Shown here one piece after another: positions 1 through 64,000 of a stretch of DNA of 64,000 nt. How positions within the stretch are numbered: position 1 is the stretch's first letter; the number at the start of each line of letters is the position of its first letter. Source of the stretch: Gammaproteobacteria bacterium. GTDB lineage: Bacteria > Pseudomonadota > Gammaproteobacteria > Steroidobacterales > Woeseiaceae. The notes beneath the pieces were generated by a model, which searched no databases, was not told the DNA's origin, and worked only from the letters and a program-made list of their open reading frames with translations. The position numbers and the translations under genes were made by a program. The stretch lies in the NCBI GenBank assembly GCA_009937525.1, contig JAACFE010000003.1:1-64000 (forward strand), given 5' to 3'.

Positions 1-1
1 C

Positions 2-92
2 TGGCGGAGAGGGTGGGATTCGAACCCACGAAAGGCTACTAACCTTTGCTGGTTTTCAAGACCAGTGCATTCAACCGCTCTGCCACCTCTCC
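2..92 (-). tRNA. tRNA-Ser (anticodon UGA)
   Basis: Read on the minus strand this is a complete 91-nt class II tRNA. The 7-bp acceptor stem GGAGAGG/CCTCTCC is followed by discriminator G and an encoded CCA at 4-2. The anticodon loop CTTGAAA gives UGA, there is a variable arm, and the T-arm carries GGTTCGAATCC. It decodes UCA-family serine codons. A partial copy of its 5' end and leader lies upstream on the same strand (117-235), so the nearest good promoter is about 155 bp away, beyond that copy. Confidence 0.97.
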
Positions 93-116
93 GGATTTTC
101 ATGTCCGGTCGTCCTT

Positions 117-222
117 GACCAGTGCATTGACTCGCGCCGTCCATGGCGCTCGCCCTTCGGGCGCGCTTCGCGCGTCCCAATCGGCATTCCCGCCGATTGG
201 TCAACCGCTCTGCCACCTCTCC
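117..222 (-). pseudogene. interrupted 5' copy of tRNA-Ser
   Basis: On the minus strand 222-201 repeats the first 22 nt of the intact tRNA-Ser exactly. After a 73-nt interruption (200-128), 127-117 resumes with ATGCACTGGTC, the D-arm/anticodon-stem sequence. The match then ends, so no 3' half exists and it cannot mature into a tRNA. The 13-nt leader before each copy is also duplicated (223-235 versus 93-105, 11 of 13 identical), so leader and 5' tRNA were copied in tandem. Confidence 0.85.
128..200 (-). mobile_element. 73-nt structured insert in tRNA-Ser copy
   Basis: Minus-strand order: a perfect 9-bp hairpin (CCAATCGGC, 6-nt loop, GCCGATTGG), GAC, two short hairpins with GAA loops (GCGC-GAA-GCGC and GCCC-GAA-GGGC), then a GCGCC/GGCGC hairpin with a 6-nt loop, ending GGCGCGAGTCA. 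It splits the tRNA copy exactly between GGTTGA and ATGCAC in the D-arm. The same architecture and nearly the same terminal string occur in the insert at 62003-62069. It encodes no protein. Whether it is mobile is inference from the two sites. Confidence 0.55.
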
Positions 223-247
223 GGCTGTTCATGTCGATGCGCCGGGC

Positions 248-276
248 ATTGTGCTTGCAGGCAAGGCGTGATTCAA
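248..276 (-). promoter_or_regulatory. candidate sigma70 promoter for tRNA-Ser
   Basis: On the minus strand TTGAAT (276-271) and CACAAT (253-248) are 17 bp apart. The predicted start near 241 lies about 20 nt before the 5' end of the broken tRNA copy, a normal distance for a tRNA gene. No comparable promoter was seen between the broken and intact copies, so this may drive a precursor that carries both. Confidence 0.4.
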
Positions 277-416
277 CTCGGGAGCGTTGATTTGCGGGGG
301 ATCGATGCCATTACCGTGTTCTGGTCGGACGCCTGCGGCGAACCTCCTGGCGATATCGCGGTCTGATCGATGCTGAAGGCCAGCAAATTACTGAATAAGT
401 TACTTAAATAATAATT
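277..416. other. spacer with no recognised feature
   Basis: Spacer between the tRNA-Ser promoter region and the secreted protein gene at 417. The last 40 bases are AT-rich and probably hold that gene's promoter and leader. No repeat, RNA gene or credible reading frame was seen. Confidence 0.5.
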
Positions 417-968
417 ATGAAGCTGTTGAATAAACTAGTTATTTTTTCTTTTTCGATGCTGCCCCTGGTGGCGCTGTCGCAGAGCGAACCTGGCACGTCC
501 GAGGCGGTCGCACCGGCTGCATCCGCATGTGAACAGGACGGACGATTCCGGGAATTCGACTTCTGGGTCGGCGAATGGGTCGTGCATGACACCAGCGGCA
601 CGCTGGTGGGCGAGAACAGCATTACGCGCCAGGAAAACGGCTGCGTGCTCGTGGAACGCTGGCGTGGCGCCAAAGGCAGCACGGGCATGAGCATCAATTA
701 CCTGGACAAGACCAGGGATGAATGGGTCCAGAGCTGGCACGCTGCGGGAGGCTACCAGATCATTATCAGTGGCGGATTGACCGACGAAGGCATGCTGCTT
801 AGCGGTACAATCCACTACATTGCCAACGGCCAGACGGCGCCGTTCCGGGGTTTGTGGACTGCGATGCCAGACGGGCGCGTGAGGCAGTATTTCGAGCAGT
901 CGAACGATGACAGTGCCACATGGCAGCCCTGGTTCGAGGGTTTCTACAGCAGGAAGGCGGCCGAATGA
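417..968 (+). CDS. secreted protein with FDFWVGEW motif
   Basis: A 183-residue protein with an N-terminal signal peptide (basic start, hydrophobic core at about 6-20, cleavage near ALS-QS). The mature part opens with a short low-complexity stretch, then a motif FDFWVGEW near residue 46 that begins many small beta-barrel proteins of unknown function resembling DUF1579-type lipocalin folds. The C-terminus repeats an aromatic WFEGFYSRK pattern. It is probably periplasmic or exported and may bind a small ligand, but that is inference from the fold resemblance. The next gene follows after 16 bp, suggesting co-transcription. Confidence 0.75.
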   Translation: MKLLNKLVIFSFSMLPLVALSQSEPGTSEAVAPAASACEQDGRFREFDFWVGEWVVHDTSGTLVGENSITRQENGCVLVERWRGAKGSTGMSINYLDKTRDEWVQSWHAAGGYQIIISGGLTDEGMLLSGTIHYIANGQTAPFRGLWTAMPDGRVRQYFEQSNDDSATWQPWFEGFYSRKAAE

Positions 969-984
969 CGGAGGCAGAGGGTTC

Positions 985-1296
985 ATGGTGAGATTTTCGT
1001 CGCTGGAAAGAGGGGCCCCGGCGGGCAATCCGATCGCCAGTGCACTGGTGATTATCGTCGGCTCGCTCGCGATCGCGGCGTCAATCGTCGTCGGTTTCTT
1101 CGCATTCGTGATCCTGAGTTCCCTGCTGCTGCTGATCGCGGCGGCCGTGAGCATCCGCTTGTGGTGGCTGCGCCGCAAGATGGCCCGGGATCCGGTTTTG
1201 CACGCCACCCGTAGCGGCCGTCCGGTCGGTACCCAGCAGACGATCGAAGGCGAGTACCACGTCGTAATCGAGGATCAGGATGGCCGCCAGGGCTGA
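985..1296 (+). CDS. small two-helix membrane protein
   Basis: A 103-residue protein. The ATG at 985 is preceded by GGAGG at 970-974 and is preferred over an upstream in-frame start that would overlap the previous gene. Residues about 18-62 form one long or two adjacent hydrophobic segments, followed by a WWLRRK basic stop-transfer and a polar tail containing IEGEYHVV. Similar short proteins with an IEGEY tail recur in gammaproteobacteria without a known role. The N-terminus is probably cytoplasmic and the tail may serve as a docking peptide; neither is shown here. Confidence 0.7.
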   Translation: MVRFSSLERGAPAGNPIASALVIIVGSLAIAASIVVGFFAFVILSSLLLLIAAAVSIRLWWLRRKMARDPVLHATRSGRPVGTQQTIEGEYHVVIEDQDGRQG

Positions 1297-1340
1297 TCCG
1301 GCATAGTCAAACCCCGAAAAACCTCGTAAAGTCGCGTTCC

Positions 1341-1949
1341 ATGCGCAACGACATGTCTGATCAGGATCGGCGCCGCAAGCGCAGGCGCCGACGAATCCAG
1401 GTCATCATCATCTACACGGCGATTGCGATCGGCCTCGCGTGGTTCTTCGAGTCCCAGGCCACCACCACGATCATATTCGTCCGTCATGCCGAAAAAGCGT
1501 CTGCCCCGGCTGGCGATCCCGGCCTGAGTGAGGCTGGCCAGCGGCGTGCAGCCGAACTGGCGCGACAGCTCGTCGACGCCGATGTAATTCGCGGTGTCGA
1601 TGTCGTCTATTCCACCCCGCTGCGGCGAAGCAAGGAAACCGCGCAGGCAGTCGCTGACGCCCTCGACCTGCCGGTCAATACCTACGATGTCGACGATGTC
1701 GAACCGATTCTCGAGAGCATCCTGAAAATGCACAAGGGAAAGATCATCCTCGTTGTTGCGCATAGCAATACGCTGCCTGTGCTGATCGCAAACCTCGGCG
1801 CCAGCAAGCGCGTGCCGCCGATCGCGGAGGACGAGTACGACAACATCTACATCATCTCCATACCGTGGTTCGGCAAGACCAAGACGATCCGGCTTCGGTA
1901 CGGCGAGCCGTACAGTCCCGATGGCTCGGCGCTCTCGAAGGCCCTCTGA
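1341..1949 (+). CDS. membrane-anchored histidine phosphatase family protein
   Basis: A 202-residue protein of the branch-2/SixA-like histidine phosphatase superfamily. An Arg-rich N-terminus (RRRKRRRRR) precedes one transmembrane helix (about 21-37), so the catalytic domain is likely periplasmic. The phospho-acceptor motif is FVRHAEK near residue 47, with Ala instead of the usual Gly after RH. STPLRRSKET supplies the second Arg and VVAHSNT the second catalytic His. The substrate is unknown. An alternative Met at residue 5 exists. It is followed closely by yjbQ. Confidence 0.8.
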   Translation: MRNDMSDQDRRRKRRRRRIQVIIIYTAIAIGLAWFFESQATTTIIFVRHAEKASAPAGDPGLSEAGQRRAAELARQLVDADVIRGVDVVYSTPLRRSKETAQAVADALDLPVNTYDVDDVEPILESILKMHKGKIILVVAHSNTLPVLIANLGASKRVPPIAEDEYDNIYIISIPWFGKTKTIRLRYGEPYSPDGSALSKAL

Positions 1950-1962
1950 GTCCTGAGGCACG

Positions 1963-2379
1963 ATGCTCGCCCAGCAGCAGATCCACGTCGACACGCGGGG
2001 CAGGGGAACCTACGACCTGAGCGCGGAGGTGCAGTCCATGGTGCGGCAGTCCGGGATCCGGTCCGGCATCTGCCATGTATTCATACGCCACACGAGCGCC
2101 TCGCTCATGCTCTGCGAGAACGCGGACCCCGCGGTGATGAGGGACCTCGAGGCATTCATGGCGCGACAGGTTCCCGATGGTGACCCGATATTCACGCATA
2201 CTGCCGAGGGGCCCGACGACATGCCCGCCCACGTGCGCAGCGTGCTGACGCAGTCGGATCTGAACATCCCGGTGATCGAGGGTCGCTGCGCGCTGGGCAC
2301 CTGGCAGGGCATCTTTCTGTGGGAACACAGGCACCGCGGCCACCGGCGCACCGTTATCGTTACCGTCCAGGGCGAGTAA
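1963..2379 (+). CDS. yjbQ: YjbQ family protein (UPF0047)
   Basis: A 138-residue protein matching the UPF0047/YjbQ family in length and pattern: FIRHTSASLMLCENAD in the first half and the C-terminal signature GTWQGIFLWEHRHR. Family members form trimers with a metal site built from conserved His and Glu residues. A weak thiamine-phosphate synthase activity is reported for E. coli YjbQ, while the true role is unsettled. The gene ends at 2379, abutting the convergent peroxiredoxin gene whose stop codon begins at 2380. Confidence 0.9.
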   Translation: MLAQQQIHVDTRGRGTYDLSAEVQSMVRQSGIRSGICHVFIRHTSASLMLCENADPAVMRDLEAFMARQVPDGDPIFTHTAEGPDDMPAHVRSVLTQSDLNIPVIEGRCALGTWQGIFLWEHRHRGHRRTVIVTVQGE

Positions 2380-2865
2380 TCAGTCCGCGTCGCCTTCGCT
2401 GTGAATGCCCGCAGTCTGACGCAGCATGATCGCCTTCTTGATAAATTCCTCGTGGCGGCCGATGCGCAGGTCGGCCTGAACGACATCGTGGATCGTGCGG
2501 TCCTGCCGGATGAGATAGGTAGTGCGCCGCACGCCGACGCCAAACGGGCCGTCGACGTCGTACATTTTCGCCGCGATCTTGTCAGGGTCGCAGAGCAATT
2601 CGAACGGCAGGTCGTGTTTGTCGCGGAAACGGGCGTGGCTGTCCGCGTCCTGCGGGCTTACTCCCGCGACCTGCAGTCCCACGGACTGGATGTCGGAATG
2701 AATGTCGCGGATCGAGCAGGCTTCCGCGGTGCAGCCGGGCGTGAAGTCGGCCGGGTAGAAATAAAGAATGAGGGGGCCGTTCCTCAGCAGATCAGTGAGG
2801 GATATTTCTTCGCGTTTATCGTTTTCCAGCACGAATTCCGGCGCTTTCTCGCCCGCTTTGAGCAT
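2380..2865 (-). CDS. bcp: peroxiredoxin, BCP/PrxQ type
   Basis: A 161-residue thiol peroxidase that reduces H2O2 and organic hydroperoxides with thioredoxin as reductant in the cytoplasm. The AhpC/TSA fold is clear: peroxidatic Cys45 in FTPGC and Cys50 five residues later, the arrangement used by PrxQ enzymes for an intramolecular disulphide. GVRRTTYLI follows in the second half. The ATG at 2865 has AGGAGA upstream and overlaps the stop of the GNAT gene (TGATG), so the two are translationally coupled. Confidence 0.92.
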   Translation of the reverse strand: MLKAGEKAPEFVLENDKREEISLTDLLRNGPLILYFYPADFTPGCTAEACSIRDIHSDIQSVGLQVAGVSPQDADSHARFRDKHDLPFELLCDPDKIAAKMYDVDGPFGVGVRRTTYLIRQDRTIHDVVQADLRIGRHEEFIKKAIMLRQTAGIHSEGDAD

Positions 2866-3329
2866 CACTCGTCTCCTGTAAACAACGTCTGCATGATCCG
2901 GTAGTCGGTCCTTGCCATGCCCAGCGACGCGTAAGTCTGCCGGGCGCGGGAATTCTCGCGCTCGACGTACAGACGTATCCCGCAGACGCCGGGATCCTTC
3001 CGCGCGAGCGACTCGACATGCCGATACAGCGCCGAGAATACGCCGCTCCGCCGATATTCGCCATGCACGTAAACACTCTGTATCCACCAGATCATGCCGT
3101 TGCGCCAGTCGCTCCATTCGTAAGTCACCATGATCTGGCCGACAATACGGCCGCGGCCCTCCGCCACCCAGTAGCGGCCCTTCGAAGGGTCGGCGAGCAT
3201 CGCTTCGACACCCGGACCCACAACGCCCGGAAGGAGTTGAATGCCTTCGGTTTCCGCTGCCAGCCGCGAGTTGAATTCGGCAATCTGCCCGGCGTCGCTT
3301 TCGAGCGCTTCGCGAATTTGCATGTCCAT
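2865..3329 (-). CDS. GNAT family N-acetyltransferase
   Basis: A 154-residue acetyl-CoA-dependent acetyltransferase. It shows the GNAT order: N-terminal helices, then IQSVYVHGEYRRSGVFSAL as the beta4/acetyl-CoA loop (here RRSGV in place of the usual QxxGxG/A), and the C-terminal ENSRARQTYASLGM. The start is MDM at 3329, with a second in-frame Met at 3323. Its stop overlaps the peroxiredoxin start, so the two are probably co-expressed. The substrate is unknown. Confidence 0.85.
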   Translation of the reverse strand: MDMQIREALESDAGQIAEFNSRLAAETEGIQLLPGVVGPGVEAMLADPSKGRYWVAEGRGRIVGQIMVTYEWSDWRNGMIWWIQSVYVHGEYRRSGVFSALYRHVESLARKDPGVCGIRLYVERENSRARQTYASLGMARTDYRIMQTLFTGDE

Positions 3330-3470
3330 ATTGCGATTCCTGCCCGCAGGGTTGAACTTGTCACTGTGCGTCCGGATCTGCAAAGGTAGCGCAATTGTTA
3401 CGCTGGCGCAGACTGGATATCCGGGGTGTTGCGCCATACTATCTGCGCAAGCCGACGAGTGCAGGAAACG

Positions 3471-4292
3471 ATGAACGACACGCAAAAGACCGCGAAAAGA
3501 GACGGCGACTACCTGAGTACGCTCGCGCGCGGCCTCTCCGTATTGCGCGCGTTCACCAAGGAGCGTCCGGAGATGACGCTGAGCGAGGTAGCGGCGGCAA
3601 CGCAGTTGAGTCCGGCCGTCGCGCGACGCTGCCTGCATACGCTCGTCGAACTCGGATACGTCGGCAAGCAGGGGAAACTGTTCCTGCTCACTCCCGAGGT
3701 TATGGGGTTTGCCTCAGCGTTCATCGAGTCGATGAATATCGAAGAGGTCGTGCAGCCTTATCTACAGGAATTGAGGGACAAGACCGGGGACAGCGCCTCA
3801 CTCGCGGTGTTGTCAGACCTCGATATCCTTTATCTGGTACACGTTTCGACGACGCGCATGATTCGGCTCGTTGCGGGCTTCGGCACGCGCTTTCCGGCCT
3901 ACGCGACGTCGCTGGGGCGTGCCCTGCTGGCCTACCAGCCGAAGCAACGTATAGACGACTACCTGCGGCGCGTGGAGCTTACGAAGCTGACGGTCAAGAC
4001 GGTGACCTCGAAGGCCAGGCTCAGGAAGATCCTGGCGAACTGCAAGAAAGACGGTTTTGCATCAGTGCAGGATGAACTCGACTACGGGATCGTCTCGGTC
4101 GCCGTCCCCGTGTTCGGTACGGACGGTACGATCCTGGCGGCAATCAACTGCTCGACGGCGACGACCCGGGTTAACAAGGACGATATGGTTGCATCTCGAG
4201 TCCCGGAATTGCGGGAGGCGGCCAACAAGATCGAGGTGGAACTTCGCCGGTATCCGATCCTCGCGCACTCCATCAGCAGCGCGGCATCCTGA
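3471..4292 (+). CDS. IclR family regulator, PcaR/PcaU-like
   Basis: A 273-residue regulator with an N-terminal winged helix-turn-helix (about 16-75, including LSEVAAATQLSPAVARRCLHTL) and a C-terminal IclR effector domain (about 90-260, with SLGRALLA and FASVQDELDYGIVSVAVPV). The ATG at 3471 follows AGGAAA. The sequence resembles PcaR/PcaU/PobR-type regulators of aromatic catabolism. It sits convergent to the alpha/beta hydrolase and 1.6 kb from a paired palindrome at 5930-5961, which is its most likely operator. The effector is unknown. Confidence 0.9.
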   Translation: MNDTQKTAKRDGDYLSTLARGLSVLRAFTKERPEMTLSEVAAATQLSPAVARRCLHTLVELGYVGKQGKLFLLTPEVMGFASAFIESMNIEEVVQPYLQELRDKTGDSASLAVLSDLDILYLVHVSTTRMIRLVAGFGTRFPAYATSLGRALLAYQPKQRIDDYLRRVELTKLTVKTVTSKARLRKILANCKKDGFASVQDELDYGIVSVAVPVFGTDGTILAAINCSTATTRVNKDDMVASRVPELREAANKIEVELRRYPILAHSISSAAS

Positions 4293-5141
4293 TCAGCCGG
4301 AGTGCGACTCGACGGTTCGGCAAAACTCCCGGACCGCGTTGTTGTAATCGTTGGCGGCGGTCAGGTTGCAGAGGTGGCCGCCATCCTCGAGCACGACTTC
4401 CCGGCAATCGGGCAGCCTGCTCAGTAATTCCGCGGCATGGCGCTTGCGGTTCACGCTTTCCGTCGCGCCGGTTATCAGCAGCACCGGCCTGTGGAACCGG
4501 GGCAGCGCGGACGATACGTCTATCGGGTATGCGTAGCCGCCGGGTTCGAACGACAGCAGGTCCCGGCCGAAATAGCCGTCGACGATCTTCCGCAACAGGA
4601 TCGCCTCATTCGAGAACCGCGCATCCAGTCGCATCATCGGGTGCCGCAGCCAGCGGTGACGGACTTCGTGAAGGTTGCCCCGTTTCGCGAGGTCTGCATA
4701 TTCCTGCACCGGAATGCGTTCGGACTCATCCTCATCTGCATTGAAGCCGTCTACGGCGGCGCCCTGCAGGATAAGAGAGCGCACGCGCGCGGGTCGGGTC
4801 ACCGCGTACCGCAACGCGATGCGGCCACCCTGCGACATGCCCAGCACGTGCGCGGACTCCAGGCCCATGGCGTCGAGCAGCGCATCGATGTCATCCACTT
4901 CCCGGGCCAGGTCAGGCGGGGCATCGGATCTGCCGAAACCGCGGCGGTCATAGCGCAACACCAGCAGGTCATTCCTGAGGCCGGCGACCTGCGCATCGAA
5001 TATGCGATGGTCGAGTGCCCAGCCATGAATCATGAGTAAAGGTGGACCGTCTCCCGTCGTTTCCAAGTACAGACGCCCATCGCGAATGGGCACCCAGAGG
5101 CCGGTTCGACAACCGGCCGGCGGGATGAACTCAGCCTGCAT
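4293..5141 (-). CDS. alpha/beta hydrolase, enol-lactonase-like
   Basis: A protein of about 282 residues with the alpha/beta hydrolase fold: LLMIHGW oxyanion-hole strand, RYDRRGFGRSD, nucleophile elbow GMSQGG, and GGHLCN with the catalytic His. It resembles 3-oxoadipate enol-lactonases and related C-C or ester hydrolases. The start is uncertain: ATG at 5141 overlaps the upstream citrate-synthase-like gene by 11 bp, while ATG at 5177 would overlap it by 47 bp. It is the second gene of the left arm of the catabolic island. The stop abuts the convergent IclR gene. Confidence 0.85.
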   Translation of the reverse strand: MQAEFIPPAGCRTGLWVPIRDGRLYLETTGDGPPLLMIHGWALDHRIFDAQVAGLRNDLLVLRYDRRGFGRSDAPPDLAREVDDIDALLDAMGLESAHVLGMSQGGRIALRYAVTRPARVRSLILQGAAVDGFNADEDESERIPVQEYADLAKRGNLHEVRHRWLRHPMMRLDARFSNEAILLRKIVDGYFGRDLLSFEPGGYAYPIDVSSALPRFHRPVLLITGATESVNRKRHAAELLSRLPDCREVVLEDGGHLCNLTAANDYNNAVREFCRTVESHSG

Positions 5142-5904
5142 AGTCCACGGCCGATTGGGCTGCCACCCACATGTCATGCGCAGCCGGGTTGTTCATTTCT
5201 TCGTACAGGTGCCCGACGAGGCCTGCGCAACGGGCGGTCAGTACGATGCCTCTCATGAGTTGTGACGGAACGCCGGCCTCTCCGAGAACCGCGCCAATAG
5301 CCGCGCTGATATTCGTGACAAGCGGCTTTCCTATGACCTCCTGCAGGCTTGCTTCCAGCAAATGCATTGCCGCGATGAACTCGCCTTTTGCGCCGGCGTT
5401 TGTTGAAACCTCGATGAGCCGTGAGACGCGACGATCCGTATCGTGGTGTATCGGATGCCCGAAACCGGGGACCGGACGCCGGATCTCGCGATACGCACGA
5501 ATTTCCGCGACTGCTCGTTTTCTGCGGTCCTCTTGCTTCGCGCTGACGATGCGCTCGAGGATTGCGCCGCACTCGCCAGCGGTGCCCGCGTAACGATCGC
5601 CGACGCCAAGCAGACCGGCGACGACCGCGCCCTGGAAAGACTCCGGCGCACCGTAGTGGGTGAGACGCGTGGCGACTGCAGAAGGCACGAGGCCGTGCTC
5701 CATGATGGTGACGAGTACCGAATCCACGATCTGGCACTGCATCGGCGTCGGTTCCTCGCCGAGTGCCTGCAGCAGAAGGAGCTGCGTAAAGCTGTATCTT
5801 CCGATCAGGTCGTCGACAAGATTCTTTTTTCGAATCATTATGTTATCGGCATCGTACCCGCATATGGCCGTCGTTGCCCGCGTCTTCGAATCGGCGCTGT
5901 TCAT
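5131..5904 (-). CDS. citryl-CoA lyase-like protein (citrate synthase family)
   Basis: A 257-residue protein, much shorter than citrate synthase (about 430) and the size of stand-alone citryl-CoA lyase-like proteins. It keeps the family core: VPGFGHPIHHDTDRR (active-site His and following Asp/Arg) and a GAPESFQGAVVAGLLGVG loop. The expected chemistry is reversible C-C cleavage of a citryl-CoA-like thioester, or the matching condensation. No CitE or ATP-citrate-lyase partner is nearby; instead a CoA ligase lies in the opposite arm. The start has AGGAA eight bases upstream. Confidence 0.8.
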   Translation of the reverse strand: MNSADSKTRATTAICGYDADNIMIRKKNLVDDLIGRYSFTQLLLLQALGEEPTPMQCQIVDSVLVTIMEHGLVPSAVATRLTHYGAPESFQGAVVAGLLGVGDRYAGTAGECGAILERIVSAKQEDRRKRAVAEIRAYREIRRPVPGFGHPIHHDTDRRVSRLIEVSTNAGAKGEFIAAMHLLEASLQEVIGKPLVTNISAAIGAVLGEAGVPSQLMRGIVLTARCAGLVGHLYEEMNNPAAHDMWVAAQSAVDYAG

Positions 5905-5929
5905 GGTCGCATTCCTGTGCCAGCAAAAG

Positions 5930-5961
5930 TTCGCATAGCGAAGTTGATTTCGGTATGCGAA
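5930..5961. promoter_or_regulatory. paired palindromic operator, likely IclR site
   Basis: Two 13-bp palindromes in the divergent intergenic region: TTCGCATAGCGAA (5930-5942) and TTCGGTATGCGAA (5949-5961), 19 bp start to start. The outer half-sites TTCGCATA and TATGCGAA are themselves an exact inverted repeat. The consensus is TTCGC-N3-GCGAA. The pair lies between the citryl-CoA-lyase gene and the TonB receptor gene and overlaps the receptor's likely -35/-10. Repression by the IclR protein encoded at 3471 is inferred from location. Confidence 0.6.
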
Positions 5962-5972
5962 AATAATAGCAT
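5944..5972 (+). promoter_or_regulatory. candidate promoter for TonB receptor
   Basis: TTGATT (5944-5949) and TAGCAT (5967-5972) with a 17-bp spacer. The spacer contains the second operator palindrome, so bound regulator would block RNA polymerase. The match to consensus is moderate. Confidence 0.35.
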
Positions 5973-6014
5973 TCTTTGACGATCGAAAAAAGCCGACATG
6001 GGGGTCTAATTAAA

Positions 6015-8252
6015 ATGTCACTCAGACTATTACTCGTTGCGCTGGCCGCAACCTTCACCATACCCGAGGCATTTGCCCAGGGATCGCTGATAGAAGAGGT
6101 GGTCGTTACCGCCCGTAAGCGCGCAGAGTCCCTGGAGGAAAGCCCGGTATCCGTCCGTGCATTCACAGCAACGGAAATTCAGTCCGCCGGCATCGAAACG
6201 CCGCGCGATTTCATCGCTTTGACGCCGAACGTCACGCTGGTCGAAACACAGAATGCCGGAAACGCGTTCATCAACGTTCGTGGCGTATCGCAGGCCCGCA
6301 ACAGTGAGATGTCGGTGGCGGTTCTCGTGGATGGCGTGCTCATGCCGAACCCGGCGCAGTTCACGCAGCAGTTGATCGACGTGCAGCAGATCGAGGTGCT
6401 GCGCGGACCGCAGGGCGCTCTGTACGGCCGCAATGCGATAGGTGGCGCGATCACGATCGTGACCAAGCAGCCCGGAGAGGACTTCGAGGGGCGCGTAGAG
6501 CTCGGCGCTGATTCCGGTCCCGGCTTTACGGTCCGCGGAACGGCAAGCGGCCCTCTCGGTGGCTCTGATGCGTGGAAGTATCGTGTGACCGGGTCCTACG
6601 TGGACACGGACGGTTACATCGACAATGAATTTCTCGGGGAAGAGGCGGATCCTTACCAGGACACGTCGGCGCGCGCCCGCTTGCTCTACCAGCCAAACGA
6701 GACGTTCTCGGCGGACATCAGGCTGAGCGCGTCGATGCTGGAAACCCAGGCCCTGTATTTCACGATCGATGCAGAGGTGGATGACACCGAACTCCCTGTT
6801 CGCGTGAACAACCCCGGTTCCAATGACCGTGATATCTATAACTTCAGCCTGAAACTCGAGTGGGCACTGGATGCGGGCACATTTACGTCGATAACGGCTT
6901 ACGACGATCTCGAAGAACTGCTGACCGGTGACCAGTTCAATTTCGTGCCCCGCGACGAGTCGCTGATCAACTTCTTCCCGATCGGACCGATCATTCAGGG
7001 GATTACAGGCGACCCTGTAGCCGACCTCAGCCAGACGCAGTTCCTGGACTCGGATTCCTGGAGCCAGGAGTTCCGCTTCATATCACCGGCGGAAGACCGC
7101 TTCCGCTGGATCGCCGGGGTCTACGCAATTGCGACGGACCGCTACATCTCGACGGGCAACCAGGTCGATCGTGGAAATGGTGTCTTCCCCGTATACCGGA
7201 CGCCGCGGATCTCGCTGTTCGTCCCCGGGGGAGAATCCGATCCCAGCCCACAGCTGAGCTTGCTTGCGGACGAGCAGGATAACTTTGCGTGGGCTGTTTT
7301 CGGCGAAATAGCCTATGACTTCACCGATACGTTCGAGGCCTCGTTCTCGCTCAGGTACGACGAGGACACGCGTGAGAACACGACATTAACGGAGCCGCTC
7401 TTTGACCCAACGGGCCCGCCCGGAAACGGTCTCACGACTTTCGGTGAAGTCCGCAAGGAGACCTGGGACGAGCTGCAGCCCAAGCTGACTCTGCGCTACC
7501 GGCCGAGTGATGCATTGACGATATACGGCGGCTACAGCCGCGGCTTCCGCAGCGGCGGCTTCAACCAGAGCGGCGTCGGCGCGGCCGTTCCCGAGCCCGG
7601 TGTCGAGGATCTCTTCGACGCACAGGTAGCCGATACCTACGAAGCCGGTATCAAGGCGCTCTACGGCGAAGGTCGTTTTTCGACATCTCTGAACTTCTTC
7701 TACACGGATTTCGAGAATGCCTATTTCTTCTTCTTCGATCCGACGACGAGTACGCAAAATCTCGGTGGAATACCGGAGGTCGAGTACGTCGGCTTCGAGC
7801 TCGAAGGCAATGCCCAGTTCAACGACTACCTGAGCGCCTACTACGGCGTAGGCTACACAGACAGCGAAATCAAACGCGCCGCCGATCCGGCCGACAACGG
7901 CAATCAGGCGCCGCTGGTCACCGACCTGACCCTCAATCTGGGCGGCCAGTTCCGCTATCCCGCCGGATTCGGCGGCGGCGAGTCCGATTTCGTCGTGCGA
8001 CTCGACTACCAGCATATCGGCGATACCTGGTGGGATCCCGGCAACATCTCCGTACGCAGTCCTGTCGATCTCGTCGACCTGCGCCTTGGCATCGAGGTCC
8101 TGGACAACTGGTCGCTGATGCTCTGGGCGAAAAACCTGACGGACGAGCGTTACAACGCCGAGTTTTCGCCCGGGCCGGCTCCCGGTTTGAACTTCCTGTG
8201 GCCGGCGCCACCGCGCCGCTGGGGTGCTACATTTATCAAGCACTTTAATTGA
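6015..8252 (+). CDS. TonB-dependent outer-membrane receptor
   Basis: A 745-residue receptor that imports a substrate across the outer membrane using TonB-ExbBD energy. A signal peptide (to AFA-QG) is followed by a TonB box-like EEVVVTARKR, a plug domain (LYGRNAIGGAITIVTKQPG) and a 22-strand barrel with IYGGYSRGFRSGGFN, ending in the aromatic WGATFIKHFN. The ATG at 6015 with a GGGGGT ribosome site is preferred over an upstream TTG. It leads the right arm of the island, so its ligand is probably the substrate of the downstream enzymes. No siderophore genes are nearby. Confidence 0.93.
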   Translation: MSLRLLLVALAATFTIPEAFAQGSLIEEVVVTARKRAESLEESPVSVRAFTATEIQSAGIETPRDFIALTPNVTLVETQNAGNAFINVRGVSQARNSEMSVAVLVDGVLMPNPAQFTQQLIDVQQIEVLRGPQGALYGRNAIGGAITIVTKQPGEDFEGRVELGADSGPGFTVRGTASGPLGGSDAWKYRVTGSYVDTDGYIDNEFLGEEADPYQDTSARARLLYQPNETFSADIRLSASMLETQALYFTIDAEVDDTELPVRVNNPGSNDRDIYNFSLKLEWALDAGTFTSITAYDDLEELLTGDQFNFVPRDESLINFFPIGPIIQGITGDPVADLSQTQFLDSDSWSQEFRFISPAEDRFRWIAGVYAIATDRYISTGNQVDRGNGVFPVYRTPRISLFVPGGESDPSPQLSLLADEQDNFAWAVFGEIAYDFTDTFEASFSLRYDEDTRENTTLTEPLFDPTGPPGNGLTTFGEVRKETWDELQPKLTLRYRPSDALTIYGGYSRGFRSGGFNQSGVGAAVPEPGVEDLFDAQVADTYEAGIKALYGEGRFSTSLNFFYTDFENAYFFFFDPTTSTQNLGGIPEVEYVGFELEGNAQFNDYLSAYYGVGYTDSEIKRAADPADNGNQAPLVTDLTLNLGGQFRYPAGFGGGESDFVVRLDYQHIGDTWWDPGNISVRSPVDLVDLRLGIEVLDNWSLMLWAKNLTDERYNAEFSPGPAPGLNFLWPAPPRRWGATFIKHFN

Positions 8253-8277
8253 CAGAGTTGACTGGAGGTACTTAACG

Positions 8278-8829
8278 ATGAGTGCTAAACCGAAAATCAC
8301 CAGCAGGCTGCATCACAACGCGCACGTCACGACCGATATGGAGGCCGTGCGCAAGTTCTACGAAGAAATCATCGGGTTTCCGCTCATAGCGACCTGGTGC
8401 GAGAAGACGGACCTGTTCGGCAAGGAGCGAGTCTACATGCACTGCTTCTTCGAGGTCGGCAACGGCGAATGTCTCGCCTTCTTCCAATTTGCCGACGAGG
8501 AAGACGGCAAGGAATTCGGCCCCGAACTGCCGCTTTCAGGTTTCCGCCACCTGGCGATGAAAGTCGACCAGCAAACCCAGGATGGCATCCGCGACCGGCT
8601 CGCAGCAGCGGGCTACAAGGAGCCTGACACCTACATCCTCAATCACGGCTACTGCTATTCGTTGTACGTGTTCGACCCGGCCAGGCTGCTGATCGAATTC
8701 ACGGTCGATCATGAAGACGTCGACAAGATCAATGCCGAGAGGCGCGCCGATGCCCATGAAGAACTGGAGCGCTGGCTGGCCGGCGATCACTCGCCGAACA
8801 ACGAAGCCTACCACCGGGCTGCCGACTAG
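8278..8829 (+). CDS. VOC family protein, extradiol-dioxygenase-like
   Basis: A 183-residue protein of the vicinal oxygen chelate fold. Possible metal ligands are His in LHHNAHVTTD near the N-terminus, His in FRHLAMKV and Glu in LLIEFTVD, which is the spacing seen in glyoxalase and extradiol dioxygenase relatives. The start at 8278 has GGAGGT nine bases upstream. It sits between the TonB receptor and a flavodoxin in a same-strand run, so ring cleavage or isomerisation of the imported compound is plausible but not shown. Confidence 0.82.
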   Translation: MSAKPKITSRLHHNAHVTTDMEAVRKFYEEIIGFPLIATWCEKTDLFGKERVYMHCFFEVGNGECLAFFQFADEEDGKEFGPELPLSGFRHLAMKVDQQTQDGIRDRLAAAGYKEPDTYILNHGYCYSLYVFDPARLLIEFTVDHEDVDKINAERRADAHEELERWLAGDHSPNNEAYHRAAD

Positions 8830-8841
8830 AGAGGAGCGATC

Positions 8842-9420
8842 GTGACAGCAAAAGTTTGCGTTGTTTATCACAGTGGATACGGACACACCGCCAAGCAGGC
8901 AGAAGCAGTTGCCGACGGGGCAGGGCAGGTCGACGGCGCCGCCGTGACCAGCGTTTCCGTTTCTGACCTCGAGGATGCCGAGAGTGATGCCTGGTCGCAG
9001 CTCGACGAGGCGGATGCGTTGATCTTCGGCTGCCCGACCTACATGGGTTCCGTGTCGGCGGAGATGAAGAAGTTCATGGAGGCCTCCTCCGGCCGCTGGA
9101 TGGAACATAAATGGGCGGACAAGCTGGCGGCGGGCTTCACGAACTCGGGCTCGCAGAACGGCGACAAGCAGAACACGCTGGTCTCCATCGCGACGTTCGC
9201 CGCGCAGCACGGCATGGTCTGGATCAACCTGAACCTGATGCCGGGGAACAACAACTCGAATGGCAGTGTCGACGACCTCAACCGGCTCGGCTCATTTATG
9301 GGAGCGATGGCCCAGTCCAATATCGACGAGGGTCCTGACGTGGTTCCGCCCGCTGCGGATCTCGAGACGGCGCGCAAGCTCGGTGAGCGTGTCGCCTTGT
9401 GTGCGAAGCGCTGGGCATAA
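8842..9420 (+). CDS. flavodoxin/WrbA-type FMN protein
   Basis: A 192-residue flavodoxin-fold protein starting with GTG after GAGGAG. The FMN phosphate loop is YHSGYGHTAKQ near residue 10, the second FMN segment is FGCPTYMGSVSAEMKKFMEA, and NSGSQNGDKQNTL forms the third loop. It belongs to the NAD(P)H:quinone oxidoreductase/NADPH-dependent FMN reductase group. In this cluster it may reduce a quinone intermediate or supply electrons. It is distinct from the second WrbA-like gene at 37385. Confidence 0.85.
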   Translation: MTAKVCVVYHSGYGHTAKQAEAVADGAGQVDGAAVTSVSVSDLEDAESDAWSQLDEADALIFGCPTYMGSVSAEMKKFMEASSGRWMEHKWADKLAAGFTNSGSQNGDKQNTLVSIATFAAQHGMVWINLNLMPGNNNSNGSVDDLNRLGSFMGAMAQSNIDEGPDVVPPAADLETARKLGERVALCAKRWA

Positions 9421-9456
9421 CAAATCGCTGACGTTTTCGTCTCTTAAAGGAAGCTA

Positions 9457-10797
9457 ATGATCTACGATCCGGAAATCGAAACACGCCCCGTCGAGGAGCA
9501 GTTCGACCTCGATCGGGTGAGCTATCGTCGCCAAATACGGTATCTCCTCGACAATTCCAGGTTCTACCAGGTCAAGCTCAATGAAGCGGGCTTTTCGAAC
9601 GCTGACGATGTCGGGGAGCTGGACGACATTGCCCGGCTTCCGTTCACAGAGAAAGACGAGCTGCGCAAGACCCAGGCGGCGGCGCCGCCGTTCGGGGATC
9701 ATCTGACCTGTGCGCCCGAGGACCTGCTGCGCGTATTCAGCACCAGCGGTACCACCGGTGTGCCTTGCTACCTCGGCCTGACGCGCAACGATATCGACAT
9801 GTACGCCACCAACGTGGCGCGAGGGTATTCGGCCGCCGGCTTTTCGAAAGGGCAGCGCATTGCAGTCGGCTTCAATGCGGGTCCTTTCGTGGCCGGCGCC
9901 GTTTATTACGGCTTCGACAAAATCGGCTGCACCGTGATTCCGGTGGGGACCGGCAATACGGAACGCCTCGTTACGGCGATCCAGAAGCTGGGCGCCACGG
10001 GCATCAGCTGCACGCCGTCGTACGGCCTGTACCTGATCGATTGGTGCCAGGACCAAGGCATCGATACGCAGTCGCTCGGCCTGATGAATATGATCACGGC
10101 CGGTGAGCCCGGCGGCGGTGATCCCCTGATTCGCGGCAGGATAGAAGACGCTTTCGGCTGCAAGGTGCGCGAATCGATGGGTATCGGCGACATTTCCCTG
10201 TCCACGTGGGCGGAAGACGACGATGGCAACGGTATGCACCTCATGGCCCGCGGCTTCGTGCACGTCGAGCTGATCAATCCGGGTAGCGGCGAGCCGATTG
10301 CGTGGGAAGACGGCGCGGAAGGCGAACTGGTGTATACCGCGCTTCAAAGAGATGCCATGCCCCTGCTGCGTTTCCGCAGCCGCGACCACGTCGTGGTGAA
10401 CATGAATCGTAATCCGAGCGGCAGGACGGGCCCTCGTATTCGCTGCATAGGCCGCACGGACGACATGCTCATCGTGCGCGGCGTCAACCTGTTCCCGTCG
10501 GCGATTCGCAGCATTCTGAACGAATTCACGCCGGACGTGTCCGGCATGCTGCAGGTGAGGCCGAAGGAAGCCGGTGTTCTGCAGACGCCGCCGCTGCCCG
10601 TCGTCGTCGAGCTCGGCGAGAACTTCTCTGGATCTGCCGATGACCTGCAGAAGCGACTGCAGACAGAGATACGGTCGCGCCTGCTGGTGACGATGGACCT
10701 GCAGCTGGTGCCCTACGGCACGATTCCGAGAGAAACCTACAAGTCCAAGCTGATAGACTATTCGGACGTCGAATCTGCAAAGGCCGCGTCAGCTTAG
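9457..10797 (+). CDS. PaaK-like CoA ligase
   Basis: A 446-residue ANL-superfamily enzyme of the phenylacetate-CoA ligase group, which activates a carboxylate through an acyl-AMP to a CoA thioester. The P-loop is STSGTTGVP near residue 93. ITAGEPGGGDP and SMGIGDIS are the A5-like region, GRTDDMLIVRGVNLFPS is the hinge, and the C-terminal lid carries KSKL. AAGGA precedes the ATG. The acid activated is unknown. Together with the citryl-CoA-lyase-like enzyme it suggests a CoA-thioester route. Confidence 0.88.
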   Translation: MIYDPEIETRPVEEQFDLDRVSYRRQIRYLLDNSRFYQVKLNEAGFSNADDVGELDDIARLPFTEKDELRKTQAAAPPFGDHLTCAPEDLLRVFSTSGTTGVPCYLGLTRNDIDMYATNVARGYSAAGFSKGQRIAVGFNAGPFVAGAVYYGFDKIGCTVIPVGTGNTERLVTAIQKLGATGISCTPSYGLYLIDWCQDQGIDTQSLGLMNMITAGEPGGGDPLIRGRIEDAFGCKVRESMGIGDISLSTWAEDDDGNGMHLMARGFVHVELINPGSGEPIAWEDGAEGELVYTALQRDAMPLLRFRSRDHVVVNMNRNPSGRTGPRIRCIGRTDDMLIVRGVNLFPSAIRSILNEFTPDVSGMLQVRPKEAGVLQTPPLPVVVELGENFSGSADDLQKRLQTEIRSRLLVTMDLQLVPYGTIPRETYKSKLIDYSDVESAKAASA

Positions 10798-10801
10798 GAG
10801 C

Positions 10802-11836
10802 ATGTCGAGAGAGATACCGATGTTTGCCTGCACGATTGTGGGCAGCTACCCCCAGCCCGAGTGGCTCATCGATCGCGAGAAGCTGTCGAAGCAGTTTCCG
10901 CCGCGTACCCGGGCGCTGGAACTGTGGCGCATCGGCGAGCCGCACCTGCGTGCGGCGCAGGACGATGCGACACGCCTCGCCATCCTGGATCAGGAGCGCG
11001 CCGGCCTCGACATCGTCTCGGACGGTGAGATCCGCAGGGAAAGCTATTCGAATCATTTTGCCACCGCGCTCGAGGGCGTCGACCTGGATAATCCTGGCAA
11101 GGCGCTGGATCGCAGCGGCGAGCCGGTTTTCGTGCCACGTATCGTCGGACCGATCCGGCGCAAGCGCCCGGTCGGTGTCGAGGACCTGCAGTTCCTGAAA
11201 GCCAACACCGATCGCAAGGTCAAGTTCACCGTGCCCGGGCCGTTTACGATGACCCAGCAGGCGCAGAACGATTACTACGCGTCGGAGCGGGAGGCGGCGC
11301 TCGACTACGCCGCTGCCGTGAACGAAGAGGTCGCCGATCTGTTCGCTGCCGGCGCCGATGTCGTGCAGCTGGACGAGCCGTACATGCAGGCGCGCCCGGA
11401 GAAGGCCCGGGAGTATGGGGTCGAGGCGCTGAACCGTGCGCTCGAAGGCATAGACGGCGTCACCTGCATACACATCTGTTTCGGCTATGCCGCGCTGATC
11501 CACGAACGGCCCGAGGGCTACTCGTTTCTTCCCGAACTCGCGAACACGCATTGCCACCAGGTCTCAATCGAGACCGGCCAGTCGAACCTCGATTGCGAAG
11601 TGTTGCGGTCGCTTGACGACAAGCGCATCCTGCTCGGCGTGCTCGACCTGTCGACGCAAGAGGTGGAATCCGTCGACACCATCAAAGAGCGGGTTCGACG
11701 CGCGCTCGAGCACGTGGATCCGGACCGGATTCTTCTCGCGCCGGATTGCGGCATGAAATACCTGTCACGCGATGCGGCGTTCGGCAAGCTCAGGAACATG
11801 GTGATTGCCGCTGCGCAGCTGCGCGACGAGATATAG
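10802..11836 (+). CDS. MetE C-terminal-like (core-MetE) protein, copy 1
   Basis: A 344-residue protein matching the cobalamin-independent methionine synthase catalytic barrel without the MetE N-terminal half. Zinc ligands are all recognisable: His224 and Cys226 (IHICFGY), Glu257 (SIETGQSN) and Cys316 (APDCGMKY). It opens with TIVGSYPQPEWL, the substrate-side motif. A later Met at 10820 is an alternative start, but the upstream IP dipeptide is typical of the family. The neighbours are catabolic, so it may transfer a methyl group from a substrate rather than make methionine. That is inference. Confidence 0.85.
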   Translation: MSREIPMFACTIVGSYPQPEWLIDREKLSKQFPPRTRALELWRIGEPHLRAAQDDATRLAILDQERAGLDIVSDGEIRRESYSNHFATALEGVDLDNPGKALDRSGEPVFVPRIVGPIRRKRPVGVEDLQFLKANTDRKVKFTVPGPFTMTQQAQNDYYASEREAALDYAAAVNEEVADLFAAGADVVQLDEPYMQARPEKAREYGVEALNRALEGIDGVTCIHICFGYAALIHERPEGYSFLPELANTHCHQVSIETGQSNLDCEVLRSLDDKRILLGVLDLSTQEVESVDTIKERVRRALEHVDPDRILLAPDCGMKYLSRDAAFGKLRNMVIAAAQLRDEI

Positions 11837-11850
11837 ACCGGTGGCGGGCT

Positions 11851-13002
11851 ATGGCCGATAACAATAAACAGATTCTCACCACGCACACAGGCAGCCTGCC
11901 GAGGCCCGAGGACCTGATCCAGATCATGTGGGCCAAGGGTGACGGCATCCCTGTTGACCAGGCAGCGCTGGACGAGCGCGTCGCGTCGGCGGTGGACGAG
12001 ATCGTCGAGCGGCAGGTCGCGGCAGGGATCAGCATCGTCAACGACGGCGAAATGTCGAAGCCGAGCTATGCTACCTACGTCAAGGACAGGCTCGACGGCT
12101 TCGGCGGCGAATCGATACAGAACTACTTTTTTGCCGATCTCGCCGATTTTCCCAGGAGCGCCGAACTCGTTGCCGCGAATCCGGGTCGGCGTAAGCGATC
12201 GGCGCCGGCCTGCAACGGTCCAATTACGGTTAAAGACAGCGAAGCGGCCGCACTCGACATGGTCAACCTGAGCAACGCGGCATCCGCGCGATCCGTGCAC
12301 GGCACGTTCTCGAGCGCGGCATCGCCCGGTGTCGTGTCGATCTTCTTCGGCAACGAGTACTACAGGACCGATGAGGAGTATGTCTTCGCGATCGCCGAAG
12401 CGATGCGGCACGAATACGAAGCCATAGCGGCGGCCGGCGCATACGTGCAGCTGGATTGCCCGGATCTTGCGATGGGGCGGCACACGACCTACGCAGACCT
12501 GAGCCTCGACGAGTACCGCAAGAAGGTGGCAATGAACATCGAGGCCCTGAATCACGGCGTGCGCAACATTCCGGAGGAACAGCTCCGTATGCACCTGTGC
12601 TGGGGAAATTACCCGGGCCCGCATCACTGCGACGTAGCGCTGTCTGAAATCATCGATCTCGTCTGGGCGGCCAGGCCGCGCACGATACTTTTCGAGGCGG
12701 CCAATCCACGTCACTCGCACGAATGGACGCTGTTCGAGAACGTCAAGGTGCCGGACGAGAAGATCCTTTGTCCCGGCGTCATCGAGCCGCAGTCGAACTA
12801 CATCGAGCATCCGGAGCTCGTTGCCCAGAGGATCGAGCGGTATGCGAGGCTGGTCGGTCCCGAGCGCGTGATGGCGGGCGTCGACTGCGGTTTCAGCATC
12901 CACGTGGGCATGCAGGGTATCGATCCCGACGTTGCCTGGGCCAAGCTTTCCTCACTGGCGGATGGAGCGCGAATAGCCTCGGAGAGGCTCTTCAGGTCAT
13001 GA
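11851..13002 (+). CDS. MetE C-terminal-like (core-MetE) protein, copy 2
   Basis: A 383-residue paralogue of the preceding gene, same family but divergent. Zinc ligands by position are His248 and Cys250 (MHLCWGN), Glu282 (FEAANPR) and Cys346 (GVDCGFSI). The N-terminus has THTGSLPRPEDL. It carries an extra stretch at about 95-160 that copy 1 lacks. The tail GVDCGFSIHVG differs from the PDCGLK form of methionine synthases, hinting at another acceptor. It overlaps the pirin gene by ATGA. The two copies may form a heteromer or act in sequence. Confidence 0.83.
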   Translation: MADNNKQILTTHTGSLPRPEDLIQIMWAKGDGIPVDQAALDERVASAVDEIVERQVAAGISIVNDGEMSKPSYATYVKDRLDGFGGESIQNYFFADLADFPRSAELVAANPGRRKRSAPACNGPITVKDSEAAALDMVNLSNAASARSVHGTFSSAASPGVVSIFFGNEYYRTDEEYVFAIAEAMRHEYEAIAAAGAYVQLDCPDLAMGRHTTYADLSLDEYRKKVAMNIEALNHGVRNIPEEQLRMHLCWGNYPGPHHCDVALSEIIDLVWAARPRTILFEAANPRHSHEWTLFENVKVPDEKILCPGVIEPQSNYIEHPELVAQRIERYARLVGPERVMAGVDCGFSIHVGMQGIDPDVAWAKLSSLADGARIASERLFRS

Positions 13003-13844
13003 CAGACCCGATCGATCGCGGCGTTGAGCAAATACATGTCGGGCAACCGGCGACGGACGGCGCCGGCGTCCGCATGACACGTGTTATCGCTACAGCGGAA
13101 CTCGATCACTTCGACCCGTTCCTGCTGCTCGACGAGTTTCGTTCTGATGATCCGGGCGATTACATCGCAGGTTTTCCCGACCATCCCCATCGCGGATTCG
13201 AGACTGTCACCTACATGCTCGCGGGTGCGATGAAGCACGGGGACAACCAGGGCAATACCGGGCTGCTCGGGCCCGGAAGCGTGCAGTGGATGACGGCGGG
13301 GCGTGGCATCGTACATTCCGAGATGCCGCAACAGGAAGACGGCCTGATGTGGGGCTTCCAGCTTTGGGTCAACCTGCCGGCGGAGCAGAAGATGGTCGAG
13401 CCCCGCTACCAGGACATCCCGGCGAGCGACATTCCGGAGACTCGCGTCGGAGACAATGTCGCGGTTCGCGTCATTGCCGGCGAACTCAATGGCGTCCGGG
13501 GACCGGTGGCGGGGATCGCAACCGAGCCTTTCTATTTCGACGTCCGTTGCGAATCGAAGGCAGAACTGCGGCTGCCCGCGCCCGAAGGCCATAACGTGTT
13601 CGTGTATCCCTATGCGGGCGAGATAGCCCTCGGCAGAGGAGGTTCTGCTTCGGTTGGACGTGGAAATATCGCGTTGCTGGGGCCGGGTAATTCCGTCTTC
13701 GTCAGCTGCGAAGAGCCTGCGAGCTTCATCCTGGTGGGCGGCAAGCCACTGAAGGAACCCGTTGCGCGCTACGGGCCGTTCGTCATGAACACGGCGGATG
13801 AGATCCGCCAGGCGATAATGGATTTCCAGGCCGGGCGTTTCTAG
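12999..13844 (+). CDS. pirin family protein
   Basis: A 281-residue bicupin. The N-terminal cupin has the pirin metal motif PDHPHRGFETVTYML and later GIVHSEMP, giving the usual His/His/His/Glu site. The C-terminal half has the second cupin and ends with an FGPFVMNT-type motif (here YGPFVMNT). Some pirins oxidise flavonols such as quercetin; others are redox-sensing regulators. The ATG overlaps the stop of the MetE-like gene. As the last gene of the run it may be the terminal oxygenase or an accessory factor. Confidence 0.9.
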   Translation: MTDPIDRGVEQIHVGQPATDGAGVRMTRVIATAELDHFDPFLLLDEFRSDDPGDYIAGFPDHPHRGFETVTYMLAGAMKHGDNQGNTGLLGPGSVQWMTAGRGIVHSEMPQQEDGLMWGFQLWVNLPAEQKMVEPRYQDIPASDIPETRVGDNVAVRVIAGELNGVRGPVAGIATEPFYFDVRCESKAELRLPAPEGHNVFVYPYAGEIALGRGGSASVGRGNIALLGPGNSVFVSCEEPASFILVGGKPLKEPVARYGPFVMNTADEIRQAIMDFQAGRF

Positions 13845-13902
13845 ACCGGGTATCGGCTCTTCTCAGTGGCGGCCAGCCGTACGCGCGACAGCGCAGGCGA
13901 CG

Positions 13903-14508
13903 TCAGGATAACTTCCCGGCTCGTCCCCAGAAATGATAGAAGCTGAACGGGCTGTCCTCGTGCGTTTCCACGTCGAATCCCAGTGCCTCCAGCTTGTCGG
14001 TAAATTCACGCTTCCGGAACATCTGCTCATAGGGATGATCCGCGAGCTTCTTGAAGGGTATGCCGATGCCTCGTTCCCAGGTTTCGACGCACAGGTCCTC
14101 GAACAGAAACTCGCCATTGACTTTCAGGATCCTGTGCACCTCTGCCAATGCATCCTTCCAATTCGGCACGTGGTGAACGATTCCGAAATCGACGACCAGG
14201 TCGAAACTGGCGTCCGGAAACCCGAGGTCCGTGACATCGCCTTCGAGGAATGTGGCATTTGGCAGCGCGCTCGCTTTGGCCCGGGCTCGTCGTATCATCC
14301 GCGGATCCAGGTCGATCCCGACGTATTTTTGAGGCGCGAACAGGTCGTAGATTATCCTGGCTCCCGTTCCCTGGCCGCAGCCGATTTCAAGAACGTTATC
14401 GGCCGCCGATCCCGAGAGCCGCTTGAGGCGGGGCGCTTCGTAGTGCCGCTGAACGAATCCGCGCAACGGATTGTTCATCGCCCAGTATTCGATTCGGTTC
14501 AATAACAT
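13903..14508 (-). CDS. class I SAM-dependent methyltransferase
   Basis: A 201-residue Rossmann methyltransferase. Motif I is VLEIGCGQGTG, the acidic residue of motif II is in YVGIDLDPRMI, motif III is FLEGDVTDLGFP, and motif IV is VVDFGIVHHV. It resembles ubiquinone/menaquinone-type small-molecule methyltransferases, but the substrate cannot be read from the sequence. It lies convergent to the pirin gene and about 100 bp from the DoxX gene on the same strand. Confidence 0.85.
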   Translation of the reverse strand: MLLNRIEYWAMNNPLRGFVQRHYEAPRLKRLSGSAADNVLEIGCGQGTGARIIYDLFAPQKYVGIDLDPRMIRRARAKASALPNATFLEGDVTDLGFPDASFDLVVDFGIVHHVPNWKDALAEVHRILKVNGEFLFEDLCVETWERGIGIPFKKLADHPYEQMFRKREFTDKLEALGFDVETHEDSPFSFYHFWGRAGKLS

Positions 14509-14611
14509 GTCGCGGCAGTAGCGTGGCCGTCAGTCACCCTGTTCGGTCAGGGCGACTGCACACGTGACGAAGCCCGGAGAAAAAACAGCCGGCCCGACAG
14601 CAGTCCCTGCC

Positions 14612-15109
14612 TTATCCGAGCTTCCTCGCGAGTACGCGATCGACGCTCAGCTTTCCTCCGCCGATGAACAGCAGCGGAACCAGCATGGCGAGGAACAGCA
14701 GCGGCACGCGGTAGTTGCCGAAGCCCTTGTCCGTTATGGCGTAGCCCTTCCAGAGTTCGGCCAGGCTCGACCATTCGTCGGGCCAGTGTACGCCGAAAAT
14801 CGCAACGATCGTCAGAATAATGAGGCTGAACGCCCAGAACCGCGTGAACAGGCCGATGAACAGGCACAGGCCGCCGATCAGTTCCGTCCAGGTTGCGAGG
14901 AACCAGCTGATTTCGACCGGGACCACGTTGAACGGGAACGGGAAGTTGTCCTGCACATTGCCGAACCAGTTGCTGCCGTTGAACTTGGTCAGTCCTGCCT
15001 TGAAGAATTCGTAGGCCATGAGCAGCCGAATGGGGAGCAGCGCCACCCAGTCGCCTGCCGGGTCGAGTATGTCGACGACGGCTTTCCACAATGCTTTGAG
15101 TTTATCCAT
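14612..15109 (-). CDS. DoxX family membrane protein (BufD/HvfD-like)
   Basis: A 165-residue protein with four hydrophobic helices and the DoxX pattern (LLPIRLLMAYEFFKAGLTKF; TWTELIGGLCLFIGLFTRFWA). A strong AAGGAG precedes the ATG. It is the third gene of a DUF692-DUF2063-DoxX unit, matching the bufBCD/hvfBCD layout in which a MNIO enzyme and its partner modify a metal-binding peptide. DoxX proteins of this context are inner-membrane proteins of unclear role, possibly in redox or export. Confidence 0.88.
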   Translation of the reverse strand: MDKLKALWKAVVDILDPAGDWVALLPIRLLMAYEFFKAGLTKFNGSNWFGNVQDNFPFPFNVVPVEISWFLATWTELIGGLCLFIGLFTRFWAFSLIILTIVAIFGVHWPDEWSSLAELWKGYAITDKGFGNYRVPLLFLAMLVPLLFIGGGKLSVDRVLARKLG

Positions 15110-15120
15110 GACAGGCTCCT

Positions 15121-15894
15121 TTATCCGGCGATTCGGGTGCCGGTCAGAATCTCGAGAGATCGCATTTCGCTGAGCGCCGATGCGCCATGCCCGATGAATG
15201 CACCGACGTCGGGATAGTTGATGTCGGCTGCCAGCTTGCGCAGCATTGCTTCGCCGGTCTGGCCCGTCTCGTTCTCCTCGATAGCGTTGAGCAGGCCCGC
15301 GGTTACGGCATTCAGTTCGAGGAAGCCGACCTTGTCGTCACTGCCGCGGTAGACAGCCAGGTATACGGGCTCTTCTGCGGGTGCGTCGGGCAGATAGTCT
15401 GCCGAAATGCGGTGCACCGGGTACTGGTAGGCGAACGCCCAGGCCAGCGCGGACTTGACCGGTATGCCCGCGAGCAGGTCGCCGTCCGGATCGACGCTTT
15501 CGAGATCGTTGGTCTCTTCGGATACCGACAGCGCGAGTTCGATGTACTCGTAATGCGCAAGTTCGACGAGGAACGGAAAGTCGTCCGGCTCGGGCTCGTA
15601 CTCGTTCTGCAGGAAATCCAGGAACTCGGCCGGCAGCTGGAGGAAATAGGGCGTATGGGCCTCGTGCCGCTGCATGAATCGCCGCACGAGCCGGCGCCAC
15701 TTTTCGTCGCTGTGGAGCTTGTTGAGAACCGGGAACATGTTCGACAGCAGGCTCCGCAGGTTATTGAAAAAGAGCTCGCGGTAGATCGCCATGCGGCGTT
15801 CCTCGATGCCCTCGGGCGCAGGTGCTTTCTGCGGGTCGCGAATGTGTGCCGCGAATGCGTACTGCTTTTCCTGGAATTCCGGCCGCTCAGCCAT
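15121..15894 (-). CDS. DUF2063 partner protein (BufC/HvfC-like)
   Basis: A 257-residue protein with an N-terminal DUF2063 domain (MAIYRELFFNNLRSLLSNMFPVL region, residues about 30-120) and a C-terminal winged-helix-like part. In MNIO systems this protein binds the substrate peptide and presents it to the DUF692 enzyme. The start is the ATG at 15894, overlapping the DUF692 stop by 8 bp. Eleven bases separate its stop from the DoxX ATG. Confidence 0.88.
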   Translation of the reverse strand: MAERPEFQEKQYAFAAHIRDPQKAPAPEGIEERRMAIYRELFFNNLRSLLSNMFPVLNKLHSDEKWRRLVRRFMQRHEAHTPYFLQLPAEFLDFLQNEYEPEPDDFPFLVELAHYEYIELALSVSEETNDLESVDPDGDLLAGIPVKSALAWAFAYQYPVHRISADYLPDAPAEEPVYLAVYRGSDDKVGFLELNAVTAGLLNAIEENETGQTGEAMLRKLAADINYPDVGAFIGHGASALSEMRSLEILTGTRIAG

Positions 15895-16741
15895 TTGCGG
15901 CCTCCGCCGGTTCGGCCTCCCGCTGCAGCTTCTTGATACGCCGCACTTCGCCCAGCAATTCCTCCATGGGCGGGAAATTGAAGTCGCGCTCGAGCAGGGT
16001 GGGTACCGGACCGAAGTGGGCATAGGCGTCGGCGAGCAGCTGCCACGCCTGGTCGTCGACAGCGGCGCCGTGCGTATCGACGCGCAGGTCTTCGGCCTCG
16101 ACGTAGTGCCCGGCAATGTGAAAGTAACGAATCTTCCCGGCCGGCATCTGCAGCATGTACGCATGCGGGTCGTAGCCATGGTTGATGCTGTTTACGACGA
16201 TGTTGTTTATGTCGAGCATCAGGTCGCAGTCGGCTTCCTCGAGCACTGCGTTGACGAAATCGGCTTCGGACATCGAGGTATCGGTAGGCGCGTAGTACGA
16301 GACGTTCTCGAGGGCGATACGCTGCTCGAGCATGTCCTGCACCCGGCGAACGCGCTCGGCGACGTAGCGCACGGCTTCTTCGGTGAACGGGATCGGCATG
16401 AGGTCATAGAGCTGGCCGTCGTCGCCACAGTAACTCAGGTGTTCCGAGTACATGCGGATGCCGTGTTCGGCCATGAATACCTTGATATCGCGCACGAGCT
16501 GCTCGTCCAGCGGCGCGGGGCCGCCAATGGACAGGGACAGGCCGTGGATGACGAACGGATAACGTTCGGTGAACCAGCGGAACTTCTTGCCCAGGGCGCC
16601 GCCCACGTGGATCCAGTTCTCCGGCGCAACCTCCATGAAGTCGACCTCCGAAGGCGGATCCGCCATCAACTGGTCGGCAATCGGCCGGCGCAGGCCGAGA
16701 CCGGCGCCGCTGACGGGATACTGTGAATGGCTGTGATTCAT
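15887..16741 (-). CDS. DUF692 MNIO-type iron enzyme (BufB/HvfB-like)
   Basis: A 284-residue TIM-barrel of the multinuclear non-heme iron oxidative (MNIO) family, relatives of MbnB that convert peptide cysteines into oxazolone- or thiooxazole-type copper ligands. Metal-ligand candidates are all present: His66 (HGLSLS), Glu100 (SEHLSY), Glu145 (ENVSYY), Asp177/Asn179 (LDINN), His208/His212 (HIAGH), Asp222 (DTHG) and Glu251 (LLERDFNFP). The precursor gene (DUF2282/BufA type) normally upstream is absent: only 49 bp separate this start from the DUF1841 stop. Confidence 0.9.
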   Translation of the reverse strand: MNHSHSQYPVSGAGLGLRRPIADQLMADPPSEVDFMEVAPENWIHVGGALGKKFRWFTERYPFVIHGLSLSIGGPAPLDEQLVRDIKVFMAEHGIRMYSEHLSYCGDDGQLYDLMPIPFTEEAVRYVAERVRRVQDMLEQRIALENVSYYAPTDTSMSEADFVNAVLEEADCDLMLDINNIVVNSINHGYDPHAYMLQMPAGKIRYFHIAGHYVEAEDLRVDTHGAAVDDQAWQLLADAYAHFGPVPTLLERDFNFPPMEELLGEVRRIKKLQREAEPAEAANG

Positions 16742-16790
16742 GGTTCTACCTGCTGGATTACGACAACAGACCAGCCCGGCGCCGGTTTTA

Positions 16791-17210
16791 TTACAGGCGA
16801 CGCAGGCGTTCCAGATAAGACGTTTCGTCGGGGGCGCGGTTCGCGCTCTGTGCTTCCCAGAGGGTCTCGGCAAGGCACTCGATCATACGGTGTTCCGCCG
16901 CATGCGGATCTCCGTCACGCGCCGAGAGAGCCGCATGGATCTTCGCGATGCCCGGTGGCCTGTCCGTCGCCACCTGCTCGCGGATGCCGAGATGCAGCCC
17001 CATGTGCAGGAACGGGTTGGTCCGGCCGCCTTCGGGCGTGTAGTCCCTGTCGAGGTCTTTGCCCGTCACGGCATCGTGATACTCGGGGTGTTCCGCGATC
17101 ACGGCGGCAATCTGCGCTTCGAGTGGCGACATAGGCTGGCCGGCGACCTGTTTCCGCCACGCATCCGCGTACATTTTCCTGAGTTCGTGCCGGTCCTGGC
17201 CGAAAATCAT
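16791..17210 (-). CDS. DUF1841 family protein
   Basis: A 139-residue soluble protein with the family signature: MIFGQDRHELRKMYADAWRK at the start, LEAQIAAVIAEHPEYH, then NPFLHMGLHLGIREQV. The ATG at 17210 overlaps the nth stop (ATGA), so it is the last gene of the rnf-nth run. The function is unknown. The conserved His and Glu residues might bind metal, but there is no direct evidence. Confidence 0.88.
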   Translation of the reverse strand: MIFGQDRHELRKMYADAWRKQVAGQPMSPLEAQIAAVIAEHPEYHDAVTGKDLDRDYTPEGGRTNPFLHMGLHLGIREQVATDRPPGIAKIHAALSARDGDPHAAEHRMIECLAETLWEAQSANRAPDETSYLERLRRL

Positions 17211-17842
17211 TCGAGTTCCTTCCTGCGGTACTCGCACCATTCGACGATCGTGCAGCGCCAGCACTCGGGCCTGCGCGCCTTGCAGACATAGCGCCCGTGC
17301 AGGATCAGCCAGTGATGCGCGTCCTTCATGAATTGCTCGGGGGTCAGTTTGACGAGACGCTTCTCGACTTCGAGTGGCGTCTTGCCTTTGGCCAGCCCCG
17401 TGCGGTTGGCCACGCGAAAGATGTGGGTGTCGACCGCGATCGTCGGTTCGCCGAACGCGGTGTTCAGGATGACGTTCGCCGTCTTGCGGCCCACGCCCGG
17501 TAGCCGTTCCAGTTCCTCGCGGGTCCGCGGTACCTCGCCATCGTGCTCCTCCACGAGGATGCGGCAGGTCTTGATGATGTTCTCGGCCTTGCTGTTGAAG
17601 AGCCCGATCGTGCGGATATAGGACTTCAGGCCGTCGATGCCGAGGGCCAGTATGGCCTGCGGTGTGTTGGCGACCTTGTAGAGTTTCGACGTCGCCTTGT
17701 TCACGCCAACGTCGGTCGCCTGCGCGGAGAGTATTACCGAGACGAGTAACTCGAAGGGCGTGCCGTAGTCGAGTTCCGTCGTCGGATGCGGATTGAGTTC
17801 CCGCAGGCGACTGTAAATGGCTGCGCGCTTTTCCCTGTTCAC
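17207..17842 (-). CDS. nth: endonuclease III
   Basis: A 211-residue bifunctional DNA glycosylase/AP lyase that removes oxidised pyrimidines. It has the helix-hairpin-helix LPGVGRKTANVIL, catalytic Lys in that motif, catalytic Asp in VDTHIFRV, and the C-terminal C-x6-C-x2-C-x5-C iron-sulphur loop (CKARRPECWRCTIVEWC). A GTG start overlaps the rnfE stop. The rnfE-nth junction is conserved in gammaproteobacteria and links the Fe-S enzyme with an electron-transfer complex. Confidence 0.96.
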   Translation of the reverse strand: MNREKRAAIYSRLRELNPHPTTELDYGTPFELLVSVILSAQATDVGVNKATSKLYKVANTPQAILALGIDGLKSYIRTIGLFNSKAENIIKTCRILVEEHDGEVPRTREELERLPGVGRKTANVILNTAFGEPTIAVDTHIFRVANRTGLAKGKTPLEVEKRLVKLTPEQFMKDAHHWLILHGRYVCKARRPECWRCTIVEWCEYRRKELE

Positions 17843-18486
17843 GTCCTGCCCGCGGCGTCCCGCTTACCGTCCAGGTAATTCTTCAGCGCTACGGCGAGGG
17901 CGAGGCTGAAGAACGCTCCGGGCGGCAGTACCGCGAGCAGCCAGCCGCCGTCGACGACAACGAGCCCCGCCAGCGTTTTGCCGCCGAAGAGCATGTGAAA
18001 ATCAGCGAACAGTGATCCCTTGCCGACGAGTTCTCGAAAGAAACCGATGGCCATCAGCAGCAGTGCGAAACCTGCGCCCATCCCGAGCCCGTCGAAGAAG
18101 CTGGGGGCAATCCCGTTGCGCGATGCGAACAGCTCCGCGCGGGCGACGATCGCGCAGTTGGTGACGATAAGCGGTATGAAGATGCCGAGAGACCGGTCGA
18201 GCGCGGGGAACCAGGCTTTGATGATCAGTTCCGTACAGGTCACGAGGCTCGCGATGATCAGGACGTAGATGGGAACCCGGATCTCGGCCAGTATCCAGCG
18301 GCGCGTGGCCGATACGAGCACATTGGAGCAGGTGAGCACGACGAGCGTAGCGACGCCGAGTCCCAGCCCGTTGACGAATGTCGTGGTGACGGCCAGGAGC
18401 GGGCACAGGCCCAGCAGCTGCACGAGACCGGGATTCTCCCGCCATAACCCGGTCTGAAGTCGATCGATGAAATGGCCAGGCGTCAC
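17839..18486 (-). CDS. rnfE: Rnf complex subunit E
   Basis: A 215-residue integral membrane subunit, paralogous to RnfA, with six hydrophobic helices. QLLGLCPLLAVTTTFVNGLGLG and the VTNCAIVARAE segment are characteristic and contain the Cys residues proposed to hold an Fe-S cluster between RnfA and RnfE. A GTG start overlaps the rnfG stop. It forms part of the ion-pumping ferredoxin:NAD+ oxidoreductase (or SoxR-reducing) complex. Confidence 0.94.
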   Translation of the reverse strand: MTPGHFIDRLQTGLWRENPGLVQLLGLCPLLAVTTTFVNGLGLGVATLVVLTCSNVLVSATRRWILAEIRVPIYVLIIASLVTCTELIIKAWFPALDRSLGIFIPLIVTNCAIVARAELFASRNGIAPSFFDGLGMGAGFALLLMAIGFFRELVGKGSLFADFHMLFGGKTLAGLVVVDGGWLLAVLPPGAFFSLALAVALKNYLDGKRDAAGRT

Positions 18487-19112
18487 AATGCCTCCGCCGT
18501 TGCCGGCATGGTCAGGATTTTCTCGCGGTGAGCGTCGAAGTATAACAACGTCTCGCGGATCGCTTTGATGACGGCGCGCGGCGTCACCGAGGCACCCGTA
18601 AGCTGATCGAACTCGCCGCCATCGACCTGCAGGTGCCAGCCCGCGACCGGCGGGTCGCCGAGCGATCGGCTATCGAACTGGTGGACCCAGTCGGAACGCG
18701 ATGCCTCGATGCCGTCGCCGAGCCCGGGCGTCTCGCGGTGTTCGAGTATCCGTACACCGGTGATCGTGCCGGCCGCGCCGATGCCCACCAGGACACGAAT
18801 CGGGCCCGCGTAGCCGCCTTTCGCCGTGACAGCGAACAGCGCGGCAGCCGGTGCGCCGCCGGAATACACCCGGTAGATGATGACGGCATCGTCGCCGGGC
18901 AGGTCGTGAGGAGGCTCCAGAACGAGTTTCGCGGCCGTGATGCTGCCGTCGTAGTCCAGGCCCCCGAGCGCGGGTTCCAGGCTTTTCTCGAGCCAGGCCT
19001 GTTCGTTCGCGGCGATGCGCGCCGCGGTCAGGTGGTTCGTTGCTGCGACCAGCGTCGCGCAGATCGCGGCGATCGTTGCGAGCGTAATGCCGCGTATCGT
19101 GATTCCCGGCAT
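18483..19112 (-). CDS. rnfG: Rnf complex subunit G (FMN-binding)
   Basis: A 209-residue subunit with one N-terminal transmembrane helix (about 8-28) and a periplasmic FMN-binding domain. The covalent-FMN motif appears as TGASVT at 172-177, a variant of S-G-A-T-x-T. The final Thr177 would carry the FMN phosphoester. The GLGDGIEA strand is typical. The start overlaps the rnfD stop by one base. Confidence 0.93.
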   Translation of the reverse strand: MPGITIRGITLATIAAICATLVAATNHLTAARIAANEQAWLEKSLEPALGGLDYDGSITAAKLVLEPPHDLPGDDAVIIYRVYSGGAPAAALFAVTAKGGYAGPIRVLVGIGAAGTITGVRILEHRETPGLGDGIEASRSDWVHQFDSRSLGDPPVAGWHLQVDGGEFDQLTGASVTPRAVIKAIRETLLYFDAHREKILTMPATAEAL

Positions 19113-20164
19113 CACGGCGCCCCCGCATCCCTGCGGTGCCCGACAATGCGCGGCCGGGTGATGCGGTCGATGGCCGGGACCGCCATGTTCATCATCAGCA
19201 CGGCGAAGGCGACGCCGTCGACGTCCGCGCCCCAGGTCCGTATCGCGTAGATCAGGAAGCCGATGCCGGCGCCGTAGATAAGGCGGCCCTTCGGGCTGGC
19301 CGCGGCGGACACCGGATCGGTGGCGATAAAGAACGCGCACATCAGCGCCGCGCCGCTGAACATGTGGAAGCCGGGGCTCGGTTCCGTTCCCGGACTGGCG
19401 AGCCACATGATGCCGGCCGGAATCAGGAGGCCAACGCCCACGCCGACCGGGATGTGCCAGCGGATGACCCTGCGGATCATCAGCCAGAAGCCGCCGATGG
19501 CGATGAAATTGCCGATCCATTCCCAGCCGACGCCGCCAAAGTCGCCCATGATCGGCAGGGAACGGATCTCTACCGTCGTGCGCATGTCATTCAGGCCGGA
19601 CTTCATGGCGTCCAGCGGCGTGGCCCGACTGATCTCGTCGTAGGTCAGCGCATCCGGGAGACTCCCGGTCAGCGTGTAGGTCAGGGTCTGCAGAACGGAC
19701 AGGAACTGGTAGTCGATGTCGCCCATGCGCGGCGCGACCCAGAGGTTCAGGTGCATGGGGAAGGCGACGAGCACGACGACGTAGCCGGCCATCGCCGGGT
19801 TGAAGATATTGAAACCGAGGCCGCCGTAAAGGTGCTTGGCAACAATGATGCCGAACAACGCCCCGGTGGCCGTCACCCACCACGGCGTCAGCGACGGCAG
19901 CGCAAAGGCCAGCAGTGCCGCGGTCACCAGCGCGCTGTAATCGGACAGGGCGCGCACGGGCGGGCGGCCGCGCAGCCGCATCATGAGCGCTTCGCCGCCC
20001 ACGCATGCCGCCGTGGCGATGAGCAGGTTGAAGATCAGGCCCGGGCCGAAGAACCACACGTGCGCGACGGCCGCCGGTACGAGCGCGAGCAGAACCTGCT
20101 GCATCATTGTCGCAACGTCGGCAGTTGGTGCCATGTGAGGCGCTTCGCGGTGCTCGAATTCCAC
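19112..20164 (-). CDS. rnfD: Rnf complex subunit D
   Basis: A 350-residue NqrB/RnfD-type membrane subunit with about nine or ten helices. It starts in the family's usual way (short amphipathic N-terminus, then MMQQVLLALVPAAVAHVWFFG). The covalent FMN site is SRATPL with Thr182. GGLGFNIFNPAMAGYV and DPVSAAASPKGRLIYG are further signatures. It is probably the ion-translocating subunit with RnfA/E. Confidence 0.95.
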   Translation of the reverse strand: MEFEHREAPHMAPTADVATMMQQVLLALVPAAVAHVWFFGPGLIFNLLIATAACVGGEALMMRLRGRPPVRALSDYSALVTAALLAFALPSLTPWWVTATGALFGIIVAKHLYGGLGFNIFNPAMAGYVVVLVAFPMHLNLWVAPRMGDIDYQFLSVLQTLTYTLTGSLPDALTYDEISRATPLDAMKSGLNDMRTTVEIRSLPIMGDFGGVGWEWIGNFIAIGGFWLMIRRVIRWHIPVGVGVGLLIPAGIMWLASPGTEPSPGFHMFSGAALMCAFFIATDPVSAAASPKGRLIYGAGIGFLIYAIRTWGADVDGVAFAVLMMNMAVPAIDRITRPRIVGHRRDAGAP

Positions 20165-20166
20165 GA

Positions 20167-21687
20167 TCAGTCCCCGTCGTCCCGTCGTCGGCGTTTCATG
20201 ATTTCCGCAATGGCGTCGGGGCCGGCCTTCCTGGCCTGGTCCTTTTGCCGGGCCAGTTCGACCTCGCGCTCGCGCTGTTCACGCTGCAGGCGTTCGTTAC
20301 GCGCCTCGAAGCGACGCCGGGCACGTTCGGCGCGGGCTTTTTCGTCGTCCAGTTCCCGGATGCGCGCCTTCGCCATGCGGAAGTCGTAGGTCAGCGGAAT
20401 ATGGCTCGGGCAAACGAGATCGCAACATCCGCACTCGATACAGTCCGTCAGACCGTGGTCTCGCAGCTGCGTCTCGTCGTCCGCGCAGGCGTACCAGAAG
20501 AGCTGCTGTGGCAGGAGCCGCACGGGGCACACGGCCGCGCAATCGCCGCAACGGATGCACGGCAGTTCGGGGCCGGCCGCAGGCACGTCCGACATCACCA
20601 GTATGCAGTTGGTCGCCTTGACCAGCGGGACCCGGTCGGTGCTGACCGACTTTCCGGTCATCGGCCCGCCGATAACAAGGTGCCTCGCGCTCTTGGTATA
20701 GCCGCCGGCGAATCGTGCGATGTCGTCGATCGTCGTGCCGATACGCGCCCTGACGTTCATCGGATTCGCGATGCCGTCTCCGGTAATCGTCGTGATTCGT
20801 GAAATCAGCGGTTCGCGATTGTTCAGCCAGTCGTGTATCGCGACAGCCGTGCCCACGTTTTGCACCAGGCAGCCAATATCCGTTGGCAGCCCGCCGCTCG
20901 GCACTTCCCGGTTGGTCACGAGCTGCACCAGCTGGTCCTCGCCACCCGAGGGATAGATGGTCGGAATCTGCTTGAGTGAGAGCCGCTCGTCGCCGACTTC
21001 GGTCATGGCAGTGGCGAGCTGCTGGATCGCCTCGGGCTTGTCGCTTTCGACGACGATGAACGCATGGTCGAGTTCCAGTGCGCGCAGGAGAATCTGCGCG
21101 CCACCCACCACATCGTGCGCCCGTTCGCGCATCAGCATGTCGTCGCAGCTGATGTAGGGTTCGCACTCGGCACCGTTGAGAATGATGTAGTCGAGATCGC
21201 AGGAAACCGCCTGCATGAGTTTCTGCGCAGTCGGGTAGACTGCGCCGCCGAGACCGACGATGCCGCCCTGGAGGATCTTCCGCAGCACCGTGTCTCCCGG
21301 CAGTTCGGCATACGGTATGGGTTCCTCCCACGACTCCACCGCCTGGTCATCGCCGTCGCATTCGATCACGATGCAGGGCGCCGTGTCGCCACGACGCCCT
21401 GCCACCGGCCAGGGCCCGATGGCAACGACCTTCCCGGAGGAAGAAGCGTGCACCGGTGCGCCCAGCGTTCCCGGTGATTCTGCGAGCAGCTGGCCTTTCA
21501 GCACGCGTTCGCCGATGCCGACGAGTGGCTGGGCCGGGTCGCCGACGTGCTGTTCGAGTGGCAGGACCAGCTGATCCGGCAGCGGCGGTGACTGTATTGG
21601 CAGTCCGGTCGCCTGCGACTTGCGAGCGTCCAGGCGCAGTCCGCCGTGCAGTTTGCCGAGGTCGTATGTCGCCGCGGCGCCAGGCAC
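20167..21687 (-). CDS. rnfC: Rnf complex subunit C
   Basis: A 506-residue peripheral subunit that binds NADH and FMN (GGIVGLGGAVYPTAQKL; NGAECEPYISCDD) and carries two [4Fe-4S] clusters (CIRCGDCAAVCP and CIECGCCDLVCP). The C-terminus is a charged, Arg/Glu-rich coiled-coil tail of about 60 residues. The start is the GTG at 21687, which overlaps the rnfB TAG. It is the electron-input end of the complex. Confidence 0.94.
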   Translation of the reverse strand: MPGAAATYDLGKLHGGLRLDARKSQATGLPIQSPPLPDQLVLPLEQHVGDPAQPLVGIGERVLKGQLLAESPGTLGAPVHASSSGKVVAIGPWPVAGRRGDTAPCIVIECDGDDQAVESWEEPIPYAELPGDTVLRKILQGGIVGLGGAVYPTAQKLMQAVSCDLDYIILNGAECEPYISCDDMLMRERAHDVVGGAQILLRALELDHAFIVVESDKPEAIQQLATAMTEVGDERLSLKQIPTIYPSGGEDQLVQLVTNREVPSGGLPTDIGCLVQNVGTAVAIHDWLNNREPLISRITTITGDGIANPMNVRARIGTTIDDIARFAGGYTKSARHLVIGGPMTGKSVSTDRVPLVKATNCILVMSDVPAAGPELPCIRCGDCAAVCPVRLLPQQLFWYACADDETQLRDHGLTDCIECGCCDLVCPSHIPLTYDFRMAKARIRELDDEKARAERARRRFEARNERLQREQREREVELARQKDQARKAGPDAIAEIMKRRRRDDGD

Positions 21688-22172
21688 TATGCCGCCCGCA
21701 TGCTTATACAGTCGACCGGGCAGGGCGCCAGGCACAGCTCGCAGCCGGTGCACTCCTGTTCGATGACCGTGTGCATCAGCTGGTGGGTCCCGACGATGGC
21801 GTCGACCGGGCACGCGGCGCGGCAATACGTGCAGCCGATGCACAGCGATTCGTCGATGACCGCGACGGCGGGTGCCGCCGGACCCGTCGCGAGCGGGGGC
21901 GCTTCGCTGCGGCCGAGCAGTTCGGCGAGGCGCCGCACGGTGTCGTTGCCTCCGGGCGGGCAGAGATTGATTGCTTCCCGGTTCGTGACGATTGCCGCGG
22001 CATAAGGCCGGCAGCCCGGGTATCCGCACTGCGCGCACTGGGTCTGCGGCAGGAGGTCATTGACGCGCTCGACGAGTCCCGAGCTGTCGGATGGCAACTT
22101 GCGGGCAGCGAAGCCCAGGCCGAGGCCGGCGATCAGCGCGATGACTGTCAGGGTCAGTATGGCAATCCACAT
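21687..22172 (-). CDS. rnfB: Rnf complex subunit B
   Basis: A 161-residue subunit: N-terminal membrane anchor (about 1-23), a four-Cys cluster motif CAQCGYPGC plus a later Cys, then two bacterial-ferredoxin [4Fe-4S] motifs (CIGCTYCRAACP and CTGCELCLAPCP). It is shorter than clostridial RnfB and matches gammaproteobacterial RsxB. It relays electrons between ferredoxin and the membrane subunits. Confidence 0.95.
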   Translation of the reverse strand: MWIAILTLTVIALIAGLGLGFAARKLPSDSSGLVERVNDLLPQTQCAQCGYPGCRPYAAAIVTNREAINLCPPGGNDTVRRLAELLGRSEAPPLATGPAAPAVAVIDESLCIGCTYCRAACPVDAIVGTHQLMHTVIEQECTGCELCLAPCPVDCISMRAA

Positions 22173-22187
22173 ACGGACTCACGGCGC

Positions 22188-22769
22188 TCAGAGCCGTGCC
22201 ATGCCGGAGAATCCCATGAATGCCAGCGACATCATGCCGGCGGTCATCAGCGCGATGGCGGGACCGCGGAACGGCACCGGAACGTCGGCTGCTTCGAGGC
22301 GTTCACGAATCGCGGCGAACATGATCAGGACGAGCGCGAAGCCGCCCGCCGCACCGAGCCCGTAGAAGACCGATTGCACGAAGCCCGTCGACTGCTGGAC
22401 GTTGAGCAATGCCACGCCGAGCACGGCACAGTTGGTTGCAATCAGCGGGATATAGATGCCCAGGACCTGGTCCAGCAGGGGACTGAGGCGGCGCACCATG
22501 ATCTCGGTGAATTGGACGCTGGCCGCGATCACCAGGATGAAGGTAATCGTCCTCAGGTAACCGAGTTCCAGGGGCACCAGGACGTAGGCGTGCAGCAGGT
22601 AGGCCGTCGCGGACGACAACGTCAGAACGAACGCCGTCGCGAGCGACATCCCCGTGGCGGCCTCGAGGTTTCGCGAAACGCCCATGAACGGGCACAGGCC
22701 GAGAAAACGCACGAGTACGAAGTTGTTGACCAGCACCGTGGCAACGAGGATGACGAACAGTTCAGTCAT
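22188..22769 (-). CDS. rnfA: Rnf complex subunit A
   Basis: A 193-residue six-helix membrane subunit with [21 protein letters not shown] near the N-terminus and [14 protein letters not shown], the two Cys-bearing motifs facing RnfE. It is the first gene of the rnfABCDGE-nth-DUF1841 run. metG lies immediately upstream on the same strand with 35 bp between, so the operon may extend back to metG. Confidence 0.95.
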
Positions 22770-22804
22770 TCAGTGTCCCGGCGTTCCCGCCGGTATTCCA
22801 GTGG

Positions 22805-24808
22805 CTACTTGACCCGCATACCCGGCTTCGCCCCATCGTCCGCCGACAACAGGAAGATATCTTCTCCGCCGGGTCCCGCAGCCAACACCATACCCTCGGA
22901 TACGCCGAAACGCATCTTGCGCGGCGCGAGGTTGGCGACGACGACGACGTGCCGCCCGACCAGGCTGTCCGGCTCGTACGCGGCTTTGATGCCGGCGAAT
23001 ACGCTGCGCGTCGAGTCGCCGAGATCCAGCGTCAGGGCCAGCAGTTTGTCAGCGCCTTCGACCGGCTCCGCCTTCTCGATACGCGCGATCCGCAGATCGA
23101 CCTTCATGAAATCGTCGATGCTTATCGTGTCGTCCCGTTCAGCGGGCGCCGCATCATGAGTTTCCTTCGACTGTTCAACCATGCGTTGCACCTGTTCGGG
23201 CTCTATGCGCTTTAGCAAAGGAGTGAATTTATTGAACGTCGCATCCAGCAATGGCACCGACGCGTCCGTCCAGCGCCATTCGTCCTCGCCGAGGAATTTC
23301 TTCGCGCCGTCGGCTACCGCGGGTAACACGGGCGAGAGGTAGACCATCAGGCTGCGGAACATGTTGAGTCCCTGCGTGCAGACGAGTTGCACGTCGTCCA
23401 GCTGATCTTCGTCCTTGATCATCACCCAGGGCTTCTTTTCGTCGATATAGCGGTTAGCCTTGTCGGCGAGGGCCATGATCAAACGCATCGCCTTGGAGTA
23501 TTCGCGGCGCTCGTAGTGTCCCGCCAGGGTTTCTGATACGGCTGCGAACTCATCGAACAGTGTCTCGTCGGCAAGAACACCGGACAATCGCCCGTCGAAT
23601 CGCTTGCTGACGAAACCGGCGCAGCGGCTCGCAATATTGACGAGCTTGCCGATGAGGTCCGCGTTTACGCGGGCGATGAAATCGTCCAGGTTCAGATCGA
23701 TGTCTTCGATCGTCGGGCCGAGTTTCGCGGCGTAGTAATACCTGAGGTGACTGGGATCGAGATTGTCGAGGTAGGCACGCGCCTTGATGAATGTGCCGCG
23801 GGATTTCGACATCTTCAGCCCGTTCACGGTCAGGAAACCGTGCGCAAACACACTGGTCGGCGTCCTGAAGCCCGAACCTTCGAGCACGGCCGGCCAGAAC
23901 AGCATGTGGAAATACATGATGTCCTTGCCGATGAAGTGATACACCTCGGTGTCGTGCCCGGGACGCCAGTATTCGTCGAAGTCGAGATCGGTTCTGCGCT
24001 CGCAAAGATTGCGGAAACTCGCGGGATATCCGACCGGCGCATCCAGCCAGACATAGAAGTACTTGTCCTCGGTGCCCGGGATGCGAAAGCCGAAATAGGG
24101 CGCATCGCGGGAGATGTCCCAGTCCTGCAGTCCGGCTTCGAACCATTCGTCGAGCTTGGCGACCGCGTTCCTGTCGAGCGTTGCCGACTTCATCCAGGCT
24201 CGCAGCCGCTCCTCGTACTCGCTCAGCCGGAAGAAGTAATGCTCCGACTCGCGTTTCACCGGCGTCGTGCCGGATATCACCGAGACGGGATCGATCAGAT
24301 CGGACGGCGTGTAGGTCTTGCTGCAGTTCTCGCAGGCATCGCCGTACTGGTCCGGCGTCTTGCAGAAAGGGCAGGTTCCGCGCACGAAACGATCGGGAAG
24401 GAACATGCCTTCCTTCTCGTCGTAGGCCTGCTCGATCGTCTTCGTATAGATATCACCGGCTTCCCGGAGCGCCTCGAACATCTCTACCGTCAGCGCCTCG
24501 TTCTCTGGTGAGTGCGTGGTGTGGTAGTTGTCGAAATCGACACCGAATGCGGCGAAGTCTCTGACAAACTCCTCGCTGAACGACGTCGTGAGGTCCTCCG
24601 GCGTTATGCCCAGCTCGCGCGCCTTGATCATGATCGGCGTGCCGTGAGCATCGCTGGCGCATACGTAGGTGCAGGTGTGGCCGCGCAGTTTCTGGAAACG
24701 CACCCAGATATCCGTCTGGATGTACTCCACGAGATGCCCCATGTGAATGGAGCCGTTGGCGTACGGCAGGGCGCTCGTAACGAGGATTTTTCGGGGCGCG
24801 TCGCTCAT
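22805..24808 (-). CDS. metG: methionyl-tRNA synthetase
   Basis: A 667-residue class I synthetase. HIGH is HMGH in [16 protein letters not shown] is intact ([10 protein letters not shown]), the knuckle Cys pairs are CPFC and CENC, and the C-terminal appended tRNA-binding domain (about 565-667; [16 protein letters not shown]) is present, as in the longer dimeric E. coli form. Upstream lies the repeat-filled gap 24809-25089; a CATAAT box (24822-24817) could give a very short leader. Confidence 0.97.
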
Positions 24809-24840
24809 GGGCCCGGATTATGCCATGGGGGGAATGCAAA

Positions 24841-25081
24841 GAGCCCGGTCTGCGGCGTTTGCGACAGTCGGGATCGGGCGGGCTGCGGCGACGATTTTTC
24901 TCGTCATGGCTCCCTTCGGTCCGCTTTACTTCCTCGAAAAACATCGCCGGCAGCCCGCCCCGGTTGGCGCTGCCGACATGCGCACCGCCAATATCCGGTG
25001 AGCCCGGTTCGGGGTGTTTGTCGACGAGGCCTGAAGCGAGCGTAGCGAGCAGCCCGTCGACAAATACCGCAGACCGGGCTC
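24841..25081. repeat. composite repeat bounded by 15-bp inverted ends
   Basis: GAGCCCGGTCTGCGG at 24841-24855 is repeated exactly inverted at 25067-25081. A third, degenerate copy (GAGCCCGGTTCGGGG) starts at 25000. Inside are the 85-bp module (24876-24960) and a hairpin with perfect 10-bp arms TTTGTCGACG (25017-25026) and CGTCGACAAA (25055-25064) around a GCGAGCGTAGCGAGC core. It fills the gap between a pilT-like gene and metG, so it probably sits in the metG upstream region. No protein is encoded. MITE-like ancestry is inference. Confidence 0.6.
24876..24960 (+). repeat. 85-bp hairpin module, copy A
   Basis: Identical at 84 of 85 positions to the inverted copy at 32044-32128. Its ends are inverted repeats, GGGCGGGCTGCGGCGA against TCGCCGGCAGCCCGCCC, and the pairing continues inward (CGATTTTTCTCG against CGAAAAACATCG), so the whole unit can fold into one long hairpin. 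The loop region contains an ATG that would read MAPFGPLYFLEKHRRQPA, but the frame continues differently in the two copies, so this is not treated as a gene. Confidence 0.75.
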
Positions 25082-25089
25082 GTGCGGCC

Positions 25090-26148
25090 TCAATCCTCGT
25101 TTTTCATTCTTTGGAACTTGGACTTGTCGTTGGCCTGCTGGTAGGCGTCCCGGCCGGCGATCAGGCCCTGGCTGACGAGGTCCATGAGCGCCGAGTCCAT
25201 GGTCTGCATGCCGACGCCGCCGCCCGACTGCATCGCGGTCTCGAGCTGGTCGAGCTTGCCCTGGCGGATCAGGTTGGCGACAGCCGGCGTGTTGATGAGG
25301 ATCTCCAGTGCCGCGACGCGGCCGGCGTGCTGCTTCGTCGGCAAGAGCTGCTGGGAAATGACTCCCCGCAGCGAAGTCGAGATCATCGTGCGGATGTGAC
25401 TCTGCTTGTCGGCCGGGAAGGAATTCACGATGCGGTCGACGGTCTGTCCGGCGCCGTTGGTGTGCAGGGTCCCCATGACGAGGATACCCATCTCCGCGGC
25501 CGTCACAGCGATGCTGATGGTTTCGAGGTCGCGCATTTCACCGACGAGCACGACGTCGGGATCTTCGCGCAACGCGGAGTGCAGGGCTTCCGCAAAGCTC
25601 GGGCTGTGGACGCCGATTTCCCGCTGGCTGATCAGGCAGCCCTGGGCCTTGTGAACGAACTCCACCGGATCCTCGATCGTCAGGATATGGCCTTTCAGCC
25701 GCTTGTTCATCGCATCGATGATGGCGGCGAGCGTCGTCGATTTGCCGGAGCCCGTCTTGCCGGTAACCAGGATCATTCCCTGGGTGTGCCGGCAAAGGTC
25801 GTGGATGACCTTCGGCATGTTCAGGTCGGCAAGCGTCAACGCCTGTGACGGAATCGCACGGAAGATCGCGCCGATCCCGTTCAGGTGCCGGAAAACGTTG
25901 ACGCGGAAGCGCGAGACATCAGGGATCTCGTAGGCGAAGTCGGCGGCATCGTACTGTTCGAAGGCACGCTGGGTCGTGCCGTCCATGATCTCGAGCACGC
26001 ATTCCCTGACGGTGTCGGTCGTCAGGGATTCATTCTCGATAACCTGCAGGTCGCCGTGAATTCGTGCCCGCACCGGGTCTCCGGATACGAAGTGCAGATC
26101 GGATGCGTTGCGCTGCAGTGCAGACGTCAGGTACTGGTCGATCTTCAT
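25090..26148 (-). CDS. PilT-family twitching ATPase
   Basis: A 352-residue hexameric secretion ATPase of the PilT/PilU retraction group. Walker A is GKTGSGKST (about 130-138), the Asp box is LTIEDPVEFVH, Walker B is GEMRDLETI, and the His box is GTLHTNGAGQTVDRI. It would power type IV pilus retraction at the inner membrane. The start overlaps the stop of the upstream paralogue (TGATG). No pilin or pilus assembly gene is in this window. Confidence 0.92.
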   Translation of the reverse strand: MKIDQYLTSALQRNASDLHFVSGDPVRARIHGDLQVIENESLTTDTVRECVLEIMDGTTQRAFEQYDAADFAYEIPDVSRFRVNVFRHLNGIGAIFRAIPSQALTLADLNMPKVIHDLCRHTQGMILVTGKTGSGKSTTLAAIIDAMNKRLKGHILTIEDPVEFVHKAQGCLISQREIGVHSPSFAEALHSALREDPDVVLVGEMRDLETISIAVTAAEMGILVMGTLHTNGAGQTVDRIVNSFPADKQSHIRTMISTSLRGVISQQLLPTKQHAGRVAALEILINTPAVANLIRQGKLDQLETAMQSGGGVGMQTMDSALMDLVSQGLIAGRDAYQQANDKSKFQRMKNED

Positions 26149-27275
26149 CAGCCGCTCAGCATTTCGTTACCACCCACATCGACCAGCGGCACCGCGTCCG
26201 TATTCGTGACGAAGCGCTGGAATTTCTTCTTGTCGCTGGCGAAACGAATCGCGTCGTCCGGATCGATTTCCTTGCTCTGTATCGCCTTGAGCAGTGCCGA
26301 ATCCATCAGCTGCATGCCCCGGTCTGCACCGGTCTGAAGCTGCGATGGAATCTGGTGGGTCTGGTCGGTCGTGATCATCTTCGAGATGGCGCGATTGTTG
26401 ACGAGTATCTCGAGAATCGCCCTACGGCCCTTGCCATCGACGGTCTTGACGAGCACCTGCGTCACCACGGCTTTCAGGCTCATCGAGAGGAAGGCCTTGG
26501 TCTGCTCGCGCAACTCACCGGGCAGCGCATCTACGATGCGGTCGATGGTCTTCACCGCACCGGTCGTGTGCAGCGTGCCAAGCACGAGGTGACCGGTCTC
26601 GGCCGCCGTCATGGCCATCATGATCGTCTCCGCATCCCGAAGCTCACCGACCAGGATGACGTCGGGATCCTCGCGCATGGCGGAGCGCACGCCGTCGGCG
26701 AAACTGCGCACGTGTGTATTCAGTTCGCGCTGGATGACCTGGCATTTCTTGCTGGGATGCACGAACTCGATCGGATCTTCGAGGCTGATGATGTTGAGGT
26801 TCCGCGTCTCGTTGAGATGATTGATCATCGCGGCGAGTGTCGTCGACTTGCCGGTTCCGGTCGAGCCGGTGACGAGCACCATACCCTGGTGGTAGTCGCA
26901 AAAATCGACCAGCACCTTGGGCATTCCGAGCTGCGAGAGCGTAGGAACGTTGCCCGGAATGTGCCGGAACACGGCGCCGATGCCCGTCACCTTTCGGAAA
27001 ACGTTGACGCGGTATCGCCCGCCTTCCTCGGCGACGTAGGAAAAGTCCAGGTCGTGCCCTTCCTCGAGACGTTCGATCTGCTGTGTCGTCAGGATCTCGC
27101 GCACGTAGCCTTCGAGTTCGGTATCGGACAGCTGCCGGAACTTGATGGGCAGCAGGTCGCCGTTCATGCGCAGCATCGGCGGCACCCCGACCGCGAGGTG
27201 TACATCGGAGCAGCCCTGGGCAAGGCCTAGCTTCAGGAATGCATCGATACGCGCCATATACCGCTGTTCGTCCAA
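26148..27275 (-). CDS. PilT/PilU-family twitching ATPase
   Basis: A 375-residue paralogue of the next gene. Walker A is GSTGTGKST, the Asp box is ISLEDPIEFVHPSKK, Walker B is GELRDAETI, and the His box is GTLHTTGAVKTIDRI. The long C-terminal extension (about 345-375) is PilU-like, so the pair may work as PilT plus PilU. It lies 87 bp downstream of the HEAT-kinase gene on the same strand, an uncommon arrangement; the usual pilT-pilU neighbours (yggS, proC) are absent. Confidence 0.9.
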   Translation of the reverse strand: MDEQRYMARIDAFLKLGLAQGCSDVHLAVGVPPMLRMNGDLLPIKFRQLSDTELEGYVREILTTQQIERLEEGHDLDFSYVAEEGGRYRVNVFRKVTGIGAVFRHIPGNVPTLSQLGMPKVLVDFCDYHQGMVLVTGSTGTGKSTTLAAMINHLNETRNLNIISLEDPIEFVHPSKKCQVIQRELNTHVRSFADGVRSAMREDPDVILVGELRDAETIMMAMTAAETGHLVLGTLHTTGAVKTIDRIVDALPGELREQTKAFLSMSLKAVVTQVLVKTVDGKGRRAILEILVNNRAISKMITTDQTHQIPSQLQTGADRGMQLMDSALLKAIQSKEIDPDDAIRFASDKKKFQRFVTNTDAVPLVDVGGNEMLSG

Positions 27276-27362
27276 TAAATCAGGAGCTTATGGGTATCCT
27301 AGGCGGATTTCCGGCCGCTGGCCAGAGCGAGATCACATTTTTGGACATCGGCGCCGACCGGC

Positions 27363-29813
27363 TCAGACGCGGACGGTGTCGAGCGCGTCGGTGAGTTCCG
27401 GCATGGACTGGTAGCGTTTGGTCTTGTCGACCGACATGGCCTTGTTGATGATGGCTGCGAATTCGTCCGGAATATTCGGGTTGATTTCCTGGCAGGGCCT
27501 GGCCTTGCCCTGGACGTGCTGGTACATCACCGACATGTGGTCGCCGCGGCTGTACGGCGGTATGCCCGTCGCCATTTCATACATGATCACGCCGATACTG
27601 TATATGTCGGCCGTTTCGTCGACTTTCTTGCCGAGGATCTGCTCCGGCGCCATGTATTTCGGCGAGCCGATGACATAGCCCGTCTTCGTCAACTGGGTGT
27701 CGCCACTCGCGGCAGCCGCGGCGACGCCAAAGTCCACGATCTTCAGCAGTCCCTCGTTGTTCACGAGCACGTTGGCGGGCTTGAGGTCGCGGTGGATGAC
27801 GCCGGCCTGGTGCGCGACCGACATGCCGGTCGCCATGTCGCGCGAGAATCGGAGTAGCTTCTTGATTTCCATGGGCTTGTTGTCCGGGATTTCTCCCGAC
27901 AGCGTGTGCGAAGGGAAATACTCCATGGATATCGCGTAAGAGCCCTGCAGATTCAGGAAGTCGTAGATTCGAATGATGTTGCGATGCGTGATCTTGCGCG
28001 AGTACCGCAACTCATGCACGAATCGCTTCATCATCTCTTCGTCCGACGAGACGTTGGGGTTCAGGAACTTGAGGATGAGCCTCTCGTCGACGACCTCGTC
28101 ATGCATCAGCAATACCGTACCGAAGGCGCCCTTGCCGATTTTCTCAATGTACTTGTAGCGGCCGTCGATGACGTCCCCGGGTTTGAGCTTCGAGATGTCG
28201 AGCGGCAGCGTCCCGGGGAGGGGCGGCGGATGACCTTCTACCGTGGTCGTATCCAGCGATGCGGCCGCCGTGCGCGCCTTGGCCTGCTCGTCGAGCAGCT
28301 TCTCGAGATCCTTGTCGTCGAGCAGCAGGGTGCGCGTCTGGTCGCCGATCTTCCCGGCGCGGACGTTCTCGGCCAGCATCGTTGCGGAGAAGCGCGCGTC
28401 GAGATCCTTGAGCGCCTTGTCCGCGATATTGATAACCGTCGGTTCTTCGGCCTGCTTGATCTTCTGCAGAACCGTACGAACCGTATCGGCATGCGTTTCG
28501 TCGGCCAGCTTGGACAGCGCCTTGACGGCTTCAATCTGCAGCTCGCGCTCGGGACTCTTCAGTAACGGCACGATCATCGGGATGTGCCTGTGGTCACCGA
28601 GTTTCGCCAGAGCGCGTACGACGACAGGGTCCGTCTTGGCGTCCTTGCCGAGCATTGCCTCCAGCTTCGGCAGTGCCTTCGGGTTGCCGATCTTCGACAG
28701 GGCATCCACGGCGCGCTCGCGCACCCACCAGTCCGAGTCTTCGGTGGCCGCGAGCAGGTGGTCGACGGCACGTTCGTCCTTCGTGGCGTTGAGAATCTCG
28801 ATCGCCGTGCGGCGAATCTCTTCGTCTTCGTCATTGATGAGCGCGACGACGGAATCGACGACCCTGGGACCGCCGATTTCCGCGAGCGCGTCGCCGGCAC
28901 GCGAACGCACCCACCAGTCGTCGTCCTTGAGGACTTCCAGCAGCTCCTTCACGGAATTGACGTTACCGACCTCGTTGAGAACCTCGACCGCGGCCCGGCG
29001 CGAATATTCGGATTCGTCCTTGAGCGCGTCTGCGAGGTACTTGATCGTCTCGGGGTGGTTGATCTGGATCATCATGTCGACGGCTTTGTTCTGTACGTCG
29101 AGATCCGGGTCCTGTAGCAGCTTCGCGACGGCCGCGATGTTGACGTTGCTGCCACGCGAGGCGAGGGCGCTCAGCGCCGCTCCCCGTACCATCTTGTTGG
29201 TGTCTCTCAGTTCGACCTCGAGTGCAGCGTTGATATCCGGGCTGTCGAACTTCTTGAGCAGGTTGATGAGATGGATCTTTATGACCGGATCCCGGCCGCC
29301 CATGCGCGCGATCAGATCCGGAACCATCTCGGGTCGGATCATGCGTTCGATTATCCTGAAGACGGCTGCTTTTTCCTTGACGTCGAGATCGTAGGCGCGC
29401 TGCAGCAGTTCGTGCACGCTGAGGTCTTCCTTGTGAACCTGCAGAATCTCGATCAGGGCAGGTTTCGAGACTTCGTCATCCTCGAACCAGTCCAGGAGCT
29501 GGTTGACGTTGTAGTCGGTTGTGCTGCTCAGGGCCCAGGCAGTGCCTTTGACGACGCGTTCGTTGCCGTCGGCAAGCCCTTCGCGATAGTAGTCGAGGGT
29601 CTTGTCGCTGACGAGCGCAGAGAGAATGTCCACGAATACCATCGTATGCGACTTGTCGGACATCGCGAGCGCGTCGATGACCTTGGGGATGACCTTCGGC
29701 CCGATCTTCTTGATCTTGCTCACGAGACGGCGAGCGCCCGAACCGGTCGGATCCTTCTCGGCGACCAGCTGCTGGATCAACTGTTCGGAGCGAAACGACC
29801 CGAGGAGGCTCAT
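27363..29813 (-). CDS. HEAT-repeat Ser/Thr protein kinase
   Basis: An 816-residue soluble fusion. Residues about 20-480 are successive HEAT/PBS-lyase-type helical repeats (recurring WWVRxRAxDALxxIG units near 300 and 362). About 481-550 is a linker, and 553-816 is a Hanks-type kinase with glycine loop IGKGAFGTV (559-567), Lys582, HRDLKPANV (674-682), DFG (694-696) and APE (722-724); all catalytic residues are intact. There is no transmembrane helix. It sits first in a run with two PilT-type ATPases, so control of twitching by phosphorylation is a plausible role. Confidence 0.9.
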   Translation of the reverse strand: MSLLGSFRSEQLIQQLVAEKDPTGSGARRLVSKIKKIGPKVIPKVIDALAMSDKSHTMVFVDILSALVSDKTLDYYREGLADGNERVVKGTAWALSSTTDYNVNQLLDWFEDDEVSKPALIEILQVHKEDLSVHELLQRAYDLDVKEKAAVFRIIERMIRPEMVPDLIARMGGRDPVIKIHLINLLKKFDSPDINAALEVELRDTNKMVRGAALSALASRGSNVNIAAVAKLLQDPDLDVQNKAVDMMIQINHPETIKYLADALKDESEYSRRAAVEVLNEVGNVNSVKELLEVLKDDDWWVRSRAGDALAEIGGPRVVDSVVALINDEDEEIRRTAIEILNATKDERAVDHLLAATEDSDWWVRERAVDALSKIGNPKALPKLEAMLGKDAKTDPVVVRALAKLGDHRHIPMIVPLLKSPERELQIEAVKALSKLADETHADTVRTVLQKIKQAEEPTVINIADKALKDLDARFSATMLAENVRAGKIGDQTRTLLLDDKDLEKLLDEQAKARTAAASLDTTTVEGHPPPLPGTLPLDISKLKPGDVIDGRYKYIEKIGKGAFGTVLLMHDEVVDERLILKFLNPNVSSDEEMMKRFVHELRYSRKITHRNIIRIYDFLNLQGSYAISMEYFPSHTLSGEIPDNKPMEIKKLLRFSRDMATGMSVAHQAGVIHRDLKPANVLVNNEGLLKIVDFGVAAAAASGDTQLTKTGYVIGSPKYMAPEQILGKKVDETADIYSIGVIMYEMATGIPPYSRGDHMSVMYQHVQGKARPCQEINPNIPDEFAAIINKAMSVDKTKRYQSMPELTDALDTVRV

Positions 29814-30174
29814 CGAATTCCACCGCTGCGGGCGGGCAAGGCGTCACCTGCAAGTGCCGTCTTCGGCCTCCCTGCACACGAGAAATTCACGGCGTTTCTG
29901 TTACGAACCGACAATCGTCCTGCTCTTGCCCAGCAAAAAAGGGCGCCCGAGGCCCCTCCGACCCGCTGACGCTACCCTTACACCCGATGCGGCGCATTAT
30001 GCCACATTGCCCCGGCGCACATTATTGCCGGGCGCCTTGAAAAACCAGCGCCTGGGCGCATGTTCCGCCACGATGAGGCACTTGGCAAGCGGCTGACCTC
30101 GGTTACAATGTGCGACCCGTCACCCCTTCCGGGGCGGCTAATGGGAAATTTTACCTAATAAGAGAACCTGAAGT
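29814..30174. other. divergent spacer between kinase and mrp
   Basis: A 361-bp gap with no credible reading frame. It holds the mrp promoter near 30082-30109 and short G+C palindromes at about 30012-30045 (CCCGGC/GCCGGG) with no T-run, so no terminator is claimed. The kinase side has GGTGGAA just before its start, and no clear promoter was found there. Confidence 0.5.
30082..30109 (+). promoter_or_regulatory. sigma70-type promoter for mrp
   Basis: TTGGCA (30082-30087), a 16-bp spacer and TACAAT (30104-30109). Transcription would start near 30116, leaving a leader of about 60 nt before the GTG at 30175. Confidence 0.6.
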
Positions 30175-31263
30175 GTGACGTCGTCAACAAATTCCAGCGT
30201 GAAGAAGATAATCGAGGCCCTGAGATTGCCGGGCGTGGACCACCCGCTCGGTGACATCGGTCGTGTCACCGGCACCGAGGTCGACGATTCGTCGGCGAGG
30301 GTCAGCGTCGAGCTCGGCTTCCCGGCCGACGGGGTGAACGCCAGCTGGCGGGATTTCATTGCGGATGCCGTCAGGGCAGAGGCCGGGCTGGATGACGTGG
30401 ATGTCACCCTGTCGAGCGCGATCACGGCGCACGGCGTGCAGCGCAATCTGAAACCGCTCGCCAACGTGCGCAACGTGATTGCCATTTCGTCGGGCAAAGG
30501 CGGTGTCGGCAAGTCGACGGTCGCGGTCAACCTGGCGTTGGCGCTCGCGTCGGACGGAGCGTCCGTGGGCCTGCTCGATGCGGACATTTACGGTCCGAGC
30601 CAGCCGCATATGGTCGGCCTGGTCGGAGAAAGGCCGACGACCACCGACGGTCAGAGCATGGCGCCGATGGACGCACTGGGTTTGCAGGTCATGTCGATCG
30701 GCTTCCTGATCGATCCGGACCAGCCGATGGTATGGCGCGGGCCCATGGTGACGTCCGCGCTCAGCCAGTTGCTCAACCAGACCAGCTGGCGTGATCTCGA
30801 CTACCTGATCGTGGACATGCCGCCGGGTACCGGCGACATCCAGCTGACGCTGTCGCAGCAGGTGCCTGTCTCCGGTGCCGTGGTCGTAACCACTCCCCAG
30901 GACATCGCCGCCATCGACGCACGCAAAGGCCTGGCGATGTTCCGCAAGGTCGCGATCCCTGTGCTGGGGGTCATCGAGAACATGAGTACCCATGTCTGCA
31001 CGGCCTGTGGCCACGAGGAGGCGATCTTCGGCGCCGGCGGTGCCGATGCCATGGTCCGCGACTTCAACGTGGAATTGCTCGGCAAGCTGCCACTGGACGC
31101 CCGGATTCGCGCACAGGCGGACTCCGGAAACCCGACGGTTTCGTCGGATCCCGACTCGCCGGCGGCCGAGGCTTTCCGCGGCGCGGCGCGGCGCATGGCG
31201 GCGGCGCTCGCGATGCAGGGCAAGGACTACAGCGCGAGATTTCCGAAGATCGTCATCGAGTAG
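30175..31263 (+). CDS. apbC: Mrp/ApbC Fe-S cluster carrier ATPase
   Basis: A 362-residue P-loop NTPase that binds and transfers [4Fe-4S] clusters. The N-terminal MIP18-like domain (about 8-85) is followed by deviant Walker [39 protein letters not shown], and the cluster-ligand motif CTACG (the CxxC of the homodimer). It starts with GTG and has its own promoter upstream. dcd follows after 5 bp. It supports Fe-S enzymes such as the Rnf subunits and nth product. Confidence 0.94.
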
Positions 31264-31268
31264 CACGG

Positions 31269-31835
31269 GTGAGCATCAAGTCGGACCGCTGGATTCGCCG
31301 CATGGCGGCCGAACACGGCATGATCGAGCCCTTCGAGCCCGGCCAGGTTCGCGAGAACGAACAGGGCCGTATCGTCTCTTACGGCACCTCGAGTTACGGC
31401 TACGACGTGCGTTGTTCCAACGAATTCAAGATCTTCACGAACATCAATTCTGCAATCGTGGACCCGAAGGGTTTCGACGAGACCAGTTTCGTCGACCTCG
31501 AGAGCGACGTCTGCGTAATACCGCCGAATTCCTTTGCCCTGGCGCGCACCGTGGAGTATTTCCGCATCCCGAGGACCGTGCTGACGATCTGCCTTGGGAA
31601 ATCGACTTACGCGCGCTGCGGCATCATCGTCAACGTGACGCCGCTCGAGCCGGAATGGGAAGGGCACGTCACCCTGGAGTTCTCCAACACCACGCCACTG
31701 CCCGCAAAGATCTATGCCAACGAGGGCGTCGCCCAGATGCTGTTCCTGGAGTCCGACGAGCCCTGCGAGACCTCGTACAAGGACCGTGGCGGCAAATACC
31801 AGGGCCAGACCGGCGTCACCCTCCCCAAGGCCTGA
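31269..31835 (+). CDS. dcd: dCTP deaminase
   Basis: A 188-residue trimeric enzyme that converts dCTP to dUTP and ammonia for dTTP synthesis. It has [16 protein letters not shown] near 45, the catalytic Glu in [16 protein letters not shown], and a C-terminal nucleotide-binding tail ending [10 protein letters not shown]. It starts with GTG, five bases after the mrp stop, so mrp-dcd is an operon. The longer family form without dUTPase activity is the likely type. Confidence 0.96.
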
Positions 31836-31895
31836 TGCCTCGACTCACGCCCGCCCCCTGAACCAACCCAACCCGACGACCCGCCCCGAACACCA

Positions 31896-32022
31896 GTCAG
31901 GCGAACGGAGCATTTGTCTCCCAAAGCTGTAGGAGCGTGCCTCGGCGCGCGATTCGGCCCAACGAATGTTCGCGGTTCGAGAACCGCTCCTACAGATCGA
32001 CAAACGCCCCGGCTCGCCTGAC
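31896..32022. repeat. REP-like three-hairpin cluster within larger inverted repeat
   Basis: Outer arms 31896-31918 and 31999-32022 begin GTCAGGCGA and end TCGCCTGAC, and meet as TTTGTC/GACAAA. Inside, CTGTAGGAGCG (31927-31937) pairs exactly with CGCTCCTACAG (31985-31995). Between these lie small hairpins, including ATTCG/CGAAT and a perfect GCGGTTC-GA-GAACCGC. The TGTAGGAGCG head and GGCGCGCGA body recur at 46297. It lies between convergent dcd and purN and could act as a two-way transcription barrier. Confidence 0.7.
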
Positions 32023-32043
32023 GGAACACTGCGTAGCAAGCCC

Positions 32044-32128
32044 GGGCGGGCTGCCGGCGATGTTTTTCGAGGAAGTAAAGCGGACCGAAGGGAGCCATGA
32101 CGAGAAAAATCGTCGCCGCAGACCGCCC
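32044..32128 (-). repeat. 85-bp hairpin module, copy B
   Basis: Reverse-complement copy of 24876-24960, differing at one base. As in copy A, the module is followed at a short distance by a hairpin whose arms contain TTTGTC/GACAAA (here 31896-32022), so the order module-spacer-hairpin is conserved while the sequence of the hairpin is not. It sits between the ends of dcd and purN. Confidence 0.75.
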
Positions 32129-32180
32129 ACGAGAGATCAGCGCGTACCTCGCGTCGGGGTACGCCGGAGTTTTTATCGAA

Positions 32181-32837
32181 TCAGAGGTCGAAATCGAGGA
32201 CGACGGGTTCGTCGAGGCGTTCGCCGTCGAGCCAGGTAGCGCCGTCCTGCATGCGGATCCGGCCCGAGCCGAACCAGTCCGCGGCGGTGGGGTAGATCTG
32301 GTGTTCGATGGCCTGGACCCGCCGCATCAGGTCATCGGGGTCCGTCGTGGGGGCGACCCGAATTCTTCCCTGCACGATACGCGGACCTCCGTCGAGTTCC
32401 TCGGTGACGAAGTGCACGGTGCTGCCGTGGTGTGTATCGCCGGCGTCGAGAACGCGTTCATGGGTATTCAGGCCCGGGTAGCGCGGCAGCAGGGCCGGGT
32501 GGATATTGAGAATTCGACCTTCATAATGCCGCACGAACCAGGGGCTCAATATGCGCATGAATCCAGCGAGCACAATCAGCTCCGGTTCCCAGGGAGCCAG
32601 TGCTGCGGTGACGGCACGATCGAATTGCTCCCGGGTATCGAAGCGGCCGTGTTCGATGCATTTCGTTTCGACGCCCGCGTCACGGGCCCGCGTCAAGCCG
32701 TAGGCATCCGGCCGGTTCGAGAATACGCCGCAGAGGTCGATCGACATCGATCCCCGTGCAACACGGTCGATGAATGACTGCAGGTTGGTGCCGGAGCCCG
32801 AAATCAGGATCGCCGTTTTGCAGGTTCCTGAACTCAA
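32181..32837 (-). CDS. purN: phosphoribosylglycinamide formyltransferase
   Basis: A 218-residue enzyme that transfers formyl from 10-formyl-THF to GAR, the third step of purine synthesis. It has [11 protein letters not shown] at the N-terminus, the catalytic region [12 protein letters not shown] (Asn and His), and [17 protein letters not shown] with the catalytic Asp. The only sensible start is a TTG at 32837 that overlaps the purM stop as TTGA, so translation is probably coupled to purM. Confidence 0.95.
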
Positions 32838-33853
32838 CGGAACCGTACCGGCCCGGAACCGTCGGCCATGCGGCCGATCTCCCAGGCAGATTCGCCGGCG
32901 CTGGCGAGTATGTCGATGGCCCTGGTGACGTCCGCCGCGTCGACGACCGCTATCATGCCGACTCCGCAGTTGAACGTGCGGCGCATTTCGTCCGTGGCGA
33001 TGTTGCCGGCCTCCGCGAGCCAGTCGAAAATCGCCCCCTGTTCCCAGGACCTGGTGTCGATCTCCGCGTGCAGGGCATCATCGTGGATGCGGGGCAGGTT
33101 CTCGGTGATGCCGCCGCCCGTAATGTGGGCGAGGCCCTTGATCGCCACCACGCTCATCAATTCCAGTACCGGCTTCACGTAGATACGAGTGGGGGCAAGC
33201 AGCCTTTCGCTCGCGCGCGAACCATCGATGTCAGGGTCGCCTGCCAGGTCGAGCACCCTGCGGATCAGCGAATATCCGTTCGAATGCGGCCCGCTGGACG
33301 CGATTCCGATGAGCCCGTCGCCGGCCGCAATGGTGCCGCCATCGATCACGGCATCGCGTTCCACGGCGCCGACGCAGAATCCGGCGAGGTCGTATTCACC
33401 CTCGGCGTACATGTCCGGCATTTCCGCGGTTTCGCCGCCGATCAGCGCGGCGCCGGCCTGGCTGCAGCCCGCAGCGATGCCCCGGACCACGTCTGCAGCC
33501 ACCTCGACGTCCAGCTTGCCGCAGGCGAAATAGTCGAGGAAAAACAATGGCTCCGCACCCTGGACCAGCACGTCGTTGACGCACATGGCAACGAGGTCGA
33601 TTCCGATCGTATCGTGAATGCCGAGCTGCTGGGCCAGCTTCAGCTTCGTTCCCACACCGTCGGTTCCCGAGACGAGCACGGGCTCTCGGTAGCGGCCGGG
33701 CGGCAGCGCGAACAGCCCGCCGAAGCCCCCGATGCCCGAAATGACTTCCGGGCGGCGAGTCGCAGCCACGATGGGCTTGATACGCTCGACGAGTTCGTTG
33801 CCGGCATCGATGTCGACGCCGGCATCCCTGTAGGTCAGATTCTTGTTGGCCAT
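32834..33853 (-). CDS. purM: phosphoribosylformylglycinamidine cyclo-ligase
   Basis: A 339-residue AIR synthetase that closes the imidazole ring with ATP. Motifs are [12 protein letters not shown] at the start, [36 protein letters not shown] and [11 protein letters not shown]. The start at 33853 is the ATG of [12 protein letters not shown]. It faces away from the DUF2066 gene. purM-purN order is standard for gammaproteobacteria. Confidence 0.97.
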
Positions 33854-33859
33854 CGATAA

Positions 33860-33887
33860 GTGGCAATTTCTGAGAGGGCGATATAAT
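33860..33887 (+). promoter_or_regulatory. promoter for DUF2066 gene
   Basis: A consensus -10 TATAAT (33882-33887) with GTGGCA (33860-33865) 16 bp upstream. Transcription would begin near 33894, which rules out the more upstream in-frame ATG at 33843 and supports the TTG start at 33918 for the following gene. Confidence 0.55.
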
Positions 33888-33917
33888 AGTCGCTGGGCAC
33901 CCACGGGGAAACCACCC

Positions 33918-35018
33918 TTGCTAACACACCCGGTACTGCGTTCGCCGGCCGCGACTCGCCGGCTCATCGCTTGTCTTGCACTGTTGCTGATTACGCTTGC
34001 GCCGCCCGGCGTCGCCGGCGCTGTCGAAATGACCTCGCTCTATACGGCCGAGGTGCCGCTTGACCTGGACGACAACGACCCGCGATCGACGGCCTACAGA
34101 AACGCGCTGGTCGAGGTGCTGTTGCGCGTCTCGGGCTCCGGGATCTTCAGCGATCCCGAATTGTTCGATCTTCTCTTTCCGAATCCTGCGGCGTATGTCG
34201 TGCAGTTCCGCCCGGGGGAGGATGACAACCTGTGGGTGAGATTCGACGGCACTGCCATCGAAGACGTATTGCGGCGCAACGGCCAGCCGGTCTGGGGCAG
34301 CGAACGCCCGTTGACCCTCATCTGGCTGGCTGTCGACTGGGGACAGGGCGAACGGGAGATCATCGCCGCGGACGATCCCGAGCGCAGCGACGACCAGGCG
34401 CGCACGATCGACCGGAACCGCTTGCTGCGGCAGCGCGTGCTCGACGTCGCGGAACGCCGCGGTTTGCCGGTTGCCTTTCCTTTGCTCGACACCGAGGACC
34501 TGGCGAGGGTCACATTTCCTGATATCTGGGGAGGATTCGACGAACTCATCCTCGATGCGTCGCGACGCTACGAGGCGAATTCGGTGCTCATCGGCCGCGT
34601 CCGTGTCGATTCGAGCCAGCGCAACCGCTGGACGTATCACTTTGCCGGTGAGCAACGCGACTGGACAGGTGAACCCGAACTCGTGCTCAATCTCGTGGCG
34701 GACGTGCTTGCCGCCGAGTTCGCCATTGGTGGCGACGCCACGCTGCGGACCGTCGAACTGAGCGTCGCGGGCATCAATACCGTGGAGGCCTACGGCAGCG
34801 TGCAGCGCATATTGTCGGACCTGAATGTCGTGGAGAGCTTTGCGATTGCATCCGTCGAGGGCGACCGGATTCTGTACCGGGTGGAGGCACACGGTGGCGC
34901 CGAGAGACTGGCGCGGGCCCTGCGCCTCAGCGGCCTGGTCGAACAGGACCGCTTCGAGAACGCGCCGTTGCCCGGCGATGTCCCGGCCGCGGCGCTGGAA
35001 TTCTTTTTCATTCCCTGA
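33918..35018 (+). CDS. DUF2066 family exported protein
   Basis: A protein of about 366 residues with an N-terminal signal peptide ([22 protein letters not shown]). The body matches DUF2066, which in gammaproteobacteria is commonly encoded between purM and hda. It has the conserved early segment [13 protein letters not shown], then [12 protein letters not shown] and [19 protein letters not shown]. The start is a TTG with GGGGAA upstream, chosen because the promoter -10 overlaps the next possible ATG. The function is unknown, probably envelope-related. Confidence 0.85.
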
Positions 35019-35030
35019 CGGCCCTTGCCG

Positions 35031-35588
35031 ATGCATCTAGGCTGGATTCCCAACGCGATATCGCTGCTGCGGATAGCGCTGATCGTGCCGATCCTCATGC
35101 TGATCCTGCGTGATCAGTATGCGTGGGCACTCGGCCTGTTTTTCTTCGCGGGGTTCTCCGACGGTCTCGACGGCTACCTTGCCACGCGGTTTAACTGGCA
35201 GACGCGGCTCGGCGGCCTGCTGGACCCGGTTGCGGACAAGTTTCTCGTCGCCGGCCTGTTTGTCACGCTCGCATGGGTGGAACAGATTCCCGCCTGGCTG
35301 GCCACCGTCGTCATACTTCGCGATGTCATCATCTTCGGCGGTGCGGTTGCCTACAATTTCATGATCGAGCCGGTGCAGGGTGAGCCGTCGCGCATTAGCA
35401 AACTCAACACGGCGCTGGAATTGATGTTCCTGTTCTTCGTGCTGAGCCATGCGGGTTACGGATGGCCTGACGCAATAACGCAGACCGTGCTCGGGGCTTC
35501 GATACTGGTGACCGTTGTGATCAGCGGCGCGGACTATGTATGGTCCTGGTCACGCCGCGCGCGTGCTGGAGGAGTAAATGAAGCCTGA
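35031..35588 (+). CDS. CDP-alcohol phosphatidyltransferase
   Basis: A 185-residue membrane enzyme of the PgsA/PssA family that moves a phosphatidyl group from CDP-diacylglycerol to an alcohol. The active-site motif runs from Asp44 to Asp69: DGLDGYLATRFNWQTRLGG then LLDPVADK. It keeps all four metal-binding Asp residues but has Thr at the usual Arg of DGxxAR. It is smaller than many PgsA proteins. It overlaps perM by 11 bp. The acceptor is most likely glycerol-3-phosphate, not proven. Confidence 0.85.
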   Translation: MHLGWIPNAISLLRIALIVPILMLILRDQYAWALGLFFFAGFSDGLDGYLATRFNWQTRLGGLLDPVADKFLVAGLFVTLAWVEQIPAWLATVVILRDVIIFGGAVAYNFMIEPVQGEPSRISKLNTALELMFLFFVLSHAGYGWPDAITQTVLGASILVTVVISGADYVWSWSRRARAGGVNEA

Positions 35589-36687
35589 CCTGCGTCTCAA
35601 CTGGCTTATCGCGATCGGGCTGGCCGGTTGGCTCATGTACCTGCTTGCGCCGATCCTGACGCCGTTCGTCGCAGCCGCACTGCTCGCGTACGTGGGCGAC
35701 CCTCTGGCGGATCGACTCCAGAAGCTCAAGCTGCCTCGCACGCTCGCCGTCGTGGCCGTCTTCCTGCTCACGTTCCTGACGCTCGGCCTGCTGGTTCTGC
35801 TGATCGTGCCCCTGATCCGCAACCAGATCGGCGCCTTGCTGGACGCACTGCCCGTGATCGGCGCACAGGTAGAGCAGGTCTGGCTACCGTGGGTCGCGGA
35901 GTTTCTCGATATCGACCTTGGCGACGACGTCGGCGTCGGGCCATTCCTCGCCCGCTACAGCGAGATGGCTGGAAACTGGGGAGGCAAGGTGCTCCTGGGC
36001 GTGGCCGAGTCGGGCGGCGCGCTGGCCGCTGCCGTCATCAGCCTGTTTCTGATACCGATACTGACGTTCTACATGCTGCGCGACTGGGACCTGATCGTCG
36101 CGCGCCTCGGGGCGCTGGTGCCGAAAAGCCAGCGCGAGACGATGTTCGGGCTCACGCGGGAAGCCGATGAAATGCTCGGCGCCTTCCTGCGCGGGCAATT
36201 GCTCGTCATGATGGCGCTCGCCGTCATCTACTCGGCGGGACTCGGTCTCGTCGGGCTGAAGTTCGCGGTGGCGATCGGCGTCGTATCCGGACTGGTCAGC
36301 TTCGTTCCGTATCTCGGCCTCGTGTTCGGGATCCTGCTGGCTACCCTGACGGTCGTCCTCGAACCCGATCCGCTGTGGCGCCTGGTCGGGGTGTTCGCGA
36401 CCTTTACGATCGCCCAGCTGATCGAAGGGTCCATCCTCACGCCGAAACTCGTGGGGGACCGCATCGGCCTTCACCCGGTGCTCGTCATCTTCGCCGTCGC
36501 CGCGGGCGGCCAGCTGTTCGGCTTCTTCGGGATCCTGCTGGCGCTGCCGGCAGCCGCCGTGCTCTCGGTGGTCGTCCGTTATACGTACACGACCTACCTC
36601 GAGGAACATCCGCAGGAAGCCGAGGAACTCCGCGAAGCTGCTGCCGAGGCCGGCCATCCGGAAGCCGGGAACAGGGGATCGTCTTGA
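35578..36687 (+). CDS. perM: AI-2E/PerM family transporter
   Basis: A 369-residue inner-membrane protein with about seven or eight helices. The C-terminal half has the family motif FVPYLGLVFGILLA and EGSILTPKLVGDRIGLHPVLVIFAV. It overlaps the preceding gene and couples to hda through TTGA. The perM-hda pair is common in gammaproteobacteria. Members have been linked to autoinducer-2 export or Na+/H+ exchange; the substrate here is unknown. Confidence 0.9.
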   Translation: MKPDLRLNWLIAIGLAGWLMYLLAPILTPFVAAALLAYVGDPLADRLQKLKLPRTLAVVAVFLLTFLTLGLLVLLIVPLIRNQIGALLDALPVIGAQVEQVWLPWVAEFLDIDLGDDVGVGPFLARYSEMAGNWGGKVLLGVAESGGALAAAVISLFLIPILTFYMLRDWDLIVARLGALVPKSQRETMFGLTREADEMLGAFLRGQLLVMMALAVIYSAGLGLVGLKFAVAIGVVSGLVSFVPYLGLVFGILLATLTVVLEPDPLWRLVGVFATFTIAQLIEGSILTPKLVGDRIGLHPVLVIFAVAAGGQLFGFFGILLALPAAAVLSVVVRYTYTTYLEEHPQEAEELREAAAEAGHPEAGNRGSS

Positions 36688-37367
36688 GCCAGCTCGCTCT
36701 GCCGTTGCGGCTTGCCGATCATGCGATCTTCGACACGTTTCTCGACGCCGGTAACGAGGCGCTCGTCGATTACCTGCGTTCCCTGACGAGTGCCGCACCG
36801 GGCCAGGGGGCCTGGGTCTGGGGCGCGCCCGCGACCGGAAAGTCTCATCTGCTGCAGGCGGCCTGCGAGCGTTTCGGCGATCGTGCGGCCTACGTGCCGC
36901 TGGCGGAAGTGGCTGGAGCGGGCCCCGCGGTGCTCGAGGGGCTCGAATCGAGGCAGCTCGTGTGCATCGATGACCTGGACAGCGTTGCGGGCGACCCGGC
37001 CTGGGAACGCGCGCTCTTCGTCCTGTGCAACGACCTTATCGAGGCCGGTCGTCACCTGGTGGTGAGCGCCGTCACCGCGCCACGCGCGAGCGGAATCGCG
37101 CTGGCTGATCTTCGCAGCCGGATGCAGCGGCTCGCGACGTTTCAACTTCGCGGGCTCGATGACGCCGCCCGCATGGAAGCCCTGCAGCTGCGAGCGAGGC
37201 ATCGTGGCCTGGAGCTGCCGGACGAAACGGCGCGATACCTGATGTCCCGCAGTCGGCGCGACATGCGCAGTCTCTACGAGCTGCTCGACCGGCTGGACCT
37301 CGAAGCGTTGCGCGCGCAACGCCGGTTGACGATCCCGTTCGTGAAGGACGTGCTGCAGTCAGGCTAG
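36684..37367 (+). CDS. hda: DnaA inactivator Hda
   Basis: A 227-residue AAA+ protein homologous to the DnaA ATPase core that, bound to the sliding clamp, triggers DnaA-ATP hydrolysis after replication starts. The clamp-binding motif QLALPL is at residues 3-8, Walker A is GAPATGKSH, Walker B is LVCIDDLDS, and SRSRRDMRSLYELLDRLD forms the lid. A TTG start overlaps the perM stop. The presence of the clamp motif at the very start supports this start. Confidence 0.94.
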   Translation: MSQLALPLRLADHAIFDTFLDAGNEALVDYLRSLTSAAPGQGAWVWGAPATGKSHLLQAACERFGDRAAYVPLAEVAGAGPAVLEGLESRQLVCIDDLDSVAGDPAWERALFVLCNDLIEAGRHLVVSAVTAPRASGIALADLRSRMQRLATFQLRGLDDAARMEALQLRARHRGLELPDETARYLMSRSRRDMRSLYELLDRLDLEALRAQRRLTIPFVKDVLQSG

Positions 37368-37384
37368 GGCTTGCGGCCGCCGAT

Positions 37385-37978
37385 TCAGTCGCCCAGCCGC
37401 CTGGCGACGTCCGCGACGCGCCTGCCCAGGGCACGCGCAAGCGTCCTCTCGTCGTCGGAAAGGCTGTCCGGTTCCCGGTTCCAGGAGACGTGTGAGGCTC
37501 CGTAAGGCGAACCGCCGGTGGTCGTCGCCGACAGCGCTTTCTCGGCGTAGGGCAGACCGACGTAGATCATGCCGTGATGCAGCAACGGTACGGCCATGGT
37601 CAGCAGCGTTGTTTCCTGGCCGCCGTGCAGCGAGGACGTCGAGGTGAAGACGCCCGCGGGCTTGCCGTTCAGGGTTCCCGACAGCCACTCGGTCACCGTG
37701 TTGTCGAAGAAGTACTTGAGAGCCGCGGTCATGTTGCCGAAGTGGGTCGGGCTGCCGAGAATAAGCCCCTCGCATTCGTCGAGGTCGGACGGTTCCACAT
37801 AGGGCGGCCCGGACTCCGGTACCGCCGCTTCCCGGGTTTCGGACGCGCTGGATACCGCCGGTACGGTGCGCAACCGGGCAGCCATGCCGGCCACCGAATC
37901 GACGCCGAGGCAGACCTCGCGAGCGAGCGCTTCCGTCATCCCGTTGCGCGAGTCGAAGAGCACGAGGACATCGCTCAC
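37385..37978 (-). CDS. wrbA: NAD(P)H:quinone oxidoreductase, WrbA-like
   Basis: A 197-residue flavodoxin-fold reductase. The FMN loop is LFDSRNGMTEALA, the second is LGSPTHFGNMTAALKYFFDNT, and the third is TSSLHGGQETTLLTM. HHGMIYVGLPY and GSPYGAS are strong WrbA marks. It reduces quinones by two electrons in the cytoplasm. It overlaps arsC by ATGA and is convergent to hda. Confidence 0.93.
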   Translation of the reverse strand: MSDVLVLFDSRNGMTEALAREVCLGVDSVAGMAARLRTVPAVSSASETREAAVPESGPPYVEPSDLDECEGLILGSPTHFGNMTAALKYFFDNTVTEWLSGTLNGKPAGVFTSTSSLHGGQETTLLTMAVPLLHHGMIYVGLPYAEKALSATTTGGSPYGASHVSWNREPDSLSDDERTLARALGRRVADVARRLGD

Positions 37979-38334
37979 GACGGCAGGATCTCCGCGACAT
38001 TTTCCGGCGGGCGGCCGATAACTGCGACCCCCGCACTGTCGTCGATCACGATCGGTCGCTGCATCACCCTGGGATGCCGTGCCAGCCAGGCTGCGAGCGA
38101 CGCGTCGTCGTCGAGGTCGGGAAGGTCCGTGGCGCTCCTGAACTCGTCCTCGTTACGCCGCAGGAATTCGGACACCGGCACGCCCACCGTCGCGGCGAGC
38201 TCCAGGATGCGGTCGGCGCCGGGCGGGTCTTCGAGGTACCTGACTATCCGGGGGCTGACCCCGGCATTCTCAATAATTTCTAATGTTTTCCGAGACTTGG
38301 AGCAGCGCGGATTGTGGTAGATCGTGATATCCAT
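37975..38334 (-). CDS. ArsC family glutaredoxin-type reductase
   Basis: A 119-residue thioredoxin-fold protein with the ArsC active site HNPRCSKSRKTLE (Cys about 11) and the C-terminal VMQRPIVID followed by AVIGRPPENV. E. coli-type arsenate reductases use this single Cys with glutaredoxin. Many chromosomal copies outside ars operons (as here, next to wrbA) are of the YffB/general class. No ArsB, ArsR or Acr3 is nearby, so arsenic detoxification is not established. Confidence 0.85.
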   Translation of the reverse strand: MDITIYHNPRCSKSRKTLEIIENAGVSPRIVRYLEDPPGADRILELAATVGVPVSEFLRRNEDEFRSATDLPDLDDDASLAAWLARHPRVMQRPIVIDDSAGVAVIGRPPENVAEILPS

Positions 38335-38475
38335 GGGTGACTGCGAAAAGTAGGAGAAACCGACGTCCGCGAACTCTAGCAGGCTGACCTTGAGCCGTCA
38401 GCGGGAATTTGGCGCCTTGACCTTGTCGATGACGCTTGGTAGCTTTTTTCGGCTACGCGTTACAAAATAACAACA

Positions 38476-38790
38476 ATGACGTCAACCCGATCAATTGTCC
38501 GCCTGGCCGGCGCGCTGGTACTGCTGGTCTTTCTCGCCGCCTGCGAGACGGCGCCGCCTGTCCAGGAGATGAGCGACGCGAGACAGGCGATCATGGTCGC
38601 CCGGGAGGCGGGCGCTGGCGAACTCGCGGCTGCGGAACTCGCGGAGGCCGAGAAATATCTCCAGGACGCGGAGGAGAGGCTCGACCGCCAGCAATACCGG
38701 GAGGCGCGTAGTGCGGCGCTGGAGGCCAAGCTGCGTGCGCAGCAGGCCCTGAAGATGAGCGAAGCCTCGAAGGACAGCGACGGCAACTGA
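38476..38790 (+). CDS. DUF4398 lipoprotein
   Basis: A 104-residue lipoprotein: signal peptide ending in lipobox LAAC (Cys about 23), then an all-helical, Ala/Glu-rich domain with heptad-like AELAEAEKYLQDAEERLDR, the DUF4398 signature. It probably coats or binds within the periplasm as a coiled coil, anchored to the outer membrane because residue +2 is Glu rather than Asp. Acylphosphatase follows eight bases later. Confidence 0.85.
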   Translation: MTSTRSIVRLAGALVLLVFLAACETAPPVQEMSDARQAIMVAREAGAGELAAAELAEAEKYLQDAEERLDRQQYREARSAALEAKLRAQQALKMSEASKDSDGN

Positions 38791-38797
38791 GTCCCCG

Positions 38798-39067
38798 ATG
38801 CCCGTTGCCCGCATCTATACGATCAAGGGGCGCGTCCAGGGCGTCTTCTTTCGCGCCAGTACGCGCCGAGTTGCGGAGTCGCTCGGCATCACGGGCCACG
38901 CAATCAACCTGCCTGACGGTGACGTGGAGGTGTTCGCCTGCGGTGAGCCCGCGGCGGTGGCGCAGCTCGGCGAGTGGCTGCACGCGGGGCCGACCAATGC
39001 GCGAGTCGAAAGAGTCATTGCGCGCGACGTAGAAAGGCCGGCGCCGGCCGGCTTCCGCACCGCCTAG
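38798..39067 (+). CDS. acyP: acylphosphatase
   Basis: An 89-residue ferredoxin-like fold enzyme that hydrolyses carboxyl phosphates. The phosphate-binding Arg lies in VQGVFFRAST and the catalytic Asn in GHAINLPDGDVEV. The length is typical. Its TAG stop at 39065-39067 overlaps the stop of the convergent lytic transglycosylase inside CCTAGG. Confidence 0.94.
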   Translation: MPVARIYTIKGRVQGVFFRASTRRVAESLGITGHAINLPDGDVEVFACGEPAAVAQLGEWLHAGPTNARVERVIARDVERPAPAGFRTA

Positions 39068-39642
39068 GCCTGGAACCACTTCTTCGACAGCTTGTCGATC
39101 ACCTTGTTGGGGTACTTACGCTTGCCGAGGCTGCCGTTGTAGCGGCCGAGCGCCCGCCGCAGGTCGCCGTTCTCCTTGTCGTAATAGAAACGCAGTATGG
39201 TGCAGCCGTAACGCAGGTTGGTATCGATGTGCAACAGGTTGTCGTCGGGCCGGCCGATCTCGTCGAGCCAGAAGGGCATGATCTGCATCAGGCCGATCGC
39301 GCCCGCCACGGAGATCGCGTAGCGGTCGAAGTTGCTCTCGACTTCGATCACCGCAAGTATCAGCTCCGGCGGCAACGCGACCCGGCTGGCCTCGTAATGA
39401 ACCCGCGTCAGGATCTTTATGCGTTCCTCGGGATCGCTGACCTGGCGCGCCAGGCGTCGCGACATGTCGGTCAGCCAGACTTCGGCGTCGAAACGATCCG
39501 GAAACGTGTCGATTTCGCTGGCGGCCGCGCGCAGGATTTCGCTCAGCTCGGGATCGGGCCCGTCATCGGCGCACAATACCCCGGCCGGCAGCAGCGGGGC
39601 CGCCAGCAGGGCGATGATTCTGATCCGTGCAAGTATTTCCAT
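39064..39642 (-). CDS. lytic transglycosylase, Slt-type domain
   Basis: A 192-residue periplasmic murein lyase. A signal peptide (about 1-24) precedes an SLT/goose-lysozyme-like domain with the catalytic Glu in VIEVESNFD and the conserved AIGLMQIMPF, then NLRYGCTILRFYYDK. It cleaves glycan strands to 1,6-anhydro-muropeptides. It is small for a transglycosylase, similar in size to EmtA-type enzymes. It lies downstream of proS on the same strand. Confidence 0.92.
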   Translation of the reverse strand: MEILARIRIIALLAAPLLPAGVLCADDGPDPELSEILRAAASEIDTFPDRFDAEVWLTDMSRRLARQVSDPEERIKILTRVHYEASRVALPPELILAVIEVESNFDRYAISVAGAIGLMQIMPFWLDEIGRPDDNLLHIDTNLRYGCTILRFYYDKENGDLRRALGRYNGSLGKRKYPNKVIDKLSKKWFQA

Positions 39643-39668
39643 GCGCGAAACTTATACCATATGAAACA

Positions 39669-41378
39669 TTAGTTTATGGCGTGTTCCTTGAGTAGATTGA
39701 GAGCCTCTTCACGTTTCAGGTTGCGCGATTCCGTGTCGCGCCGGTGCTGGTACTCGAATTCGCCGTTGGCGAGATTACGCTCGCTGATTACCAGCCGGTG
39801 CGGGATCCCGATGAGCTCGGCGTCGGCGAACTTGACGCCCGGCCGCGCGTCGCGGTCGTCGAGCAGTACCTCGAGGCCCTGTTCCTGCAGCTCGGCATAA
39901 AGGCTTTCCGCCGTTTCACGCACCGTTTCCGAGCGGTGCAGGTTGATCGGCACCAGCACGACGTTGAATGGCGTCAGCGGTTCGGGCCAGATGATGCCGC
40001 GATCGTCGTGATTCTGCTCGATCGCGGCGCCGACGATGCGCGTGACGCCGATGCCGTAGCAGCCCATCTGCAGTGTACGGTCCTTGCCGTCGCCGTCGAG
40101 CACGCTGGCTCCCAGCGCGGTGCTGTACTTGGTGCCCAGCTGGAAAATATGACCGACCTCGATGCCGCGCGCGATGGAGAGCGTGCCCGAACCCCCGGGC
40201 GTCGGATCGCCCTCGACGACGTTGCGCAGGTCGACCGTCTCCGGCTCCCCGATGTCGCGTCCGAAATTGACTCCGGTGTAGTGCATGTCGGCCTCGTTCG
40301 CACCGATCACGAAATCCGCCATCACCGCCGTTGCGTGGTCGTAATAGACGGGGACCTCCAGACCGATGGGCCCCGCGAAGCCGGGCTCGCAGCCGGTTAC
40401 GCGGCGAACGGTTTCCGTATCGGCCATCGTGAGCGGCGTTGCGACGCCGGGAATCTTTTGCGCCTTGATGGCGTTGAGTTCGTGATCGCCCCGCAGCACC
40501 AGCGCGACAGGTTGTTCCTCACCCTCGACGATCAGGGTCTTCAGTGTCTGCTCGGCGCTGATGCCGATGAACTTGCGCAGGGCCTCGATCGTCCTCGCTC
40601 CGGGCGTCTCGATTTTTTTCAGTTCCTGGGCAGGGGCCGGGCGTTTTTCGGCAGGAGCCTCCGTGGCGGCCATTTCAATGTTCGAGGCGTAGTTGTCCGC
40701 ATCACAATAGGCAATCGCGTCCTCGCCGGAGTCTGCCAGCACGTGAAATTCCTGGGAACGGCTGCCGCCGATCTCGCCGCTGTCGGCGTCCACAACCCGG
40801 AACTTAAGGCCCAGGCGTTCAAAGATCGCCGTGTAGGCAGCATGCATCTTCTGATAGGCGCCTCGCATACCGTCCTCGTCGAGGTCGAAGGAATACGCAT
40901 CCTTCATAATGAACTCGCGCGAGCGCATGACGCCGAAACGCGGCCGGATCTCGTCGCGGAACTTCGTCTGTACCTGGTAGAAGTTGAGCGGCAGCTGCTT
41001 GTAGCTGCGCAGCTCGCGACGGGCGATGTCGGTGATCACCTCCTCGTGCGTCGGCCCGAAGCAGAACTCACGCTCGTGCCTGTCGTGCATGCGCAGCAGC
41101 AGCGGGCCGTATTCCTCCCAGCGACCCGACTCCTGCCACAGCTCCGCAGGCTGCACCGCGGGCATTAATAATTCGAGCGCACCGGCACGGTCCATTTCCT
41201 CCCGGATTACCCTCTCGACCTTGCGCAGCACCCGCAGGCCCAGGGGCATCCAGGTGAACAGACCCGAGGCCAGTCGCCGGATCAGGCCGGCTCTGAGCAT
41301 CAGTTTGTGGCTGACGATCTCAGCGTCGGCAGGTACTTCCTTGAGAGTCGTGAGACCGAATTCCGAATAACGCATCAC
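39669..41378 (-). CDS. proS: prolyl-tRNA synthetase
   Basis: A 569-residue class II synthetase of the bacterial type. The catalytic core is split by a YbaK-like editing insertion (about 225-385) that clears Ala-tRNA(Pro). Motif 2 is [17 protein letters not shown], and the C-terminal anticodon-binding domain starts near [10 protein letters not shown]. Full length, with ATG at 41378. Confidence 0.96.
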
Positions 41379-41500
41379 GTGATACCGAGTTGAACCAGCC
41401 GCGAATTCTAGCCGAAACCTGCGCGCCGTGCGGGTATTGCCACCCGTTCCGGGTCAAAACGTATTGACTCACCTGCAAAAGAAGAGGATGGTGCGGCGTT

Positions 41501-42148
41501 TTGCAGGCCCAGAGTCGATTCTTGCACGGTAGAAGAAATCCGTTCGTGGCCCGTGAGGGCATCCCGTTCATGGTCGCAGCCGTGCTCGTAACGTGGCTGG
41601 CGTTCCGCTACCTGGATCCGGTTTTCATGATGTTGCCGGCGGTGCTTTTCGTGCTTTTCTGGCTGATCTTCAGGGACCCCCGGCGCCAGATTCCCGCGAT
41701 TCCTCTCGGCGTCGTAAGCCCCGTGGACGGCCGCGTTACCGCCGTCGACCTCGTTGACCGTGGCGTCGTGCAGGGCGAGGCGCGTCGCATTTTCATCACT
41801 ATCGATATTCTGGGCACCTACACGGCACGATGTCCCGTGGAAGGCGTCGTCAAGGACCTCAATACACTGGCTGCCGACAAGGTCGTCGACTATCGGACCA
41901 ATGCGCTGTGGGTCCAGACCGACGAGGGTGACAACGTGGTGCTGCAGTTCCAGAGCTATCGCCTGGGCTTCGCCCCCGCCGCGTTCGTACGCTATGGCGA
42001 GCGCATCGGCCAGGGACAGCGTTGCGCTTACCTGCGGCTCACGCGGCGCGCGGAGGTGCACTTGCCGATAGGCGCGAAGGTGATGGTCGAACCCGGGCAA
42101 CGGGTTACGGCGGGTCTCGACGTCATCGGCAGGCTGCCGTCGTCCTGA
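41501..42148 (+). CDS. phosphatidylserine decarboxylase-related protein lacking active site
   Basis: A 215-residue protein with two membrane helices at the start (about 22-56), then the Psd signature FRDPRRQIPAIPLGVVSPVDG. In active short-type Psd enzymes a Gly-Ser pair is autocleaved to make the pyruvoyl group and a His-bearing motif lies upstream. Here the aligned pair is Thr181-Arg182 (YLRLTRRAEVHLP), and the His segment reads DILGTYTARCP. Self-processing is therefore unlikely. The start may be TTG at 41501 or GTG at 41546. A structural or binding role is inferred. Confidence 0.8.
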   Translation: MQAQSRFLHGRRNPFVAREGIPFMVAAVLVTWLAFRYLDPVFMMLPAVLFVLFWLIFRDPRRQIPAIPLGVVSPVDGRVTAVDLVDRGVVQGEARRIFITIDILGTYTARCPVEGVVKDLNTLAADKVVDYRTNALWVQTDEGDNVVLQFQSYRLGFAPAAFVRYGERIGQGQRCAYLRLTRRAEVHLPIGAKVMVEPGQRVTAGLDVIGRLPSS

Positions 42149-42221
42149 CCGCGCGTGCGGTGTATTGCGCGGTTCGCCGTGGCAAACTAACGAGCAGCGA
42201 ACAACTACCTCGATTACGAAG

Positions 42222-42905
42222 ATGATGCAGTCCGAACAAGCGCGCCGCGAGTATTTGCGTGCAATGGGAATCGACGTCTGGGTCCCGAGGGACCAGGTGG
42301 ACGTCGAGCCCGTGTGCACGGCGCCCGTGACGCAGACAGGTACCGGCGACATCGGCTGGGACGAGCTGCGCAGTGCCGTCGCCGCGTGCACGCGCTGTTC
42401 CCTGCATGAGAGTCGCACCCAGACCGTATTCGGTGTCGGAAATCCCGAGGCTGACTGGATGTTCATCGGTGAGGCCCCGGGCGCCGAAGAGGACCGGCGT
42501 GGCGAACCATTCGTAGGGCGCGCCGGCAAGCTGCTCGACGAAATGCTGCTCGCGATCGGTGAGAGGCGGGAGAGCGTGTTCATTGCCAACATCCTCAAGT
42601 GCCGGCCGCCGAACAACCGCGATCCGAGCCGGGAGGAGGCCGCGTCGTGCCGGCCTTACCTGGAGCGACAGATCGAGCTGGTCCGGCCGAAGATCATCCT
42701 GGCCGTCGGCCGCATCGCGGCACAGCAGCTGCTGCAGTCCGATGCGCCCGTAGGCCGGCTGCGGGGTAAGGTCCATCAACTCGATGCAGCGCCACTCGTC
42801 GTCACGTATCACCCGGCATACCTGCTGCGCAGTCCTTCGCAAAAGCGAAAGGCCTGGGATGACCTGTGCCTGGCCAGGCGCATCATGGCGGGAGCCGCCG
42901 GATGA
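42222..42905 (+). CDS. uracil-DNA glycosylase, family 4
   Basis: A 227-residue Fe-S UDG that removes uracil from DNA. Two Cys in ACTRCSLHES and two later (LKCRPP, ASCRPYL) form the [4Fe-4S] site, GEAPGAEEDRRGEPFVG is motif A/1, and VTYHPAYLLRSP is the C-terminal His motif. The first 60 residues are a family-variable leader. It overlaps rimI by ATGA. The ATG at 42225 is an alternative. Confidence 0.92.
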   Translation: MMQSEQARREYLRAMGIDVWVPRDQVDVEPVCTAPVTQTGTGDIGWDELRSAVAACTRCSLHESRTQTVFGVGNPEADWMFIGEAPGAEEDRRGEPFVGRAGKLLDEMLLAIGERRESVFIANILKCRPPNNRDPSREEAASCRPYLERQIELVRPKIILAVGRIAAQQLLQSDAPVGRLRGKVHQLDAAPLVVTYHPAYLLRSPSQKRKAWDDLCLARRIMAGAAG

Positions 42906-43381
42906 TCCGCTCGATTGCCGAACCGTCCAGTCGAATTCGTGCCATGGCGCACGACGATCTGTCGATGGTGTCGGATATCGAGCGACGCAGCTACGAATTC
43001 CCGTGGAGTCACGGCGTGTTTCGTGATTGCCTGCTCGCGGGCTATCACTGCGTGGTGCTGGAGCGGGACGGCCGCATCGCGGGCTACGGCATACTCTCGG
43101 TTGCGGCTGGAGAGGCGCATATACTCAATCTGTGTGTCGACCCGAACTATCGCTCCCTTGGTTATGGCGAGCGACTGCTGGACGCGATCCTGTTGCAGGC
43201 GCGTTCGGCCAAGGTGCGCGAAATCTTCCTCGAGGTACGGCCGTCCAACGTGACCGCGCTCGCTCTGTATCGCAAGAAAGGCTTCCACAAGGTTGCGCGG
43301 CGCCCGGCGTATTACCAGGCGACTGAAGGGCGTGAAGACGCCGCCGTACTCGCGAAGAAACTGATTTCCTATGATCGCTGA
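42902..43381 (+). CDS. rimI: ribosomal protein S18-alanine N-acetyltransferase
   Basis: A 159-residue GNAT enzyme. It has [17 protein letters not shown], the RimI substrate region, then [23 protein letters not shown] as the acetyl-CoA loop and [23 protein letters not shown] at the C-terminus. It acetylates the N-terminal Ala of S18. It overlaps the UDG gene and runs into prfC by 11 bp, so these three are one unit. Confidence 0.93.
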
Positions 43382-44945
43382 CGAAGTCGGGCGGCGCCGG
43401 ACCTTCGCGATCATCTCGCACCCGGACGCCGGCAAGACAACCCTGACCGAAAAGTTGCTTCTCTACGGGGGCGCGATACAGCTCGCGGGCACCGTCAAGG
43501 GACGCAAGGCGCGCCGCCATGCGACCTCGGACTGGATGAAGCTCGAGCAGCAACGCGGTATCTCGGTGACATCATCCGTGATGCAGTTCCCGTACGGCGA
43601 CTGCGTCGTGAATCTCCTGGATACGCCCGGCCACGAGGATTTTTCCGAGGACACCTACAGGACGCTGACCGCGGTCGACTCGGCGCTGATGGTCATCGAC
43701 TGCGCGAAGGGCGTCGAGCAGCGGACGATAAAGTTGATGGAGGTATGCCGGCTGCGCGACACGCCGATCATGACCTTCATCAACAAGCTGGATCGTGATG
43801 GGCGCGAACCGATCGACCTGCTCGACGAAATCGAGTCGGTGCTGGGCATTCACTGCGCGCCGATCACCTGGCCGATTGGCATGGGACGTTCCCTGAAGGG
43901 CGTTTACCACCTGCAGCAGGACAGGATCTACCTGTATCACGGCGGCAAACGGGAGCGCGCTTCGGAGCGCAGCGTCGTCGAGGGGCTCGATTCCGCGGAG
44001 GCGGCTGACGTGCTCGGCGGCGACCTGCAGGCGTTTCGCGACGAGATCGAGCTCGTTCGGGGCGCGTGCCCCGATTTCGATCTGGAGGAATACCTCGCGG
44101 CGCGGCAGACGCCGGTGTTCTTCGGCTCCGCGCTGTCCAATTTCGGGGTCAAGGAACTGCTGGACGAGTTCGTGAGCCACGCGCCGTCGCCGCTGCCGCG
44201 CGAGGCCGAACAACGCACGGTGGCGCCGGATGAAAACTGGCTGACGGGCTTCGTTTTCAAGATCCAGGCCAACATGGATCCGGGACACCGCGACCGCATC
44301 GCTTTCATGCGCATCTGTTCCGGCGAGTACCGCAAGGGACACAAGGTGCTGCACGTGCGGTCCGGCAAAGAGATAAAGATCCCTGACGCGATCACTTTCA
44401 TGGCCGCCGACCGCCAGCATGCCGAAACCGCGTATGCCGGCGACATCATCGGCCTGCACAACCACGGCACGATCAACATCGGCGACAGCTTCTCCGAAGG
44501 GGAGGCCCTGCGCTTCACCGGCATCCCGAATTTCGCGCCGGAGATCTTCCGGCGTGCCGTGCTCAAGGACCCGCTGCGGCTCAAGGCGCTGCAAAAGGGA
44601 CTGGCACAACTATGCGAGGAGGGCGCGACGCAGCTATTCAGGCCGTTACGCAACAACGACCTGATTCTCGGCGCTGTCGGGCCGCTGCAGTTCGACGTCG
44701 TGGCGCACCGGCTGCGTGACGAATACAAGGTCGAGTGCCAGTTCGAATCCGTCAGCGTTGCTACCGCGCGCTGGGTCGAGTGCGATGACCCGAAGATGCT
44801 TGCGGACTTCCGGCGCAAGGCCGAGGACAATCTCGCGCTGGATCACGGCGAACGTCTCGTCTACATTGCACCGACCAGGGTGAACCTGGGCCTGACCGAG
44901 GAACGCTGGCCCGACGTCGTGTTCCGCAAGACGCGCGAACACTGA
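43371..44945 (+). CDS. prfC: peptide chain release factor 3
   Basis: A 524-residue translational GTPase that recycles RF1/RF2. G1 is [11 protein letters not shown]3 is [14 protein letters not shown], and G4 is [29 protein letters not shown] and the C-terminal domain III are full length. The start at 43371 lies inside rimI, with an 11-base overlap. Confidence 0.96.
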
Positions 44946-44967
44946 CGATAGCGCCGGCCGCAACGCA

Positions 44968-46236
44968 TTGAATCAAAGGCGATTGTTCGACAAGAAGGTA
45001 CTTGCCTGGGCGTTCTACGATTGGGCGAACTCGGCATTTGCATTGTCGGTACTGGCCGTCCTGTTCCCGCTGTTCCTCGGCAGCTACTGGAGTGCAGGCG
45101 ATCCTGGCGCCGAGGTGACCGCGCGCCTCGCCTGGATTACTGCCGCATCGAGTGCGGTGGTCTGCATAATCGCTCCGGTCTTCGGGACCATCGCCGATGC
45201 CGGCGGTTACCGGAAGCGGTTCCTGTTTCTGCTTGCGACGACGGGCGCCGTGGCGACTGCCGTACTCGCTGGCGTGGACAGGGGTGACTGGCCGCTTGCG
45301 CTGGCCCTGTATCTCGTGGCATCGGTCGGCTTTTACAGTTCCACGGTTTTCTACGATTCCCTGATCATCGACGTCACCGAACCGCGATATTACAGTTTCG
45401 TCTCGTCGCTCGGTTTTTCGCTCGGCTATCTCGGCGGGGCGGTGCTGCTTGCGCTGCACGTCTGGATGTTGCTGTCGCCCGAAAAATTCGGTTTCAGCAC
45501 GGCGGACGAGGTTATCAGGTTCGCGTTCGTAACCGTCGGTCTCTGGTGGGCGGTGTTCATGCTGCCGTTGATGATCTTCGTGCCGGAGCAGCACAGTCGT
45601 GTCGAGGTCGTCGGCGGCGTCGTACGCGCCGCGTACCGGGAGTTGAAGACGACCATTCTGAAGCTCGGGCAATACCGGAATGTCGTCATCTTCCTGATCG
45701 CTTACTGGCTTTACATAGGCGGCGTATTCACGGTCATCTTCATGGCGGTCAACTACGGCCAGCGGCTCGGCTTCAGTCAGCAGGATCTCGTTACCGCATT
45801 ATTGATCACCAATTTCGCGGGATTCCCTGCAACGTTGCTGTACGGGATTGCAGGCCACCGCTGGGGTCCGAAACGCGGCATCTACTTCGCCCTCGTCGTG
45901 TATATCGTCATGTCGAGCTGGGCGATATTCATGGTCGACGTACGGCAGTTCTACATCATGGCAATTGTCATCGGTTGCGTGCAGGGAGGCGTGCAGGGGC
46001 TGAGCCGATCACTGTACGCTACGCTGATACCGCCCGATGCTCCGGGTGAGTTCTTCGGCTTTTACAACATGCTTACCAAGTTCGCTCACGTGCTCGGCCC
46101 GATTCTCGTCGGTATTGCTGCGACACTGTCCGACGATCCGAAGTGGGTGCTGCTGACGCTGATGCCACTGTTCATCAGCGGCGGGATGCTGCTGGCCGTA
46201 GTGCGGGAAAAACAGGCGACGCGAGTCACCGAATAG
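44968..46236 (+). CDS. MFS transporter, UMF1/Atg22-like
   Basis: A 422-residue, 12-helix carrier. It has the UMF1 opening LAWAFYDWANSAFALSV, FYDSLIIDVT between helices 4 and 5, and a second-half motif GCVQGGVQGLSRSLYATLIP. Relatives of Atg22 export amino acids from vacuoles; bacterial members have no confirmed substrate. The likely start is TTG at 44968. It is separated from prfC by 22 bp and followed by the REP-like palindrome at 46297. Confidence 0.88.
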   Translation: MNQRRLFDKKVLAWAFYDWANSAFALSVLAVLFPLFLGSYWSAGDPGAEVTARLAWITAASSAVVCIIAPVFGTIADAGGYRKRFLFLLATTGAVATAVLAGVDRGDWPLALALYLVASVGFYSSTVFYDSLIIDVTEPRYYSFVSSLGFSLGYLGGAVLLALHVWMLLSPEKFGFSTADEVIRFAFVTVGLWWAVFMLPLMIFVPEQHSRVEVVGGVVRAAYRELKTTILKLGQYRNVVIFLIAYWLYIGGVFTVIFMAVNYGQRLGFSQQDLVTALLITNFAGFPATLLYGIAGHRWGPKRGIYFALVVYIVMSSWAIFMVDVRQFYIMAIVIGCVQGGVQGLSRSLYATLIPPDAPGEFFGFYNMLTKFAHVLGPILVGIAATLSDDPKWVLLTLMPLFISGGMLLAVVREKQATRVTE

Positions 46237-46296
46237 CCGCTGTCGGCCAGCCGCGATCGCGCTTCGTGAAGCGCTCCTGGGGTTCGTCGCTATTTT

Positions 46297-46350
46297 GTAG
46301 GAGCGCGCCTGGGCGCGCGACAAGTCGTGCATCGAGGAGCACTCTTACAG
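46297..46350. repeat. REP-like palindrome, second copy
   Basis: TGTAGGAGCGCGCCTGGGCGCGCGA starts at 46297 (head TGTAGGAGCG, inner GCGCGCC/GGCGCGC hairpin) and an imperfect inverted arm ends at ACTCTTACAG near 46350. It is the same family as 31927-31995. The arm overlaps the tgpA stop: TTA at 46345-46347 is its TAA, so the repeat may have supplied or preserved the stop. A neighbouring GCGCTTC-GT-GAAGCGC hairpin (46259-46274) precedes it. Confidence 0.7.
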
Positions 46351-48300
46351 GGCGGCGATATCCATTTCGAGGCGCTGCAGCAGCGCCGGGTCTGGCGGCC
46401 CGTAACGCACGTCGAGGTACGTATCGGTGATGCTGCGCACCGAATCGGCCGGCAATGGCGTGTTGCGTTGAACGCGGAGCGCGAACAGCTGCGGCGTTTC
46501 GCCGGTTACTGGCTGTAATCCGGACTTGCGGACGAACTTCTCGTAAAGAATGGCGGCCCTGTCCTTCGCCGGCGGCCTGTAGCGCAACATCAAGGCGAGG
46601 CTGATCAGCATCGTGAGTCCGGTGACCAGTGCGATCAGCGTAAGCAGCATCTGCTGCCAGTCCGGGTCGTCCATGCCGAGCCAGTTCATGAATCGTTGCT
46701 GGTTTTCGGGACCGTAGCCGAGAATCCACTCGTTCCACTTCGCATTGGCGGCATCCCATGCCAGCACGATGTTGTGCAGCAGCCTGGACGGAGCGGCGAG
46801 ACCCCAGGCGGCAGCGGAGCCGTCGAACATCGCAGCAGTGCGGCCGGCCTCGATGCGTTCCGGCGCGACCACGGCCGTAGGATCGACGCGCCGCCAGCCG
46901 GACCCGGGCAGCCAGACTTCAGTCCATGCGTGGGCATCGGACTGGCGCACGATCATGTAATCGCTCATCGAATTGAGTTCGCCGCCCTGGTAACCGAGCA
47001 CGATCCGGGCGGGAATCCCCGCAGCGCGCATCATGACAGCGAAAGCAGAGGCGTAGTGCTCGCAGAACCCGCGCCGCGTCTCGAACAGGAAGCGATCGAC
47101 GGGATTGCTGCCGAGGGGAGGCGGTTCCAGCGTGTAGTAATACGCCTCCTCGTTGAACCTCGCCAGGGCAGCGCGGATGAAGGCTTCATCGGACGCGGAT
47201 GCGGCGCGCATCGAACTCGCCAGTTCCACGGTGCGCGGGTTGCGGCCTTCGGGCAAGTCGAGATAGCTGTTGCGCCAGACCCGATGCATGTCGAGGTCGA
47301 TGCGGTAGTCTGTGTAGGAGACGGCCTTGTACGAGATGCGCTGATCGATCGGCTGCACACGAGCCAGCTGGTGCTGCGGGCCGTGAAACGTGCTCTCGAG
47401 TTCCCAGTGGTAGGGAATGTCGAGCGCAAACACCCAGTGTTGCCGCGTAGGCTCGAGGGTCACCGTGTAATGCACGGGATCGCCCGAAGGCTCTATGTTG
47501 TCGATCGCGCTGCTCGATATCCTGGGTTCGGAAATGCCGGACCAGGCGCGCCCGTCGAAGCGGTGTAGCACGAGTCCCCGCCAGTAACGGTGCTGCGGTT
47601 CCGGTACCGCGCCCTCGAATTTCACGCGAAACGCCACGGCGTCAGACTTCGACAATGAGCTGATGTCGCCCGGGCTGATAGTGTCGCTGAGTCCCGAGAC
47701 AGCGGTACCGGTATCGATCGGCACGGCCCAGAAGGGGGTGGCAATGCGCGGAAAGAAGACCCACATCGCGAGCGCGAGCGGCGCCGCATACATGACGAGA
47801 CGGCTGCTGGTGCCAAGGCTGCGTCGCAGTGATTCCCTGTCGTCGGCCGCCGTCCTGAGCCACGCCGTCATGATGAGGATGACGCTGGCGACGAGATAGG
47901 GCAGCGACCAGAGGTGCTGTTCGCGCAACAACGACGACATGACGAGGAAGATGGCGATGAACAGCAATACGAACTGGTCGCGTCTTTGCCGCGTTTCGAG
48001 GAGCTTCAGTGCGGCCATGACGGCAAGCAGCGCCGACCCCGGGCCGACCCCGCTGATCGTGCTGTAGGTGTATAGCACGCCGAGGAAGCAGCCGAGCGCG
48101 AGGGACGCCCGAAGCAATACCGGCGGCACGGGCTTGCGGCGTACTTCGATCGAATACCGCCAGATGGCGCAGCTTAGCAACGCTGCGGTAATCCATACCG
48201 GCAGATAAGGCACGTGCGGCAGCAACGCGAAAGCCAGTGCAAGCAGCGTCCAGGGCAGGCTCGCAAGCAGCGAGCCGTCCGTGCCTCTCGCCCTAGCCAT
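46345..48300 (-). CDS. tgpA: TgpA-like membrane transglutaminase
   Basis: A 651-residue inner-membrane protein: five or six N-terminal helices, a periplasmic DUF3488 and transglutaminase-like domain, then one more helix (about 560) and a cytoplasmic DUF4129-like tail. The catalytic triad by pattern is Cys413 (RRGFCEHYASAF), His457 (SDAHAWTEVW) and Asp473 (RRVDPTAV). It overlaps the DUF58 gene by 8 bp. P. aeruginosa TgpA is needed for viability. The substrate is unknown, probably a cell-envelope glutamyl group. Confidence 0.93.
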   Translation of the reverse strand: MARARGTDGSLLASLPWTLLALAFALLPHVPYLPVWITAALLSCAIWRYSIEVRRKPVPPVLLRASLALGCFLGVLYTYSTISGVGPGSALLAVMAALKLLETRQRRDQFVLLFIAIFLVMSSLLREQHLWSLPYLVASVILIMTAWLRTAADDRESLRRSLGTSSRLVMYAAPLALAMWVFFPRIATPFWAVPIDTGTAVSGLSDTISPGDISSLSKSDAVAFRVKFEGAVPEPQHRYWRGLVLHRFDGRAWSGISEPRISSSAIDNIEPSGDPVHYTVTLEPTRQHWVFALDIPYHWELESTFHGPQHQLARVQPIDQRISYKAVSYTDYRIDLDMHRVWRNSYLDLPEGRNPRTVELASSMRAASASDEAFIRAALARFNEEAYYYTLEPPPLGSNPVDRFLFETRRGFCEHYASAFAVMMRAAGIPARIVLGYQGGELNSMSDYMIVRQSDAHAWTEVWLPGSGWRRVDPTAVVAPERIEAGRTAAMFDGSAAAWGLAAPSRLLHNIVLAWDAANAKWNEWILGYGPENQQRFMNWLGMDDPDWQQMLLTLIALVTGLTMLISLALMLRYRPPAKDRAAILYEKFVRKSGLQPVTGETPQLFALRVQRNTPLPADSVRSITDTYLDVRYGPPDPALLQRLEMDIAAL

Positions 48301-49303
48301 CGGCTTCGTCCAGCCCGAACAGCGCCAGCGCCTCCAGGCACTGGCGGCGGTGAGATTCACCGTGTGCCGGCGGAAACGACAGACCGGGGAGACGCAGGCC
48401 GTAGTCTTCCTGCGTCCTGTCGGCATCGACGATCCAGCGAGTGAGGATGGAAAGCCGCTCTTCGAGATCAGCCGCGACAACCGCATCGAAGTCGAACCAC
48501 TGGCTGCTCATGTCGGCGCCTGCGAACTGCTTCGAGAGCAACTGGTCGCTACGCGCGTAGGCTTTCCAGGCGACGTTACGCGGCGAGTCCCCGCTGTGGA
48601 ATTTGCGCAGGCCCGCGAAGTCTTCCTCTCCCCGGGCATCGTGCTGCCGGTGCCCGAGCGCGGTCTGCGTCGCGGGGGGCGGCGGTGCCTGCGCCGCCGG
48701 TTGCGGGTACACGATACCTTTCGGGTACATGTGCAGCCACGCCCACGAGCGGAACAGTTCGAACGGGAACAGCGTGCGGATGCCGAAGCGCTCGAGCGTT
48801 ATCCAGCCACGCCGCTCGGTGCTTACCGGGAGCACGAAGATCCTGCTCTCAGCCGGTTCGAGGTCCTTGATGTCGCTCTGCACGTCGTCGATGTACAGCC
48901 GAATCCGATGCCGAGGACTCTTCGAACGGTTGGCAACCGCGATACGGAACTGTGCAGACTGTCCTGCAAACACGGGCTCGGTGCCCGCGAAGCTCACTTC
49001 GAGGCCGACGAGGTTGCGCTGGCACTGGTGCATGGCAACGAAGCCGACGCCGATCAGGATAAACGTGAGCACGAAGGACAGGTTGTTGTTGTAGTTCATC
49101 GAGCCGAGCAGCATGGCGAAGGTCATCAACGCGAAGATGAGGCCCACGCCCGTCGGCAGGATGTAAATGCGGCGGGGCTGCAGCTGCGTAACCGGCCCGT
49201 CCTTGCCCTGGCGTCTGCGCGCCCAGACACGAACGCGGCGGCTGGCCGCCCTGCCGATGCCGGGCAGGACCTGGCTAGGGGATGGCCACCGAATCGAGGA
49301 CAT
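48293..49303 (-). CDS. DUF58 domain protein
   Basis: A 336-residue protein with two N-terminal membrane helices (about 45-85) and a C-terminal DUF58/vWA-like domain (GEEDFAGLRKFHSGDSPRNVAWKAYAR). It is the standard partner between MoxR and TgpA. The ATG at 49303 overlaps moxR by 29 bp. It probably cooperates with the MoxR ATPase in maturation of envelope complexes. Function is inferred from family context only. Confidence 0.92.
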   Translation of the reverse strand: MSSIRWPSPSQVLPGIGRAASRRVRVWARRRQGKDGPVTQLQPRRIYILPTGVGLIFALMTFAMLLGSMNYNNNLSFVLTFILIGVGFVAMHQCQRNLVGLEVSFAGTEPVFAGQSAQFRIAVANRSKSPRHRIRLYIDDVQSDIKDLEPAESRIFVLPVSTERRGWITLERFGIRTLFPFELFRSWAWLHMYPKGIVYPQPAAQAPPPPATQTALGHRQHDARGEEDFAGLRKFHSGDSPRNVAWKAYARSDQLLSKQFAGADMSSQWFDFDAVVAADLEERLSILTRWIVDADRTQEDYGLRLPGLSFPPAHGESHRRQCLEALALFGLDEADG

Positions 49304-50240
49304 GCTGGCACATTTCGGCGGGGCTGCGGAAGTTCGTATTACCCGCGGGTTTCAGGCGATGCCCGGCCACGGCCGCGAACACGGCCTGTACGTCATCGGG
49401 GAATACGCCGGAGTGGCGTTCGACGAAGGCGTGCGCCCTTGCTGCAGCGGCCAGGGACTGGGCACCGCGTGGCGACAGACCGATCTCGATATCCGGTGAT
49501 TCACGTGTCTGGCGCACCAGCGCCTGTATGTAGTCGACGAGGTGCTCGCTCATGTGCACTTTCGCGGCGTCCTCCTGAAGCGCCACGAGGATCTCGGGTG
49601 TCATTTCGGGCGCAACGCTCCCGAGCATGCTGCGGCGGTCTTCGCCCGTAATGAGTTCCCGTTCGTTTTCAGCGTTCGGGTAGCCGAGGGCCAGGCGCAT
49701 CAGGAACCGGTCGAGTTGCGACTCCGGCAGCGGGAACGTGCCGATCTGGTCGGCCGGGTTCTGCGTTGCAACGACGAAGAAGGGCACCGGCAGCGCGCGC
49801 GTATCGCCGTCCACCGATACCTGGTGTTCCTCCATCCCTTCGAGCAAGGCACTCTGTGCTTTCGGCGTCGCGCGGTTGACCTCGTCCGCCAGTATGAGCT
49901 GCGCGAAGATGGGGCCGGGCTGGAACTCGAACTTGCCGCTGTCTCGCCTGAACACGGAGACGCCCACGATGTCGGCAGGCAGCAGGTCACTGGTGAACTG
50001 TATGCGCCGGTAGGTCAGGCCGAGTATCTTCGCCAGCGCCTGTGCAAGCGTCGTCTTGCCGAGACCGGGAAGGTCCTCGATCAGCAGGTGGCCACGGGCG
50101 AGGAGACAGGCCAGCGCAAGCGCGATCTGCTCATCCTTGTCCAGGATGATCCTGCCGAGCGCGGCACGGGCACGCTCGAGTGCCTGGCGACCTGCGTCTT
50201 TGCCGGACGGTGTCTTTTCCAGCGGGCTTCCGCCGTTCAT
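49275..50240 (-). CDS. moxR: MoxR family AAA+ ATPase
   Basis: A 321-residue AAA+ chaperone. Walker A is EDLPGLGKTTLAQ, Walker B is LILADEVNRATP, and sensor 1 is FVVATQNPAD. It ends with the lid domain (LSPRGAQSLAAAARAHA). The ATG at 50240 is favoured by a GGGAGCAGGAT ribosome site over a start 87 bp further upstream. It leads moxR-DUF58-tgpA. Confidence 0.94.
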   Translation of the reverse strand: MNGGSPLEKTPSGKDAGRQALERARAALGRIILDKDEQIALALACLLARGHLLIEDLPGLGKTTLAQALAKILGLTYRRIQFTSDLLPADIVGVSVFRRDSGKFEFQPGPIFAQLILADEVNRATPKAQSALLEGMEEHQVSVDGDTRALPVPFFVVATQNPADQIGTFPLPESQLDRFLMRLALGYPNAENERELITGEDRRSMLGSVAPEMTPEILVALQEDAAKVHMSEHLVDYIQALVRQTRESPDIEIGLSPRGAQSLAAAARAHAFVERHSGVFPDDVQAVFAAVAGHRLKPAGNTNFRSPAEMCQHVLDSVAIP

Positions 50241-50369
50241 ATCCTGCTCCCTGCATGGGGCGAATCGGTGTGATCGACCGATTATGTCATCAGTATGGTG
50301 GCCAAACCGCCGAGCTTTTTCACTCACCGGCGGCCCAGAGTGTGATGCAGTACTCAGAAACCCTGGGCG

Positions 50370-53126
50370 TCAACCCAGTTCGTCGAGTTTTTCGAGCTGC
50401 TCGCTCAACTGTGCGGCCTGGCGTTCGAACTCCGCGGCGCGCTGCTTTTCCTGTGTGACCACGTTTGCGGGTGCATTGTTCACAAAGTTCGGGTTGTCCA
50501 GCTTGGCGCGGGCGCGGTCGAGGTCCGTGCGTAGCTTTTCCAGCTGCTTGCCGAGCCGCTTGCGTTCGGCATCGACGTCGATGATGCCTTTCATCGGCAC
50601 GAGCAGCCTCAGCTGGTCGAGCAGTGCCGTCGCGGCGGCGGGCGGTTCTTCGCCGTCGCCGAGCAGGGTTACCGACTCGACGCGGCCGACGCGCTGCAAT
50701 AACGACGCGTGTTCGTTCGCGCGGCGCACATCCGCTTCGGACGCGTTTTCGAGGATGACGGGCAGCGGCTTGCCCGGCGGGATGTCCATTTCGCCGCGGA
50801 TCTGCCGCACGCCGAGGATGAACTGCTTGAGCCATTCGATATCGGCGACGGCCGTATTGTCGGTTTCGCCTGTGGCGGGCTGCGGGTAGGGCTGCAGCAT
50901 GATCGTCGGCGCCTCGATGCCCGCGCGCGGCGCCACCTGCTGCCAGATTTCCTCGGTGACAAAGGGCATGATCGGGTGCAGCAGGCGCAGCAGGCCCTCG
51001 AGTATCTCGATCAGCGTCCTGCGTGTGCCGCGCCGCGCCGCTGCCGAAGAGGCCTCGGACTGCAACACGGGCTTGGACAGCTCGAGGTACCAGTCGCAGA
51101 ACTCGTGCCAGGTAAATTCGTAGATGGCCTGTGCGACGAGGTCGAGCCGGTAGCCGTCGAAATTTCTGTGGACGTACCTGACCGTCTCGTGGAAACGCGC
51201 ATGTATCCAGCGATCGGCAGAACTCAGTTCGACGTCACCGTCGTCGAGTTCTTCGGTATTCATTAACACGTAGCGCGCGGCGTTCCACAGCTTGTTGCAG
51301 AAGTTCTTGTAGCCCTCTATGCGGCCGAGATCGAAGCGAATATCGCGTCCCGTCGTCGCGAGGGAAGCAAACGTGAAGCGCAGCGCGTCGGCACCGTACC
51401 GGTCGATGCCGTTCGGGAACTGTTTGCGTGTTGCCTTCTCGATCTTGGGTTTCAGGTGCTCCTGCATCAGTCCGGTCGTGCGTTTCGCGAGCAGTGTGTC
51501 CAGGTCGACGCCGTCGATGAGGTCGAGCGGATCGAGCACGTTGCCCTTGGACTTCGACATCTTCTGGCCGTCCTGGTCGCGGATCAGGCCATGGATGTAG
51601 ACCTCACGGAACGGCACGTCGCCCATGAACTTGATGCCCATCATGATCATCCTGGCGACCCAGAAGAAGATGATGTCGAAGCCCGTGACGAGCACGCTGC
51701 CGGGATAGAAGTCGTCGAGCGCCTTGTTCTTTTCGGGCCAGCCGAGTGTGCTGAACGGCCACAGGGCCGAAGAGAACCAGGTGTCGAGTACATCGTCGTC
51801 CTGGCGCAGCTTCACGTCGCTGCCGAGGCCGTGCTTGTCGCGAACCGCGTCTTCGGAATGACCGACATAGATGTTGCCGTCGTCGTCGTACCAGGCGGGA
51901 ATGCGATGGCCCCACCACAGCTGCCGGCTGATGCACCAGTCCTGGATGTTGTACATCCACTCGAAGTAGGTCTTCGACCAGTTCTCCGGGACGAAACGGA
52001 TGTCGCCATTCTCGACGGCCGCGATGGCGGGCTCCGCCAGCGGCTTGATGCTCACGTACCACTGGTCGGTCAGGTAGGGTTCGACAACGGCGTGCGAGCG
52101 ATCGCCGCGCGGGATCTTGACCGTGTAGGGCTCTGTCTTCTCGAGCAGACCGAGCGACTCGAACTCTGCAACGATCGCCTCCCGGGCCTCGAAACGATCC
52201 AGGCCGCGGTAGGTTTCCGGCACTTCGTCGTTCATGGCGGCGTCGTCCGTGAGCACGTTGTACATCGCAAGATCGTGACGTTTGCCGATATCATAGTCAT
52301 TGAAGTCGTGTGCCGGGGTAATCTTCACACATCCCGTGCCGAATTCCGGGTCGACGTAGTCGTCCGCAATGATCGGTATGCGGCGGCCGACAATCGGCAG
52401 AATGACCTCCTGGCCGACCAGGTCACGATAACGATCATCATCCGGGTGTACCGCGACCGCGCTGTCGCCGAGCATCGTCTCGGGACGCGTGGTCGCCACG
52501 ACCAGATGACCGTCCCCCGACGCAAGCGGATAGCGGAAGTGCCACAAGTACCCAGCCTCATCGGCCGACAGTACCTCGAGGTCCGAGAGTGCGGTGTGCA
52601 GGACGGGATCCCAGTTGACGAGGCGCTTGCCGCGGTAGATAAGCCCTTCGTCGTACAGCGCGACGAATACCTCGGTGACGGCACGCGACAGGCCTTCGTC
52701 CATGGTGAAGCGGTCGCGGCTCCAGTCCACCGAGCCGCCCAGGCGCCGCAGCTGATTTGCGATCTGGCCGCCTGACTGCTCTTTCCATTGCCAGACCCGC
52801 TCGACGAATTTCTCGCGGCCCAGTTCGCGCCGTGAGGTGCCTTCAGAGCTCAGCAAGCGCTCGACGACCATTTGCGTGGCAATGCCGGCGTGGTCCATGC
52901 CCGGCTGCCACAGCGCCCTGCATCCCTGCATGCGCTTGTAGCGGGTCAGGGCATCCATGATCGTGTCCTGGAACGCGTGGCCCATGTGCAGGGTGCCGGT
53001 GACGTTCGGCGGCGGGATCATGATGCAGTAAGGTTCGCCGTTGCCGCGCGGTGCGAAATAGCCAGCCTCTTCCCAACGCGCGTAGATGCGTTCTTCGATG
53101 TCGTTCGGCTGGTAGGACTTGTCCAT
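50370..53126 (-). CDS. valS: valyl-tRNA synthetase
   Basis: A 918-residue class I synthetase. HIGH is [14 protein letters not shown] is [12 protein letters not shown], the editing domain lies at about 200-340 ([10 protein letters not shown]), and the C-terminal arm is a coiled coil ([19 protein letters not shown]). Start and length agree with the family. holC follows 26 bp upstream on the same strand. Confidence 0.97.
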
Positions 53127-53152
53127 TCGGTGTCGGCGCTCGGTCGGGAAGG

Positions 53153-53581
53153 TCAGACGTTGTGCGTTTCGAGTTCGTGCCCCTCGTCACGATAGGCGAC
53201 AAAACGCCTGCGGCTTTTTTGCCTGCTGTCCTCGTCGGAGGTTACAAGCTCCGCGATGCGCGGAAAAGCACCCGCGCAGGCCGGAATGGCGTCGTCGAGG
53301 TTGATGAGCAGGTCGCGGGAGCCGGCGAAACCCGGATCACAGCCCACGGTGACCGGGGCATCGGGCACTTCGCCCCCCGCAACAACCATGTTGTGGGGCA
53401 CGAAGCTGCCGTCGCGGAACGTCCACAGAAGCTCGTCCATGCGGCTGGCCGTCGCCTCGTCGCCGGCGTGGATGTGTACCGTGTGTTCGAGCTTGTAGGC
53501 CTTCTCGGCCAGGCGGCAGGCAAACCGTTGCCGCGCCTGTTCGCCCGACTGACTCAGGACATAGAAGTCGATGCGCGCCAT
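53153..53581 (-). CDS. holC: DNA polymerase III chi subunit
   Basis: A 142-residue clamp-loader accessory protein that links the loader to SSB. It has [26 protein letters not shown] at the start and the SSB-tail pocket region [29 protein letters not shown]. pepA-holC-valS is the classic gammaproteobacterial order. Confidence 0.93.
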
Positions 53582-53587
53582 GGCTCG

Positions 53588-55084
53588 TCAGGGCACGGCG
53601 TTGCAGCGGGACAGCACGAATTCCGACAGCATAGGCACGGGCCGACCCGTCGCGCCCTTTTTCTGGCCGGACTTCCAGGCCGTGCCGGCAATGTCGAGGT
53701 GCGCCCATTTCAGGCCGTCCGTGAACTTGCCGAGGAAGCAGCCGGCGGTTATGGCGCCACCATCGCGGCCGCCGATGTTCGCGAAATCGGCGAAGTTGCT
53801 CTTGAGTTGCTCCGCGTAGTCTTTCGAGAGCGGCAGCCGCCAGGCGCGATCCGACGCACTGATGCCCGCGTTGACGATCTCGTCGGCGAGCGCGTCGTCA
53901 TACGTCATGAGGCCGGTGTGATGACTGCCGAGAGCGACAACGCATGCCCCGGTGAGCGTCGCGACATCGATGATCACGTCCGGTTTGAATCGCCGCGAAT
54001 AGGTCAGGGCGTCACACAGGATCAGGCGACCCTCGGCATCCGTATTGAGAATCTCGATGGTCTGGCCGGACATGCTCTTGACGATATCGCCCGGAACCGT
54101 CGCCTTGCTTCCCGGCAGGTTTTCGACGGCCGGCACGACGACGTTGAGATTGACGGGCAGTTGCAGCGCCGCGACCGTCGCCATTGTGCCGATAACGCTG
54201 GCGGCGCCGCACATGTCGAATTTCATCTCGTCCATGGCCGGTCCCGGCTTCAGAGAGATGCCGCCCGAGTCGAAAGTCACGCCCTTGCCGACGAGTACGA
54301 TGGGTTTCGCCTTGCCGCCGTTCCTGTATTGCATGACGATGAGCTTGGCTGGTTCGTTGGTACCGGCCGTAACCGACAACAGCGAGTGCATGCCGAGACG
54401 CTTCATGTCGGATTCGTTGATGATGCGTGTCGTCAGCTTGCCGTTACCCTTCGCGATTTTCTGCGCGGTCCGTGCGAGATAGGAGGGCGTGCAGACATTC
54501 GGGGGAAGATTGCCGAGATCTTTCGCAAGCGAGACGCCTTCCGAAATCGCATCGCCGTGCTTTGCCCCAAGCATCGCTTTCGTGGCATCCCCGCGGCTTG
54601 CGACCGACAAACCGATCTTCCTCAGCGGCATCCGCGAATCCTTGCGACTGCTCTTCATCTGCGTGAATCGATAGAGGACGTCGCCGATCGTCTGCACGGT
54701 GTGACGCGCGAGGTAATAGGCGTCTGAATCCTCGACTGCTTCGAGCGTCAGCGTGTTCAGCAGGTCTTTGCACCTGGTGTCGGAAATGGAGCCGATTGCC
54801 GCCGCCACGGCGCGGCAAAAGGCGCGGGTATCGAATTCACTCGCCTTGCCGAGTCCCACCACGGCGACGCGTGCCGCCCTGGTACCGCCGAGCTGAGTCA
54901 AAAGAACGCAGCGCCCGGGCTTCGAGGAGACGTCGCCGCTCTTTACCAGGCGACGCAGTTCTCCATTGCTCGCAACGTCGATATCTTTGGCGCCTGCACT
55001 CAGTTTGCCGCGATCGTATACACCGACGATGACACAGTCGGCCGCTCGTTTGGCAGCGTTGCTGGTGGTCGTGAAATAATCCAT
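53588..55084 (-). CDS. pepA: leucyl aminopeptidase
   Basis: A 498-residue M17 di-metal peptidase. The signature NTDAEGRLIL and the metal-binding region GKGVTFDSGGISLKPG are intact, and DMCGAASVIG and IDVATLTGACVVALG follow. The N-terminal DNA-binding domain is also present. In E. coli the protein also works in Xer recombination and carAB control. The ATG at 55084 is preferred to a weaker TTG at 55108. The gene faces away from lptF. Confidence 0.95.
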   Translation of the reverse strand: MDYFTTTSNAAKRAADCVIVGVYDRGKLSAGAKDIDVASNGELRRLVKSGDVSSKPGRCVLLTQLGGTRAARVAVVGLGKASEFDTRAFCRAVAAAIGSISDTRCKDLLNTLTLEAVEDSDAYYLARHTVQTIGDVLYRFTQMKSSRKDSRMPLRKIGLSVASRGDATKAMLGAKHGDAISEGVSLAKDLGNLPPNVCTPSYLARTAQKIAKGNGKLTTRIINESDMKRLGMHSLLSVTAGTNEPAKLIVMQYRNGGKAKPIVLVGKGVTFDSGGISLKPGPAMDEMKFDMCGAASVIGTMATVAALQLPVNLNVVVPAVENLPGSKATVPGDIVKSMSGQTIEILNTDAEGRLILCDALTYSRRFKPDVIIDVATLTGACVVALGSHHTGLMTYDDALADEIVNAGISASDRAWRLPLSKDYAEQLKSNFADFANIGGRDGGAITAGCFLGKFTDGLKWAHLDIAGTAWKSGQKKGATGRPVPMLSEFVLSRCNAVP

Positions 55085-55158
55085 GGAATCGAGGACTGTC
55101 CCGGACAAAATAAAACCGGTAGTCTAACTGATTCGGCCGAAAACCGTTAAGGAAATCA

Positions 55159-56265
55159 TTGACATCGATGCTGCGCATCCTCGATCGGTATCTGTTTCGG
55201 GAAATCGCGACAACCTGGCTCGCGGTCACGGTCGTGTTGTTGATGATCCTCCTCACCAACCAGTTCGCCCGGGTCCTCGGTGAGGTCGCAAAGGGCAAAT
55301 TGCCCAAGGGCGCGGCAATGGATGTCATCGGCCTCTCGGCGGTTCAGTACCTGACGGTGCTGGTGCCGATCGGCCTGTTCCTGTCCATCATGCTGGCCCT
55401 CGGCCGCCTGTATCGCGACAGCGAAATGCCGGCGATGATGGCTTGCCGCGTCGGGCCTTCCGGCGTCTATCGGCCGCTGTTCTGGCTGACCCTGCCGCTG
55501 GTGCTCGGCGTGGCGTGGCTCGCGATCGACCTCGGGCCGCGTGCTTTGCAGACCGTCGAGCGTATCGGTGCGGAAGCGCGCCGCGAGGCGGATCTCGCGA
55601 GCATCGAACCGGGGCGGTTCACGGTCTTCGGGCCGAACCGGGCGGTCGTCTATGGCGAGCGCGTCACCGCCGACGGCTTCATGGAGAACGTCTTTCTGCA
55701 GCGGTTCGTCGAGGACGACAGCGGTGAGGCGAACATCGTCGAGGTCGTCGTGGCGGAGCGCGGCGAACAGGTGGAATCGGATGACCCGGACATCCGCTTC
55801 CTCGTCCTGCACAACGGGCGCCGTTACGAAGGCGTCCCGGGAACGCCGCAGTTCCGCGTCGTCGAGTTTGCGGAGCACGGTATCCCGTACCGGCTGCCGA
55901 GCCTGGAGCCACCGGAACCGGAGCCGCGCGAGATGCTGGTTGGCACGCTGATGCGCTCGGCCGATCCATTGCACCGCGCGGAGCTGCAGTGGCGTATCGG
56001 CGTACCGCTCTCGACGATCATACTTGCGATTTTCGCAGTGCCCCTGTCGCGCAGCCAGCCGCGCTCGGGGCGTTACGGAAGGCTGGCGGTTGGTCTCCTG
56101 GTGTTCATCATCTACTTCAACCTGCTGAGTGCCGCGAAGGCCTGGGTCGAGAAAGGCGAGGTTGATCCGTCGCTGGGTCTCTGGTGGGTGCACGGACTGT
56201 TCCTGCTCGCGGCGCTGGCACTGCTGGCCGTGCAGAATCAGATTCACAGGCGCTTGATCCGATGA
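55159..56265 (+). CDS. lptF: LPS export permease LptF
   Basis: A 368-residue YjgP/YjgQ-family subunit of the LptB2FGC transporter that extracts lipopolysaccharide from the inner membrane. The N-terminal helices start with LDRYLFREI. A periplasmic beta-jellyroll follows (about 110-270), then three C-terminal helices with PLSRSQPRSGRYGRLAVG. AAGGA is 5 bases before a TTG at 55159. An ATG at 55168 is the alternative. Confidence 0.94.
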   Translation: MTSMLRILDRYLFREIATTWLAVTVVLLMILLTNQFARVLGEVAKGKLPKGAAMDVIGLSAVQYLTVLVPIGLFLSIMLALGRLYRDSEMPAMMACRVGPSGVYRPLFWLTLPLVLGVAWLAIDLGPRALQTVERIGAEARREADLASIEPGRFTVFGPNRAVVYGERVTADGFMENVFLQRFVEDDSGEANIVEVVVAERGEQVESDDPDIRFLVLHNGRRYEGVPGTPQFRVVEFAEHGIPYRLPSLEPPEPEPREMLVGTLMRSADPLHRAELQWRIGVPLSTIILAIFAVPLSRSQPRSGRYGRLAVGLLVFIIYFNLLSAAKAWVEKGEVDPSLGLWWVHGLFLLAALALLAVQNQIHRRLIR

Positions 56266-57329
56266 CCGGAATACTGAGCCAGTACCTCATGCGCACGATC
56301 CTCACGAGTACGGCTCTCGTGCTCGTCGTCCTGCTCGCGCTGGCGGGGCTGTTCGAGTTCATCGCGGAACTCGAAGACGTGCAGGCCGATTACAAGACGC
56401 CGCAGGCCATCCTGTTTGCGGCGTTGCGGCTGCCGAATCTCGCGTTCCAGATGTTTCCCGTCTCGGCGCTTATCGGTTCCCTGCTCGGCCTCGGGGGGAT
56501 TGCCGCGAACAGCGAGGTCATCGTCATGCGCGCGTCAGGCATGTCCGTGGGCAAGCTGGCGGGCATGGTGGCATTCGCCGGATTCGTAATGCTCGTCATC
56601 ACCGCGCTGCTCGGAGAGTTCATCGGTCCGCCACTGGACTATTACGCCCGCAACATGCGCGCCGAGGCCCGTTACGGCGAGGACGATGACCGGCTCGGCA
56701 ACGAGACCTGGGTCAAGGATGGTCCGGTCTATCTGCACCTCGAGAGGGTCAACACGGAATTCGATTTCGGCAGGCTTTACGTTTTCCGCTTCGACGAGGC
56801 CAACGAACTGGTCTCCATCGCACGCGCGGAGAATGCGGGTATCGGCGAGGATGATCGCTGGTTGCTCGAGAACTTTCGCGAGACACGGTTCCAGCGGGAC
56901 AGCGTGCAGGCGGTAGAATCCTCCGTCGCTGTGGAGTCTTTCGAGGTCAATGCCGAGATGCTCGGCAGTTCCATGGTGAAATCCGAGAGCCTGTCCGCCC
57001 GGGGATTGCTCAGTTACATCGACTACCTGCAACGCAACAGCCTCGACGCCAGCAATTACGAGTCCGAGCTGTGGTACCGCGTATCGCGCACGGCTGCCGT
57101 CATGATAATGCCGATGCTCGCGTTAGCGTTCGTCTTCGGCTCGCTGCGAAGCGGGGGCGCAGGGGCGCGCCTCATGATCGGCGTCGGCATCGGGCTCGCG
57201 TACTACCTCGCAAGCGAAATGCTCGCGAACTCCGGTCAGGTCTTCGACCTGAACCCCGCGCTCGTGTCGTGGTTGCCGTCGATCGCTCTGCTGCTGGTCA
57301 CCCTCGGGGCGCTCGCGCGAGTACGTTAG
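56262..57329 (+). CDS. lptG: LPS export permease LptG
   Basis: A 355-residue paralogue of LptF and its complex partner. Features are LSQYLMRTILTSTALVLVV, the coupling helix region AAILFAALRLPNLAFQMFPVSALIG, a periplasmic jellyroll, and RSGGAGARLMIGVGIGLAYYL. ATGA overlaps the lptF stop. Together with LptB and LptC (not in this window) it moves LPS to the LptA bridge. Confidence 0.95.
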   Translation: MTGILSQYLMRTILTSTALVLVVLLALAGLFEFIAELEDVQADYKTPQAILFAALRLPNLAFQMFPVSALIGSLLGLGGIAANSEVIVMRASGMSVGKLAGMVAFAGFVMLVITALLGEFIGPPLDYYARNMRAEARYGEDDDRLGNETWVKDGPVYLHLERVNTEFDFGRLYVFRFDEANELVSIARAENAGIGEDDRWLLENFRETRFQRDSVQAVESSVAVESFEVNAEMLGSSMVKSESLSARGLLSYIDYLQRNSLDASNYESELWYRVSRTAAVMIMPMLALAFVFGSLRSGGAGARLMIGVGIGLAYYLASEMLANSGQVFDLNPALVSWLPSIALLLVTLGALARVR

Positions 57330-57343
57330 CCGCGGAGCGATCA

Positions 57344-58075
57344 ATGCGTCTCGCCCGTTTCCGGTGGTCCTTCACAGCAGTGCTGCTCGCCTGCCTGACC
57401 GCCTGCCAGTCCGCGCCGGGCAACCCGTCGACTGATGGCGACGAGGCCGCGCGCGAAGCCAATCGCATCGATACCCGAATATGGTTCGAAGCCGCAGACG
57501 CGGGCGACACAGGCATTCTTGCAGCGATGCTCGACGACGGCATCGACCCGCGAATCGAACGCCAGGGTCTCACGGCGCTGCATATCGCCGCGAGCGGCGG
57601 CCGCCTGGATGCAGTCCGTTTGCTTGTCGATGCGGGCGTCGACGTCGATCTCGGGCCCGATGAAGCCGCTGCCCGCATCGCTGATGCGGCAGGGCACGGC
57701 TATCGTCACATTCTCGCATTGATGCGCGATGAGGAGCCGGGTCCGGACGAGATTGCCAGGGCGACGTCGCTAAGGACGCCGCTCAATCTCGCGGTCGAAA
57801 ACGGCCACGAGGAGGTCGCAGCGCTGCTTATCGACGCGGGCGCGGATGTGAACGCAGGCGGCGAATGGTATAGCCCGCTGTACAGCGCGATCGTTTTCGG
57901 CGACGGCGAACTCGTCAAGTTGTTGCTCGACCACGGCGCGCAACCGAACGATGCCGTGCGCATACAGGAACGGTCGGTATTTGCGGGCTTTCGCTATGCG
58001 CGCCCGGTGGAAGTGGCCCGTATCATCGAGCGCGATGACCTGGTTGCGGTCCTGCAGTCATACGGCGGCCGCTAG
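57344..58075 (+). CDS. ankyrin-repeat lipoprotein
   Basis: A 243-residue protein. The signal peptide ends in the lipobox LTAC (Cys about 20), followed by four or more ankyrin repeats (GLTALHIAASGGRLDAVRLLVDAG; TPLNLAVENGHEEVAALLIDAG; SPLYSAIVFGDGELVKLLLDHG). The ATG at 57344 has GGAG eight bases upstream. It binds an unknown partner in the periplasm. It lies 15 bp after lptG, so possibly co-transcribed with LPS export. Confidence 0.85.
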   Translation: MRLARFRWSFTAVLLACLTACQSAPGNPSTDGDEAAREANRIDTRIWFEAADAGDTGILAAMLDDGIDPRIERQGLTALHIAASGGRLDAVRLLVDAGVDVDLGPDEAAARIADAAGHGYRHILALMRDEEPGPDEIARATSLRTPLNLAVENGHEEVAALLIDAGADVNAGGEWYSPLYSAIVFGDGELVKLLLDHGAQPNDAVRIQERSVFAGFRYARPVEVARIIERDDLVAVLQSYGGR

Positions 58076-58079
58076 AGAA

Positions 58080-58523
58080 TTACTTGTCGGCCTTTTCGCG
58101 GGGGTAATAGACCAGCCGCGTCTTGCTGAGCCGGTCGTGCCAGGTCAGTTGCTCGGCGTCCCATAGTTGCCAGAGAAAGCCCAGCCCGAGCGGCAGCCAC
58201 GACAGGATCGCCGCAAAGAAGCGAATGGTCGCTGCCCCCACCGACGGGAGCTTGCCATCCGCCGTGTGCAGCTGCAGCCCCCACGACTGCATCCCGAGCG
58301 TCCGGCCACGGTGGCACCAGAAACCGATGAAGAACGCGTACGCCACGCCGATCAGCGTCAACTGGTAAACGATGTGCAGCGGGCCACTGCCCGGTTCGAT
58401 CGACTCGCCGCCTTCGATGGCGATGAACGGAACAGTAGCGAGGAACCAGAGCGCGAGCAGCAGCAGTGAGTCGTAAAGGATCGCCGCGAGGCGGCGCAGC
58501 AGGCCGGTATTCGCCAACGTCAC
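58080..58523 (-). CDS. RDD family membrane protein
   Basis: A 147-residue protein with about three helices and the RDD motif replaced by LLRRLAAILYDSLLLLALW (Arg, Asp conserved), plus GRTLGMQSWGLQLHTADG and a C-terminal WHDRLSKTRLV. A GTG start overlaps the aldo/keto reductase stop. Transport of small ions has been proposed for some RDD proteins. The role here is unknown. Confidence 0.88.
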   Translation of the reverse strand: MTLANTGLLRRLAAILYDSLLLLALWFLATVPFIAIEGGESIEPGSGPLHIVYQLTLIGVAYAFFIGFWCHRGRTLGMQSWGLQLHTADGKLPSVGAATIRFFAAILSWLPLGLGFLWQLWDAEQLTWHDRLSKTRLVYYPREKADK

Positions 58524-59434
58524 AGCTCCCCGACGAACTCGATCATCCGCTCACGCATCGCGGCGTCCGGCAACTCGCCGAAGCCGGCTCCCAGGTTATC
58601 GCGCATGTGCTGCGGCTTGCTGGTCGCCGGTATGACACAGGTCACCGCAGGATGACTGATGATGAACTTGAGGAAGAATTGCCCCCAGCTTGCGGCAAAG
58701 CCGCGGGCCCACTCGGGCAGTTCACGGCCCCGCACCGCGCGGAACAGGCTGCCTGCCTGGTACGGCCGGTTGATGATTACGGCGACGCCGAGTTCCTGCG
58801 CGAGGGGGAGCAGGCGCCGATCCGCTTCGCGCTCGGCCAGTGAATAGTTGATTTGCAGGAACTGCGGCCGATACTCGCGCACCGACTTCTCCAGGGCATC
58901 GTGAGCACCGGCCCTGTAGTGAGTCAGCCCGCTGTAGCGGATCTTGCCGAGTTCCTGCAGTTCTCTGATGCTCTGCAGGTGCACTTCGGTATCGCGTAGG
59001 TTATGCACCTGCATGAGGTCGATGACGTCCGTATTCATGAGATCGGCCGACCGCGTCATCTGTTCGATGCCGGCGTCGCGCCCGTCCGTCCAGACCTTGG
59101 TGGCAATGAACATCGCGTCACGCGGAGCGCCACTCGAGATGATGTCGCCGATCACCCGTTCCGATCGGTTATACATCGGTGAGGTGTCTATCACGTTGCC
59201 GCCGGCGCCGAGCAGCAGGTCAACGATTTCGCGCCGGCTGCCGATCTGCTTTGGCGTGCTTTCAACGTCGAACACGCTGTAGGTGCCGAGCCCGATCACG
59301 GGCAACTGCTCCCCGCTTGCGGGAATCGGGCGCGTGATCATCCGCTGCTCACGCGTAATCCCGGCCAGCGGCATGGAACCCAGCGCTGCGCCGGCCAGCA
59401 ATACGTTGCGTCTTGTCCAACGGTGCGGACTCAT
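58520..59434 (-). CDS. exported aldo/keto reductase
   Basis: A 304-residue AKR with an N-terminal Tat-like signal (TRRNVLLAGAALGSMPLAG), unusual for a family that is mostly cytosolic. The catalytic tetrad can be traced: Asp and Tyr in DTSPMYNRSE, Lys in FIATKVW, His in DLMQVHNLRD. The NADPH tail is present near the end (VIPATSKPQHMRDN). It is coupled by ATGA to the MFS carrier upstream and by GTGA to RDD downstream. The substrate is unknown. Confidence 0.87.
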   Translation of the reverse strand: MSPHRWTRRNVLLAGAALGSMPLAGITREQRMITRPIPASGEQLPVIGLGTYSVFDVESTPKQIGSRREIVDLLLGAGGNVIDTSPMYNRSERVIGDIISSGAPRDAMFIATKVWTDGRDAGIEQMTRSADLMNTDVIDLMQVHNLRDTEVHLQSIRELQELGKIRYSGLTHYRAGAHDALEKSVREYRPQFLQINYSLAEREADRRLLPLAQELGVAVIINRPYQAGSLFRAVRGRELPEWARGFAASWGQFFLKFIISHPAVTCVIPATSKPQHMRDNLGAGFGELPDAAMRERMIEFVGEL

Positions 59435-60753
59435 TGTCCGTCTCCTCTTGCCAGTTCACTGTCTAAGCGGCGATAGGTTTTTCCGAGCCACAGTGCGATT
59501 GCAACCCAGACAGCGGCAAACGGCAACATGACGAGTGAAATCCCCGAGTAACCCAGACCCCACAGGGCTCTCACTGTCCAGGTGCCGAGCAGGTCGCCGC
59601 CACGATAGACCGCCGTGTCGATGAAGTTCTTCGACTTGTATTTCTCCTCAGGCGAAACAACGGAGTACAGCATGTCGTTCGTCGGCTTCGACAGGCCGAA
59701 ACCGATGGCGCGCCGAATTGCCTGTACGGCTGCGACGGCGAGGAACGTCGGATTGATCGCCACCAATGCGAAACCGGCGATAGAGACAACCGGCAACAAC
59801 GATAGCGTAACGCCGACGCCGAAGCGCCACACGGCTCGTTTCACTATGAGTAATTGCACCAGCATCGCCATCGTGTTCGTTGCCGCGTCGATGAAGGCGA
59901 ATGTCCGGGTGCGTTCGTCGGTAGTCGCAAACGCCTCACCGACGAGTTCGGTCATGAACATGTAGAGTGCGGTGCCGAGGAGGCTCGCGATGACGGACGC
60001 CAAGCTGATGGCCGTCAGGTAAGACGATCGTGTAACCAGGGTGATGCCGCCGAGCAGGTTGCCGCCCAGGGGCGCTGACGAGGCGACCGTGTTCGCGACG
60101 TCGTCTCGATGTTCGGATTCGACCCAGCGCCGTAACCGGGTAATGCAATAGACGCCGAAAAGCAGCAGGCTCGCCGAGATGGGAAGCAGGTTGTGGAAGC
60201 CGATCGTTACGACGAGTCCGCCGGTAGTGAGCGGGCCGAGCAGGGCGCCCGCACTGCCGCCGGCCGAGATCACGCCGAACAGTCGCCGGCCCTGCTCACG
60301 AGTATAGATGTCGGCCATGAAGCTCCAGAACACGGAGACCACGAACAGGTTGAACACGCTGAGCCAGACGAAGAACGCGCGCCCCAGCCAGACGAAACTG
60401 AGACCATTATTGATTGCGTAAGTGAAACCGGCCCAGAAGAGCAGGATGTTAACTGCGAAGAAGTAGTACACCCACGGCAGGAACCGGCGCCTCGGAAACC
60501 GTGATGCCACCCAGCCGAAAACCGGGGTGACTGCGAGCATGACGACAAACGTGGTTGAGAACAGCCATGGCACATTCTGCACGCCACCTTCCACCGCCAT
60601 CGTCTCGCGCACGGAGCGCAGCATGTAATAGGCGGACAGGACGCAGAAAAAATAGACGAACGACCAGGCGACAGCGAAGTACTCGTGTCGTTCGAGTCCG
60701 AGTACACGATCAAGGAAGAAATGTGGTTTGCTGGCGTGTGGCGGCTCTGACAT
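59431..60753 (-). CDS. MFS transporter, nucleotide-carrier-like
   Basis: A 440-residue membrane protein with about 12 helices. The opening AWSFVYFFCVLSAYYMLRSVRETM and the loop FWSFMADIYTREQGRRLFGVISAGGSAGALLGP resemble the Npt/AAA-type carrier branch rather than sugar MFS proteins. SKPTNDMLYSVVSPEEKYKSKNFIDT in the second half supports this. The substrate is unknown. First gene of a three-gene run with the reductase and RDD. Confidence 0.85.
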   Translation of the reverse strand: MSEPPHASKPHFFLDRVLGLERHEYFAVAWSFVYFFCVLSAYYMLRSVRETMAVEGGVQNVPWLFSTTFVVMLAVTPVFGWVASRFPRRRFLPWVYYFFAVNILLFWAGFTYAINNGLSFVWLGRAFFVWLSVFNLFVVSVFWSFMADIYTREQGRRLFGVISAGGSAGALLGPLTTGGLVVTIGFHNLLPISASLLLFGVYCITRLRRWVESEHRDDVANTVASSAPLGGNLLGGITLVTRSSYLTAISLASVIASLLGTALYMFMTELVGEAFATTDERTRTFAFIDAATNTMAMLVQLLIVKRAVWRFGVGVTLSLLPVVSIAGFALVAINPTFLAVAAVQAIRRAIGFGLSKPTNDMLYSVVSPEEKYKSKNFIDTAVYRGGDLLGTWTVRALWGLGYSGISLVMLPFAAVWVAIALWLGKTYRRLDSELARGDGQ

Positions 60754-60863
60754 TAAGGCGCATCATAGTCCGAACTGCACCATTTGCCGAAATTTGCCGC
60801 TGGTTCCTGTCCCGATCCGGGTAGATCCTCGGATGCTGGTCCGTCCGAACGAGAGGCAACAGG

Positions 60864-61454
60864 GTGACCAGGACATTTTTGCCGACACATCTCCTGCTGG
60901 TCGCGAGCGCGGGGTTTTTCTTTGTGGCGGACGCCCGGCCGTTGTCGATCGGCGTCGACGGTTGTGAGGCGCTGGCATCGATTGTTTATGACGAGGTGAC
61001 CGGGGCGAGGATCGGCTCTTGTGCCGGGCCACGCGGCGGACCGTTGTATTCGGGGGAGAACGCGACAGTAGTGTGCAATCACACGATGTATAGCGCAACG
61101 GCTGCGTTCTCGTCCGCCCTTCGCCGACTGAACATCCTCGTTACGTGGGGTTTTCATTCCGGCTACAACGGAGACTATTGCCTCGGTCAGTCCCTGTCAG
61201 AGTGTTACCCGACGCGCGATCCCGCGATGCCGCCACTGAGCAGGCAGGACCTGTCGTTTGTCAGGCGGAGCTGGGAGGCGGTTCACGATTCGATCGTGGC
61301 CCGGATGTCACTTCACCCGGGGAGCGACGTCTCCCGCTTCCAGGTGTACGAACTCGTGCGGAGTATCAGGCGGTCGATTGCCGGGCAGCCCTCTCGAGTG
61401 CGACCGGTGGCGAGGCGCTCGATGCGCTACAATGGTCCCGAATGTCCGCCGTGA
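60864..61454 (+). CDS. secreted cysteine-containing protein, unknown
   Basis: A 196-residue protein starting with GTG, with a signal peptide (LLLVASAGFFFVADA-RP). Six Cys (34, 53, 71, 106, 114, 194) suggest disulphides and extracytoplasmic folding. Between them are HTMYSATAAFSSALRRLN and WGFHSGYNGDYCLGQSL, which I do not recognise. The C-terminus is Arg-rich. It faces away from the MFS gene and precedes DUF4920 by 39 bp. Confidence 0.65.
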   Translation: MTRTFLPTHLLLVASAGFFFVADARPLSIGVDGCEALASIVYDEVTGARIGSCAGPRGGPLYSGENATVVCNHTMYSATAAFSSALRRLNILVTWGFHSGYNGDYCLGQSLSECYPTRDPAMPPLSRQDLSFVRRSWEAVHDSIVARMSLHPGSDVSRFQVYELVRSIRRSIAGQPSRVRPVARRSMRYNGPECPP

Positions 61455-61493
61455 AAAGGCCTCTTCCATGTACTTACCAGTGGGTGACTGTCT

Positions 61494-61982
61494 ATGAATC
61501 TGCGCAATACACTTTTTACCATTGCTGTTGCGATATGCATCCTGTTCGCACAGGCCGTCGACGCCGACGTAACGCGCCTGTCGGAACCCGCGGCCGTTAC
61601 GGAAGATGCAGAAATCTTCGGCGCGCCGCTCGACGCGGATGCCGAACCGGTGTCGCTGGATACACTTCTCGCTAGCCCTGACGATTATCTGGACAGACCG
61701 GTACGTATCGAGACACGAATCTCGGAGGTCTGCCAGAAGAAGGGCTGCTTCATGATTGCAAACAGCGGCGGGCATGCCGTTCGGGTTTCGTTCAGGGACT
61801 ACGGGTTTTTCGTGCCGACGGACACGGGCGGGAAGACCGTGACACTGACGGGAACGCTGATCGAACGCCAGTTGTCCGAGGAGCAGGCTGCGCACTTTCG
61901 CGCCGATGCGGGCAGCGACACGATACAGGCCGGCAAGGTATACGAGATTGTCGCGGACTCCGTCAGTATCCCAAGATCCTGA
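61494..61982 (+). CDS. DUF4920 exported protein
   Basis: A 162-residue protein with a signal peptide (to VDA) and a DUF4920 domain that is likely an OB fold. It has VRIETRISEVCQKKGCFMIA (the conserved CxxxxC pair), VRVSFRDYGFFVP and VTLTGTLIERQLS. The paired Cys may bind metal or form a disulphide. Its stop lies three bases before the broken tRNA-Glu copy at 61986. Confidence 0.85.
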   Translation: MNLRNTLFTIAVAICILFAQAVDADVTRLSEPAAVTEDAEIFGAPLDADAEPVSLDTLLASPDDYLDRPVRIETRISEVCQKKGCFMIANSGGHAVRVSFRDYGFFVPTDTGGKTVTLTGTLIERQLSEEQAAHFRADAGSDTIQAGKVYEIVADSVSIPRS

Positions 61983-61985
61983 TCC

Positions 61986-62076
61986 GGCACTCCCCAGGGG
62001 ATTGATTCGCGCCTGCAGGGCGCACTCGCTGCGCTCGCTCGTTTGTCGGCCGGCTTCGCCGGCCCCGGTTCGAACC
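61986..62076 (-). pseudogene. interrupted T-arm/3' copy of tRNA-Glu
   Basis: On the minus strand 62002-61986 reads ATCCCCTGGGGAGTGCC, matching the T-loop end, T-stem and acceptor of the intact tRNA-Glu with one change. On the other side of the insert (62003-62069), 62076-62070 reads GGTTCGA, the matching T-loop start. So a T-arm has been split at its loop. Nothing of the anticodon half is left. It lies beyond the terminator of the intact gene. Confidence 0.7.
62003..62069 (-). mobile_element. 67-nt structured insert in tRNA-Glu copy
   Basis: Minus-strand order: ACCGG, a perfect 7-bp hairpin with GAA loop (GGCCGGC-GAA-GCCGGCC), GAC, a GCGA-rich linker (ACGAGCGAGCGCAGCGAGT), then GCGCC-CTGCA-GGCGC, ending GGCGCGAATCA. 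This is the same plan and nearly the same end as the insert at 128-200 (GGCGCGAGTCA), and the same kind of target, a tRNA loop. It has no coding capacity. Confidence 0.55.
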
Positions 62077-62111
62077 AGCGGTTCGTAATCCTGCAGAGAA
62101 ACAGCCAAATG

Positions 62112-62140
62112 AAAAAAGGAGGCCGCAAGGGCCTCCTTTT
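62112..62140. terminator. bidirectional intrinsic terminator
   Basis: A-run, stem AAGGAGGCC (62116-62124), 5-nt loop GCAAG, stem GGCCTCCTT (62130-62138), T-run. Readable on both strands: it ends the tRNA-Glu transcript just 8 nt after its CCA and would also end transcripts from DUF4920. Confidence 0.88.
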
Positions 62141-62147
62141 GTTCATC

Positions 62148-62223
62148 TGGCACTCCCTAGGGGATTCGAACCCCTGTTACCGCCGTGAGAGGGCGGCGTC
62201 CTAAACCGCTAGACGAAGGGAGC
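62148..62223 (-). tRNA. tRNA-Glu (anticodon CUC)
   Basis: A 76-nt minus-strand tRNA. The acceptor GCTCCCT pairs with AGGGAGT (one G-U), followed by discriminator G and encoded CCA at 62150-62148. The anticodon loop CTCTCAC gives CUC, and the T-arm is AGGGGTTCGAATCCCCT. It sits directly between its promoter (62267-62294) and terminator (62112-62140), a single-gene unit. Confidence 0.97.
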
Positions 62224-62266
62224 GGAGTACTTGTTTTTTGTCTGCCCCGCCTGGGCGGGGGCTGCT

Positions 62267-62294
62267 ATTATACGGCCGCATATCGAATCCTCAA
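62267..62294 (-). promoter_or_regulatory. sigma70 promoter for tRNA-Glu
   Basis: On the minus strand TTGAGG (62294-62289), a 16-bp spacer and a consensus TATAAT (62272-62267). Start near 62260, followed by a G+C-rich discriminator region and a short CCCCGCC hairpin. The promoter faces away from pcnB. Confidence 0.6.
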
Positions 62295-62305
62295 GCGGAA
62301 ATCAT

Positions 62306-63625
62306 TTGAAAAACAGTGGGAAACCTGCGTCGAAAGGTCCCAAGATAATTCCCCGCTCAGCCCACGGCGTCTCTCGGGACGAAGTTTCCAAGAGCGCGCT
62401 TAAGGTACTGTACCGACTGCATAAATCCGGTTATCAGGCGTTCCTGGTTGGCGGTTGTGTACGTGATGCGCTGGTGGGGCTGCATCCCAAGGACTTTGAC
62501 GTCGCCACGGACGCCACGCCGGACGAGGTGCGCGCCCTGTTCTCGAACTGTCGCCTCATCGGGCGGCGTTTCAGGCTCGCTCACGTTCGCTTCGGCCGCG
62601 AAATCATCGAGGTGGCGACATTTCGTGCTGCGGCCAATCACGCTGACGATGATCACGCGCATGACGATGAAGGCCGAATCATCCGCGACAACGTATACGG
62701 CAGCATCGAGGAGGACGTCTGGCGCCGCGACTTCACCTGCAATGCGCTCTACTACAACATCGCGGACCACAGCATCTGGGATTTTGTCGGCGGCGTCGAA
62801 GACGTCAGGCAGAAGCACATCGTCCTGATTGGCGACGCGGCTCAGCGACTCAGGGAGGATCCGGTACGTATGCTCCGTGCCGTGCGATTTGCGGCGAAGC
62901 TCGAATTCACGGTCGACGAGTCCGTCAGCAGGGCCATCCGCGACAACGTGGACTTGCTCGCCAACGTGCCGGCCGCACGACTGTTCGACGAGTTCCTGAA
63001 ACTGTTTCAGGCCGGTCACGCCGAACGAACCTTCGACATGCTGAAAGAATACGGCCTGTTCGCACAGTTGTTCCCGGCCGTCGACCAGGAAATCGAAGCG
63101 GACGAGGCATTCGCCGAATTCGTGCGCGCGGCGCTCAGGAATACGGACAAACGCGTGGCGGCTGGCAAGTCGGTTACGCCCATGTTTCTTCTCGCCGTTT
63201 TCTTCTGGGCACCGGCCCGGCGGCTCGCCGAAATACGACGCTCGGAGGAGAAGATGTCGGAATCCCAGGCGCTCAGCCTTGCCTCCTATGAACTGACGGG
63301 ACAGCAGCAGCGTCGGGTGTCAATCCCGCGCCGGTTTACGGTGCCGATGCGTGAAATGATCGCCTTGCAGCCGCGCTTTACGGCCACGCGCGGCAAGCGC
63401 GCCATGAACCTGCTGAATCACCGGCGCTTCCGCGCAGCCTATGATTTCATGATGTTGCTGGCCGAGGTCGGTCAATTCGACAGCGAACTGGCGAAGTTCT
63501 GGACCGACGTGCAAACGCAATCGCCGGACGAACGCGCAGAGACCTTTCAGATCGATCGCAAGCCGCGTGCGAGGCGTCGGAGCCGGCGCCGCAGGAGCCG
63601 TCCGAAAGCAGGCCAATCGTCGTGA
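62306..63625 (+). CDS. pcnB: poly(A) polymerase I
   Basis: A 439-residue polymerase that adds 3' A-tails to RNAs for decay. Nucleotidyltransferase motif LVGGCVRDALVGLHPKDFDV with the catalytic DxD, then RRFRLAHVRFGREIIEVATFR and FTCNALYY. The C-terminus ends in a basic tail (RRRSRRRRSRP). The start is a TTG at 62306 with GGAAA upstream, giving a length like E. coli PcnB. GTGA overlaps folK. Confidence 0.93.
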   Translation: MKNSGKPASKGPKIIPRSAHGVSRDEVSKSALKVLYRLHKSGYQAFLVGGCVRDALVGLHPKDFDVATDATPDEVRALFSNCRLIGRRFRLAHVRFGREIIEVATFRAAANHADDDHAHDDEGRIIRDNVYGSIEEDVWRRDFTCNALYYNIADHSIWDFVGGVEDVRQKHIVLIGDAAQRLREDPVRMLRAVRFAAKLEFTVDESVSRAIRDNVDLLANVPAARLFDEFLKLFQAGHAERTFDMLKEYGLFAQLFPAVDQEIEADEAFAEFVRAALRNTDKRVAAGKSVTPMFLLAVFFWAPARRLAEIRRSEEKMSESQALSLASYELTGQQQRRVSIPRRFTVPMREMIALQPRFTATRGKRAMNLLNHRRFRAAYDFMMLLAEVGQFDSELAKFWTDVQTQSPDERAETFQIDRKPRARRRSRRRRSRPKAGQSS

Positions 63626-64000
63626 TCGAGGAGGTCGTAGAGGTCCTCGTTGGTCTCGGCAGCAACCTCGACGGTCCTGCACGCCAGATCGAGACAGCGC
63701 TCGGCATGCTCGAGGCAATCGAGCAAACTCGTGTGGTAGCGACGTCATCGTTGTACCGTTCGGCGCCGCTGGGAGGGATCGAGCAACCTGACTTCGTCAA
63801 CGCGGTGGCTCTGCTTGCGACGGGGTTGGACGCTCGCGCGTTGCTCGAAGAACTACTGGCGATCGAGCGTGCGCGCGGCCGCGAGCGTGGTGACATTCAC
63901 TGGGGGCCACGCGTGCTGGACCTGGATCTCCTCGCCTACGGTGACCACTCGATCGAGGAGCCCGGGCTCCTCGTTCCCCATCCGGGCATTGCATCCCGAA
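63622..64000 (+). CDS. folK: HPPK, folate synthesis (partial, runs off the window)
   Basis: At least 126 codons, open at the right edge. The product transfers pyrophosphate from ATP to 6-hydroxymethyl-dihydropterin. VLVGLGSNLDGP, YRSAPLGGIEQPDFVNAV, RGRERGDIHWGPRVLDLDLLAYG and PHPGI are family marks. The GTG start overlaps the pcnB stop, the usual pcnB-folK order. Confidence 0.93.
   Translation, partial: MIEEVVEVLVGLGSNLDGPARQIETALGMLEAIEQTRVVATSSLYRSAPLGGIEQPDFVNAVALLATGLDARALLEELLAIERARGRERGDIHWGPRVLDLDLLAYGDHSIEEPGLLVPHPGIASR

Follow-up and report, generated by a model that had tools for sequence, protein, structure and literature searches.

A hairpin-bearing partial duplicate of tRNA-Ser(UGA) upstream of its intact gene in a Woeseiaceae genome: a probable 5'-side counterpart of tRNA-linked repeats

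tRNA-linked repeats (TLRs), first described in 1978, contain 18–19 bp that match exactly the 3' end of the directly preceding RNA gene, and 22 of them are present at ten loci in E. coli K-12 (PMC8144298). The repeats of the tyrT operon and the rtT RNA are named TLR in the same article, which cites Bosl and Kersten 1991. According to this article, a starvation phenotype that was once claimed has been withdrawn, and three rRNA-linked TLRs bind Hfq and CsrA; the other TLRs were still described in 2021 as lacking a known function (PMC8144298). RNAs of the RtT family have been seen by Northern blot in Actinobacillus pleuropneumoniae (PMC4986893), RtT was reported as upregulated in the cold in Thioalkalivibrio (PMC8092127), and rtT-like elements are assigned to the BIMEs in Enterobacteria (PMC2965389). 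No description of comparable units on the 5' side of a tRNA gene was found among the titles and abstract openings retrieved from an open-access library.

The locus analysed here lies in a 64,000-nt stretch (referred to as the window) that forms the start of contig C88 of a Woeseiaceae genome, which comprises 3.0 Mb in 167 contigs and is 95.55% complete. We consider its main feature to be probably a 5'-side TLR, i.e. a partial tandem duplicate of tRNA-Ser(UGA) that carries TLR-type hairpins in its D-loop and is situated between the promoter and the intact gene.

Organization of the tRNA-Ser(UGA) locus

On the minus strand, a promoter-like site is followed by a leader, tRNA nucleotides 1–22, a 73-nt insert, tRNA nucleotides 23–33, a spacer, and the intact tRNA-Ser(UGA) gene. 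The features are as follows (model R1 and alignment A2 are explained below):

271..276, minus strand: −35-like hexamer TTGAAT, recognized by sequence; the motif is shared with relatives upstream of the first tRNA-Ser(UGA) copy
248..253, minus strand: −10-like hexamer CACAAT, recognized by sequence, separated from TTGAAT by a 17-nt spacer and conserved in relatives
223..235, minus strand: first copy of the leader, GACATGAACAGCC, in direct repeat D1
201..222, minus strand: nucleotides 1–22 of the broken tRNA-Ser copy, GGAGAGGTGGCAGAGCGGTTGA, identical to the intact gene by repeat comparison
128..200, minus strand: 73-nt hairpin element in the D-loop of the broken copy, by folding and by a match to R1 positions 1–72, the 92.6 bits of which are high by construction because this element is one of the ten R1 seeds
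177..200, minus strand: hairpin H1, CCAATCGGC-GGGAAT-GCCGATTGG, by folding; covarying helix 1 of alignment A2
153..161, minus strand: hairpin H3, CCC-GAA-GGG; helix 2 of A2
134..149, minus strand: hairpin H4, GCGCC-ATGGAC-GGCGC; covarying helix 3 of A2
117..127, minus strand: remnant of tRNA nucleotides 23–33, ATGCACTGGTC, following the element; in direct repeat D2, an 11-nt right-flank match to tRNA-Ser(tga) position 22
93..116, minus strand: 24-nt spacer, by sequence, with the second leader copy, GACATGAAAATCC, at 93–105 (direct repeat)
2..92, minus strand: intact tRNA-Ser(UGA), anticodon TGA in the DNA, identified by ARAGORN and Rfam (RF00005, 62.2 bits)

The direct repeats D1 (35 nt, 71–105 versus 201–235, 94% identical) and D2 (60–78 versus 117–135) confirm the tandem duplication of the leader and about 33 nt of the tRNA-Ser 5' end that a preliminary description of this DNA had reported, the pieces being 22 and 11 nt in length. 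The 73-nt insert in the D-arm of the promoter-proximal copy, which had also been reported, is present at 200–128 and folds into several hairpins: the minimum free energy of region 226–118 is −50.6 kcal/mol, compared with a shuffled mean of −41.3 kcal/mol (z = −3.26). When compared with Rfam, the insert gave sub-threshold matches only. A tRNA intron was considered and rejected because no otherwise complete tRNA surrounds the insert; the interrupted copy ends after tRNA nucleotide 33.

The window begins with exactly the same 94 nt with which another contig of this genome, C111, ends, and the intact tRNA-Ser gene thus sits in an assembly overlap. The broken copy, the spacer, and the 5' half of the intact gene are all contained in one contig, and a terminator-like sequence is found behind the intact gene on C111.

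Distribution and conservation of the units and of their hairpin element

The arrangement was sought in related genomes, as the preliminary description had proposed, and was found to recur. A pattern scan of GTDB r220 genomes for the tRNA-Ser 5' half with a D-loop insert, which selects tRNA flanks by design, yielded 86 units in 78 gammaproteobacterial records, distributed among Woeseiaceae, Xanthomonadales/Lysobacterales, Marinobacter, Chromatiales, Sedimenticola, Steroidobacter, Salinisphaerales, and others. Fifteen of the 86 units are located at contig ends; for 67 of the remaining 71, an intact tRNA-Ser gene is encoded on the same strand within 700 bp downstream (within 250 bp for 55 units), and the isoacceptors of these 67 units are GCT (24), CGA (16), TGA (15), and GGA (12). 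The covariance model R1, three of whose ten seeds (loci L237, L266, and L277) are among the records of the scan, recovers 72 of the 86 units with a match that begins where expected. The window contains one unit, and several records contain two or three in tandem, e.g. three at 150-nt spacing in L301. In nine records, a further element follows GGTTCGA or GGTTTGA 72–98 nt behind the intact gene, so that a single tRNA gene can have repeats on both sides. The last hairpin of the D-loop unit holds a further nested hairpin segment in L267, L295, and L299. At L048 (493–543, genome G036), 29 nt of the tRNA-Ser(UGA) 5' end are duplicated in tandem with no element, possibly an early step.

From the 86 units, 63 distinct D-loop elements were delimited; 16 units lack a recognizable end, and further ones were excluded as identical, truncated, or containing N. 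The window element and 56 of these 63 make up alignment A2 (n = 57; seven were left out by choice). In the three-helix structure, 93.1% of the cells of the 57 elements are paired, versus 72.3% in shuffled alignments, and double-change cells number 130 versus 40; slid control structures reached at most 51.7% pairing. In this set, the H1 pairs comprise 238 Watson–Crick, 2 GT, and 2 AC pairs, and no consistent strand asymmetry of wobbles was detected in the stems except at the closing pair of H3 (GT 73, AC 5). As the stems are almost purely Watson–Crick, selection on an RNA is indistinguishable here from that on a palindromic (single-stranded) DNA element.

A comparison of the window with a near relative, L258, revealed differences at none of 33 tRNA nucleotides, 5 of 73 element nucleotides, and 10 of 24 spacer nucleotides; the five element differences affect loop positions or the pair that closes the loop of H1. 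In 62 of 67 units, the initial 22 nt are identical to those of the adjacent intact gene, compared with 24.6% of 1,124 cross-record pairs of the same isoacceptor. The 15-nt leaders likewise agree at 58% with the neighbour versus 33% between records. This pattern points to recurrent duplication or conversion next to the individual genes.

R1 was built from ten copies of the element, some adjoining tRNAs and others elsewhere, so that the share of tRNA-associated copies in the family is biased. Among the 60 genomes searched, mostly draft metagenome genomes, R1 matches were found in 40 (including our own), with 0–30 per genome and five below 1e-6 in our own genome. In total, 153 element matches were identified, of which 145 were used for the flank analysis; the eight left out were four duplicate places under other locus identifiers (three in L070 and one in L084) and four weak matches (L046 655, L174 1001, L179 4107, and L166 4414). 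With a set of 79 tRNA sequences taken from the fetched loci only, a boundary-anchored tRNA piece with a score of at least 12 was detected on at least one side of 75 of the 145 copies but at only 2 of 300 random positions; at a score of 10, the corresponding numbers were 82 of 145 and 6 of 300. The flanks were classified as T-loop (52 copies), reversed tRNA-Phe 3' end (24), a non-tRNA class termed class2 (15), D-loop (14), anticodon loop (7), and other (33).

An intact tRNA-Ser gene lies downstream of all 14 D-loop copies, and an intact gene lies downstream of six of the seven anticodon-loop copies. For the 52 T-loop copies, an intact tRNA is located upstream in 33 and downstream in 8. Thus, 5' pieces precede the gene and most 3' pieces follow it. 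A second case in our own genome is a broken tRNA-Ser(CGA) whose anticodon loop holds an element (G000:C64:4081–4147; L096 1501–1567), with the intact tRNA-Ser(CGA) at C64:4202, about 55 nt downstream of this element. In L082 (1418–1677, genome G015), a tRNA-Ser(GGA) copy upstream of the intact gene carries elements in the D-, anticodon-, and T-loops, and the corresponding copy in L080 (1501–1677, G028) carries them in the anticodon- and T-loops. Elements in the T-loop of tRNA-Phe 3' ends are scattered among ordinary genes (DUF3014, CHAD, CheR, PGA_cap, and others) at L185–L187 (G027:C7), L188, L189, L190, and L192. The non-tRNA copies, e.g. L094, L095, L107, L109, L112, and similar loci, are flanked by ...GCAGCGA and ACCGAGCCATGAAG..., and their outer inverted repeats differ from copy to copy.

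Promoter placement and competing explanations

The promoter-like site described earlier at 276–248 is present, although TTGAAT-17-CACAAT scores 8 of 12 and is therefore absent from the consensus scan, which requires a score of at least 9. Its assignment to the position of the broken copy agrees with the placement of the motif in the tRNA-Ser(UGA) loci of relatives. In 16 of 24 unit-free loci, TTGAA[T/A]-17-CACAAT ends 15–28 nt before the tRNA. Of 19 unit-bearing loci, six have the motif ending 22–39 nt ahead of the first copy, and none has it between the copy and the intact gene. The other 13 unit-bearing loci, which mostly belong to other groups, lack the motif, and this counts against an explanation as a 5' leader. 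When all isoacceptors were taken together (64 units), the top sigma-70-like score in front of the unit was 7.98, versus 7.47 for shuffled sequences (p = 0.0004), whereas the stretch just before the intact gene showed no excess (6.88 versus 7.09); scores of at least 9 were obtained for 14 of 64 upstream regions and for none of the 64 stretches before the intact gene. Since promoter scores and motif precede the first copy and not the intact gene, the unit is likely to be co-transcribed with tRNA-Ser, and a structured leader is the best reading of these sequence data. A precursor consisting of leader, half-tRNA, hairpins, and tRNA would follow from this promoter placement.

On this basis, we propose that the unit, a tandem duplicate of the leader and tRNA nucleotides 1–33 with the hairpin cluster at a fixed place in the D-loop, would be transcribed with tRNA-Ser as a structured 5' leader. 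During maturation, it may be cut away as rtT RNA is from the trailer, yielding an rtT-like RNA or influencing the processing of the precursor. Tandem duplication or gene conversion may keep the repeat in register with the neighbouring gene.

A serious rival, though in our estimation the less probable case, is a selfish palindromic DNA element similar to REP or IS200/605 that inserts, as a folded single strand of DNA, into tRNA gene loops at a target of roughly GA^A; only copies in redundant tandem duplicates would survive, and the host would derive no benefit. Such an element would account for the occurrence of the same sequence in D-, anticodon-, and T-loops, at scattered tRNA-Phe 3' ends, and outside tRNAs, for left flanks that usually end in GA, and for the nearly perfect Watson–Crick stems. 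A Y1 transposase is also encoded by 27 of 40 element-bearing genomes versus 5 of 20 element-free ones (p = 0.0026, uncorrected for kinship). However, PF01797 (Y1) has no match in our own genome, with 32 of the 60 genomes positive, and none in the copy-rich genomes G036 (21 copies), G021 (12), and G019 (11); among the 37 congeneric genomes, the number of copies does not correlate significantly with that of Y1 matches (rho 0.25, p = 0.14). The nearest neighbour of an element belongs to the same loop class in 82 of 112 cases (shuffled mean 26.6, maximum 43) and to the same genome in only 22 of 112; neighbours are thus mostly members of one loop class in other genomes rather than of other classes in the same genome, indicating that recent within-genome transposition is not the rule. 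The avoidance of stems by the element changes between the window and L258 also disfavours this origin. Domestication of an old selfish element would reconcile the selfish and leader readings.

Quite unlikely is an evolved folding switch, in which two 5' acceptor strands, the duplicate and the real one, would vie for the single 3' strand and the element would adjust this competition so as to control tRNA-Ser maturation. Partition functions were computed for 59 of 64 transcripts, and for 59 of 63 in the shuffle test, the rest being excluded because of N, length, or the lack of an exact acceptor complement. The acceptor 3' strand was predicted to pair with the broken copy in 41 of the 59 folded transcripts, but this preference was the same after shuffling of the element and spacer (broken copy 0.61 versus 0.58, own strand 0.27 versus 0.28), which indicates that the element does not encode the strand competition. 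In the window, moreover, the predicted partner of the acceptor 3' strand is its own 5' strand (0.84) rather than the broken copy (0.02), and the switch was dropped after these partition functions and shuffled controls. The earlier suggestion that two identical 5' ends would be presented to RNase P also lacks support, as the broken copy of the window has neither a 3' acceptor strand nor a T-arm.

Random decay of a tandem tRNA duplicate, the scar of an integrative element, or an assembly artefact, to which the contig end inside the tRNA region and the 94-nt overlap with C111 might point, is highly improbable and largely refuted, given that the architecture recurs in the 78 records, that the element belongs to a family in relatives with covarying stems, that the unit is inside the contig, and that no Pfam integrase or transposase was detected in 10 of 25 ORFs in the first 9.4 kb; the random decay that the preliminary description had named as a refutation thus fails.

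Comparison with tRNA-linked repeats and other known elements

REP sequences mobilised by RAYTs are characterized by a conserved tetranucleotide at the hairpin foot and by transposition. Like REPs and BIMEs, the present element is a short GC-rich palindromic sequence with many copies per genome, but it differs from REP/BIME and RAYT systems in its strong bias towards tRNA loops and in the absence of a Y1 gene from its own genome. With the Xanthomonas sRNA sX7 (Rfam RF02226), the insert has a GCGCCAxGGACGGCGC segment in common, although it scores 24.6 bits against a threshold of 55. At L045 (1–106) and L050 (594–747), the tRNA-Ser gene together with its trailer is matched by another Rfam family, sX4 (Proteobacterial sRNA). 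A separate sRNA as the source of such matches in relatives was rejected; the sX4 consensus reads as tRNA-Ser.

The TLRs of the tyrT type (Rfam RF00391, RtT) are the closest described system. In both cases, short units lie beside a tRNA gene, and a tRNA stretch is interrupted by hairpins with a ...CCCGAAGGGCGA... core. TLR units can be tandem, as are the two or three units in relatives of the window. The window unit adjoins its tRNA gene across the 24-nt spacer, and the promoter motif upstream of the unit, as judged from sequence, would place both in one transcript. The E. coli tyrT locus reads GGTTCGA, hairpins with CCCGAAGGGCGA, and then ATCCTTCCCCCACCA, which is the same build as that of the T-loop copies in relatives. 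The RtT model itself (gathering cut-off, 45 bits) matched neither the window nor any other part of our own genome; matches above the gathering cut-off were obtained in 3 of the 60 genomes. Conversely, R1 ranks four units of the tyrT locus first to fourth in 31.7 kb with weak scores (16.0 and 14.4 bits; best score in a 30-kb control, 8.9 bits), these units sharing sequence and not constituting independent tests. We take this as a modest sign that the hairpin cores may be akin to those of the E. coli tyrT TLRs.

A TLR derives from the tRNA 3' end and follows the gene; the window unit, by contrast, comprises nucleotides 1–33, precedes the gene, and carries its hairpins in the D-loop. As it does not have this defining feature of TLRs, the unit is to be regarded as a mirror-image variant rather than as a TLR member. 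More tentatively, the units found in other genomes could represent a widespread, hitherto undescribed class of structured 5' leader RNAs in Gammaproteobacteria, in which tandem pseudo-tRNA-Ser units with hairpins in one, two, or all three loops would be transcribed from the tRNA-Ser promoter and processed to a stable small RNA linked to the supply of serine tRNA. One hairpin family occupies the D-, anticodon-, and T-loops of duplicated tRNA genes, and the mirror-image class between promoter and tRNA extends over four serine isoacceptors and includes cultured strains identified by the pattern scan, namely Marinobacter segnicrescens CGMCC 1.6489 (L294), Marinobacter maroccanus N4 (L251), and Dokdonella fugitiva A3 (L282). 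Such a class makes the question of what TLRs are for testable: termination can spare a transcript its trailer but not a leader element, and removal of the latter should therefore affect the tRNA itself if the element matters.

Follow-up and report, generated by a model that had tools for sequence, protein, structure and literature searches.

The REP palindromes so far known in bacteria are associated with Y1 enzymes, and their recognition takes place largely at the hairpin feet. MITEs, for example ERIC and NEMIS, are short, non-autonomous, intergenic inverted-repeat elements with a patchy distribution between relatives, and the attC sites of integrons are long hairpins folded from a single strand that lie behind genes and have unpaired central bases, a variable tip and conserved R boxes at their ends. 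Protein-bound RNAs typically have a conserved internal loop flanked by two helices of variable sequence. Table 1 of PMC3733652 gives REP stems of 5-13 bp and loops of 2-20 nt, and passages of PMC3116915 describe REPINs as elements of constant length with compensatory changes in a variable middle. Here we compare with these systems a hairpin found twice in a 64,000-nt stretch of a Woeseiaceae genome (the window, that is, the whole stretch of DNA that was analysed).

Two inverted copies in the window

Copy A (24876..24960, core strand minus), a match to covariance model R1, lies in the gap between a metG-like gene (22805..24808, minus) and a pilU-like gene (25090..26148, minus). Copy B (32044..32128, plus) is located between convergent dcd-like (31269..31835, plus) and purN-like (32181..32837, minus) genes. 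All four genes were named by eye, metG from its translation. The 29-nt conserved loop of each copy, hereafter the core (24904..24932, minus, in A; 32072..32100, plus, in B), matches the pattern GAAGTAAAGCGSASCGNAGSGAGCCATGA with 0 mismatches. Elsewhere in the window, we observed an 816-aa reading frame that resembles, as judged by eye, a fusion of HEAT-type repeats with a serine/threonine kinase (27363-29813), adjoining pilT/pilU-like genes, and an apparent rnfABCD-type gene run, also named by eye (19112-22769).

The first-pass annotation had described A and B as inverted copies of one hairpin with flanks far less conserved. Sequence comparison confirmed that they are identical at 84 of 85 positions (1 difference) and that their flanks are unrelated; off-diagonal BLASTN within the window returned one strong match of 92 bp at 96.7% identity. 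Each copy forms one hairpin that is far more stable than its shuffles. The 85-mer of A folds at -46.6 kcal/mol on the minus strand (z -5.6) and at -40.3 kcal/mol on the plus strand (z -4.6), and none of 200 shuffles folded as well on either strand. The end repeats of 16-17 bp reported previously understate the stem, which is 28 bp long with a bulge and a few mismatches.

Both copies had also been said to be followed by a hairpin with TTTGTC/GACAAA arms. Such hairpins are real beside A and B, but they are not alike. The partner of A (25000..25081, plus) is of a second type with loop TGAAGCGAGCGTAGCGAGC and stands tail-to-tail with A. The partner of B (31897..32021, minus) belongs to the same family as B and has lost its loop; its arms (31897-31918 and 31999-32021) are shared with an intact relative in locus L066, and at the loop position stands a REPIN-like element, GTAGGAGCG...CGCTCCTAC (31929..31993, no strand assigned). 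By our reading of one stem pair, B of L066 has T-A where B of the window and L144 have a G.A mismatch and A of the window has G-C, and A and B are therefore nearly identical through recent copying or exchange inside a single subfamily.

Family spread and hairpin anatomy

A genome-wide search with covariance model R1 revealed a dispersed family with 34 copies in the source genome, and copies were found in relatives as well, which excludes the case of two copies only and none in relatives. BLASTN of the module against its own genome (3.0 Mb, 167 contigs) gave 24 matches at E < 3e-4, at least one of which (L024) resembles coding sequence rather than the element, and the core pattern with up to 3 mismatches occurred at 23 places vs 0 for the reversed control. 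A core scan of 84,980 species genomes yielded at least 110 stretches; the MAG labels among the matches listed were Woeseiaceae, unclassified Gammaproteobacteria or Proteobacteria, two Coxiellaceae and one Myxococcota, a spread that would by itself put the window in Woeseiaceae or close to it. R1 detected 1-34 copies in each of the 19 genus genomes sampled (19/19) and 59 in a genome of another family (G020), and no copies in ten other genomes of the order. In a sample of the class, 4 of 369 genomes matched R1: two of the source genus, one with 7 matches and one with a single weak match. A looser loop pattern matched 31 of 398 genomes of the phylum, with more than 2 matches only in the source genome (27) and G082 (6); as judged from the matches listed, the others occur at a rate like that of the reversed-pattern control. 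No match to the element was found in virus, phage and plasmid collections. The family is present in every genome sampled from the genus and rare elsewhere. Searches covering more than 40 genomes used stricter filters, and some of the genomes sampled are the same MAGs as individually named loci, with copies collapsed by identical sequence.

Across 149 distinct copies, stem pairing remained high to offset 27 and was at chance by offset 29-30, so that the unit measures 28 + 29 + 28 = 85 nt. Most copies have this length; their 29-nt loop is almost invariant, and the 28-bp stem that closes it is nearly free in sequence. In a gapless alignment (A1) of 72 copies, hand-picked from 98 with a filter of at least 18 standard pairs out of 28, 87.4% of the pairs were standard and changes on both sides occurred at 28 of the 28 stem pairs. 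The covariation score was 0.777 vs 0.205 for shuffled alignments and 0.126-0.151 with partners slid, the filter inflating pairing and not the slid controls. An origin of the stem by insertion into older palindromes was rejected, as pairing stops at offset 28. Peptide coding was also rejected, as the stems vary freely; by our own reading, the core has a stop in 2 of its 3 forward frames.

Within the loop, pair 14-20 alternates between G-C and C-G around a GNA triloop, and stem-adjacent positions, where not Watson-Crick, often form tandem G.A/A.G. Among 201 distinct copies the tip measured 7 nt in 177 and 17-28 nt in 21, counted with a pattern that misses some longer tips. Variants in G007 (17 copies) and G082 carry longer helices of unrelated sequence instead of the small tip. 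These longer-tipped variants show what is actually conserved: an asymmetric internal loop with a variable helix at either end, whose two sides, TAAAGCGSA and GAGCCAT, are near-constant. We also observed that the tips of L177 and L285 consist of an A-run, a GC hairpin and a T-run, like a two-way intrinsic terminator, and that two hairpins are chimeric (L274 near 1501; L144, 389-480), the arms of two element types being joined via the shared core.

Stem mismatches were biased to one strand. A filter counting only Watson-Crick pairs retained 107 of 149 copies; in these, the core strand contained, at offsets 5-25, 188 G.T or T.G vs 23 A.C or C.A mismatches, and 43 G.A or A.G vs 13 T.C or C.T. This bias indicates that the core strand is under selection, in the form of RNA or of single-stranded DNA. 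The earlier proposal that near identity at a distance meant recent copying or selection is supported, since we see copying as well as a strong constraint on how one strand folds.

Genomic setting, presence/absence and rival explanations

We placed 210 copies relative to genes called with a codon-score script of our own; 12 overlapped a called gene, 29 had no usable neighbour, and the 169 classified copies comprised 87 in convergent, 73 in co-directional and 9 in divergent gaps. All gaps of at least 100 bp in the same loci, occupied ones included, numbered 101, 170 and 77, respectively. A suggested role as an inserted attenuator is not supported, as the copies lie behind genes and not ahead of them. 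Of 152 copies facing a gene 3' end, 105 were at most 40 nt away from it. Within this group, 77 were antisense to that gene and 28 sense (p = 1.9e-6, approximate since the copy sets of 149, 210, 203 and 201 overlap and contain orthologues). This mostly antisense orientation is unlike what a signal needed in the nearest gene's own mRNA would show. No T-run follows the element (T 19-25% at the 16 positions after it), a feature expected of intrinsic terminators, and Rfam gave nothing above gathering score, the only sub-threshold match over the element reaching 22.3 of 80 bits (E 0.63).

Furthermore, 25 of 27 adjacent copy pairs were arranged tail-to-tail, the arrangement seen in the window for both A (with 25000-25081) and B (with 31897-32021). 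Among 194 contexts, a strong-hairpin partner stood on the 5' side in 44 and on the 3' side in 13, vs 7 in shuffled controls. In G005, the tail-to-tail double with its 60-nt spacer is itself a recurring unit; a short tandem repeat (~20 nt unit) was observed beside one double unit of this genome (L210, 340-420).

Occupation of the same site differs between relatives. The pilU-like/metG gap was occupied in 3 of the 11 same-genus genomes read, with different stems each time, and the non-occupied gaps were short and plain. At this site in L144, a chimeric second-type/first-type hairpin replaces A. An element follows purN in 2 of 10 loci read (of 19). At the B site, a 140-bp stretch comprising B, the spacer and one partner arm is inverted relative to L066 at 97.1% identity, the flanks being direct (82.7 and 86.0% identical); the same stretch is inverted relative to L144 at 91.2%, with a left flank at 91.6%. 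Comparison of L116 with L143 and of L087 with L139 suggests plain insertion. Of 19 matches listed from a search with joined flanks, the majority were trivial or so diverged that the ends could not be placed exactly, and no clean empty site with base-exact ends was found, the relatives being too diverged.

In 203 contexts and at 100 end offsets, no consistent target duplication was detected; the best 5-mer signal was 3/203, and a 4-mer signal of 8/203 (0.5 expected) occurred at one non-palindromic offset only. The same contexts revealed no target motif or end consensus (at most 0.09 bit at any of 32 flanking positions), and the terminal repeat sequence was not conserved (at most 0.30 bit at the outer six positions of each arm). 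The idea of a MITE-like element comes close in habit, the element being dispersed and non-autonomous with same-site presence and absence in relatives, but neither a consistent duplication nor conserved terminal repeats were found, and no matching transposase turned up near copies.

Elements of IS110 type and REPIN-like elements have in turn landed repeatedly in the loop of the element. An IS110-family element of G005 (L277, 16-954, minus; PF02371, 1.3e-19; PF01548, 1.5e-16) interrupts the loop at the contig ends C10, C44, C9, C5, C32 (both) and C36, with contig-end landings recorded in loci L210, L211, L212, L215, L216 and L281. A second IS end interrupts other G005 copies at a nearby loop position (C34, C9; L213, L281). 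In the source genome, the REPIN-like element at 31929-31993 has one counterpart within a family loop, in L013.

The main rival to a mobile hairpin is a structured RNA working at the 3' ends of genes, although we consider it unlikely. The core strand, transcribed by read-through coming from the facing side, would fold before the transcript enters the nearest gene antisense and, with a bound protein, would stop or process it, doubles guarding both convergent genes. The antisense excess close to gene 3' ends (77/105), the tail-to-tail doubles that supply each convergent gene with such a hairpin, the position of the conserved internal loop between two variable helices and the terminator-like tips of 2 of 17 G007 copies all speak for it. 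However, 28 of the 105 copies are sense, the T-run and an Rfam match over gathering score are absent, most congeners have the same gaps without the element, and copy number ranges from 1 to 34 within one genus. Stems could also be kept paired with little selection if, mainly through quasipalindrome template switching, one arm corrected the other as the DNA is replicated. Between copies that differ at 5-8 stem positions there were 40 double Watson-Crick changes (transversions in 18), 8 changes from pair to mismatch and 19 to G.T, as such correction would produce, and chimeric hairpins show exchange within cores. Yet arm correction predicts no strand bias, and both G.T/A.C and G.A/T.C are biased to one strand, which weakens this reading; the loop is also nearly invariant though pairing is not needed there. 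We thus judge it improbable.

It is equally hard to credit that these hairpins are REPs in a degenerate or extreme form, mobilised by a Y1/RAYT transposase since lost from the source genome. The habitat of REPs described in passages of PMC3733652 and PMC3116915, namely 3' ends, convergent gaps and inverted dimers, is shared by the element, REPIN-like GTAG elements occur in the same genome, and a Y1 gene was found in 14 of the 29 genomes searched, with no relation to element copy number by eye. Nevertheless, the foot tag is absent, the stem measures 28 bp and the loop 29 nt, and the ends are not conserved. Moreover, no Y1 transposase was detected at E<=0.001 in the source genome (assembly 95.6% complete), where the GTAG elements thus occur without a detected Y1/RAYT gene, and none in G001, G007 and G012, despite 34, 14, 17 and 13 copies, respectively. 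None of the 12 Y1 loci fetched carried the element; the one locus with nearby repeats (L270) has GTAGGAGCG repeats. No recurring mobile gene was found among 631 proteins near elements in 163 loci, the protein clusters listed being housekeeping genes by eye. The 375-aa reading frame in the 1485-bp stretch between two hairpins of L203 was rejected as a candidate, being unlike a transposase by eye.

We consider it just probable that A and B belong to a dispersed, REP-like hairpin family that is non-autonomous and whose folded strand would be read by an enzyme encoded elsewhere. Covariation at all 28 stem pairs, strand bias, same-site presence and absence, tail-to-tail doubles and accumulation at 3' ends favor this interpretation. 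Against it, neither a Y1 gene in the source genome, nor the element at a Y1 locus, nor a recurring mobile gene near copies was found, and the joined-flank search gave no clean empty site. The constraint on the fold could also act on RNA, and vertical descent with stem drift could account in part for the same gaps being filled repeatedly. As for the mechanism of movement, we infer that the folded core strand, as single-stranded DNA, would be the substrate of a trans-acting enzyme reading the internal loop, that copies would persist where they are least harmful, behind genes, and that the stem sequence would be free because only length and pairing matter.

Comparison with known systems

The literature search found nothing for the string GCGCAGCGAAGCGAGCC and nothing containing both 'Woeseiaceae' and 'palindromic repeat', and hits to 11-12-mers of the element were unrelated by title. 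It is conceivable, if doubtful, that the family represents a class of mobile hairpins with no description in the literature searched, in which a folded single DNA strand is recognised via a conserved asymmetric internal loop, flanked by two helices free to vary, and copied to gene 3' ends by an enzyme other than Y1/HUH, with neither duplication nor target motif. The family supplies hundreds of covarying hairpins as a natural data set. Its stem is free, its inner loop invariant and its position antisense behind genes, which raises the questions of which protein reads the loop and how the stem is rewritten pairwise.

REP/BIME sequences with their RAYTs are like the element in being dispersed palindromes with one folded strand that lie behind genes and in convergent gaps, form inverted dimers and serve as targets of IS110-type elements. 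Passages of PMC3733652, PMC3116915 and PMC8266576 describe a REP/REPIN habitat and dimer order that resemble those of the element, and PMC1525189 reports that IS110-type insertion sequences target REPs. In contrast, REPs carry a GTAG or CGTC tag at the hairpin foot that is lacking in the 203 contexts of the element, whose 28-bp stem and 29-nt conserved loop are outside the REP range, and a REP flanks its cognate RAYT, whereas here none was found in cis and none was detected in the source genome. REPINs are about the same size, form one long hairpin of constant length and show compensatory changes; however, they have conserved ends and a variable centre, and the element is the inverse, with a conserved centre and variable ends. 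The habit of MITEs is shared, but the arm sequence of the element is not conserved, consistent duplication is lacking, and a parent transposon was not found near copies. The likeness to attC sites extends to the folded hairpin, unpaired centre, variable tip and position behind genes, although the ends of the element are free and have no R boxes. Since the tag, the short stem, the conserved ends and the RAYT all fail, we file the element as a variant of dispersed palindromic repeat and not as a REP, and the family as a whole suggests a small hairpin, mobile or bound by protein, of a kind as yet undescribed.

Follow-up and report, generated by a model that had tools for sequence, protein, structure and literature searches.

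Results

Split tRNA copies in the window

Near one end of the window, by which the whole analysed stretch of 64,000 nucleotides is meant, an intact tRNA-Glu gene with the anticodon CTC (62148–62223, minus strand; ARAGORN and Rfam RF00005) is directly followed, downstream of its terminator, by a split tRNA-Glu 3' fragment. On the minus strand, the palindromic terminator AAAAGGAGGCCCTTGCGGCCTCCTTTTTT (62112–62140) separates the gene from an element that starts with a left arm, CAGGATTACGAACCGC (62078–62093), and continues with the left T-loop flank GGTTCGA (62070–62076), a 67-bp hairpin insert of type A (62003–62069; identified by alignments and by a 55.2-bit match to the R1 model described below), and the tRNA-Glu 3' half ATCCCCTGGGGAGTGCC (61986–62002), which extends from the T-loop to the discriminator/CC and is identical in 16 of 17 positions to the intact tRNA-Glu(CTC). 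The same order of tRNA, terminator, and element is also found in relatives. The first-pass annotation had placed a 67-bp insert in the T-loop of a tRNA-Glu fragment, and the junctions GGTTCGA | 62069–62003 | ATCCCCTGGGGAGTGCC on the minus strand agree with it. Its description is confirmed, with one correction: the segment 62078–62093, compared with GGGGATTCGAACCCC, is a degenerate inverted tRNA-Glu T-arm rather than direct-order tRNA sequence. Inverted T-arms of the GGATGAGAAC type occupy the corresponding position in relatives and in the RtT repeats of E. coli.

The insert begins with a stem that we call hairpin 1 (GGCCGGC-GAA-GCCGGCC, 62048–62064, minus strand), supported by covariation among 106 distinct copies. 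It is followed by GAC, a GCGAG-rich linker, and a terminal hairpin, GCGCC-CTGCA-GGCGC (62009–62023, minus strand; from sequence and predicted fold), after which comes GAATCA. The CCCGAAGGG hairpin, present in longer copies, is missing here. Since the 91-nt stretch folded alone shows nothing unusual (z −0.5), structure in this single copy proves nothing.

At the other end of the window, an intact tRNA-Ser gene (TGA; 1–92, minus strand; ARAGORN and RF00005) is preceded upstream by a split copy of its 5' part. This copy, also on the minus strand, consists of the D-loop left flank CCGGAGAGGTGGCAGAGCGGTTGA (201–224), a 73-bp type B hairpin insert (128–200, from sequence and fold), and the right flank ATGCACTGGTC (117–127). 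The junction lies in the D-loop context GGTTGA|ATGC, and the insert ends with GGCGCGAGTCA. Exact GGCGCGARTCAA occurs in the 3.0-Mb genome of the window only at the ends of the Glu and Ser inserts. When one mismatch was allowed in genome G000, the other 45 sites fell in unrelated sequence, mostly apparent coding regions (30 of the 47 sites were read), and this short end motif alone is thus not diagnostic. A comparable arrangement is seen in another genome (L191, G066:C13, 3933–4123), where tandem tRNA-Ser(GCT) copies are split in the D-loop as GGTCGA|insert; these copies support a second target of the kind represented by the tRNA-Ser copy in the window.

Insert types and folding

Type A inserts, as at tRNA-Glu in the window, have the form CCGAG-hairpin-CGACAGACG..., while type B inserts, as at tRNA-Ser, are exemplified by TTCGA-AAAACGC..GCGTTTT-GGACGC...; both types often end with GARTCA before ATCC, and type B is also present at tRNA-Glu in relatives. 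The structure is established by comparison between copies: five of the seven pairs of hairpin 1 change on both sides, with 112 compensatory cells counted, compared to 17 in shuffled alignments. The loops are dominated by C-GNA-G: of 166 insert hairpins with a triloop, 118 (71%) are of this type, compared to 7% of C-NNN-G contexts and to 43 of the 228 flanking hairpins; tetraloop hairpins number only 13. Triloops of the C-GNA-G type are exceptionally stable in DNA, and given this stability their excess is taken as a sign of folding as DNA. We infer from this excess, the small number of tetraloops, and the terminator between the tRNA and the element that the latter acts as folded DNA rather than as RNA.

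Distribution and tRNA targets

In a blast comparison of the locus with relatives, the insert appeared at many places. The R1 model was constructed from the first 41 positions of 19 copies (GGTTCGAN-CCGA-7-bp hairpin-GACA) and contains no tRNA 3' half, so that the sequence on the 3' side of each match provides an independent test. Within the genus, which the named matches place in the family Woeseiaceae, 47 of 61 genomes gave R1 matches; further matches were found in 72 of 396 genomes of the order, belonging to several families, and in six of 369 genomes of a class-wide sample, two of the six being the genus itself. The resemblance of the Glu and Ser inserts noticed in the first-pass annotation is not due to chance. 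Named matches to the exact pattern come mostly from uncultured Woeseiaceae and from other gammaproteobacterial or proteobacterial metagenome-assembled genomes (MAGs); the carriers are uncultured bacteria of marine sediments. The plasmid and phage collections that were searched contained no relatives of the element.

A tRNA or tmRNA 3' half (at least 15 of 17 positions identical) lies within 170 nt after 55 of 91 non-redundant R1 matches, and after 42 of the 67 matches that were found without a tRNA query. The background, 37 of 1820 segments drawn at random from these loci (2%), probably includes some true sites. Many of the remaining matches are tRNA copies with a decayed end. In the genome of the window itself, three more type A sites are located at fragments of Pro and Arg tRNAs. 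The annotation had proposed a small, tRNA-directed element, to be abandoned if no further matches or only matches unrelated to tRNA were found; the search did not refute it, but yielded further matches here and in most relatives, nearly all of them in tRNA or tmRNA fragments, which supports a real, repeated, tRNA-directed element.

The targets comprise Glu, Ser, Arg, Pro, Met, Gln, Phe, and Val tRNAs, as well as tmRNA. For Ser, Glu, Met, Arg, Pro, and Val tRNAs and for tmRNA, the sequences showed 3' halves with the insert in the T-loop. In 75 of 87 left junctions TTC is found within 7 nt before CCGAG, and junctions read by eye overlap by one or two bases at most.

A second subfamily, TCCGAG-hairpin-GACATAACTGAG, was seen in other MAGs (L113, L116, L122, L127, L128, L131, L134, L136, and L188), several cases being clearly located in tRNA-Met-like T-arms (ATCCTGCCCCCGCTACC). 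RtT-type sites are also present in two dense arrays (L179, G031:C17:29500–40000, and L276, G148:C8:16500–26500), which consist of nine and 16 tRNA genes, respectively, in part with unusual anticodons.

Relation to RtT RNA

Although the element had been regarded as unnamed, the insert family is RtT-like (Rfam RF00391; the E. coli tyrT repeats) and belongs to a wider RtT-type family, with scores below the Rfam threshold. In a cmscan search the RtT model aligned over its full length (1–130 of 130) and in the right register with L074 (21.9 bits), L280 (27.4 bits, E 0.0026), and L148 (20.7 bits), the best of these matches, 27.4 bits, remaining under the gathering threshold of 45 bits. The insert in the window gave no listed match to RtT even at E 5, and is tied to RtT only through its relatives. 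In the reciprocal direction, a profile of the Woeseiaceae copies matched E. coli RtT at L222 1683–1564 (E 1e-4). A second E. coli RtT copy was matched with E 0.09, and the profile had no other match in this stretch.

The architecture is co-linear over the full length, with an inverted T-arm, GGTTCGA, hairpins, and AATCC..CCA, and the tRNA 3' end contained in the element is that of the neighbouring tRNA gene. Four RtT copies with an identical plan are present in the E. coli tyrT operon, in the order inverted T-arm GGGGAAGGGTGAGAACC, AAGGTTCGA, hairpins, and ATCCTTCCCCCACCACCA; the motif GGATGAGAAC is common to the E. coli and Woeseiaceae copies, and L280 and E. coli have 28 identical bases in common (GGGTGAGGAGCGAAGCGACGAATAATCC), compared to nine for a reverse-complement control. 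When only the insert parts were compared with E. coli RtT, z values of 4.5–10.5 were obtained for L062, L066, L148, L155, and L151, where the stretch of L148 took in a few T-stem bases; the Ser insert of the window gave z 3.3, and others, among them the Glu insert of the window (z 1.0), aligned weakly. A profile of inserts only (seven of 17 inserts parsed) did not find E. coli RtT. As the R1 core model reached only 7.6 bits on E. coli RtT, in the right register, the homology rests on the full-length comparison. RtT-like matches are present in 4291 of 5426 E. coli genomes, with a median of six places.

Like the RtT/tyrT repeats (rttR, tpr), the Woeseiaceae elements consist of an inverted T-arm, the 5' half of a T-stem, a string of hairpins, and a T-loop with the acceptor 3' half up to CCA; both form tandem units adjoining a tRNA, and both produce a small Arg-rich reading frame as a by-product (an ORF in L062, tpr in E. 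coli). Whereas RtT belongs to tyrT, the Woeseiaceae elements are associated with many tRNA species and tmRNA, and they differ from it in hairpin 1, mostly a 7-bp C-GNA-G hairpin, in the terminator placed between tRNA and element, and in gene cargo. In E. coli, transcripts of tRNA operons release an RtT RNA that possibly affects the stringent response, and RtT RNAs beside tRNA-Asn and tRNA-Lys were detected by Northern blot in Actinobacillus (PMC4986893), so that RtT at other tRNAs is not wholly new; in enterobacteria, some rtT-resembling copies have been classed as BIMEs (PMC2965389). New here are the wide range of tRNAs, with tmRNA, that carry the element, the T-loop rule, the folded-DNA signature, the presence/absence variation at one orthologous locus, and the gene-bearing tRNA-Phe arrays. 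The literature searched held no account of the T-loop rule, tmRNA, the Woeseiaceae expansion, or cargo arrays, and nothing relevant was found on Woeseia and mobile elements at tRNAs.

Units, arrays, and cargo

Most downstream units follow the order tRNA, terminator, inverted T-arm, GGTTCGA, insert, and 3' half, with 65–90 bp in most of them between the previous 3' half and the start of R1. A strong terminator precedes most copies. Tandem units are found in L061, L062, L168, and L169. In L061 (3100–3900, G016:C80), the intact tRNA-Glu is preceded by a tandem series of three full-length tRNA-Glu copies, which bear promoters, have inserts in their T-loops, and repeat with a period of ~204 bp. The unit is thus duplicated together with tRNA pieces in these four loci and in the tRNA-Phe array of G027:C7, as the annotation had suspected when it considered copying along with the tRNA fragment.

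In that array, roughly a dozen tRNA-Phe pieces lie on one strand across 50 kb; most begin close to the anticodon loop, and several extend to CCA and are interrupted by the insert. Ordinary multi-gene cargo occupies the intervals, and G012:C149 resembles this array. The linkage of the array to an intact tRNA-Phe is inferred, since the intact gene lies at the end of another contig. An empty-site test of the dispersed tRNA-Phe units gave no clean empty allele, the relatives matching only one flank or other copies of the unit. A perfect palindrome of ~52 bp is present in L196 (G023:C112, around position 17400 of the contig), no more than a few hundred bases downstream of a unit derived from tRNA-Phe.

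The designation of the element as non-coding is correct for the insert itself, but not for the units, which can enclose genes in relatives. A ParD-like pair, identified by eye and without a Pfam match, forms the cargo in L062 and L064, and that of L178 includes Fic/Doc, antidote, and nucleotidyltransferase (NTP_transf_8) genes. The ParD-like protein is very similar in two species (L062 4064–4600 and L064 95–343), and the cargo of L062, L064, and L178 (275–3942), located between or beside the sites, resembles toxin-antitoxin genes, with a HigB-like gene plus antidote among them.

The pcnB-linked tRNA-Glu locus

The tRNA-Glu(CTC) locus linked to pcnB was compared among relatives with 72–85% pcnB identity, the window itself being L031. 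A type A element is present in L032 and type B at least in L037, L042, L045, and L048, as well as, by reading, in L050 and L056; other relatives have relics or no element, and many members of the genus lack it. The occurrence of type A, type B, or neither at one orthologous locus shows gain, loss, or exchange there.

Discussion

The reading that we prefer, to which we assign a probability of about 0.5, is that of a non-autonomous DNA element that inserts at T-loops and is tolerated in spare tRNA copies. A GC-rich string of hairpins would enter the T-loop between GGTTC(R)A and ATYC without target-site duplication, sometimes using instead the similar D-loop site GGTYGA, and would survive only in displaced or duplicated tRNA pieces, because insertion into a sole working tRNA would be harmful. 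The unit of tRNA 3' half, terminator, sometimes genes, T-stem-like arm, and hairpin string would then be copied in tandem beside the tRNA. The anatomy, family, target, compensatory hairpins, presence/absence variation, tandem units, and cargo are shown directly; beyond these, the element may move as DNA through single-strand folding, driven by an enzyme supplied in trans. Several observations speak against this reading: simple insertion does not explain the terminator and inverted T-arm common to many units, the insert in the window is linked to RtT only by way of its relatives, and transcription of RtT RNA in E. coli and Actinobacillus (PMC4986893) indicates an RNA role at least there.

Also against it, no mobilising enzyme for the element was found. 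Genomes G000, G018, G024, and G066 contain sites but only two tyrosine recombinases each, which in G000 read as XerD and XerC. Y1/HUH transposases are absent from four of 11 site-bearing genomes (G000, G012, G021, and G036) and reverse transcriptases from nine of 11, these absences being provisional because the genomes are partly incomplete MAGs. A Y1 transposase, a reverse transcriptase, and a dedicated tyrosine recombinase were thus not supported as universal partners in the carriers tested.

Several known mobile systems resemble the element in part. Miniature elements derived from IS200/IS605 have hairpin ends and insert precisely at a fixed short target without target duplication. Hairpin ends and precise, duplication-free insertion next to a fixed short target are likewise found here, although the target is a tRNA T-loop and a Y1 transposase is lacking in several carriers, namely the four incomplete MAGs listed above. 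The BIMEs/REP of enterobacteria are also hairpin repeats, but they are scattered between genes rather than tied to tRNA T-loops, and the Y1 (RAYT) transposase of REP is absent from the same four of 11 carrier genomes. Integron cassettes (attC) and tRNA-integrated islands share folded sites, cargo modules in one orientation, and displaced tRNA 3' fragments with the element. Identity with attC was not supported, as the junction is GGTTCRA in place of the core GTTRRRY / RYYYAAC; nor is there an IntI in G000, where the only two PF00589 proteins were read as XerD and XerC, or any integrase in the arrays examined. We can speculate, as a tentative extension of the preferred reading, that a widespread mobile element, folding as single-stranded DNA and targeting tRNA T-loops, might have RtT as its enteric branch. 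Such an element would build integron-like arrays of cargo modules anchored at tRNA genes and would use a novel or housekeeping recombinase.

A rather unlikely alternative is that the hairpin strings are attachment-site remnants, that is, right ends of modules placed into T-loops by a tyrosine integrase in a tRNA-island-attR layout, with an integron-like array as the extreme. Integrases classically use T-loops and tmRNA as their sites (Islander, PMC4383910), an intact tRNA stands upstream in downstream-type units, and cargo lies between consecutive 3' halves, as in L062, L064, L178, and the multi-gene tRNA-Phe modules of G027:C7 and G012:C149. However, the latter two contigs contain no integrase, some site-bearing genomes have only two tyrosine recombinases, and many units hold a terminator and nothing else. 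Insert-bearing copies of full tRNA length that precede the intact tRNA (L061, L158) also disagree with it, as do the tRNA-Phe pieces, which begin in the anticodon loop, yet have the insert in the T-loop.

It is also unlikely that the copies are kept by selection as a functional RNA, in which the left arm would pair with the tRNA 3' half into an acceptor/T-arm-like helix ending in CCA and released by tRNA-processing enzymes, as proposed for E. coli rtT RNA. The release of RtT RNA in E. coli and its detection in Actinobacillus (PMC4986893) favour such a role, and the helix and hairpins are conserved, with GGATGAGAAC in E. coli and Woeseiaceae copies alike. Nevertheless, in Woeseiaceae a strong terminator usually lies between the tRNA and the element, the hairpins have DNA-type triloops (C-GNA-G) and hardly any tetraloops, the orthologous locus lacks the element in many members of the genus, and many copies are truncated or decayed (L061, L143). 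Highly improbable is a replication by-product, in which template switching at terminator and T-arm palindromes, unequal recombination, and gene conversion would spread the hairpins with no mobile element: palindromes do follow one another along the unit, where the inverted T-arm comes after the terminator palindrome, and site-bearing genomes share no specialised recombinase or transposase among those tested, but chance switching would not give the same hairpin family at the same T-loop position at unrelated tRNAs, at tmRNA, in several families, and in E. coli.

The repeats of the E. coli tyrT operon have been known for decades without a convincing explanation of their origin. The same plan at many tRNAs and tmRNA in another order shows one family with one rule, the split T-loop of a spare copy. 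The movement of the element, its enzyme, and any RNA role thereby become testable, and the gene-bearing units suggest a little-noticed route by which genes may accumulate at tRNA loci.
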